A stretch of 38,888 nucleotides of DNA from Rhizobium sp. Q54 (lineage in GTDB: Bacteria; Pseudomonadota; Alphaproteobacteria; Rhizobiales; Beijerinckiaceae): positions 1-38,888 of the forward strand of contig CAMDOY010000002.1 in NCBI GenBank assembly GCA_945903655.1. The letters run 5' to 3'. The notes under the pieces were generated by a model. The model was not told the DNA's origin. It ran no database searches and saw nothing but the letters and a program-made list of their open reading frames with translations. Position numbers and translations under genes: made by a program. This document shows, in pieces, positions 1 to 38,888 of the stretch (position 1 is its first letter; every line of letters starts with the position of its first letter).

Positions 1-1
1 T

Positions 2-2578
2 CAATCAGCGCTCCTGATACAACCCGATTTCGCGGACGCATACTATAATCTGGGCGTTGCGCTACAACAGCAAGAATATCTCGTTGCCGCCTTGGAAAAT
101 TATGATCGCGCGCTGGCGGTGAAGCCAAGTTACGTTGATGCATACAACAATCGCGGCAATGTTCTCAATGGTCTAACACGCCTGGCGGAGGCTCTGTCTA
201 GTTTTGAATGCGCCATTGCAATTGAACCGCATCGCGCCGATCTCTATTTCAATAGCGGAATTTCACTTAAACTGACGGGGCGCCTGGAGGCGTCCCTTCG
301 CAGTTTCAAGACGGCGATTCTCATAAAGGAAGATTATTTAGCTTCTTTGAGCAATCAGGGCGCCGTTCTCCATGAATTGAGCCGACACGAGGAAGCCCTC
401 GAAAGCTTTCAAATCGCCAGCATGGTCAGGCCTGACGACGCCGGCGCCTATAATCATCAAGGGCTTATTTTGTCCCAATTACAAAGGGAGTCTGACGCTC
501 TGGACGCCTACGGTAAGGCTATCCTGATCGATCCAAGTTCGGCTGAAATTTTCTATAATCAAGGAAACGCTTTTCAACAGTTAAAGATGTTCGAAACAGC
601 GGTGGCGAGTTTCGAAAAAGCGATTTCACTCAAACCGGATCATGCCGAGGCGTTTTTTAGCCGAGGCTTCGCCCTCCATGAATTTGGGAATTTGGAAGGC
701 GCGCTGCAAGATTACATGGAAGCGGTTCGCATCAGACCCGACTATGCCGAGGCCTTCAACAGCATTGGCGTCACGCTACTGGAATTGCACAGGGCGCAGG
801 ACGCCGTGATGAATTTTGACAAGGCTACATCTCTCAAACAGGACTATGTCGAAGCCTATAACAATCGGGGCGTTGCTCTCAAGGAACTGAAAAGATTCGA
901 GGGCGCGCAGATAAGCTATGAGAAAGCGATATCCATCAATCCGAATTATGCCGAAGCCTACTACAATTATGGATTGGCGCTGCAAGACTTCAAAAGTTTT
1001 GGCGCTGCATTGACAAGCTATGAAAAGGTCATCGTTCTTAATCCACACCATATGGAAGCTTACAACAATCTTGGCGCCTTGTTCAAAGAATCCAATGTCT
1101 TCGAGGAAGCCCGCGTCAATTTTTTAAAAGTTCTGGAATTGAAAATGGGTGCGGAAAAGCTCACTGATCAAATAGAGCGATGGTTCGCGGATTTCATCTC
1201 GATCGATTTTCAACCAGCAAATTTCGAGTCGCAACAAGAGCTCGAGACATTCCTGGTTAACCTCGAAGAAAAAATAGATCGGTGCCTGGGAAATTTCGAA
1301 AGTGTACGGGAGCCGGCTGACCTCTTCCAGCCTGTCATTGACCAGTTTATGTTCAACATGAACGGCTTTTATATCGCCTACTTGCAAGAAAACGTCGTGG
1401 ATTTGATGACGAAATATTCTTGCCTGCTGTCAAAAGCGCTGGGACTGGACAGGGCGCCGGTCCGCAAAAAGCGTCAAGCCACAGGTAAAATAAAACTGGG
1501 CCTGGCCTCCGGTCTTCTGAAGTCGCACAACGGCGCCAACTGGGCTTATAATTGGCTTGCGCATTTGCCTGATGATTACGAAATTTTCACCTATGCCTTC
1601 AATACCGACAGCGACTGGCTGACGCAAAAGTTCAGCGCTTTGGGAACCCATCGATGTCTGCGGTTCGATAAAGACACCTTCCGGCGCGCCATCGAGATCA
1701 TGCTTGATGATGAACTCGATCTCCTCATGCTTCCGGATGTCGGAATGACCTCCGCCAGCCGCATCCTGTCCTTACATCGCGTAGCGCCGGTCCAATTCAC
1801 CGCCTGGGGACATCCCCTCACCACCGGCTCGGAAAATATAGACTTTTTCCTGTCCAGCGATCTCATGGAGTCCGACCAGGCCCAGTCCCATTATTCAGAG
1901 CGATTGATCCGTCTGCCGAACCTCGGCCTGTACCTTGCGCCTCCCCAACCCCGCGAAATCACAAGGCGAAACTTTTCCTTGCCTGACGGGATGGTTCGCT
2001 TTGGTTGCTTGCAATCACTTTTCAAATATCTACCAAAATATGACTTCATATTGCCCTTGATAGCGCATCAGGTCCCTCAAGCGCTTTTTGTCTTTCTGGA
2101 AGGGATTCCGCATTACGCAACGGACATTCTGAAAAAACGGCTTGCTCAGGCGTTTCGAAGCCATGGGCTTGATTATGATCATCATGTCAAATTCTTGCCT
2201 CGGGTGAGTGAATCCGAATACTTCGATTTGGTGGCGCAGATGGATGTTGTTCTGGACTCCATCGGCTGGACGGGCGGCAACACCAGTTTGCAAGCTTTCG
2301 AAGCGGGAAAGCCGATCGTCACCCTCCCCGGGGAATTCATGCGCGGGCGCCATACATATGCGATGTTCCGAATGATGGGGCTGGATCATTATGTTGCGAC
2401 ATCAACGGATGACTTTATCCATAAGGCCGTTCAATTCGGAACCGACCACGAACTGCGTCGACAGTTTGAACGGGATGTGATGGCGCGCAAACCTGCACTT
2501 TGTGAAGACAAAACCTTCATCAGACAATTTGATAAGTTTCTCAAAAGCGCCTCAGGACGGAGTGCTGAGGGCTCTTGA
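2..2578 (+). CDS. TPR-repeat protein with C-terminal O-GlcNAc transferase/SPINDLY-like (GT41-type) domain, 5'-truncated by window start
   Basis: The frame is open to the window edge (…PDFADAYYNLGVALQQQEYLVAALENYDRA…), so the listed TTG start at 92 is unlikely to be real. About 11 successive 34-aa TPR units of the form 'xxAEAYxNxGxAL…A…xYxKAIxxxP' are followed by 'VAPVQFTAWGHPLTTGSENIDFFLSSDLMES…YSERLIRLPNLGLYL' and 'DVVLDSIGWTGGNTSLQAFEAGKPIVTLPGEFMRGRHTYAMFRMMGL', typical of bacterial OGT-like domains. Confidence 0.9.
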   Translation, partial: QSALLIQPDFADAYYNLGVALQQQEYLVAALENYDRALAVKPSYVDAYNNRGNVLNGLTRLAEALSSFECAIAIEPHRADLYFNSGISLKLTGRLEASLRSFKTAILIKEDYLASLSNQGAVLHELSRHEEALESFQIASMVRPDDAGAYNHQGLILSQLQRESDALDAYGKAILIDPSSAEIFYNQGNAFQQLKMFETAVASFEKAISLKPDHAEAFFSRGFALHEFGNLEGALQDYMEAVRIRPDYAEAFNSIGVTLLELHRAQDAVMNFDKATSLKQDYVEAYNNRGVALKELKRFEGAQISYEKAISINPNYAEAYYNYGLALQDFKSFGAALTSYEKVIVLNPHHMEAYNNLGALFKESNVFEEARVNFLKVLELKMGAEKLTDQIERWFADFISIDFQPANFESQQELETFLVNLEEKIDRCLGNFESVREPADLFQPVIDQFMFNMNGFYIAYLQENVVDLMTKYSCLLSKALGLDRAPVRKKRQATGKIKLGLASGLLKSHNGANWAYNWLAHLPDDYEIFTYAFNTDSDWLTQKFSALGTHRCLRFDKDTFRRAIEIMLDDELDLLMLPDVGMTSASRILSLHRVAPVQFTAWGHPLTTGSENIDFFLSSDLMESDQAQSHYSERLIRLPNLGLYLAPPQPREITRRNFSLPDGMVRFGCLQSLFKYLPKYDFILPLIAHQVPQALFVFLEGIPHYATDILKKRLAQAFRSHGLDYDHHVKFLPRVSESEYFDLVAQMDVVLDSIGWTGGNTSLQAFEAGKPIVTLPGEFMRGRHTYAMFRMMGLDHYVATSTDDFIHKAVQFGTDHELRRQFERDVMARKPALCEDKTFIRQFDKFLKSASGRSAEGS

Positions 2579-2636
2579 GTGGATTGCCTTGTCATAGAAA
2601 CATGACAACGCGAACAGGGACGCCTTGATCCGGGCC

Positions 2637-3590
2637 TCAGATGAAGCCCGCCGCTCTGGCGCGCTGCAATTCGCCCATGAAGTCCTCGAACCCCGCGCGC
2701 AGGGAGAATGTCGGCTCCCAGCCCAGGTCCTGTTTCGCGCGGGAAATATCGAGCGGGAAGCTCTTGGAGTGGGGCGGCTCGCCGGGCTCGATCTCATAAT
2801 CGAGGGCGGGGGCGATGGCCTTCACGGTCTCCACCACATCGGCGAAGGGAGAGACAAAGCCATTGCCGATGTTGAAGATCGTCCGTCCGGGCATGGCGAC
2901 GGTGGCGGCGCAGTCCACGGCGCGGCCCATGTCGTCCGCATAGATATATTCGTTGGCCATGGTCTCGGCGGCGGGGATGCGCGCCTTGCCGCCTTCAAGG
3001 CCCGCGCGCAACAGGGCCTGCATCTTCATGCCGCCGGAGGAGCCCGCGAAGAAATGGCCGAAGCCATAGACATTGGCCGGGCGCAGCATGAGCAGCTCGA
3101 ATTTGTACTGCTGCTGATAAGCCTCGAGGATCAGCTCCTTGGCGCCTTTATAATTGCCATAGCCCCGGCCAGCGCCGCGCGGAAAATCTTCCGACACGGG
3201 GCCGGTGACCTCGCGGCGCATGTCATAGACGCCGAAGGTGGAGATATGGATGAGGCGCTTGACGCCGGTCAGCCGCACCGCCTCCGCCACATTCTTCGTG
3301 CCGCCGAGGTTGATGTCGAAGGCCGCCGAGAGCGATTGCTGCACGCGCCCGCCGATGAGCCCCGCCGTATGCACGACCGTGGTGGCCTTGTGCTGCTGGA
3401 TCGCCTCGATCAGGGCGGGCAGGTCGCGCACGTCCTTGCGGGCGAGATCATAATTGGCCTCGCCCAGCTTGAAGCGCAGAAAGGCTTCGCGGGGCTCGGG
3501 ATCGAAAAACACGATCTTCTCCCCGCGCTTCAGCGCATGGCGGGCGAAGGCGGCGCCAATGAGGCCTGCGCCGGTGACGAGCGTGGTCAT
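2637..3590 (-). CDS. NAD-dependent epimerase/dehydratase family (extended SDR) protein
   Basis: N-terminal Rossmann motif 'VTGAGLIGAAFARHAL', 'VVHTAGLIGG', 'YGNYKGAKELILEAY' (YxxxK) and 'LRPANVYG'. Confidence 0.9.
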   Translation of the reverse strand: MTTLVTGAGLIGAAFARHALKRGEKIVFFDPEPREAFLRFKLGEANYDLARKDVRDLPALIEAIQQHKATTVVHTAGLIGGRVQQSLSAAFDINLGGTKNVAEAVRLTGVKRLIHISTFGVYDMRREVTGPVSEDFPRGAGRGYGNYKGAKELILEAYQQQYKFELLMLRPANVYGFGHFFAGSSGGMKMQALLRAGLEGGKARIPAAETMANEYIYADDMGRAVDCAATVAMPGRTIFNIGNGFVSPFADVVETVKAIAPALDYEIEPGEPPHSKSFPLDISRAKQDLGWEPTFSLRAGFEDFMGELQRARAAGFI

Positions 3591-3644
3591 GTCTGATCTC
3601 CCATCTTCATGTCTGCTGGCGACGAGTGTTGCTGAAATTGGCGC

Positions 3645-4820
3645 TCAAGGCAAAAGCTCCACGGCCATGGCGGTCGCCTCGCCGCCGCCGATGCACAGCG
3701 TCGCCACGCCCCGGCGCAGGCTGCGCCGCCGCAGGGCCGCCAGCAGGGTGACGAGGATGCGCGCCCCCGAGGCGCCGACGGGATGACCCAGCGCGCAGGC
3801 GCCGCCGTTCACATTCACCTTGTCGTGGGGCAGGTCCAGCTCGCGCAAGGCGGCCAGCGCCACCACCGCGAAGGCCTCGTTGATCTCGAAGAGATCGACC
3901 TGATCGAGGCTCCAGCCGGTCTTGCGCATCAGCGCCTCCACCGCGCCCACGGGCGCCGTGGTGAACCAGGCGGGGGCGCGGGCGTGGCTGGCGTGGCCGA
4001 CAATGGTGGCCAGCGGCGTCACGCCCCTTTGCAGCGCCTCCGACTGGCGCATCAGCAGCAGCGCCGCCGCCCCGTCCGAGATGGAGGAGGAATTGGCGGC
4101 GGTCACGGTGCCCTGCGGGTGGAAGGCGGGCTTAAGCTGGGGGATCTTGTCAGGGCGGGCCTTGCCGGGCTGCTCATCCACCAGCACCTCGACGCCGCCG
4201 ACGCTGACAGGGACGATCTCGTCCACGAAGGCGCCGCTGGCGATGGCGGTTTTGGCGCGGTCGAGGGAGGCCAGCGCATAGTCGTCCTGCATCTGGCGGG
4301 TGAAGCCGAAATGCTGCGCCGTCTCCTCGGCGAAGGTCCCCATGAGACGGCCCTTGTCATAGGCGTCCTCGAGGCCATCGAGAAACATGTGGTCAAGCAC
4401 CCGGCCATGGCCGAGGCGATAGCCCGCACGGGCGCGGTTGAGCAGATAGGGGGCGTTGCTCATGCTCTCCATGCCGCCGGCGACCACGATATTGGCGCTG
4501 CCCGCCGCGATCAGATCATGGGCCAGCATGACCGCCTTCATGCCGGAGCCGCAGACCTTGCTGATGGTGGTGCAGGGAACCGACTGAGGCAGGCCCGCCC
4601 CCAGCGCCGCCTGACGAGCGGGCGCCTGGCCGAGGCCCGCTGGCAGCACATTGCCCATGAGGGCCTCATCCACCGCCTCCCCCGCGATCCCCGCACGGGC
4701 GAGGGCGCCTGCGATGGCCCGGGCGCCAAGCTGCGGCGCGGTGACGCCAGAAAAGGCGCCCTGAAACCCGCCCATGGGCGTGCGGACGGCGGCGGCGATG
4801 ACGATGGGGTCGCTGAGCAT
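3645..4820 (-). CDS. thiolase family protein / acetyl-CoA C-acetyltransferase
   Basis: 'KVCGSGMKAVMLAHDLI', 'GGMESMSNAPYLL', 'EINEAFAVVALAALREL', 'NVNGGACALGHPVGASGARILVTLL' and 'ATLCIGGGEATAMAVE' are thiolase signatures. Confidence 0.95.
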   Translation of the reverse strand: MLSDPIVIAAAVRTPMGGFQGAFSGVTAPQLGARAIAGALARAGIAGEAVDEALMGNVLPAGLGQAPARQAALGAGLPQSVPCTTISKVCGSGMKAVMLAHDLIAAGSANIVVAGGMESMSNAPYLLNRARAGYRLGHGRVLDHMFLDGLEDAYDKGRLMGTFAEETAQHFGFTRQMQDDYALASLDRAKTAIASGAFVDEIVPVSVGGVEVLVDEQPGKARPDKIPQLKPAFHPQGTVTAANSSSISDGAAALLLMRQSEALQRGVTPLATIVGHASHARAPAWFTTAPVGAVEALMRKTGWSLDQVDLFEINEAFAVVALAALRELDLPHDKVNVNGGACALGHPVGASGARILVTLLAALRRRSLRRGVATLCIGGGEATAMAVELLP

Positions 4821-4885
4821 GGCTGAACCTCCCGGCTAGAAGGAGGCCAGTGTAGGCGAGCCCGCTAGAGAACGCGATCCGTCCA

Positions 4886-5473
4886 TCAGGGTCGATTGAG
4901 GCTCGTGGCGATGCCCAGCGAGAGGGCGGTCACGCCGGAGACCATATAAATCTGGCTGTTGACGGCCTTGCGCAGAAACTGGGCGGCCTGGGGGACGCCC
5001 AGCTCAGCATAGGCCGCAGCCATGGCGTCATCGCCCTGGGCGGAGGCCACTCTTTGGCCGATGTCATTGAACCGGCTGGCTTCGTGATAGCCAAGCCCAT
5101 AGGGAGAACCGGCGTTGATCCCGTCCACGCGGCCATCGGCGTTGAAATAGTGGCGCGCCACGCCGCCGACGAACATGAGGGTGCAGGCGCTGTAGCAGAT
5201 CGACCTGCCGCCATCCACCAGGGTCGTGGCGTTGAGGCCCCGAATCATGCGCGCGATGGCCCAGGCCGCCCCGATGCCGCCGCCGGGGCTGTTGAAGGAG
5301 ACCCGCGTTACAGGACCCTCCCCCGCCTTGCGCTGAAACTGGACCTCGTCGCCGGGCATCACGGCCCCGGTGAAGACAAGCGTCGTTCCCTCGCGACGGA
5401 TCTCGCCCGCGCAGGCCCCGTTCAAGGGCGCCAGCGCGGCGAAGAAGACGAGCAAAGCAGATGAAAGCCGCAT
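4886..5473 (-). CDS. secreted hypothetical protein with ClpP/crotonase-like 'NSPGG' motif (COG3904-like periplasmic protein)
   Basis: N-terminal signal peptide (MRLSSALLVFFAALAPLNGACA), then 'VSFNSPGGGIGAAWAIARMIR…ICYSACTLMFVGG…YHEASRFND'. Confidence 0.7.
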   Translation of the reverse strand: MRLSSALLVFFAALAPLNGACAGEIRREGTTLVFTGAVMPGDEVQFQRKAGEGPVTRVSFNSPGGGIGAAWAIARMIRGLNATTLVDGGRSICYSACTLMFVGGVARHYFNADGRVDGINAGSPYGLGYHEASRFNDIGQRVASAQGDDAMAAAYAELGVPQAAQFLRKAVNSQIYMVSGVTALSLGIATSLNRP

Positions 5474-5558
5474 GTGCGCCTCGCGATTTAGCCATGGCCC
5501 AGGGGACCATTAAAAAGCGAAGCTTATGTACGCGCTCTTATGGGCGCAAGAGGCGCCC

Positions 5559-6068
5559 TCAGCCCGGCTGCCTGGCGAAGGGGGCGAAATCCGCCACCAC
5601 CTTCTCATAAACCGGGCGCTTGAAGGGGATGATCAGGTCGGGCAGATGGGCCATGGGCTCCCAGCGCCAGGCGTCGAACTCGGGCTTGTGGGCGCCCTGC
5701 GCGGGGGCGTGAATGTCGATCTCGCTGTCATCGCCTTCAAAACGCAGGGCGAACCACTTTTGCCGCTGGCCCTGATAGCGTCCACGCCAGGCCTTGTTGG
5801 CCACGTCGTTGGGCAGGTCATAGGCGTACCAATCGGGCGCCTCGGCCAGCAGGGAGACCGAGCGCACATTGGTTTCTTCATGGAGTTCGCGCAGGCAGGC
5901 GACCCAGGGGTCTTCCCCCGGATCAATGCCGCCCTGGGGCATCTGCCATTCATGGCCCGGCGCCACATGCTCCACGAGCTTCTTGTTGCGGCGCCGACCG
6001 ATGAAGACGAGCCCGGCGCGGTTGATCAGCATGACGCCAACGCAGGGTCTGTAGACGGGCCGATTCAT
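5559..6068 (-). CDS. rppH: RNA pyrophosphohydrolase (Nudix)
   Basis: Nudix box '[23 protein letters not shown]' with '[22 protein letters not shown]'. Start taken at MNRPVYRP (6068), not the longer ORF start at 6182. Confidence 0.93.
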
Positions 6069-6210
6069 TCTGAACTCCACTTCAATGAAGCGACACTCTA
6101 TCGCCTTTTGACGCGAAGTGGATGCTGATTGACGTGAGGAACAGGCTTTGGGCTGAAAAAGCCAAGCACAGACCGCTGGCATGAGGCTGCAGCGCTGCGC
6201 ACAGATGACG

Positions 6211-7428
6211 TCAGCGCGCCAGACCAGCCGAAGGCGCGCTGCGACCCGCCAGCGCGCTCAGAGGCACGAGTGCCACCCCGCGCTTCTCGAGGCCCTGGGC
6301 GTAGCGGGCGATGGGTTCGAGCGATCCGGGCAGGCCAGCCGCATAGCCAATGGCGAAGCCCTTGGCGCGGGCCACCGCCTCCAGCCGTCCAAGGGCCAGT
6401 TCCACGGCCTCTCGGCTCGGGTTGACGTCAAGCCCCACGTCGGCCCGCGCCATCTGCATGCCCGCCGCCGCTGCAAGCGTGGGGGCGAGACTCTGCATGG
6501 CCGTGCCGTCGTCCATGAACAGCAACCCGCGCGCCGCGATCTCGCGCAGCACGGGGGACAGATCAGCCTCGCGCGCCATGAAGCGCGAACCCAGAAAATT
6601 CGCCACGCCCACATAGCCGGTCATGCGGGACATGAGCCAACGCAAGGCGTCGACGTTCTGGCTGGAGTCGACGCCGGACAGAAGGGTGTTGGGACCGGGA
6701 ATGTCCGCCTTCTCAATGGGCTCCATAGGCGCCTGCAGAAGGACTTCGTGGCCGGCCTCGCGCGCCCGCGCCACCTGCCGGTCAAGATCAGGCCCATAGG
6801 GCGCAAAGCCCAGCGTCACCTCGCCCGGGAGCAGATCGACAGCCGACGATGTCGCGGCGGCGTTCAGCCCCATGCCGCCCACCACAATGGCGATGCGCGG
6901 GGCGCCCGCCTTGAGATTGGAGGCGGTGACTGCAGGGCGGGCGTAGATCTCCGAGGGACGCGACCCATCGGCGCCGATGCGCGGCAGGGGACCATGGCGC
7001 CCCTTCTCGACGAGGCGCGTGTCTGGCGCGGGCGCCAATTGCAGGCCCAGCCGCTCCTGCGGCACCTTGAGAATCAGCGGGCCGCCCGGCGCGCCCTGAC
7101 TGCTCTGGCGGGCGATGCGCACGCCGGTGGTGGCGTCGATGATGGCGGCGATGGGCTGGTTGCCAGCAGGGCCGCTCGCGCTCTGCTCGGGCGGCGGGGG
7201 CGACAGCGAGGCGGTCGCAATCTCCTCCGCGCGGCCAGGCTGGATGGAGGCGTCAGCAAAGGGACGCCCGCCCATGCCATTGTCCGTGATGAAGCTGAAG
7301 GCGACCAGGCCCAGCAGAAGCCCCCCGAAGCCGCCGCAGGCGATCAGACCCCAATTGCGCACGCGCCCGGCGCGGCCCGAACGAGGGCCGTCCATTCCCA
7401 AGGGATTGTGCAAATCATTGGCGGGCAT
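6211..7428 (-). CDS. divergent polysaccharide deacetylase family protein (DUF610/YibQ-like)
   Basis: N-terminal TM segment '[21 protein letters not shown]', then '[13 protein letters not shown]…[38 protein letters not shown]…FLGSRFMA…[10 protein letters not shown]'. Neighbours ctpA and rppH as commonly seen in alphaproteobacteria. Confidence 0.9.
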
Positions 7429-7555
7429 GGGTATGTTTCTATCTTCGCCTGCGTCTGTGCGGAGGCGACTGACCGCGAATCAAAAGACTTCCGGCGAATC
7501 ATGCTTCAACTTGGCCTTGCCGTCGAGACCCAGGGGAAGAAGATGTCTTGCCCCC

Positions 7556-7592
7556 TTAAACAAAACGCCGACCTGGAGACCAGGCCGGCGTT
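7556..7592 (-). terminator. Rho-independent terminator downstream of ctpA
   Basis: On + strand AACGCCG-A-CCTGG-AGA-CCAGG-C-CGGCGTT (7564-7592): 7 bp + one mismatch + 5 bp. Read on the minus strand it is followed by TTTTGTTTAAG, just past the ctpA stop at 7618. Confidence 0.85.
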
Positions 7593-7617
7593 GATGAAAC
7601 AACGAAAAAGGGACGCG

Positions 7618-8955
7618 TCAGTTCGGCGCTGTCTCGGTCTTTTTCTCGGCTGGCTTGTCCGCGGGCGCCTGGGCCTTCTTCACGCCGCGCAGGATGTCGA
7701 AAGCGGCGATCAGCTGCTTGTCCTTGGAGGCGTCCGGCGGGACATAGGCTTGCGAGCCGCCCTTCTCGTCCTCGCCGTTCTTCAGATGGCCCTTGAGCGC
7801 CGCCTCGCCCTTGGTCTCGTCCTTGCCCTTCAGCTCGTCAGGCACATCCTGCAGAATCTGGATGTCGGGATCGATGCCCTTGGCCTGGATGGAGCGGCCC
7901 GAGGGCGTGTAGTAGCGCGCCGTGGTGAGGCGCAGGGCCCCGTTGTTCTGGCCGAGCGGGATGATGGTCTGCACCGAGCCCTTGCCGAAGGAGCGCGTGC
8001 CCAGAATAGTTGCGCGCTTGTGATCCTGCAGGGCGCCGGCGACGATTTCAGACGCCGAGGCCGAGCCGCCGTTGATCAGCACCACCACGGGCTTGCCCTT
8101 GGAGAGGTCGCCGGGGCGAGCGTTGTAGCGCTGGGTCTCGTCGGCGTTGCGGCCACGGGTCGAAACGATCTCCCCCTTCTCGAGGAAGGCGTTGGAGACG
8201 GAGACCGACTGATCCAGCAAGCCACCGGGATTGTTGCGCAGATCCAGCACATAGCCCTTCAGCTTGTCGCCGGGCATGTCCTGCTGGAACTTCTGCAGGG
8301 CCTGCTTCACGCCATCAAAGGTCTGCTCGCTGAACTGGGTGATGCGGATATAGCCGATGTCCTCGCCTTCCTGGCGCGAGCGCACGGACTTGATCTGGAT
8401 GATGGCGCGGGTCAGCTTGACCTCGCGCGACTCCTTCTGGGCGCCCCGCAGCACGGTCAGCTTGACGCTGGAGTTCACGGGGCCGCGCATCTTGTCCACG
8501 GCCTGGTTGAGGGTCAGGCCCAGAACCGCCTCGCCATCGATGGCGCTGATGAGATCGCCCGCCATGATGCCCGCGCGGGACGCCGGGGTGTCATCGATGG
8601 GGGTGACGACCTTCACGAGGCCCTCTTCCTGGGTGACCTCGATGCCGAGCCCGCCGAACTCGCCGCGCGTCTGCACCTGCATGTCGCGATAGCTCTTGGG
8701 ATCCATGTAGCTGGAATGGGGGTCGAGCGAGGTGAGCATGCCATTGATGGCGGACTCCACCAGCTTCTGCTCATCGGGCCGCTCCACATAGTCGGAACGA
8801 ATCTTCTCAAAGACATCGCCGAAGAGATTCAGGTTCCGATAGGTGTCCGTGGCCGCCGCCTTGGCGCCGGCGGCGAGCAGATGTGTCTGGCTGCCGATCG
8901 TAACGACCGAGGCGCCCATCATGGCGCCTAACAGAACGAGGGAGACCTTGCGCAT
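7618..8955 (-). CDS. ctpA: S41 family C-terminal processing peptidase
   Basis: PDZ region 'GGLGIEVTQEEGLVKVVTPIDDTPASRAGIMAGDLISAIDGE' and S41 protease core 'YVLDLRNNPGGLLDQSV…VLINGGSASASEIVAGALQDHKRATILGTRSFGKGSVQT'. Start at MRKVSLVLLG (8955), overlapping the upstream stop as TAATG. Confidence 0.94.
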   Translation of the reverse strand: MRKVSLVLLGAMMGASVVTIGSQTHLLAAGAKAAATDTYRNLNLFGDVFEKIRSDYVERPDEQKLVESAINGMLTSLDPHSSYMDPKSYRDMQVQTRGEFGGLGIEVTQEEGLVKVVTPIDDTPASRAGIMAGDLISAIDGEAVLGLTLNQAVDKMRGPVNSSVKLTVLRGAQKESREVKLTRAIIQIKSVRSRQEGEDIGYIRITQFSEQTFDGVKQALQKFQQDMPGDKLKGYVLDLRNNPGGLLDQSVSVSNAFLEKGEIVSTRGRNADETQRYNARPGDLSKGKPVVVLINGGSASASEIVAGALQDHKRATILGTRSFGKGSVQTIIPLGQNNGALRLTTARYYTPSGRSIQAKGIDPDIQILQDVPDELKGKDETKGEAALKGHLKNGEDEKGGSQAYVPPDASKDKQLIAAFDILRGVKKAQAPADKPAEKKTETAPN

Positions 8956-10352
8956 TATCCGCGACCCTTTTCCAGCTCCGGCCTGGCCCACCATGGGCCC
9001 GGATCGATTGCAGTCCCGTCTTTTCGAAACTCAATATAGAGAATGGGTTGCGTCGCGCCAATGGCGATCGCAGCCGCAGTCTTGGCGGAGCCGTCGCCCA
9101 TCAGGGCGACCGGTTCCCCGGCAAGCACGAACTGACCCACTTCCACATTGATCCGTTCCATACCGGCCAGAACCACATAGTAGCCCCCGCCCGCATTGAT
9201 GATCAAGAGTTGTCCGTAGGTTCTGTAGGGTCCCGAGAAGGCGACCCAACCGTCGCTGGGCGAGGCGACCACCGCCCGGGGGCTTGCGGCGAGCGACAAA
9301 CCCTTCTCCGCGCCGCCAAATCCGTCAGGCGCGCCAAAGGCTTTCAATAGGGCGCCGCTGACCGGCAGGGGCAGAAGCCCCCGCGCCTGGGCGAAGGGAA
9401 TGGCGGGCGCAAGCCGCGCCGCATCCTTGAAGGGAACCGCAGCCGGACGGGGCCGCGCAGCTTCCAGCTTCTGGTCCTCGTCCGCCCGCCGCGCCGCCTC
9501 CGCGCCGCGCGCAGCCGCAGCGACCTCGTTCTCCATGCGGGCGATCAGGTCCTTCAGGTCGAGGGCCTGACGCGCCAGATCGCTCGCCCAGGCGCGCTCG
9601 GCCGCGTTGACCTTCTCGGCCTCCTGGATGGCTTTTTGCCGGGCGGCGACGAGGGCGGCGATGCGCTCGCGCTCGATGTCGAGGCTGACCTGCTCCTTGC
9701 GCTGAGCTTGCCCCTCGGTGGCGATGCTCATGAGAGCCGCCTGCAAATCCGAGAGATCCGTGGCCAGAGCCTCGGTTTCTCCGCGCAATTCCGGCACCAC
9801 CGCGCCCAGCAGCATGGAGGTGCGAATCGCCTCCAGCATGTCCTCGGGCCGCACCAGCACGGCGGGCGGCGGCTTGCGGCCCATGCGCTGCAGGGCCGCC
9901 AGCACATCGGCGATCACGCCGCGCCTGCTCTCAAGGGAGCGACGGATGGCGGCTTCGCTGGCTTTCGAACTGATCAGGCGCGCTTCAATGTCGGCGATGC
10001 GGACCTCCCCCGCGCGGGCCCGGGCCGTCGTTTCGATGAGCGCCGCATTGATCCGCGCGCGGTCGTTGCGCATGAGCTCGATCTCGGCGGCGGTCTTGCG
10101 GCTGCGCTCCTCGGCGGCCTTGCGCTCGTCTTCAAGGGCGCGCAGATCGCTCTGGCCCTTGTCGATCACCTGACGCGGATCCTCAGGCGCGGACTGGGCC
10201 AGAGCCAGACCCGCGAAGAGCTGCGACGCGGCGGCGAGGGCGCCGACGAGCATCACGCAAGATAGTCTGGGCAAGTGGGGAAGCAGGCGCGGCCTCGAAG
10301 AAAAACAGGAGCGAATCACGCTGACACCAAGGGTGTAAGAGTGTGGCGCCAA
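8955..10352 (-). CDS. murein hydrolase activator EnvC / M23 peptidase-domain protein
   Basis: Signal-peptide-like N-terminus, long coiled coil, and C-terminal LytM/M23-like 'SPSDGWVAFSGPYRTYGQLLIINAGGGYYVVLAGMERINVEVGQFVLAGEPVALMG'. True start may be internal. Confidence 0.88.
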   Translation of the reverse strand: MAPHSYTLGVSVIRSCFSSRPRLLPHLPRLSCVMLVGALAAASQLFAGLALAQSAPEDPRQVIDKGQSDLRALEDERKAAEERSRKTAAEIELMRNDRARINAALIETTARARAGEVRIADIEARLISSKASEAAIRRSLESRRGVIADVLAALQRMGRKPPPAVLVRPEDMLEAIRTSMLLGAVVPELRGETEALATDLSDLQAALMSIATEGQAQRKEQVSLDIERERIAALVAARQKAIQEAEKVNAAERAWASDLARQALDLKDLIARMENEVAAAARGAEAARRADEDQKLEAARPRPAAVPFKDAARLAPAIPFAQARGLLPLPVSGALLKAFGAPDGFGGAEKGLSLAASPRAVVASPSDGWVAFSGPYRTYGQLLIINAGGGYYVVLAGMERINVEVGQFVLAGEPVALMGDGSAKTAAAIAIGATQPILYIEFRKDGTAIDPGPWWARPELEKGRG

Positions 10353-10394
10353 GGCGGCAAGGGCCGGGCCAAGGCGCGATAAATCGCAGGCGCG

Positions 10395-10877
10395 TCAAAC
10401 CCGATGGTAGGGATGGCCCGCCAGAATGGTGATGGCGCGGTAGATCTGCTCGGCCGCCATGATCCGCGCGAGTTGATGGGGCCAGGTCATGGCGCCGAAG
10501 GCCAGCACCTGCGCGGCCTGCGCCCGCAAGGAGGGATCAAAACCATCGGGACCGCCAAGGGCCAGGACAAGCGCGGGGGTTCCCGCATCGCGCTCCCGGC
10601 CCATGTCGGCGGCGAAGGTTTCGCTGGGAATGGATTTGCCCCGCTCGTCCAGCAGGATCAGCCGCGCGCCCGGGGGCACGAAGGCCATCAGCGCCCGGGC
10701 CTCCTCGACCTTGCGGTCTTCGGGTCGGCGCGCCCGGCCCTCCTCGATTTCGCGCAGTTCGACGCCGGTGAGGCCAACGCCGCGCGCGGAAGCCGCTGCG
10801 CGCTCCATGTAGCGCGCGCAGAGTTCACGTTCGGGCCCGGCCTTCAGCCGCCCGATGGCGATCAACGCGACGCGCAT
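10395..10877 (-). CDS. rlmH: 23S rRNA (pseudouridine1915-N3)-methyltransferase RlmH
   Basis: 'LILLDERGKSIPSETFAADMG', 'LALGGPDGFDPSLRAQAAQVLAFGAMTWPHQLARIMAAEQIYRAITILAGHPYHR'. Start at MRVALIAIGRLKAGPE. Confidence 0.95.
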   Translation of the reverse strand: MRVALIAIGRLKAGPERELCARYMERAAASARGVGLTGVELREIEEGRARRPEDRKVEEARALMAFVPPGARLILLDERGKSIPSETFAADMGRERDAGTPALVLALGGPDGFDPSLRAQAAQVLAFGAMTWPHQLARIMAAEQIYRAITILAGHPYHRV

Positions 10878-10891
10878 GGCGAAAGCGACGC

Positions 10892-11356
10892 CTAGACGGC
10901 GGCGCGTGCGCCCTGCGGGCTCCGCTCGCCCGGCCTGTCCCCGCCCCACATCTTTTCAAGATTGTAGAAGGCGCGAACTTCGGGCCGGAAAATGTGGACG
11001 ATCACATCGCCCGCATCGACCAGAACCCAATCGCAATGGGGAACGCCCTCGACCTTGGGGGTCGGCGCGCCGGCCTCCTTGCACGCCTTGACGACGCGAT
11101 CCGCGATCGAGCCGACATGCACGCCAGAACGCCCGGTCGCCACGATCATGAGATCGGCGATGGAGGTCTTGCCATGCAGGTCGATCGAGACGAGGTCTTC
11201 AGCCTTGGCGTCTTCGAGGCTGTGCAGGACGGTCCGCACGAGTTTGCCGGTGTCCAGTACGGAACCATTCACCGGTTGAAGCATCGCAGTGCTCGCTTCT
11301 GAGGTCATCGTGGGTGTCAGCGCCTTCATGCTCCTGTCACCGGCATGCGCCGGCAC
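10892..11356 (-). CDS. rsfS: ribosome silencing factor RsfS
   Basis: 'SLEDAKAEDLVSIDLHGKTSIADLMIVATGRSGVHVGSIADRVVKACKEAG…CDWVLVDAGDVIVHIFRPEVRAFYNLEKMW'. Start uncertain. Confidence 0.93.
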   Translation of the reverse strand: MPAHAGDRSMKALTPTMTSEASTAMLQPVNGSVLDTGKLVRTVLHSLEDAKAEDLVSIDLHGKTSIADLMIVATGRSGVHVGSIADRVVKACKEAGAPTPKVEGVPHCDWVLVDAGDVIVHIFRPEVRAFYNLEKMWGGDRPGERSPQGARAAV

Positions 11357-11411
11357 ATCTCAATGTGGGCCAAAACTGCGGAAAATTCAACCTCGATTGC
11401 GTGCGAGGGCC

Positions 11412-12089
11412 CTAATATCCGGGCGGCAGGGTCTTTCCCTTGCGCCGAAGCTCGGTTGAAGAGAGGTCGGAGCGCTTCGCATGGATGAAGACAAAGGCCG
11501 GAGCGCTGGCTTTGGCGAGCAGGGGACCGTCCGTTTCATCAAGGCGATGGGGCGCAAGCCAGGCCCCGGCGGGACTATTGGTCGCCTTCAGGGTCGATCC
11601 CGGTCGATCGATCACGGCGATGGGAACAAGAGCCGCAATATCCCGCCAGTGCTGCCAGCGATGAAAACCCGCCAGATTGTCCGCCCCCATGATCCAGACG
11701 AATCGCACGGCAGAGCATCGCCGGGTCAGCCAGGCGATGGTGTCATAGGTGTAGCGGGTGCCGATCTGCGCCTCGAGGCCGGTGACGACGATGCGGGGAT
11801 GGTCGGCCAGTTCATGGGCTGCGGCCATGCGCGCGGCGAGCGAAGGCAAGCCGTCGTTCTGCTTCAGGGGATTGCCGGGGGTGACGAGCCACCAGATCTG
11901 GTCGAGCCCCAGCCGCGCCATGGCGATGGTGCTGACGAGACGGTGCCCCTCGTGGGGGGGATTGAAGGTCCCGCCGAAGAGGCCGATGCGCATGCCCGGA
12001 GCGTGGGGCGGAAGGCGCACGGGTCCGCCCCCGCCATTGGCGGGCGGTGGAACGGGAATGGACCTTCTAGTTATGCTCATTTCCGTCAA
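11412..12089 (-). CDS. nadD: nicotinate-nucleotide adenylyltransferase
   Basis: 'RIGLFGGTFNPPHEGHRLVSTIAMARLGLDQIWWLVTPGNPLK', 'VRFVWIMGADNLAGFHRWQHWRDI'. Confidence 0.94.
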   Translation of the reverse strand: MTEMSITRRSIPVPPPANGGGGPVRLPPHAPGMRIGLFGGTFNPPHEGHRLVSTIAMARLGLDQIWWLVTPGNPLKQNDGLPSLAARMAAAHELADHPRIVVTGLEAQIGTRYTYDTIAWLTRRCSAVRFVWIMGADNLAGFHRWQHWRDIAALVPIAVIDRPGSTLKATNSPAGAWLAPHRLDETDGPLLAKASAPAFVFIHAKRSDLSSTELRRKGKTLPPGY

Positions 12090-12168
12090 AATGACGGGAG
12101 CCGAGCTTCAGCGCAAGGGGGCAGCGGGAAATCAGATGAAACAGGGCAAAAACCGGGCTTGAATCGGT

Positions 12169-12277
12169 CGCGCCGCCCAACTCCATGGACCGAAAGCTTC
12201 GGCTGCATGGAGCGCGGCGGCGCGAACGCACGTCGGCCCTTCAAGGGCGAGGGCTTCGCAAGAGAACCCGCGAAGCC
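12169..12277 (-). other. array of three strong hairpins downstream of cold-shock gene (structured 3' region)
   Basis: Nested IR 12169-12224: CGCGCCGCC/GGCGGCGCG + CTCCATG/CATGGAG + CCGAA/TTCGG. A small IR GCCCTT-C-AAGGGC lies at about 12237-12250, and GGCTTCGC(12252-12259)/GCGAAGCC(12270-12277) follows. All lie between the csp stop and nadD. Confidence 0.55.
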
Positions 12278-12289
12278 GCCTTGAGAAGC

Positions 12290-12499
12290 TTAGATCTTCT
12301 TCAGGCTGTCGGCGCTGGACTTGCCACTGCGCTTGTCAGCGACGATTTCGTAAGAAACCTTGTCGCCTTCGTTCAAGCTGCTGAAGCCTGCACGCTCGAC
12401 GGCGCTGATGTGCACGAACACGTCAGTACCACCCTGGTCAGGCTCGATGAACCCGAAGCCCTTTTGACCATTGAACCACTTCACTGTACCGGTAGCCAT
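12290..12499 (-). CDS. CspA-family cold shock protein
   Basis: '[53 protein letters not shown]' (RNP1 KGFGFI, RNP2 VFVHIS). Confidence 0.96.
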
Positions 12500-12627
12500 A
12501 GAGTTTCCTATCGTCTTTGCCGGCAACTGCCGGAGATTGCTTATAGCACCAAAAATACAGTTTTCACAAACTGAGCAGGAATTATTTTATTATTTATTTT
12601 GAAGGGAACTTTTTACTGCGAAGTTTC

Positions 12628-12661
12628 AAGCGCTCGACCAAAAGATCGAGCGCTTTTATTT
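12628..12661. terminator. hairpin, intrinsic-terminator-like, between VOC gene and csp
   Basis: AAGCGCTCGA (12628-12637) / TCGAGCGCTT (12646-12655), perfect 10-bp stem followed by TTATTTTG on the + strand. Lies just 3' of the VOC gene stop (12665) on the minus strand. Confidence 0.7.
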
Positions 12662-12664
12662 TGT

Positions 12665-13612
12665 CTAATCAACGACAACCGACTCAAAAAACCTTGGCGC
12701 GAGCGCTGGGCCCCATTGCGCCAGATTTTCGTCGGTGGCGGGATAATCGCCTGCGGGCATGTCGGCGGTGAGCAAGTCTCCATCGGCGTAATGTTCAAAC
12801 ATATAGCCCCAGGGGCTGCGCCAATAATCGAAAACCTGGCTGCCGAGGAGGTGGCGACCAACGCCCCAGGCGGGTTTGTAGCCCTTTTCCTTCAGCCATT
12901 CGTGGCCGATATGGACGGCGTCCGGGTCCTGCACCTCGAAGGAGGCGTGGTGGACATTGATGTCGCCGGGCGTGTGCAGGGCGAAGATCGTGTGATGATC
13001 CGCCGGACGGTCGCCCCGGTTGCAGCGCAGGAAATTTCCCAGGGTCGAGGCCTGATCGCCCGGCACGTGCAGCCGGTCGGTGACCAGCATGCCCAGAGTG
13101 TCCTGAAACCAGCGGGCGCCGACGTCCCCGTCATTGAACTTGAGCACGCAATGGCCGAGCCGCACCACGCGGGCGGGCTCGTGGTCGGGCCGCTGGAAGC
13201 TCTTGATCCGCTGTTTCTGCAAGGCGAAATTCACCGGCAGGGGCGCGCGCACCGGCAGGGGCTCTACGAGGGTCATGCCGTGGACAAGATCGACGCGGTA
13301 GCCGTCGGGGGCGGTGAGCCGCACCCGCTGTCCCCCGCCCGGGCCTTCGATGGCCTCGATGGGGGAGGCGCCCGGCAGGTGGCTGGCCTCCTCCAGCTCC
13401 GCCGCCGACCCCGCCAACATCCCAACCCCCGCAAAACCGGGCTCGCCCTTCTCGGTCACGTGGATGAAGGGATAGGTCCCCGCGCCCCGCATATAGAGCC
13501 GGTCCGCCGTGCGGGCGGCCTCGACCATGCCGAAATCCCTGAGGAACTGCGCGTGTTTGTCGAGATCAGGCGCGCGATGCGCCACATAGACGATATCTTG
13601 CACCTTGATCAT
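12665..13612 (-). CDS. VOC family / extradiol-dioxygenase-like protein (two glyoxalase-like modules)
   Basis: 'VQDIVYVAHRAPDLDKHAQFLRDFGM' and second module 'VRLGHCVLKFNDGDVGARWFQDTLGMLVTDRL…DHHTIFAL…NVHHASFEVQDPDAVHIGHEWLKEKGY…RSPWGYMFEHYADGD', typical of catechol 2,3-dioxygenase-like folds. Confidence 0.85.
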   Translation of the reverse strand: MIKVQDIVYVAHRAPDLDKHAQFLRDFGMVEAARTADRLYMRGAGTYPFIHVTEKGEPGFAGVGMLAGSAAELEEASHLPGASPIEAIEGPGGGQRVRLTAPDGYRVDLVHGMTLVEPLPVRAPLPVNFALQKQRIKSFQRPDHEPARVVRLGHCVLKFNDGDVGARWFQDTLGMLVTDRLHVPGDQASTLGNFLRCNRGDRPADHHTIFALHTPGDINVHHASFEVQDPDAVHIGHEWLKEKGYKPAWGVGRHLLGSQVFDYWRSPWGYMFEHYADGDLLTADMPAGDYPATDENLAQWGPALAPRFFESVVVD

Positions 13613-13693
13613 CGCATCCTCCCACTTGCGCCGCGATGGCGTTTGAACGCCATTATGACGTCTGCGACACCTTTGAAAAGGGCGTCGTGGCGG

Positions 13694-14995
13694 TCAAGGC
13701 CGCGTCTGCCCATCTCCGCGCACGCGGTAATTGAAGGAGCAGAGCTGTTCGAGGCCCACGGGGCCGCGCGCATGCATCCGCCCCGTGGCGATGCCGATCT
13801 CACCGCCAAAGCCGAACTCGCCCCCATCGGCGAACTGGGTGGAGGCGTTGTGCAGCACGATGGCCGAGTCCACCTCCGCCAGAAACCGCTCCGCCGCCTG
13901 TTCGGACTCCGTGATGATGCAGTCGGTATGGTGGGAGCCATAGGTCGCGATATGGTCCATGGCAGCCTGCAGGCCCGCCACCACCTTCACGGAAATGATC
14001 GCCTCGAGATATTCGGTGTGCCAGTCCACCTCGGTGGCCTCCTTCACGCGGGGATCGGTCGCGCGGGCCAGAGCGTCGCCGCGCACCTCGCAGCCCTTGT
14101 CGAGCAGCATGGTCACCAAGGGCGCCAGATGGGTCCCCGCAACGGCTTCATCGACCAGCAGGGTCTCCGCCGCGCCGCAGATGCCGGTGCGCCGCAGCTT
14201 GGAGTTCAGCACGAGGGTCTTGGCCTTTTCAAGGTCGGCGGCGCCGTCCACATAGACATGCACGATGCCCTCCAGATGGGCGAAGACGGGCACCCGCGCG
14301 TCTTCCTGCACCCGCTCCACCAGGCTCTTGCCGCCGCGCGGCACGATGACGTCCACATTGCCGCCAAGGCCCTTGAGCATCTCGCCCACCGCCGCCCGGT
14401 CGCGGGTGGGCACCAGGGAGATCGCGGCATCGGGCAGGCCCGCCGTGCGCAGACCCTCGACGAGGCAGGCGTGGATGATGCGCGAGGAATGGAAACTGTC
14501 GGAGCCGCCGCGCAGGATGGCTGCGTTGCCCGCCTTGAGGCAGAGAGCGCCCGCATCCGCCGTCACATTGGGGCGGCTTTCATAAATGACGCCGATGACG
14601 CCCAGCGGCGTCGCCACGCGCTCAATCTTGAGGCCATTGGGTCGCTCATAGGTGGCGAGCACGCGCCCCACGGGATCGGGCAAGGCTGCTATGTCTTCAA
14701 GGCCCTTGGCCATGGCCTCGACGCGGGCCTCGGTCAGCAGCAACCGATCAAGATTAGCCTTGCTGGCGTTGGCGGCGGCAGCCGCCTCCATGTCGCGGGC
14801 GTTGGCCTCCAGCACATCCTTCACGGAGGTGCGCAGCAGGCCCGCCGCCACCATGAGCGCGGCGTTCTTGCGCTGGCGCGGCGCGAGCGCCAGTTGCCGT
14901 GCGGCGCGGCGCGCCTCGCGGCCGAGCTCCAGCATGGACTGCGCCACATCGCGCTTCTCGCCGCCGCCTTCGATCACCCTGAACTTGTCCACCAT
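13694..14995 (-). CDS. proA: glutamate-5-semialdehyde dehydrogenase (gamma-glutamyl phosphate reductase)
   Basis: '[40 protein letters not shown]', '[15 protein letters not shown]', '[20 protein letters not shown]', '[36 protein letters not shown]'. Confidence 0.96.
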
Positions 14996-15061
14996 GGCCC
15001 TGAACCTGTTTTTGTCACCTGGGCCACTTTACCCCATCCGCGCCGCCGCGTCACAGAACCT

Positions 15062-16030
15062 TCATAGCCATTTCGCCCGCTTGAAGCGCCAGTAGAGCGT
15101 GCCGCAGAGCACGAAGATGAGGGCAATCACGGTGTGATAGCCATAATGCAGATCAAGCTCCGGCATATGTTTGAAATTCATGCCGTAAATTCCCGCAATC
15201 GCGGTGGGCACGGCGAGGATGGCGGCCCAGGCCGCGAGCTGGCGGGTGATGACGCCCTGCCTTTGCTGCTCCAGCAGGGTGCCGATTTCAAACACGGAGG
15301 TCAGCACGTCGCGCAGGCCCGCGACCATGTTCTCCATGCGCCTGACATGGTCGAGCACATCGTTGAAATAGGGCCGCACCTCATGGTCGATGCAGGGCAG
15401 GTCCAGATTGACCAGCTTGCGCACCATTTCAGAGGTCGGCCCCAACACCCGTTGGAACTTGATGAGTTGATGACGCTGGGTGAAGAGCCGCGTCACCTCT
15501 TCGCGGGTGAGAAATTCATCGAGCGCGCGGCGCTCCATGGCCAGCACCTGATCCTCGATGGCCTCGACGATGGGGAAATAGCCATCGACGACATAATCGA
15601 GAATGGCGTGCAGCACATAGTCGACCCCGTGGGCCAGCAAGTGGGGCGAGGTTTCGAGCTGGGCGCGCAACTGGATATGGGCGCGGGTCGAGCCATGACG
15701 CACGGTGATGATATGGTTGTGACCCACGAAGATCGAGGTCTCACCATACATGATGCGGTCGTCCTGCAGGAAGGCGGTGCGCGTGGTGAGGAAAAGCTGA
15801 TCGCCATAGATGTCCAGCTTGGGCATTTCATGGGGCTGGAGCGCATCCTCCACCGCCAGGGGATGCAGGCCGAAATTCTGCTGCAGGCTGCGCAGCTCGT
15901 CCTCGGTGGGCTCCAGCAGGCCGATCCAGACGAATTCCCCATGGCCGACCATATGCGGCATGGGCCGGTCCAGATGGACCTCCTCGACCCGCTTGCCCTC
16001 ACGATAGAGATAGGCTGCGACGACGCTCAT
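15062..16030 (-). CDS. corA: CorA-family magnesium/cobalt transporter
   Basis: C-terminal 'AAILAVPTAIAGIYGMNFKHMPELDLHYGYHTVIALIFVLCGTLYWRFKRAKWL' includes the GMN motif. Start at MSVVAAYLYREGKR (16030). Confidence 0.93.
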   Translation of the reverse strand: MSVVAAYLYREGKRVEEVHLDRPMPHMVGHGEFVWIGLLEPTEDELRSLQQNFGLHPLAVEDALQPHEMPKLDIYGDQLFLTTRTAFLQDDRIMYGETSIFVGHNHIITVRHGSTRAHIQLRAQLETSPHLLAHGVDYVLHAILDYVVDGYFPIVEAIEDQVLAMERRALDEFLTREEVTRLFTQRHQLIKFQRVLGPTSEMVRKLVNLDLPCIDHEVRPYFNDVLDHVRRMENMVAGLRDVLTSVFEIGTLLEQQRQGVITRQLAAWAAILAVPTAIAGIYGMNFKHMPELDLHYGYHTVIALIFVLCGTLYWRFKRAKWL

Positions 16031-16193
16031 GCGCTTCTCCCGGCGACTCGCCATGGCGCAGGATTGCCCAGGAATGCGGCTTGTGTCCATCGCGCAGCCG
16101 CGCCTTGCGGGGCGCGCGGGAAACCGCCATCATGCGGGCCATGATCAGGAGGGGGCCCGCCGCAAGAGCGCCCCCCCAAAAGGAGAAACGCCC

Positions 16194-17204
16194 ATGACCA
16201 TCGCCCGCCGCAGCCTGTTGCAGGGAAGCGCAGCCCTTCTCGCCAGCCCCGCCCTGCCCGCCCTCGCCCAGCAGCGCGTGCGCGCGCGCATCGGCGTACT
16301 GCAGACCGCAGGCGCCGGCCCCATGTATCTGGCGCTGGAGCGGGGCTATTTCGCCGCCGAGGGACTGGATGCGGAGATCATCAAGTTCGACAGCGCCCAG
16401 CCGCTGGCGGTGTCGCTGGCGGCGGGGGATATCGAGTTTGGCGCCACGAGCCTTGCGGTCGGCTTCTACAATCTGGCGTCGCAAGGCCTCATGCGCATCA
16501 TCGCCGCCCAGGGGCGCGACAATCCGGATTTTCCCAACAATGGATTCGTGGTCTCCAACGAGGCCTGGGAAAAGGGCTTCCGCAGCTACAAGGATATGGC
16601 GGGCCGCTCGGTGGGCGTCTCGACCCTGGGCTCCGCGCCCCATTATTGCGTGGGCCTGCTGGCCGACAAATATGGCGTGCCCATGAGCAAGATCGATGTG
16701 CAGACGCTCAAGACCAATCCCAATATCGTGGCGACCATCGCCAGCAACCGCATCGACGCGGCCATCACGCCCTCCACCTTCGCCCTGTCGATCACCCGCA
16801 ACAATCAGGGCAAGCTGCTGGGCTGGGTGGGCGACGAGAGCCCCTGGCAGCTCGGCGCCGCCTATACCACCACCAAGCTCGCAGATGGGCGCGGCGAGGA
16901 CGTGAAGAAGTTCCTGCGCGCCTACAAGAAGCGCATGGCGGACTATGCCGACGCCTTCATCACCGCAGATGGCAAGCGCAAGGACGGACCAACCGCCGAC
17001 GCAGTGCTCGCGATCCTCTCGAAATATCTCGACCAGCCCGTGGAGCTGCTGCGCGCGGGCATCAGCTATGTGGACCGCCAGGCCCGCCTCGACGGCCCCG
17101 ACATCGCCCGGCAGGTGAGCTGGTACAAGGCGCAGGGGCTGCTGGAGGGGAATGTGGATGTGGGGGCGTTGATCGATAAGCGGTATGCGGAGTTGTTGCC
17201 GTAG
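16194..17204 (+). CDS. ABC transporter substrate-binding protein (NMT1/THI5/SsuA-like)
   Basis: Twin-arginine-like signal 'MTIARRSLLQGSAALLASPALPALAQQ', then 'RIGVLQTAGAGPMYLALERGYFAAEGLDAEIIKFDSAQPLAVSLAAGDIEFGATSL'. RBS-like AAAGGAGAAAC upstream. No permease or ATPase adjacent. Confidence 0.88.
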   Translation: MTIARRSLLQGSAALLASPALPALAQQRVRARIGVLQTAGAGPMYLALERGYFAAEGLDAEIIKFDSAQPLAVSLAAGDIEFGATSLAVGFYNLASQGLMRIIAAQGRDNPDFPNNGFVVSNEAWEKGFRSYKDMAGRSVGVSTLGSAPHYCVGLLADKYGVPMSKIDVQTLKTNPNIVATIASNRIDAAITPSTFALSITRNNQGKLLGWVGDESPWQLGAAYTTTKLADGRGEDVKKFLRAYKKRMADYADAFITADGKRKDGPTADAVLAILSKYLDQPVELLRAGISYVDRQARLDGPDIARQVSWYKAQGLLEGNVDVGALIDKRYAELLP

Positions 17205-17311
17205 GGGGAATTGGAAGCGCCAGTGAAGCAGGGTTGAAATTCATTTTAAGAAAGGATTTATATAGCCATGCTTAACTTCGGTTTGCGACCCGCTACAGGA
17301 CTAACTGCTCG

Positions 17312-18448
17312 ATGTTTGAGGGCAAAACATTCAAAATCAGATACATAGGTTCCCGTTTCGATGGCGGGCGACTTCCGTTGGAGGTGTTGTCCGACCTTTC
17401 CGCGTTTCGTGAATTGTTGCTGACCTTCGCGAAGGAGAGATGGCGCAAATCGAATGCGGGTCGGCGGCGGCTGCCAAGGGGGTTTGATCAAAGCTTTACT
17501 TATGACCTGATTGGCATTTCGAACGGTAGCGCTGTCGCCCAACTCGATTCGCGTCCTCGGCCCGGCCAGGAATCGCTCCCGGGCTTCAGTCAATTCGAGG
17601 AAATCGCGACCGGCTCTTACAACGAAGTTCTGGCTCACATTGACTTCGCCTCGAACCAACAATCTCCACCAGCTCTGACATCCGAGCAAGCTGCCGCTTT
17701 CAACCGGTTTGGTTCTGCGCTGAACGATGACGAAAGGATCGAATTTGAAGGCAGCCGAGGCTCAGACGGAAACATCATTTTTCTTGATACGCATAGAAGA
17801 AAAAATCTTATCACCCGCGGTGGGCATCGATACCAATTGCGAATTAACGGGATAGGGGACCTTGCCGGGCTGCACAGGAAGGGTCATATCGCAGTTCAAA
17901 CTCACAAATATGGTGAGATTAAAATTCCAATCGAGCCGGGTCGGGTCAAAGACGAGTTCTGCGTCAGGGAAAACCTTGGTGCTCCAGTTCAGTTCTCATT
18001 GTTGATCGAACTTGACGCCAAGGATAGATCCAAAAAGGCTAGATACAAATCTGTCAAACAGGTGTACGAGGTCGAACTGATCGATCAGGAGAGATCGGAC
18101 AGCGTCATGAAGTGCATTCAAAGGATGACTGAACTAAGACAGCTGGAAAACGGCTGGCTTGACGGCTCAGGCCTTCGTCCCACAGACGCAGCCATAGGTG
18201 CAGCTGAGCTTTTCTTGAACAAGCGCCCAGACCTCGCCAGCAGCTTTCGCATTTACCCGATGGAGAACGGAGGCGTAGCCTTTGAGTTCGAATTAAGGGG
18301 CTGGGAATTTTCCATCGAGTTCGGGCCGGACGGTCGCGTTGAAATGTTTGGGGTCGAGATAAACGGTCCCGACGAAATGGAGCCAAAGACTTTTGATCGA
18401 GTAGACGAACTTTTCCTTGCTGAGTTTGATTCACGCGCGACTGGCTGA
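17312..18448 (+). CDS. uncharacterised protein, first gene of a two-gene cassette
   Basis: 378-aa ORF in lower-GC DNA. N-terminus 'FKIRYIGSRFDGGRLPLEVLSDLSAFRELLLTFAKERWRK…LPRGFDQSFTYDLIGISNGSAVAQLDSR', C-terminus 'LENGWLDGSGLRPTDAAIGAAELFL…YPMENGGVAFEFELRGWEFSIEFGPDGRVEMFGVEI'. No catalytic motif recognised. Confidence 0.8.
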   Translation: MFEGKTFKIRYIGSRFDGGRLPLEVLSDLSAFRELLLTFAKERWRKSNAGRRRLPRGFDQSFTYDLIGISNGSAVAQLDSRPRPGQESLPGFSQFEEIATGSYNEVLAHIDFASNQQSPPALTSEQAAAFNRFGSALNDDERIEFEGSRGSDGNIIFLDTHRRKNLITRGGHRYQLRINGIGDLAGLHRKGHIAVQTHKYGEIKIPIEPGRVKDEFCVRENLGAPVQFSLLIELDAKDRSKKARYKSVKQVYEVELIDQERSDSVMKCIQRMTELRQLENGWLDGSGLRPTDAAIGAAELFLNKRPDLASSFRIYPMENGGVAFEFELRGWEFSIEFGPDGRVEMFGVEINGPDEMEPKTFDRVDELFLAEFDSRATG

Positions 18449-18458
18449 GATCTCTTCC

Positions 18459-18860
18459 ATGACCCAATTGACCGACCATATGGAGCTTTTGTTCAGGCAA
18501 ATCCATCCTCAGTTCATTGAAGATGGCTTGTCAACAAGTCAGGCATTCCGTCCGACTCGAAAAGATCACGGCCAGCTTTCGGTCGATAGATCAGCGCTAA
18601 CGACCGCCTCCGAATCATACCATCTTTATGTGGGCAGTGGTCTTGCGTCCAACGCAGTCTATGGCCTGACTGTAGGCGAGTGTGGTGCAGAAAAGTTACC
18701 TTGCTTGGGGGACCCAATCAAAGAAAGCACAACAGCGCCTGCCAATGCGGCACATGCTGTCATCGATTTTAACGACCACTCAGAAAGCAGATGGAAGACC
18801 AAATCCCAGAGATTGAAGCTAAACGCGATTGCAAGAGGCCAACTTCATCCTCCCCCATAA
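18459..18860 (+). CDS. uncharacterised small protein, second gene of the two-gene cassette
   Basis: Starts 10 nt after the upstream stop (MTQLTDHMELLFRQIHPQFIEDGLSTSQAFRPTRKDHGQLSVDRSALTTASESYHLYV…VYGLTVGECGAEKLPCLGDP…HAVIDF…KKSQRLKLNAIARGQL-like tail). It resembles a widespread uncharacterised family from memory; not searched. Start could be 18480. Confidence 0.72.
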   Translation: MTQLTDHMELLFRQIHPQFIEDGLSTSQAFRPTRKDHGQLSVDRSALTTASESYHLYVGSGLASNAVYGLTVGECGAEKLPCLGDPIKESTTAPANAAHAVIDFNDHSESRWKTKSQRLKLNAIARGQLHPPP

Positions 18861-18877
18861 CGCCTTCAACCAGCCCC

Positions 18878-20005
18878 CTACTCCCCCGCCAAAGCCATAT
18901 CATCCCGATGGATCATCTCCGCCCGCCCGGGAACCCCCAGCACCGCCTCGATGTCCCGCGAATTGCGTCCCACCAGTTGCCCCGCCTCGCCCGCGTCATA
19001 GGCCACCAACCCACGGCCGATTTCGGCGCCTGAGGGGTCGCGCAGGACCACGCAGTCGCCCCGGTCGAAATTGCCTTCCACGCGGGTGACGCCTGCGGGC
19101 AGCAGGCTCTTGCCGGAGAAGAGGGCGCGGGCGGCGCCAGCGTCCACATGCACTGTGCCGCGCGGCTCAAGCGATCCGGCGATCCATTTCTTGCGGGCGG
19201 TGACCGGCGTTGAAGGCGTCAGGAACCAGGTGCAGGGCGCACCCTGTGCGATCCGTCGAATCGGATTGCGCACCCTTCCATCGGCGATGATCATATGGGC
19301 GCCGCCGGTGGTGGCGATCTTGCCCGCCTCGATCTTGGTGCGCATGCCCCCGCGCGAGAGTTCCGAGGCGGCGCCCCCCGCCATGGCCTCGATCTCGAAG
19401 GTGATGCGCGGCACCACGGGGATCAGCCTTGCGGAAGGATCATCCTTCGGCGGCGCGGTGTAGAGGCCCTCGATGTCCGAGAGCAGGATCAGCAGATCGG
19501 CGCTCGCCATGGTGGCGACGCGGGCGGCGAGGCGGTCGTTGTCGCCATAGCGGATCTCGGTGGTGGCCACCGTGTCGTTCTCGTTGATGACGGGCACCGC
19601 GCGCATGTCGAGCAGACGCCCGATGGTCTCGCGGGCGTTGAGATAGCGGCGGCGCTCTTCGGTGTCATTCAGCGTGACGAGAATCTGCCCCGCCGTGATG
19701 CCGCGCTGGCCAAGGGCCTGCGCCCAGGTGCGGGCGAGCTCGATCTGGCCCACGGCGGCCGCCGCCTGGCTGTCTTCGAGGCGCAGCGGACCCTTGGGCA
19801 GTTTCAGCACCGTGCGCCCCAGCGCGATGGAGCCGGAGGAGACCGCCAGCACATCCGCCCCGCGCCGATGCAATTCGGCCAGATCGTCCACCAGCGCCTC
19901 GAGCCATTCCTGCTTGAGCAGCCCCGCCGTCTGGTCCACCAGCAGGGAGGAGCCGACCTTGACGACGATGCGGCGGAACGAGGCGAGGGTGGGGGTTGCG
20001 CTCAC
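18878..20005 (-). CDS. proB: glutamate 5-kinase
   Basis: '[14 protein letters not shown]', '[48 protein letters not shown]', '[50 protein letters not shown]', C-terminal PUA-like region. Confidence 0.96.
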
Positions 20006-20016
20006 AGGGCCGTCTC

Positions 20017-21087
<1,071 letters not shown>

Positions 21088-21147
21088 TCAGCCTCTACCC
21101 CAGACGACGCGCCGCTTCAATGGCGGACCTTCCCGGGCTGGGTCCGG

Positions 21148-21765
21148 TCAGGCGGTCTGCATATGGGGCGGGAACAAATCCGCGCCGGTTGTGTCCGCCT
21201 CGGCATTGGCCGCTTGGCCCCGTGACAGAAGGAAACGCTCGACAGGAACGGACCCGCCGCGCGCTGGCGCGAACTCGACTCCCGGCCCCACAGGGCGGAA
21301 ACCGCACTTCGCCAGCACCCGCAAGGAAGGCGCATTGTCCTGCCGCGCGCAAGCATGGATGTCCGCCAGATTCGTCAGCGAAAAGACCATGGCGAGGAAA
21401 GCCTGCGCCGCCTCGCTCATCAAGCCCTGCGACCAGTACGGTTTGCCAAGCCAATAGCCCAGATTTGGAGGCTCATCGCCTCTGCGATTCAGGCTGATGA
21501 CGCCGACCAGCTCCGTTGGCCGGGCCCGGGGCGCCAGCCCCAAGGCCAGAGTGCCTCCGCCGCTATTGCCAGCCCGCGCTTTCAGCACGAACTCCGCAGC
21601 CGCGCCGGGCGGATAGGGGTGCGGGATATTGGCGGTCCTTTCAGCGACATCCCGGTCGCCTGCAAGGCTGGCGATCAGGGCCGTGTCCGCCGCGCGGGGC
21701 CAGCGCAGCCACAGGCGCCGGGTTTCCAGCCGAAAGACATCGTCGCGCAACAAATCTGGGAACAT
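21148..21765 (-). CDS. GNAT family N-acetyltransferase (RimJ/RimL-like)
   Basis: 'LETRRLWLRWPRAADTALIASLAGDRDVAERTANIPHPYP', 'LGYWLGKPYWSQGLMSEAAQAFLAMVF', 'NAPSLRVLAKCGFRPVG'. Confidence 0.9.
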   Translation of the reverse strand: MFPDLLRDDVFRLETRRLWLRWPRAADTALIASLAGDRDVAERTANIPHPYPPGAAAEFVLKARAGNSGGGTLALGLAPRARPTELVGVISLNRRGDEPPNLGYWLGKPYWSQGLMSEAAQAFLAMVFSLTNLADIHACARQDNAPSLRVLAKCGFRPVGPGVEFAPARGGSVPVERFLLSRGQAANAEADTTGADLFPPHMQTA

Positions 21766-21881
21766 GTCCGGGCTCCATCGAGATCCGCAACAGGCGTGAA
21801 ATCCTGTGCGTGTGAAAAAGGGGCTGATGACTCAACCCCTTCGCTCTCTGAGCTCGGACTAGCAGTCCTTTGTGACAGGAC

Positions 21882-21914
21882 CTCGTCCACCGGGGTTGAA
21901 AACCGGTGGAGGAG
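21882..21914 (-). terminator. GC-rich hairpin downstream of rpmA (terminator or attenuator candidate)
   Basis: TCCACCGG (21886-21893) / CCGGTGGA (21903-21910) with outer CTC/GAG after one mismatch; 15 nt beyond the rpmA stop. No clear T-tract. Confidence 0.45.
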
Positions 21915-21928
21915 ATCTGTCCCCCACC

Positions 21929-22198
21929 TTATTCGGCGGCCAGTTTGGCGGCCGGTACGACCATTACGTAGGAACGGTCGCCCTTTTTCTTGAACTCCAC
22001 CCTGCCCTCGGTCAGGGCGAACAAGGTGTGGTCCACGCCGATGCCAACGTTGGCGCCGGGGTGCCACTTGGTGCCGCGCTGGCGGATGATGATGTTGCCG
22101 CCGACGACGCTCTCGCCGCCGAACTTCTTCACGCCAAGACGGCGACCGTCGGAGTCGCGGCCGTTGCGGGATGAACCGCCTGCCTTTTTATGAGCCAT
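21929..22198 (-). CDS. rpmA: 50S ribosomal protein L27
   Basis: '[65 protein letters not shown]'. Confidence 0.98.
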
Positions 22199-22300
22199 GG
22201 AACTGCTCCAAACCTCGTGTCCGCGACGCCATGCGCCAGACCGGACTGATGAAACTGATATGGGGTTTTATACCCCGTTTGCGACGATCCCGGAAGCCGT

Positions 22301-22615
22301 TCAGGCGGCCGAGATGCCCGTGATGCGCACGATCGTCAGATCCTGACGGTGGCCGCGCTTGCGCTTCGAGTTCTTGCGACGGCGCTTCTTGAAGGCGATG
22401 ACCTTCGGGCCGCGGGCCTGCTCGACGATCTCGGCGGAGACCGTGGCGCCAGCCACAAGGGGAGCGCCCACGGTCGTGGCTTCGCCATCGACCAGCATGA
22501 GCACGGTGTCGAACGTCACCTTGTCGCCGGGTTCGCCAGCGAGCGTCATGACGGTAATCGTATCCTCAGCGGCAACAGTGTACTGTTTACCGCCGGTTTT
22601 GATGACTGCGAACAT
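22301..22615 (-). CDS. rplU: 50S ribosomal protein L21
   Basis: '[40 protein letters not shown]…[31 protein letters not shown]'. Confidence 0.98.
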
Positions 22616-22913
22616 CTTTCATCCTCGTGTTCGATCCAGCCTGTCCGGTTTTCCGGCGGCCGGCTTCTTTGCAGTGGACCAGCGAATGTCTCCATTTCGT
22701 CGCCGGAAAGCCCGGCGCAAACGAAAACACGCGGCCGGAGCCGCGCGGGAGACGGGTTCTAATGACCCAGAGCCCCGGAGATGTCAACCAAAACCGGGCC
22801 GCTGCAGCCGCCGCGCGGTAAGGATCAGGCCCTCCGCCCTGCAATGGACGGGTGAGCGCCGCTTGCCGGGGCTGCCCCCTCAACTTAAACTGCACCTTGG
22901 AAAAGGTGAAGCA

Positions 22914-23744
22914 ATGCGCTGGCTTCCGCTTGGCATGGATCAGTCCCAGACGCCTGACCCGCCCCGATCGCCCGGGCGGAGGATCGGGCGCGGGATGCTG
23001 CAATCCCTCCGCGCCGCCGGGCGGCTGGGGCTGAGCCTGCTCTATCCCCCCTCCTGCCTCGCCTGCTACGGCGCCACCAGCGCCCCCGACACGCTCTGCA
23101 CCGCCTGCTGGCGGCAGATGCGCTTCATCGAGCGTCCCTATTGCGAGCGGCTGGGCACACCCTTCGCACAGGACCTGGGGCCGGGGCTGCTGTCACCCGA
23201 AGCCATGGCCGATCCACCGGTCTGGGCGCGGGCGCGGGCTGTGGCCGGGTTTGACGATGGCCCGGCGCGCCAGCTGGTCTACCGACTGAAATATTATGAC
23301 CGGATGGAGATCGCCCGCCCGCTGGGCCGCTGGATGGCCCGGGCGGGGGTGGAACTGCTGGAGGAGGCGGATCTGCTGGTCCCCATCCCCCTGCACCGGA
23401 TGCGCCTCGCCCACCGGCGGTTCAACCAGTCCATGGCGCTGGCGCACACGATTTCGGAGAGCTGCGGCGTACCGGTGGAGGCCTTCGCCCTGGAGCGCGC
23501 CAAGCGCTCGCCGCCCCAGGTCGGCCTCTCGCGGATCCAGCGCGCCGCCAATGTGCAGGGCGCCTTCAGGGTCCCGCAGGACAAGCGCCATCTGGTCGAG
23601 GGTCGGCGGATCGTGCTGGTGGATGACGTGCTCACCTCCGGCGCCACCAGCAACGCCGCCGCGCGGGTGCTGCTGCGGGCGGGGGCGGCGCAGGTGGATC
23701 TTCTGGTCTTCGCCCGGGTGATCATTGGCGAAGGGGCATTGTGA
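22914..23744 (+). CDS. comF: ComF family phosphoribosyltransferase-like protein
   Basis: Zn-binding-like 'PPSCLACYGATSAPDTLCTACW', 'LVYRLKYYDRMEIARPLGRWM', 'LVPIPLHRMRLAHRRFNQSMALA', PRPP loop 'RRIVLVDDVLTSGATSNAAARVLL'. Internal start chosen; upstream part of the 461-aa ORF is antisense to rplU. Confidence 0.92.
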   Translation: MRWLPLGMDQSQTPDPPRSPGRRIGRGMLQSLRAAGRLGLSLLYPPSCLACYGATSAPDTLCTACWRQMRFIERPYCERLGTPFAQDLGPGLLSPEAMADPPVWARARAVAGFDDGPARQLVYRLKYYDRMEIARPLGRWMARAGVELLEEADLLVPIPLHRMRLAHRRFNQSMALAHTISESCGVPVEAFALERAKRSPPQVGLSRIQRAANVQGAFRVPQDKRHLVEGRRIVLVDDVLTSGATSNAAARVLLRAGAAQVDLLVFARVIIGEGAL

Positions 23745-23799
23745 CGTAGGCGTGACTGCCCATATAAAGGGGCGACACTGCAACGCCTCGGGAACGCCA

Positions 23800-24054
23800 A
23801 TGCCCCCCGTCACGATCTACACGAAACTCTGGTGCCCCTATTGCGACGCCGCCAAGGCGCTGTTGCAGAGGAAGAACGTGGCCTTCGACGAAATCGCCGT
23901 CGATGGCGACCCCAAGGCGCAGAACGCCATGGCCGAGCGCGCCAATGGCAGGCGCACGGTGCCGCAGATCTTCATCGGCGAGCGCCATGTGGGCGGCTGC
24001 GACGATCTCCATGCGCTGGAGAGCGCGGGCAAGCTCGACCCCATGCTGGCCTGA
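23800..24054 (+). CDS. grxC: glutaredoxin 3
   Basis: 'MPPVTIYTKLWCPYCDAAKALLQRKNVAFDEIAVDGD…RANGRRTVPQIFIGERHVGGCDDLHALESAGKLDPML' (CPYC active site). Confidence 0.95.
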   Translation: MPPVTIYTKLWCPYCDAAKALLQRKNVAFDEIAVDGDPKAQNAMAERANGRRTVPQIFIGERHVGGCDDLHALESAGKLDPMLA

Positions 24055-24062
24055 GACCCCCC

Positions 24063-24599
24063 ATGATCAAATATGCGCTCATCTGCGATCAGGGCCACAC
24101 ATTCGAGAGCTGGTTCTCGAATGCGGAGGGCTATGAAACCCAGGTGAAGCGCGGCTTTGTGGAATGCCCGACCTGTCAGACGAAACAGGTGTCGAAGGCC
24201 ATGATGGCGCCCTCGGTCTCGACCTCGCGGCGCAAGGAGGCGATCCGGGCGCAGACCGCCGCCATGACGGCTGCGGCGATGCAGGCGCAGGCCCATGCGC
24301 AATCCGCCGCCGGTCCCCCGCCTGCGATCCCGGCGCCGGTGGAAACGCCCCAGCCCGTGGCTTTGCTGGACGAGGGTCAGCAGGCCCTGCGCGCCATGGT
24401 GCGCGAGCTGCATGAGAAACTCACCGAAAACTCCACGGATGTCGGCGACCGCTTCACCACCGAGGCGCGCGACATGCAAAGCGGCGACACTCCCCTACGC
24501 CCGATCCACGGCCGCGCCACTCTGGAAGAGGCCAAGGCGCTGATCGAGGAAGGCGTGCCGGTGCTGCCGCTGCCAACCCTGCCGGATGAGTGGAATTAG
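24063..24599 (+). CDS. DUF1178 family protein
   Basis: 'MIKYALICDQGHTFESWFSNAEGYETQVKRGFVECPTCQTKQVSKAMMAPSVSTSR' and C-terminal 'GRATLEEAKALIEEGVPVLPLPTLPDEWN', characteristic of DUF1178. Confidence 0.93.
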   Translation: MIKYALICDQGHTFESWFSNAEGYETQVKRGFVECPTCQTKQVSKAMMAPSVSTSRRKEAIRAQTAAMTAAAMQAQAHAQSAAGPPPAIPAPVETPQPVALLDEGQQALRAMVRELHEKLTENSTDVGDRFTTEARDMQSGDTPLRPIHGRATLEEAKALIEEGVPVLPLPTLPDEWN

Positions 24600-24635
24600 G
24601 GGTCCAGCAAGCCAGCCAGAAGCGGTCGCTCTCGA

Positions 24636-25286
24636 TCAGCGCGAGACGATCAGCGGCGCGCTGGTGGGCTCGCCAAGCTGCTCCCAGACATTGGGATCGG
24701 TCTGGGACTGGCGCTTGACGAAGCGATAGGGGAGCCTGGCCCAGGGCTTCACGTCATCGTTCATGTTATCGAGGATGAAATCGCCCCGATCCGTCTTCAC
24801 GGTGAGGATGGCGTGGCCTTCGCCGTTTTCGTCCTTGACGATGGTGACGAGAAGGGCCTGGCGCGGCAGGCCCTCCGCCATCAGGAGCTTGCGCTTGAGG
24901 AGCACATAGTCCTCGCAGTCGCCATAACCGTCTGCGGGAAGGTCCCAACGGTCCAGCACATTCCAGTGATCCGTGTCGGAGCGGGGCTTTATGGTGGCGT
25001 TGACGAGGAGATTGACGCGGCGGATGGCGCTCCACAGCCGCGGGGTCAGTTCAAGATCCTCGGCGGGCAATACATTCGCGGGGCATTCGGCCTCATAGCG
25101 ATTGCAGAAGTCCGCCCAGCCATAGGGGGTGAGCGTCTGGCCGGTGATGGAGATGGAGGTCGCTTGGGGAATGCTCTGGGTGCGGGCATGACGTTGCTGG
25201 TTCGCCTCGCCGTCCTGGCTGGACAGAGCCAAGGCCAGCGCGAACACGCCTCCCGCCAGCACAGTGCGATACGCAAACACACGCAT
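24636..25286 (-). CDS. transglutaminase-like cysteine peptidase (BTLCP family, DUF920-like), secreted
   Basis: 'LTPYGWADFCNRYEAEC…VNLLVNATIKPRSDTDHWNVLDRWDLPADGYGDCEDYVLLKRKLLMAEGLPRQALLVTIVKDENGEGHAILTVKTDRGDFILDNMNDDVKPW': Cys/His/Asp context (GDCEDY, GHAIL, LDN). Confidence 0.92.
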   Translation of the reverse strand: MRVFAYRTVLAGGVFALALALSSQDGEANQQRHARTQSIPQATSISITGQTLTPYGWADFCNRYEAECPANVLPAEDLELTPRLWSAIRRVNLLVNATIKPRSDTDHWNVLDRWDLPADGYGDCEDYVLLKRKLLMAEGLPRQALLVTIVKDENGEGHAILTVKTDRGDFILDNMNDDVKPWARLPYRFVKRQSQTDPNVWEQLGEPTSAPLIVSR

Positions 25287-25474
25287 CTCCGTTCCCACGC
25301 TTCCAAACCGCCCGAGGGTTCGGGCCACGAACCGGGGGCGAAAACCACCCGGCCAGCCATGCCGCGCTTGCGCGTAAGGCATTGGTTAAGAAACCGTAAA
25401 CGAGAGAAGCTTGGCCGTCACCCCCGGCGGGAGACAAATCCGGGAGCGTGGTTAATCCGCCTCAGAGCAGATGC

Positions 25475-26197
25475 TCACAAGCGGCGGGCGGACATCATGT
25501 AGTTGATGTCGGTGTCGCGCGAGACCGCCCATTTGTTGCGCAGGAGCTGGAAGACGACGCCTGCGCGCGCACGCGCCGAAAGGCCCGCGTCCTCGATGGC
25601 GTCCTCGAGTTCGGCGGGGGTGATGAACTTCTCCCACTGGTGCGTGCCCTTGGGCACCCAGCCCAGCACATATTCCGCCCCCACGATGGCCAGCGCAAAG
25701 CTCTTGAAGGTGCGGTTGAGGGTGGCGGCGAAAAACCAGCCGCCCGGCTTCACCATGGAACAGGCGGTGACGACGAAGGCGGGCATGTCCACCACATGCT
25801 CCAGCACCTCCATGGCGCAGACCACGTCAAACTGCGCCCCGCTCTGGGCCATGGCCTCGGCGGTGTCAGCGCGATAGTCGATGGTCAGCCCGCCCTGCGC
25901 CGCATGCTTGCGCGCAACGCCTATGACGCCGGGGGAGGGATCGATGGCCGTGACCTCAGCGCCCGCCTTGGCAAGGGCCTCGCTGAAGAGCCCGCCGCCG
26001 CAGCCGATATCCAGAACCTTGAGCCCCGCCAATTCCGCATGACCATGGGTCGCGATTTGCTCTTCGACGAAACGCAGGCGCAGGGGATTGATGAGATGCA
26101 GCGGCTTCATGGGCCCCTTGGGATCCCACCAGCTTTCTCCAAGCCTTTCGAATCGCTCGACATCGGCTGGGTCGATGGATGCTGATTGCGCCTGCAT
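25475..26197 (-). CDS. ubiG: 3-demethylubiquinol / polyprenyldihydroxybenzoate O-methyltransferase
   Basis: 'WWDPKGPMKPLHLINPLRLRFVEEQI…LKVLDIGCGGGLFSEALAKAGAEVTAIDPS…FDVVCAMEVLEHVVDMPAFV'. Confidence 0.95.
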   Translation of the reverse strand: MQAQSASIDPADVERFERLGESWWDPKGPMKPLHLINPLRLRFVEEQIATHGHAELAGLKVLDIGCGGGLFSEALAKAGAEVTAIDPSPGVIGVARKHAAQGGLTIDYRADTAEAMAQSGAQFDVVCAMEVLEHVVDMPAFVVTACSMVKPGGWFFAATLNRTFKSFALAIVGAEYVLGWVPKGTHQWEKFITPAELEDAIEDAGLSARARAGVVFQLLRNKWAVSRDTDINYMMSARRL

Positions 26198-26403
26198 GAG
26201 ATAAGCACTCCGGATGATCTGGGGCTTCTACTACTTTTCTCAGACGCCGCCAAAGCGCCAGTTGTATTCTACGGATGAGACATATATTATTAGATTCGTT
26301 TTTCTGACCTGTTTTTCTGAATGGATTGTTTAAGTCCCTTTCAGGCCAAGTGTGGTCGGAACGTCGCGAATCCAACATTTCAGCTTTGGAACGCAGAGGC
26401 CCC

Positions 26404-27243
26404 ATGAAACGTCCGATCAAGCCCTTTGTCGTCGAGGTGCGCAAGGGCTCAAAGAATCAGAAGAAAAAAACGCCCGTGACGGATTTGCTTCCGTTTGACA
26501 TGCTTGAAGAGAAGCCTCGCGAGAACGGCGCGCTCAAGCGCGCCGAGGCGGCCCTGTTCAAAGCGGCCCCCAAGGTGGAGGAGAGCGTCGCCTCCAGCCG
26601 GTCTGGCCGCATTCTGGAAAGCATCGCCGTGGGCGAGCCAAAGGCCGAGGAGCCGCTGGTCGAGAGCAAACGTCGCGGCCGCCCCCCGGGATCCCGCAAC
26701 AAACCAAGGGAATTGGTGGCCGCCAGGCCGGAGGCCGCCGAGCCCCCCAAGCGCCGCGGTCGCCCACCGAAGGTCGTCGAGGGCTCCGTCCGCAAGGTGC
26801 AATTGACGCCCGAACTCGCCAGCGCCGCCCTTGAAAGCATCGCAAAAGCTGGCGTCACGCGCCCGGTTCCGCCGGTCATCTCGACCCAGAAGACGCCAAA
26901 AACCCTCCCCCGCGTCAAGCCGACGCGGGCGCCCCGCGAAGCCCAGCCCGTCCTCAAAGCCGTCAAGAAGAAAACTCCGGTCAAGGCGGCTCCGCGCCAG
27001 AGCGCGCCGGAACATCAGCCAGCCCCAACACCTGCGCCTGCGACGATGCGCCCGTCATCGCCCCTCGACCGCCTGCCGCGCCTGCTCACCATGACGACGG
27101 ACATGGGGCGAGATGACCCGCTCGCCCTGTTCGCCGCCCTGCTGCGGCCCCGCGCCGGACAGCGGTGGACACGGCGCCTGCGCGGCGTCGCCTTCTTCGC
27201 CTATGAGCGCCGCCAGCGAAAATCCATCCCGACCCCGCGTTGA
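26404..27243 (+). CDS. hypothetical basic protein with two AT-hook-like (RGRPP) motifs
   Basis: 'ESKRRGRPPGSRNKPREL' and 'PKRRGRPPKVVEGS' in a Lys/Arg/Pro/Ala-rich, apparently disordered protein. Start at MKRPIKPFVVEV (26404). Confidence 0.7.
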   Translation: MKRPIKPFVVEVRKGSKNQKKKTPVTDLLPFDMLEEKPRENGALKRAEAALFKAAPKVEESVASSRSGRILESIAVGEPKAEEPLVESKRRGRPPGSRNKPRELVAARPEAAEPPKRRGRPPKVVEGSVRKVQLTPELASAALESIAKAGVTRPVPPVISTQKTPKTLPRVKPTRAPREAQPVLKAVKKKTPVKAAPRQSAPEHQPAPTPAPATMRPSSPLDRLPRLLTMTTDMGRDDPLALFAALLRPRAGQRWTRRLRGVAFFAYERRQRKSIPTPR

Positions 27244-27359
27244 CAGGCGCGAACGGCGCCGTCATAGAACCCGCATCACGCGAGCGCGGGCCTCTGGCTG
27301 CGCTGCGCTGACCGCTTCACGGCAAGAAGATTTTCGCTCAAGACAATCGCTCGGGATCA

Positions 27360-28595
27360 ATGGCTCGCCTCGTCATGAAATTCGGCGGCACTTCTGTCGC
27401 CAACATCGAACGGATCCGCAACGTCGCGCAGCATGTGAAGCGCGAAGTGGAAGCGGGCCACGAGGTCGCCGTGGTGGTCTCCGCCATGTCCGGCAAGACC
27501 AATGAGCTCGTGGCCTGGTGCGCCGACGCCTCGAAACTCTACGACAAGCGCGAATATGACGCGGTCGTGGCGTCTGGCGAACAGGTCACCTCCGGGCTTC
27601 TGGCCATCGCCCTGCAGGAAATCGGCATCCCCGCCCGCTCGTGGCAGGGCTGGCAGATCCCCATCCGCACCTCGGACGCCCATGGCTCCGCCCGCATCGA
27701 ATCCATTGAAGAGGCGGGCCTGGCGGCAGGCTTCGCCCGCAAGGAGGTCGCGGTCATCGCGGGCTTCCAGGGGATCCACGAGGCCAGCGGTCGGCTGACG
27801 ACGCTGGGACGCGGCGGCTCAGACACCAGCGCGGTCGCCATCGCCGCCGCCATCAAGGCGGACCGCTGCGACATCTATACCGACGTGGACGGGGTCTATA
27901 CGACCGATCCGCGCATCGTGCCCAAGGCGCGTCGGCTCGACCGGGTCGCCTTCGAGGAAATGCTTGAAATGGCGTCGCTTGGCGCCAAGGTGCTGCAGGT
28001 TCGCTCCGTCGAGGTGGCGATGGTGCACAAGGTGAAGACCTTCGTGCGCTCCTCCTTCGACGATCCGGCGGACCCCAAGCCCGGCACGCTCATTTGTGAC
28101 GAGGAGGACATCGTGGAACAGCAGGTCGTCACCGGAATCGCCTTCTCGCGCGATGAGGCGCAATTGACCCTGCGCCGCGTCTCCGACAAGCCCGGCGTCG
28201 CGGCGGCCATCTTCGTGCCCCTCGCCGAAGCCAATATCAATGTGGACATGATCATCCAGGTCGTCTCCGACGACGCGAAGACCACAGACATCACCTTCAC
28301 GGTGCCCCAGGCGGATTTCGAGCGCGCCCGCACCATGCTGGAGGGCATGCGCGCCGATATCGGCTTCGCGACGCTTCAGGGCGCCAATGATGTGGTGAAG
28401 ATCTCCGCCATCGGCATCGGCATGCGCAGCCATGCGGGCGTCGCCGCCCGGGCCTTCAAGGCTCTGGCCGACAAGGGCATCAACATCCGCGCCATCACCA
28501 CCAGCGAGATCAAGTTCTCGGTGCTGATCGACGCGGAATATACGGAGCTGGCGGTGCGCACGCTCCACACGCTCTACGGCCTCGACAAGGCCTGA
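27360..28595 (+). CDS. lysC: aspartate kinase
   Basis: 'MARLVMKFGGTSVANIERIRNVAQHVKREV', 'TLGRGGSDTSAVAIAAAIKADRCDIYTDVDGVYTTDPRIVPKARRLDRVAFEEMLEMASLGAKVLQVRSVE', tandem ACT-like C-terminus. Confidence 0.97.
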   Translation: MARLVMKFGGTSVANIERIRNVAQHVKREVEAGHEVAVVVSAMSGKTNELVAWCADASKLYDKREYDAVVASGEQVTSGLLAIALQEIGIPARSWQGWQIPIRTSDAHGSARIESIEEAGLAAGFARKEVAVIAGFQGIHEASGRLTTLGRGGSDTSAVAIAAAIKADRCDIYTDVDGVYTTDPRIVPKARRLDRVAFEEMLEMASLGAKVLQVRSVEVAMVHKVKTFVRSSFDDPADPKPGTLICDEEDIVEQQVVTGIAFSRDEAQLTLRRVSDKPGVAAAIFVPLAEANINVDMIIQVVSDDAKTTDITFTVPQADFERARTMLEGMRADIGFATLQGANDVVKISAIGIGMRSHAGVAARAFKALADKGINIRAITTSEIKFSVLIDAEYTELAVRTLHTLYGLDKA

Positions 28596-28616
28596 GCAGA
28601 CCAGGGCTCGTGGCGG

Positions 28617-28847
28617 TCAGAAATCGACCGCCCGACCGTCGATCTCCCAATCGCCGAACCGCGAGGGGTCCAGCCCGCCGCGCCCATTGATTTCGGTGGG
28701 CGCCGCCGCTTTCGCCACGTCAGCGAGCCTGCGCCGCTCGGCGGCCTCCGCCAAAGCGCGTTCGGCGGCTGGGGTCAGCGGCTTTTTGGGCTGGGCGTCC
28801 GCCGGGGCCTTTTCCCCCGCATCCTGCTTCGGCTCGTCGGACTGCAT
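28617..28847 (-). CDS. DUF1674 domain protein (SDHAF4-like)
   Basis: C-terminal signature 'EINGRGGLDPSRFGDWEIDGRAVDF'. Confidence 0.9.
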   Translation of the reverse strand: MQSDEPKQDAGEKAPADAQPKKPLTPAAERALAEAAERRRLADVAKAAAPTEINGRGGLDPSRFGDWEIDGRAVDF

Positions 28848-29082
28848 CGCTTAACCCCTGTGGTCTCTTCGCCCCCCCGAGGGGACGAGCCATCTATCAT
28901 GGATCGGCTCAAAAAGATCAGCCTTTCGTGCGGGTAATGCTGAAGCTCAAGTCATTCGCCCCGCCTTCCCTTGCCTAGACCCCCTGACAACCCTATGAAT
29001 CTGCAAAGTGGCGGCACGGTTGCGGATCCTGATTCGGCGCGTGTGAGCGCCCTTCCCAAATCCGAATCAGAAAAGTTGCCTC

Positions 29083-30444
29083 GTGACGAAACCGCCTCGA
29101 TCTTTTCAGCAGCGACAAGCCCCGCCCGCGCCCCCGCCGCCGGGATTGCATGCGCGGCTCGTGGCCGCCGCCGTGCTGGCCGATGTGGCGGGCCAGGGCT
29201 CGACTCTCGACGAGCGCCTGGGCGCCGAAGCCTCCGCCCGCATGAGCGATCTGGATCCGCGCGACCGCGCCCTCGTGCGCTCCATCACGACCGTCGCCCT
29301 GCGCAGGCTTGGCGCGATCCGCGCGACCCTCGCCCGGTTCCTGGAAAAGGGCCTTCCGAAAAAAGCGGCGGCTGTCGAATGGACCCTTATCACGGCCACA
29401 GCGCAGATCCTGTTTCTGGACGTGCCCGACCACGCCGCCGTGGATCTGGCGGTTCACGCCATTCGCAGGGATCCGCGCACCGCAGCCTTCGCCTCCCTGG
29501 TGAATGCGGTTCTGCGCAACGTGATCCGCGCCCGCGACGAGCTCATCTCGCCCGCCGACCCCTTCATCGACACCCCCGCCTGGCTCGCGGCCCGCTGGCG
29601 CAAGACCTATGGGGAAGAGACCGCCGCCGCCATCGTGCGCGCGCATCAACTCGAACCGACCCTTGATCTGACCGTGAAGCAGGACGCTGAGGGCTGGGCG
29701 GAGAAGCTTGGCGGCTTCGTGCTGCCCACCGGATCCGTCCGCCTGCTCAACCACGCGCCGATCACGGAATTGCCGGGCTATGACGAGGGCGCCTGGTGGG
29801 TGCAGGACGCCGCCGCAAGCCTGCCCGCCCGCCTCCTGCGGGTCGAGCCGGGCATGCGCGTCATTGATCTATGCGCGGCGCCCGGCGGCAAGACCGCCCA
29901 ACTCGCCCATGCGGGCGCGCAGGTCGTGGCGCTGGACCGCTCCGCCGAGCGGATGAAACGGGTCAGCGCCAATCTGGAGCGACTGGGACTCTGCGCCGAA
30001 CTATCGGTGGGCGACGCCCTGAGTTTCGAGGCGCCAGCCTTTGACGCGGTTCTGCTGGATGCGCCCTGCACCTCCACGGGGACCATTCGCCGCCATCCGG
30101 ATGTCGCCTGGACCAAACGCGCCAGCGACATCACTGCCCTCGCCAAGGTGCAGGCCCGCATGATCGATCACGCCATCGAACTTCTGAAGCCGGGGGGGAC
30201 GCTGGTCTATTCCACCTGCTCGCTGGAGCCCGAAGAGGGGGAGCTCCAGATCAACGCGCTGCTGCGACGGAACCCGGATGTGATCCGCGCCCCCATTGAG
30301 GAGAACGAGCCGGGCGTGCCGAAGGTGTGCATATCTCCCTCCGGGGACTTGCGAACGCTTCCCTGTCATCTCTACGATGAAGACTCTCGGCGTTCTGGGC
30401 TTGATGGGTTTTTTGCGGCCCGCCTCGTGCGTCGGAGCAAGTAG
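29083..30444 (+). CDS. RsmB/NOP family class I SAM-dependent rRNA (cytosine-5) methyltransferase
   Basis: NusB-like N-terminus and 'VIDLCAAPGGKTAQLAHAGAQVVALDRSAERMKRVSANLERLGL…FDAVLLDAPCTSTGTIRRHPDVAWTK…GGTLVYSTCSLEPEEGE'. GTG start. Confidence 0.95.
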   Translation: MTKPPRSFQQRQAPPAPPPPGLHARLVAAAVLADVAGQGSTLDERLGAEASARMSDLDPRDRALVRSITTVALRRLGAIRATLARFLEKGLPKKAAAVEWTLITATAQILFLDVPDHAAVDLAVHAIRRDPRTAAFASLVNAVLRNVIRARDELISPADPFIDTPAWLAARWRKTYGEETAAAIVRAHQLEPTLDLTVKQDAEGWAEKLGGFVLPTGSVRLLNHAPITELPGYDEGAWWVQDAAASLPARLLRVEPGMRVIDLCAAPGGKTAQLAHAGAQVVALDRSAERMKRVSANLERLGLCAELSVGDALSFEAPAFDAVLLDAPCTSTGTIRRHPDVAWTKRASDITALAKVQARMIDHAIELLKPGGTLVYSTCSLEPEEGELQINALLRRNPDVIRAPIEENEPGVPKVCISPSGDLRTLPCHLYDEDSRRSGLDGFFAARLVRRSK

Positions 30445-30446
30445 CG

Positions 30447-32177
30447 TTGGTTCGTGAAGGGCAGGCGGGGGTGTCGCAGTCGGTGGCAGAACGGGTCCAG
30501 CTCGCAGTGATGGCGGCTGGACAAGGCTTCGAATGGCTGCGCCGCCGTGCTGGTTGGCCAATGAGCCTTGTTGACCTCGTGGACCTCGGCGGCCCTGACC
30601 GCCTGGTGATCGCACCCCAGGACATCCGCACGGCCGACCCCACCATGGCCGCCGATATTTATGCGGGTTATTTCGCCTTCGCTGGTAAAATGGTGAACGC
30701 CCATGGGGTGTCGCCCTTCGAGGTCGCGCCCCCCTCGCCCGCCTGGGCGGCCAATCTCGCAGGCTTTGGCTGGCTGCGGCATCTGCGGGCGGCGGACACC
30801 GCGCTCGCCCGCGCCAATGGCCGCGTTCTCGTGGAAGACTGGATCGACACGCGTGGGCGCCCCTCGAACGCCATTGATTGGGAGCCCCGGGTCATCGCCC
30901 GCCGGTTGCTCTCCTGGCTGAGCCAATCGCCGCTCATCCTGGAAGGGGCTGACCGCCAGTTCTACAGCCGCTTCATGAAGAACATCAGCCGACAGGCCAC
31001 GATCCTGCAGCGGCGCATGAACGAGGGACCTGGCGGAGAGACCCGGCTGCTGGTCCTGATCGCGCTCTCGGAGTTCAGTCTGTGCGCAGATGGGGTGAGC
31101 AGCCTGCAAACGCGCATGAGCCGCCTGCTGGACGAAGAGCTTGGGCGACAGATTCTGGGCGATGGCGGCCATATCGCCCGCAATCCCCAAACCATCATCG
31201 ACCTGCTGCTCGATTTGCTTCCCCTCCGCCAGTCCTATGCGGCGCGTGGCGTGAGCGCGCCGCCGCAACTGCTAAACGCCATCGACCGCATGATGCCGAT
31301 GCTGCGCCTCTTCCGCCATGGCGATGGATCCATCGCGCTCTTCAATGGCATGGGGCCCACGGCGCCCCATGACCTCGCGACCATCCTCGCCTATGACGAC
31401 GCCCGTTCCGCGCCCCTCGCCAACGCCCCCTATAGCGGCTACCAGCGGCTGGAGACCGGCCCTGCGGTGTTGATCCTTGATGCGGGCGCCCCGCCCCCCG
31501 CCGAATATTCGAGCCGGGCCCACGCGGGATGCCTGTCCTTCGAATTTTCCTTCGAGACGCAGCGCCTCATCGTGAACTGCGGCGGCCCGAACGAGAGCAA
31601 CGCCGACATGCGCGACATCGCGCGTTCGACCGCCGCCCATTCGACCGTGACCATGGCCGACACCTCCTCCTGCCAATACGCCAAGGCCGCAGGCCTCAAG
31701 CGATTGCAGGAAGGCCAGATCGTCAGCGGGCCGCGCAAGATCACGGTGAACCGGCAATCGGCGGAGGATTGCATCGCGATCGAAGCCAGCCATGACGGCT
31801 ATGATCGCCAATTCGGCGTCATCCATAACCGCAGCCTCTTTCTGTCGATCGATGGCGAAAGGCTTGAGGGGGAAGACACGATCCTCGATTCCGGACGCAA
31901 GGTCTCCAACGCCTTGCTGGCTCGATATGCGATCAGGTTTCATCTGCACCCCAGCGTGCGCGCGCAGTTGAGAGAAGATCGGCAATCCGTGGATCTCTTC
32001 ACGCCCTCAGGCCAGATCTGGACCTTCGAGTCCGAAGGTTATGAGATCGATATTGAGGAAAGCATCTTTTTCGCCGGTTCCCATGGCGTGGGCAGAACCG
32101 AGCAAATCGTCATTCACGCCAGCAGGCGCGACGAGGGGCCCATCAACTGGAGCCTCGTGAAGGCCTCCGCCGACTGA
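30447..32177 (+). CDS. heparinase II/III family protein
   Basis: 'WIDTRGRPSNAIDWEPRVIARRLLSWLSQSPLILEGADRQFYSRFMKNISRQATILQRRM…GDGSIALFNGMG…HAGCLSFEFSFETQRLIVNCGGPNE…ARSTAAHSTVTMADTSS'. Start (TTG) uncertain. Confidence 0.92.
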   Translation: MVREGQAGVSQSVAERVQLAVMAAGQGFEWLRRRAGWPMSLVDLVDLGGPDRLVIAPQDIRTADPTMAADIYAGYFAFAGKMVNAHGVSPFEVAPPSPAWAANLAGFGWLRHLRAADTALARANGRVLVEDWIDTRGRPSNAIDWEPRVIARRLLSWLSQSPLILEGADRQFYSRFMKNISRQATILQRRMNEGPGGETRLLVLIALSEFSLCADGVSSLQTRMSRLLDEELGRQILGDGGHIARNPQTIIDLLLDLLPLRQSYAARGVSAPPQLLNAIDRMMPMLRLFRHGDGSIALFNGMGPTAPHDLATILAYDDARSAPLANAPYSGYQRLETGPAVLILDAGAPPPAEYSSRAHAGCLSFEFSFETQRLIVNCGGPNESNADMRDIARSTAAHSTVTMADTSSCQYAKAAGLKRLQEGQIVSGPRKITVNRQSAEDCIAIEASHDGYDRQFGVIHNRSLFLSIDGERLEGEDTILDSGRKVSNALLARYAIRFHLHPSVRAQLREDRQSVDLFTPSGQIWTFESEGYEIDIEESIFFAGSHGVGRTEQIVIHASRRDEGPINWSLVKASAD

Positions 32178-32212
32178 CGACGCCTTTTTCAAAGGCCGCA
32201 CATCGACGCATC

Positions 32213-32245
32213 AAAAAAGCGCCCGTTCCTTTCGAAACGGGCGCT
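32213..32245 (-). terminator. Rho-independent terminator of the 32278-32706 minus-strand gene
   Basis: AGCGCCCGTTCC (32218-32229) / GAAACGGGCGCT (32234-32245). On the minus strand this is a 12-bp stem (one wobble) followed by TTTTTT. Confidence 0.92.
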
Positions 32246-32277
32246 CTGGAATTTTCATTTCAGGTTGAAAGCAGCGT

Positions 32278-32706
32278 CTATCGCCCGCCCAGACGGATGA
32301 GGGTGCGCGGCGCGCCCGCCACCCCAAGACCGCGGAAGGGCTTGCGCTCCACCGTGACGCCTTCGCTGCGCTCGAAGCGCGGCGTGAAGCCAGCGCTCTT
32401 GCGCTCGACCGTGACGGAAGGCTTGCGCTCGACCACGACCGCGCGCTGGGCGCCGGCCCTGTTGCTGGAGAAGGTGACTTCGGGAGCCGGGGCGCGTCTC
32501 GCCGCAGCCGCACGCACCGCCATCTTGGCCACGAGGTCGCGGGCCTCCTCGATGGGGGCGCCCATGAGTTCTGCTGCGAAGGCGGCTTGATCCTCGGCGT
32601 CGTCCATGAAGCCCTGGGCCGCCAGCACCGCCTCCTCAAGGGTCGGGGGGTCGTAGCGAACGCGAACGGGGGGACGGTTCTTCGCCTTGGAGGGGGTGGG
32701 GCGCAT
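32278..32706 (-). CDS. hypothetical protein with VERK(P/S) repeats
   Basis: MRPTPSKAKNRPPVRVRYDPPTLEEAVLAAQGFMDDAEDQAAFAAELMGAPIEEARDLVAKMA… then 'VVVERKPSVTVERKSAGFTPRFERSEGVTVERKPF'. Followed by a strong terminator. The longer ORF to 33315 runs antisense into purH and is rejected. Confidence 0.72.
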   Translation of the reverse strand: MRPTPSKAKNRPPVRVRYDPPTLEEAVLAAQGFMDDAEDQAAFAAELMGAPIEEARDLVAKMAVRAAAARRAPAPEVTFSSNRAGAQRAVVVERKPSVTVERKSAGFTPRFERSEGVTVERKPFRGLGVAGAPRTLIRLGGR

Positions 32707-32759
32707 CGGCTTTTTCCGGTTTATCGGTTGGCTGAGGCGTTCGCGCCGCAGCAGGTCAT

Positions 32760-32774
32760 TTGTGCATTGCACAA
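32760..32774. promoter_or_regulatory. palindromic operator-like site TTGTGCA-T-TGCACAA
   Basis: Perfect 7-bp inverted repeat with a 1-nt centre; on the minus strand it overlaps an extended -10-like TGCTATATT upstream of the 32706 start. Confidence 0.5.
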
Positions 32775-32995
32775 TATAGCACTCAATCTCAGTACGCAAC
32801 CAAATCAGAACTGGATTAAGGAACGGTGGACAAGTGACACGTCGGGTTTCGATTTTCCAGTCCCTTAGGCGGATTTCCCCGTGTTTCCCGCAATCTCTGG
32901 GCCAAGGCCGCCGCGCGCTGCTTTTGTCTCGGGCCGCATCGTGGTAAGCGCCCGCAAGCCCCTGACAGCAAGCTCCCAACAGAATGCAGGTTCCC

Positions 32996-34588
32996 ATGGC
33001 CTCCGATCTTCGCCGCGTCTCCCGCGCCCTCCTGTCCGTCTCCGACAAGGCGGGCCTCGTCGATTTCGCCCGCGCCCTGAGCGCCCGGGGCATTGAACTG
33101 GTCTCGACGGGAGGCACCCGCAAGGCGCTGGCCGACGCGGGCTTGCCGGTGAAGGACGTCTCCGACCTCACGGGCTTTCCCGAGATGATGGATGGGCGCG
33201 TCAAGACCCTGCATCCCATCGTCCACGGCGGGTTGCTGGCCATCCGCGAAAACCCCGAGCACGAGGCGGCCATGCTGGCCCATGGCATCGGGCCCATCGA
33301 CCTGCTGGTGGTCAATCTCTACCCCTTCGAGGCCACGGTCTCGAAAGGCGCGGGCTATGACGATTGCATCGAGAACATCGACATTGGCGGGCCCGCCATG
33401 ATTCGCGGCGCGGCCAAGAACCATGGTGATGTGGCCGTGGTGGTCGAAGTCAGCGATTATCAGGCCGTGCTGGACACGCTGGAGGCCAACGCGGGCGCGA
33501 CCACGCTCGCCCTTCGCAAGCATCTGGCTCAGAAGGCCTATGCGCGCACAGCCGCCTATGACGCGGCGATCTCCAACTGGTTCGCCGCGCAGATCGGCGA
33601 GGCCACACCGGACTATCGCGCCATGGGCGGCCAGCTCGCCGAGAAGATGCGCTATGGCGAGAACCCGCACCAGTCCGCAGGCTTCTACAAGACGCCCGAG
33701 CAGCGCTTCGGCGTCTCCACCGCCCGGCAGGTGCAGGGCAAGACCCTCTCCTACAACAATGTGAACGACACCGACGCCGCCTTCGAATGCGTGGCGGAAT
33801 TCGACCCCGCCCGGACCGCCGCCGTCGCCATCATCAAGCACGCCAACCCCTGCGGCGTGGCGGAAGGCTTGAGCCTGCGCGACGCCTATGAAAAGGCCCT
33901 GCGCTGCGATCCCGTCTCCGCCTTTGGCGGCATCGTGGCGCTGAACCGCAAGCTCGACGCGGAGGCGGCGCTGGAGATCGTCAAGATCTTCACCGAGGTC
34001 ATCATCGCCCCCGACGCGGACGAAGAAGCCATCCGCATCGTCGCGGGCAAGAAGAACCTGCGCCTGTTGCTGACAGGCAGCCTGCCCGATCCGCGCGCGC
34101 AAGGTCTCGTGCTGCGCACGGTGGCGGGCGGCATGCTGGTGCAGGGCCGCGACAATGCGGTGGTGGACGACATGGATCTGCGGGTCGTGACCAAACGCGC
34201 CCCCACGGCGCAGGAGCTGGAAGATCTGAAATTCGCCTTCCGCGTGGCCAAGCATGTGAAGTCCAACGCCATCGTCTACGCCCGCCAGGGCGCGACGGTG
34301 GGCGTGGGCGCGGGCCAGATGAGCCGGGTCGATTCCTCGCGCATCGCCGCCTGGAAGGCCTCGGAGGCCGCCAAAGCTGCGGGCCTTCTGGAGACCCTCG
34401 CCAAGGGTTCGGTGGTCGCCTCGGACGCCTTCTTCCCCTTCGCCGACGGCTTGCTGGCGGCGGCGGAGGCGGGCGCCACGGCTGTGATCCAGCCCGGCGG
34501 CTCCATGCGCGACGACGAGGTGATCAAGGCCGCCGACGAGGCCGGGCTCGCCATGGTGCTAACGGGACATCGTCACTTCAGACACTGA
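32996..34588 (+). CDS. purH: bifunctional AICAR formyltransferase / IMP cyclohydrolase
   Basis: '[72 protein letters not shown]', '[11 protein letters not shown]', '[55 protein letters not shown]'. Confidence 0.98.
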
Positions 34589-34759
34589 CCCCAAAAAGAA
34601 CCTTTCTGTTCATAAGACATTCACCAACAAGGCGTATTCGAGGGTATCCGCCCTCGGAAGGGCCAAGCTTGACCTTAATTGCGGCCAAGCTTGGCCATGA
34701 TGGCCAGCGAAAAGTGAATGGGGCGGAAGAAACGCCCAACGGAACAGGAATTGACACCA

Positions 34760-35047
34760 ATGCAGATCAGCACAACCAACGAGGTCGAAGGCGGGCGCGT
34801 TCTCTACCCCATCGGCCGCGTCCAGGCCGCCTCCTCCTGGCACGGGTCCGCAGTTGCGGACGACGCCGCCGACCAGCGCAAAGCCGCCCTTGAAGCCTTG
34901 ATCGAGATGGCGCGGGAATTCGACGCCGACGCCATCATCGGCGTGGACTACGCCTTTGATGAAGTGAAGCATGGGGAGATGCTGGCGGTCCAACTGCGCC
35001 GCGTCTGCGCCACCGGCATCGCCGTGAAGCTGGCGAGCGCCGCCTAA
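34760..35047 (+). CDS. YbjQ/UPF0145-like heavy-metal-binding domain protein
   Basis: 'MQISTTNEVEGGRVLYPIGRVQAASSW…ALEALIEMAREFDADAIIGVDYAFDEVKHGEMLAVQLRRVCATGIAVKL'. Confidence 0.8.
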   Translation: MQISTTNEVEGGRVLYPIGRVQAASSWHGSAVADDAADQRKAALEALIEMAREFDADAIIGVDYAFDEVKHGEMLAVQLRRVCATGIAVKLASAA

Positions 35048-35616
35048 ACCTTCTCCAGCGGGCGGTGAGGCCCCGGCGGCAGGTCCACGCTGATGGCGTC
35101 CCCTGGCGCGATATCGCCGCCCGCGATCACAATGCCCATGACGCCGGATTTCATCTGGACACGGGGCTGGCTCTTGTCGATGAGCTGGCCCATCAGCCCC
35201 GGCTGGAACTTGTCGATCTGCGTGCAGGGATTGCGCAGACCGGTGATCTCCACCACCGCCGTGCCGATGCGCAGCCTTGCGCCCGTGGGTAGATCGAGCA
35301 GGGCGAGGCCCCGCGTGGTGACGTTCTCGCCGAGATCGCCGGGGTTCACGACAAAGCCCGCCTGCGCCAGCTCCTCGAACAATTCCGCATGCATGAGATG
35401 CACCTGCCGCAGATTGGGCGCGAGCGGGTTTTTCCGCATGTGATAAGTGTGCTGCACCGTGACGCCCATATGGGCGTCGCCCTCCACGCCCAGCCCTTCG
35501 AGCAGGCGGATCGACATTTCATTGGGCTTGCTGAAGCGATGGCCCCGCGCCCGGCTCACGGCGACGACGCTGGGGCTGTTCTTGTCTTGCGTCACAGGCT
35601 CTTCTCCCGCGCTCAA
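35044..35616 (-). CDS. MOSC domain-containing protein
   Basis: '[34 protein letters not shown]…[72 protein letters not shown]'. Confidence 0.92.
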
Positions 35617-36686
35617 ACGTCGCTCGCCGCCAATTGCGCCGCCTGATGTTCGGTGATCAGCGGGTCGATCACATCATCCAGCGCTTCGCCGGTGATGATC
35701 TTGTCGAGCTTGTAGAGCGTGAGGTTGATGCGGTGATCGGTCAAGCGCCCCTGGGGAAAATTATAGGTGCGGATGCGCTCGGAGCGGTCGCCCGAGCCCA
35801 CCTGCGACTTGCGGTCGGCGGCGCGCTCTGAATCCAGCTTCTGCCTTTGCATGTCATAGAGCCGCGCCTTCAAGAGGCCCATGGCCCGGGCGCGGTTCTT
35901 GTGCTGGGAGCGCTCGTCCTGCACGAAGACGATGGTGTTGGTGGGGAGATGGGTGATGCGGATCGCCGATTCCGTCTTGTTCACATGCTGGCCGCCCGCC
36001 CCTTGGGCGCGCATGGTGTCGATCTTAAGATCGGCCTCGTTGATGTCGATGTCCACATCCTGCGCCTCGGGCAGAACGGCCACCGTCGCCGCTGACGTAT
36101 GGATGCGCCCCTGGGTTTCCGTTGCGGGCACCCGCTGCACCCGGTGCACGCCCGACTCGAATTTCAGCTTCGCGAAGACGCCGCGCCCCGAGACGCTGGC
36201 GATGACTTCCTTGAAGCCGCCTGCGGTCCCCTCGCTGGCTGACAAAAGCTCGACCTTCCAGCCCTTGGCCTGCGCATAGCGCTCATACATGCGATAGAGA
36301 TCGCCCGCGAAGATCGCGGCCTCGTCGCCGCCCGTACCCGCGCGCAATTCGAGGATGGCGCCGCCCTCGTCCGCCGCATCCTTGGGCAGCAGCGCGATGC
36401 GGATCTGCTGCTCGAGATCTTCGACGCGCGTTTGCGCCTCGCCTTTCTCCATCTCCGCCAATTCGCGCATCTCTGCGTCCAGCGCGGGATCGGCGAGCAT
36501 GGCGTCCACGCCCGCCAATTCATCCTGCGATTGGCGCCAGGCGCGGATGGCGTCGACGATGTCGTTGAGGTCGGCGAGTTCGCGCGAGAGGATCGCGAAG
36601 TCGGGCCCGCTCACCCCCTCGGCGAGACGCGCCGATAGTTCCTCGTGGCGACGCATGATGAGGTTGAGTTTGTCGGCTGGCAGCAT
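35613..36686 (-). CDS. prfA: peptide chain release factor 1
   Basis: '[31 protein letters not shown]', '[26 protein letters not shown]', GGQ motif '[29 protein letters not shown]', '[23 protein letters not shown]'. Confidence 0.97.
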
Positions 36687-36744
36687 GAGGGACTCGATGG
36701 GTCGGCGGAGGGAAAACGGCGGATGACGTCGGGACTATGCGCAG

Positions 36745-38888
36745 CTAGAGCGGCACGCCCTTGGCCTCCGCATAGGCCCGCAGCTCCTCCCGGATCGAGG
36801 CCGCCCCATCCCTGCGCGCGAGCAATTGCTCCATGAGCGCGCGCAACTCTCCCTCATGGATCGCCATGACCATGGCCTTCACCGGGCCTATGGAGGACGG
36901 CGTCATGGACAGGCCGCGATAGCCCACGCCGATCAGCGCCATGGCCTCCAGCGGACGCCCGCCGATCTCGCCGCACAGGGTCACCGGCGTCCCCGTGACG
37001 GCGGCCTTGTCGGTGATGGATTTCAAGGCGCGCAGCACGGGCGCGCAGAGGGGATCGAAGCGGTTCGACACACGCTTGTTGTCGCGGTCGGCGGCGAAGA
37101 GATATTGCACGAGATCGTTGGAGCCCACGGACAGGAAATCGACCCGCTCCAGGATCTCGTCGAGCTGCCAGAGAATGGAGGGCACCTCCACCATCACGCC
37201 AAGTTTGACGGCGATGGGCAGTTCGTGGCCGTGGCGCTGGAGATGGGCGATCTCGCGGTGAACCAGCGCCCTTGCTGCGTCGAATTCCTGCGCATGGGCC
37301 ACCATGGGGAACATGATGCGCATCTCGCGGCCCGCTCCCGCGCGCAGCATGGCGCGCAACTGGGAGCGCAGCAGGCCCGGACGGTCGAGCCCGATGCGGA
37401 TGGCGCGCCAGCCAAGAGCCGGGTTCTCCTCCTCGAAGGTCTGCATATACGGCAGGATCTTGTCGCCGCCGATATCGAGGGTGCGGAAGGTCACCTTGCG
37501 TTCGCCCACCGCCTCCATGACGGCGCGGTAGAGGGCGATCTGGGCGCTCATGCGCGGAAACTGCGAGGCCACCATGAACTGCAGCTCGGTCCGGAACAGG
37601 CCGATGGAGACGGCGCCCGTCTCCTCCACATGGGGCAGATCCACCAGCAGGCCCGCGTTCATGTGCAGATCGACGGTCACGCCATCCAGGGTTTGCGACG
37701 GGGCGTCGCGCAGCTTGCGATATTGCTCCTGCCTGCGGGCGCGCAGGCGGGCTTTCTCGCCATAGGCCGCCTCCACATCGGCGGGCGGGCGCAGTTGCAC
37801 CTCGCCGCTGGAGCCATCGACGATGATGGCGTCGCCCTGCTCCACGAGGTCCGTGATATTGGCGATCTCGCCCACTGCGGGAATGCCGAGCGCCCGGGCC
37901 ACGATGGCCACATGGCTGGAGGGACCGCCCTCTTCCAGAACGAGGCCACGTAGCTTCTTGCGGTCATAATCGAGCAGGGCCGCCGGACCCATGGTGCGCG
38001 CCACCAGAATGGCGTTGTCGGGCAGATCCTCATTGGCGGTGACGAAGGGCTGGCCGGTGAGCTGATGCAGCAGGCGGTTGGCGAGATCATCGAGATCGTG
38101 CAGGCGCTCGCGCATATAGGGATCGGTGCGGCGCTGCAGCTTGGCGCGGGCGTCGTTCTGCACGCGCTCGACGGCGGCCTCCGCCGTGAGGCCCGTCATG
38201 ACGGCCTCGCGCAGGCGCCGCAGCCAGCCCTGATCATGGGCGAACATGCGGAAGGTCTCCAGCACCTCGCGATGCTCGCCCGGGCCCGCCTGGTCGCCCC
38301 GATCAATGAGCTTGTCAATGGACTCGCGCACCTCATTGATGGCGTTGGCGAGGCGACTCTCCTCCTTCTGGAGGTCTTCGGCCACGATCTGCTTCACCAC
38401 CACGCGCGGCTCATGCAAGATCACATGGCCCAGGCCCACGCCTTCGGCGATGGCGGCGCCCGTGAGGGCGATAGGGCGGCGCAGGGCGATCTCGGCGCCG
38501 GGCCGCACGATGGACTGCAGCTCGCCCGAGGCGATCATCTCCGCGATGAGCATCGCGGTGGTCTGGAGAACCTCGATCTCCTCCTCGGAATAGGTGCGGC
38601 GGGCGCGGTTCTGCACCACCAGCACCCCCAGCGTATTGCCGCCCCGCAGGATCGGCACGCCAAGGAAGGAATGGTAGATCTCTTCGCCCGTCTCCGGCTT
38701 GTAGGAGAAGGCGGGATGGGACTGGGCGTCAGCCAGCGCCAAAGGCTCGGCGCTCTCGGCGATGAGGCCCACGAGGCCCTCCCCCGCGCGCATGGTCGTC
38801 AGATGCACCGCCTCGCGGTTGAGGCCCTCGGTGGCGAAGAGTTCGAGGCGACCGTCCGAGCGCAGCACATAGACCGAGCAGACCTCGG
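36745..38888 (-). CDS. ptsP: phosphoenolpyruvate-protein phosphotransferase PtsP (EI-Ntr; GAF + PTSI), 5'-truncated by window end
   Basis: N-terminal GAF 'EVCSVYVLRSDGRLELFATEGLN…GEGLVGLIAESAEPLALADAQSHPAF'; PTSI 'VLEEGGPSSHVAIVARALGIPAVG', 'IGLFRTELQFM', 'FRTLDIGGDK', 'FLSVGSNDLVQYLFAADRDN', 'TLCGEIGGRPLEAMALIGVGYRGLSMTPSSIGPVKAM'. Open frame runs past 38868 to the edge. Confidence 0.97.
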   Translation of the reverse strand, partial: EVCSVYVLRSDGRLELFATEGLNREAVHLTTMRAGEGLVGLIAESAEPLALADAQSHPAFSYKPETGEEIYHSFLGVPILRGGNTLGVLVVQNRARRTYSEEEIEVLQTTAMLIAEMIASGELQSIVRPGAEIALRRPIALTGAAIAEGVGLGHVILHEPRVVVKQIVAEDLQKEESRLANAINEVRESIDKLIDRGDQAGPGEHREVLETFRMFAHDQGWLRRLREAVMTGLTAEAAVERVQNDARAKLQRRTDPYMRERLHDLDDLANRLLHQLTGQPFVTANEDLPDNAILVARTMGPAALLDYDRKKLRGLVLEEGGPSSHVAIVARALGIPAVGEIANITDLVEQGDAIIVDGSSGEVQLRPPADVEAAYGEKARLRARRQEQYRKLRDAPSQTLDGVTVDLHMNAGLLVDLPHVEETGAVSIGLFRTELQFMVASQFPRMSAQIALYRAVMEAVGERKVTFRTLDIGGDKILPYMQTFEEENPALGWRAIRIGLDRPGLLRSQLRAMLRAGAGREMRIMFPMVAHAQEFDAARALVHREIAHLQRHGHELPIAVKLGVMVEVPSILWQLDEILERVDFLSVGSNDLVQYLFAADRDNKRVSNRFDPLCAPVLRALKSITDKAAVTGTPVTLCGEIGGRPLEAMALIGVGYRGLSMTPSSIGPVKAMVMAIHEGELRALMEQLLARRDGAASIREELRAYAEAKGVPL

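Follow-up and report, generated by a model that had tools for sequence, protein, structure and literature searches.

The two genes that stand beside proB in the DNA analysed here (a stretch of 38,888 nucleotides, referred to as the window) are, as judged from profile matches along almost their entire length, a copy of the catalogued candidate defence family PDC-M32. Relatives of the two genes, termed A and B, occur in about 60 genomes from more than 10 phyla, where they are kept together as a pair and repeatedly found inside type I restriction-modification (R-M) operons. We propose, with moderate confidence, that PDC-M32 is a two-protein guard module acting in an abortive-infection-like or toxin-antitoxin-like manner.

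The assignment rests on PADLOC-DB, in which the PDC-M32A profile covered residues 3-375 of A (384-position model) and the PDC-M32B profile residues 8-130 of B (123-position model), with the E-values given in Table 1. Neither Pfam nor NCBIfam provided a named model for the window's A or B, and the PHROGs matches belonged to two families of unknown function. The earlier note had presented the cassette as undescribed, a claim of novelty that falls because PADLOC-DB already lists both proteins as the candidate PDC-M32A/B; the function guessed there, a toxin-antitoxin, anti-phage or other island-borne module, has gained in plausibility. As candidates obtained by a guilt-by-embedding approach, the PDC systems are either unpublished or unvalidated (PMC12988326), and PDC-M32 was reported in 2025 in Sinorhizobium meliloti prophages without a functional test (PMC12429752). 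Our literature search for a published test of PDC-M32, be it for phage protection or for toxin-antitoxin or anti-phage activity, found none. PDC-M63, which belongs to the same set of catalogued candidates, afforded no detectable defence in a native-host test (PMC12409345); this system (phrog_6603) shows some likeness to PDC-M32, its B protein being weakly similar to residues 1-70 of A (E 0.02-0.03), while its architecture differs.

With the catalogued PDC-M32 entry, the window copy shares both genes, their order, their size and full-length profile matches. It differs from the usual PDC-M32 arrangement by a gap of 10 nt between the stop codon of A and the start of B in place of a 4-nt overlap, and from the copies embedded in hsd operons by its free-standing position next to proB. 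The nearest PDC-M32 relative seen, located on plasmid pRLN2 of Rhizobium leguminosarum, is only about 50% identical to the window copy (50% for protein A).

Table 1 Features of the cassette, its chromosomal flanks and the domains of protein A, in window coordinates.
Feature	Position	Strand	Evidence and remarks
NMT1-like periplasmic binding protein, flanking chromosome	16194..17204	+	PF09084; same place in L103
Low-GC cassette, acquired as judged from sequence	17206..18877	.	blastn breakpoints vs L102/L103; 51% GC
Gene A, PDC-M32A family, predicted three-domain regulator/sensor	17312..18448	+	378 aa; PADLOC PDLC04577 3.9e-114; AlphaFold2 pLDDT 91.7
A, N-terminal domain, residues 1-170	17312..17821	+	alignments; invariant G13 R15 P22 A40 G72 S73 E141 R163
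A, predicted OB-like barrel, residues 172-257	17825..18082	+	model: five strands, order b1-b2-b3-alpha-b4-b5
A, C-terminal domain, residues 258-378	18083..18445	+	motif GWLDG ... YPxxGGV ... E
Gene B, PDC-M32B family, predicted effector	18459..18860	+	133 aa, ATG start; PADLOC PDLC04579 4e-36; AlphaFold2 pLDDT 97
proB, flanking chromosome	18878..20005	-	PF00696 and PF01472

The cassette and its insertion site

Both plus-strand reading frames described earlier (378 aa and about 133 aa, 10 nt apart) were confirmed at the positions listed in Table 1, and the limits that had been drawn around them (17205-18877) proved a near-exact match to the breakpoints detected by blastn: homology between the window and its nearest relative, whose proB is 98% identical, ends at 17206 and restarts at 18877. 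At the same site, this relative (G005; L103 5171-8399) carries a different stretch of 3.2 kb coding for a VOC protein, a small TAT-signal protein and a GMC oxidoreductase. As other genes thus occupy the space between the breakpoints, the site is variable and the A-B cassette a discrete unit within it.

For a wider comparison, we extracted the proB region from 29 congeneric genomes and read 17 longer stretches. The genes obg, proB and proA adjoin in many congeners, with about 100-300 bp between proB and proA, compared with 3.9 kb in the window, where CorA, the NMT1-like protein, A and B intervene. The earlier suggestion that proB and proA have been parted was therefore right, but since CorA and the NMT1-like protein also lie in between, the cassette accounts for only part of the separating DNA. 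Within the genus, the proB-proA interval is a recurrent insertion point. The longest direct repeats at the cassette ends measured 8 nt, which we took as chance, and because they are no longer than this we claim no insertion mechanism.

The GC content is 51.0% in the cassette and averages 64.1% over the window; relative to windows of equal length, the cassette has a z of -3.2. Mean values amount to 51.6% for A (GC3 56%) and 50.0% for B (GC3 49%), whereas the flanking proA, CorA, NMT1, proB and obg genes range from 61 to 69% (GC3 80-87%), so that both GC and GC3 of the cassette genes differ from those of the flanking genes. Two 60-base samples counted by hand in the earlier note, 40% at 17761-17820 and 76.7% at 19321-19380, were correct, although they represent extremes. 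Among equal-length windows, only a block at about 1-2578 showed a lower GC content than the cassette. This block at the start of the window (92-2578, about 49% GC) encodes an 828-aa tetratricopeptide-repeat protein, probably of the SPINDLY/O-GlcNAc-transferase type, and appears to have been acquired separately.

A search of 100 genomes related to the source genome brought up no relative of A, and 386 other genomes of the class yielded no PDC-M32A match. Together, the absence from relatives, the shift in GC and GC3 and the exact homology breakpoints show, as far as sequence comparison reaches, that the cassette was acquired horizontally, as had been suspected from its base composition. Searches of the cassette for tRNAs, Rfam RNAs and sigma-70-like promoters returned nothing beyond chance. 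On contig C334 of the source genome (G000), two RES-domain proteins are encoded close together (L126, L139).

Pairing, spread and genomic neighbours of PDC-M32

A scan of the GTDB representative genomes with the B alignment alone yielded 60 loci, which are distributed over Pseudomonadota, Magnetococcales, Desulfobacterota, Actinomycetota, Acidobacteriota, Planctomycetota, Verrucomicrobiota/Lentisphaerae, Chloroflexota, Spirochaetota, Bacteroidota, Riflebacteria and others. In essentially all of these loci, a relative of A is located directly 5' of B, the exceptions being truncated contigs, L042 with its broken B and L063, where a second copy of B is decayed. The impression voiced earlier, that homologues of the two genes recur as a pair in accessory DNA, was thereby borne out, and the pair is maintained far beyond close relatives. 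The two genes overlap by 4 nt in 49 of the 63 tabulated pairs; the small, co-directional and overlapping arrangement looked for in type II toxin-antitoxin systems is hence present in the family, with the 10-nt gap in the copy studied here.

Both genes were also found, in the same order, on three plasmids, namely pRLN2 of Rhizobium leguminosarum and one each from Limnohabitans and Rhodococcus, and IMG/VR contributed five loci on four contigs, including L071. A search of 50,697 phage genomes for the pair gave no match, and complete Escherichia coli genomes, queried at DNA level with the Kosakonia copy, contained no relative.

Operon calls were based on HsdM, HsdS and HsdR profiles grown from the PDC-M32 loci themselves. 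In at least 14 loci (L026, L033, L034, L035, L037, L044 of Diaphorobacter nitroreducens, L046, L047, L048, L051, L052 of Thiocystis violacea, L059, L062 and L063), hsdM and hsdS enclose the pair, all on one strand, and embedded pairs of this kind occur in Pseudomonadota, Magnetococcales, Desulfobacterota, Planctomycetota and Verrucomicrobiota/Lentisphaerae. In L033, L046 and L052 the pair overlaps both of its hsd-operon neighbours by 4 nt; in L034 and L048 the pair is separated from hsdS by additional genes. In further loci, a single hsd gene adjoins the pair before the end of the contig is reached. Among the nearest-neighbour proteins, 13 of 111 matched HsdS models and 7 of 111 the N6 methylase family; since these numbers come without a matched random background, they are given as counts and not as an enrichment statistic.

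Most loci have no adjacent type I hsd gene. The neighbours in such loci include matches to PglW, DrmC, MzaA, MkoA, PD-T4-6, a type II restriction endonuclease and a type III methyltransferase, and elsewhere a phage capsid gene (L029), a Uma2 nuclease (L008) or plasmid toxin-antitoxin genes (L004) were encountered, while some free-standing pairs lie beside housekeeping genes such as rpoD and ribD or other riboflavin genes. In a Planctomycete (L065 4297-8574), the pair is preceded by a NERD-kinase protein of 1425 aa, a type of protein to which the PADLOC PglW model matches. The association with defence loci anticipated in the earlier note thus exists for the PDC-M32 family, whose members are embedded in hsd operons and adjoin other defence genes, but not for the window copy, beside which neither a defence gene nor a type I hsd gene is located.

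Domain anatomy of protein A and fold of protein B

Alignments and an AlphaFold2 model of A, computed with 50 natural sequences, divide the protein into three domains (Table 1). Foldseek revealed a weak OB-type similarity of the predicted barrel to IF1, Stn1 and YgiW. Multi-domain matches of A in the PDB were dropped for their rmsd of 15-20 Å, leaving weak, partial OB-fold-like matches, and a sequence search of the PDB with the A and B profiles gave nothing credible. About nine relatives (L008, L012, L015, L018, L053, L057, L063, L066 and L068) lack the N-terminal domain or have an unrelated one, with the C-terminal domain and B being retained; in L053 and L057 its place is taken by an AF2212-like domain that scores above the Pfam cut-off. 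The AF2212-like family is known from archaeal antitoxins; this domain was seen on A in L053 and L057 only, and Pfam and NCBIfam gave no toxin or antitoxin family for the window's A or B. Alignment of the relatives shows A to be modular in its predicted layout. The C-terminal domain also occurs on its own, as a protein of 146 aa without B on a plasmid- or phage-like element of Streptomyces (L006 7959-8399), and accordingly has a wider life outside PDC-M32.

Protein B is the most conserved part of the system, with a mean pairwise identity of 0.47 compared with 0.34-0.44 for the domains of A. Its divergence is tracked best by that of the C-terminal domain of A (partial r of 0.48, versus 0.20 and 0.18 for the N-terminal and OB-like domains, respectively), a co-divergence of sequences that is no proof of contact. 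Three polar residues of B, R13, S41 and H99 (codons at 18495, 18579 and 18753), are invariant in 57 sequences and would suit an active site.

Among solved structures in the PDB, Foldseek identified none that matches B significantly, the best hit (E 0.34) being dismissed as chance, and no sequence relation of B to known toxins was detected. Comparison with BFVD brought up a viral RNA 2'-phosphotransferase, at a score below the threshold (probability 0.80, E 0.17, TM 0.41). In the model, the strand order of B resembles that of the KptA/Tpt1-type ADP-ribosyltransferase (ART) fold. The catalytic residues of ARTs are located on the first, the second and a late strand, and it is on these strands that R13, S41 and H99 are predicted to lie; unlike ARTs and KptA, however, B has no canonical H-Y-E, R-S-E or KptA motif. 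As the profile comparison with KptA and RES, carried out with shallow comparison alignments, resulted in hhalign probabilities below 1% and hence lends the ART assignment no support, an ART fold of B is kept as a lead only. A more far-reaching proposal, namely that PDC-M32 constitutes a guard module of a new type, whose B represents an unrecognised minimal enzyme fold (possibly a very divergent R-S-H ADP-ribosyltransferase) gated by a sensor A that can be re-tooled by exchange of its N-terminal domain, and that the module has been plugged repeatedly into type I operons as a safeguard against anti-restriction, appears possible but doubtful to us.

A proposed guard mechanism and competing readings

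In the mechanism that we propose, the N-terminal and OB-like domains of A would sense a nucleic-acid or infection cue, while the C-terminal domain of A would bind B and hold it in check. We infer that B is a small effector with enzyme-like chemistry, which would be freed or activated upon infection, with an antiviral outcome. Copies in hsd operons may form, by analogy with PrrC in EcoprrI, a second line of guards that comes into play upon inhibition of the type I enzyme, and free-standing copies, including that of the window, would rely on the sensing domain of A itself. A conserved C-terminal domain of A and a conserved B, combined with a variable N-terminus of A, form the pattern to be expected if B is the effector, the C-terminus of A controls it and the remainder senses. 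This pattern and the repeated, translationally coupled insertion between hsdM and hsdS, which parallels that of prrC, favour a guard or abortive-infection module.

PrrC is an anticodon nuclease that the type I enzyme keeps latent until inhibition of restriction by phage T4 sets it free (PMC3874165, PMC2610378). PDC-M32 resembles PrrC of EcoprrI, a type Ic R-M system, in being gene cargo of type I hsd operons (in the at least 14 relatives, not in the window), and a second-line guard of restriction is proposed for both. PrrC, however, combines ABC-ATPase and nuclease motifs in one protein, whereas PDC-M32 consists of two small proteins without such motifs. We saw no sequence relation between the two systems, and the members of both protein families examined (53 + 60) contained no PrrC/RloC nuclease or ABC motif and gave no credible Pfam match. 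As many loci are free-standing, some of them next to rpoD or ribD, a dependence of the pair on R-M cannot be general. The negative native-host result for PDC-M63, the failure to detect a sequence relation of B to known toxins and the isolated position of the window copy also speak against the guard proposal.

The same free-standing loci bear on the reading that A and B are accessory R-M subunits, which would tune the type I enzyme (its assembly, its choice of target, the alleviation of restriction or the protection of self-DNA) and not kill the cell. The 4-nt overlaps on both sides between hsdM and hsdS imply stoichiometric co-translation, and the predicted OB-like barrel of A could contact DNA. 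Given that most pairs have no adjacent type I hsd gene and others adjoin unrelated defence genes, the pair would have to work without HsdM, HsdS and HsdR, and we consider this reading unlikely. The roles might also be reversed, with A as the effector, for example through a nucleic-acid-acting N-terminal enzyme with the invariant residues R15, E141 and R163, and B as its inhibitor or cofactor. Such a role would agree with the invariant charged residues of this domain and with the weak similarity of the N-terminal segment of A to PDC-M63B and phrog_6603 (PADLOC/PHROG), but about nine relatives lack precisely this domain, or have another in its place, while retaining the C-terminal domain and B, and B is more conserved than every domain of A, which leaves an effector function of A quite unlikely.

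Two further readings place the pair outside host defence. Its presence on an IMG/VR contig (L071), beside a phage capsid gene (L029), on three plasmids and in a Sinorhizobium prophage (PMC12429752) would fit cargo of mobile elements that counters host defence or mediates superinfection exclusion; as the 50,697 phage genomes yielded no match, IMG/VR only a handful of contigs, and the commonest context lies inside R-M operons, we regard this as improbable. A low probability is likewise assigned to an accessory pair of non-defence function, for instance in the regulation of stress responses or metabolism, that would travel as a hitchhiker in variable DNA: insertion next to proB is general, the nearest relative carrying metabolic genes there, and some homologues lie beside rpoD or riboflavin genes, yet embedding in hsd operons has recurred across phyla and several other defence families adjoin the pair.

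Beyond the existing catalogue entry, the present analysis adds the breadth of the pairing, the count of hsdM-hsdS embeddings, a swappable predicted sensor and a protein B without a match among solved folds, and the facts gathered turn the candidate PDC-M32 into a concrete and testable system. If B is indeed an effector guarded by A and the restriction enzyme, PDC-M32 would constitute another natural suicide device housed in a type I R-M operon besides PrrC, and if the reading of B as the effector is true, B may represent a new enzyme fold.
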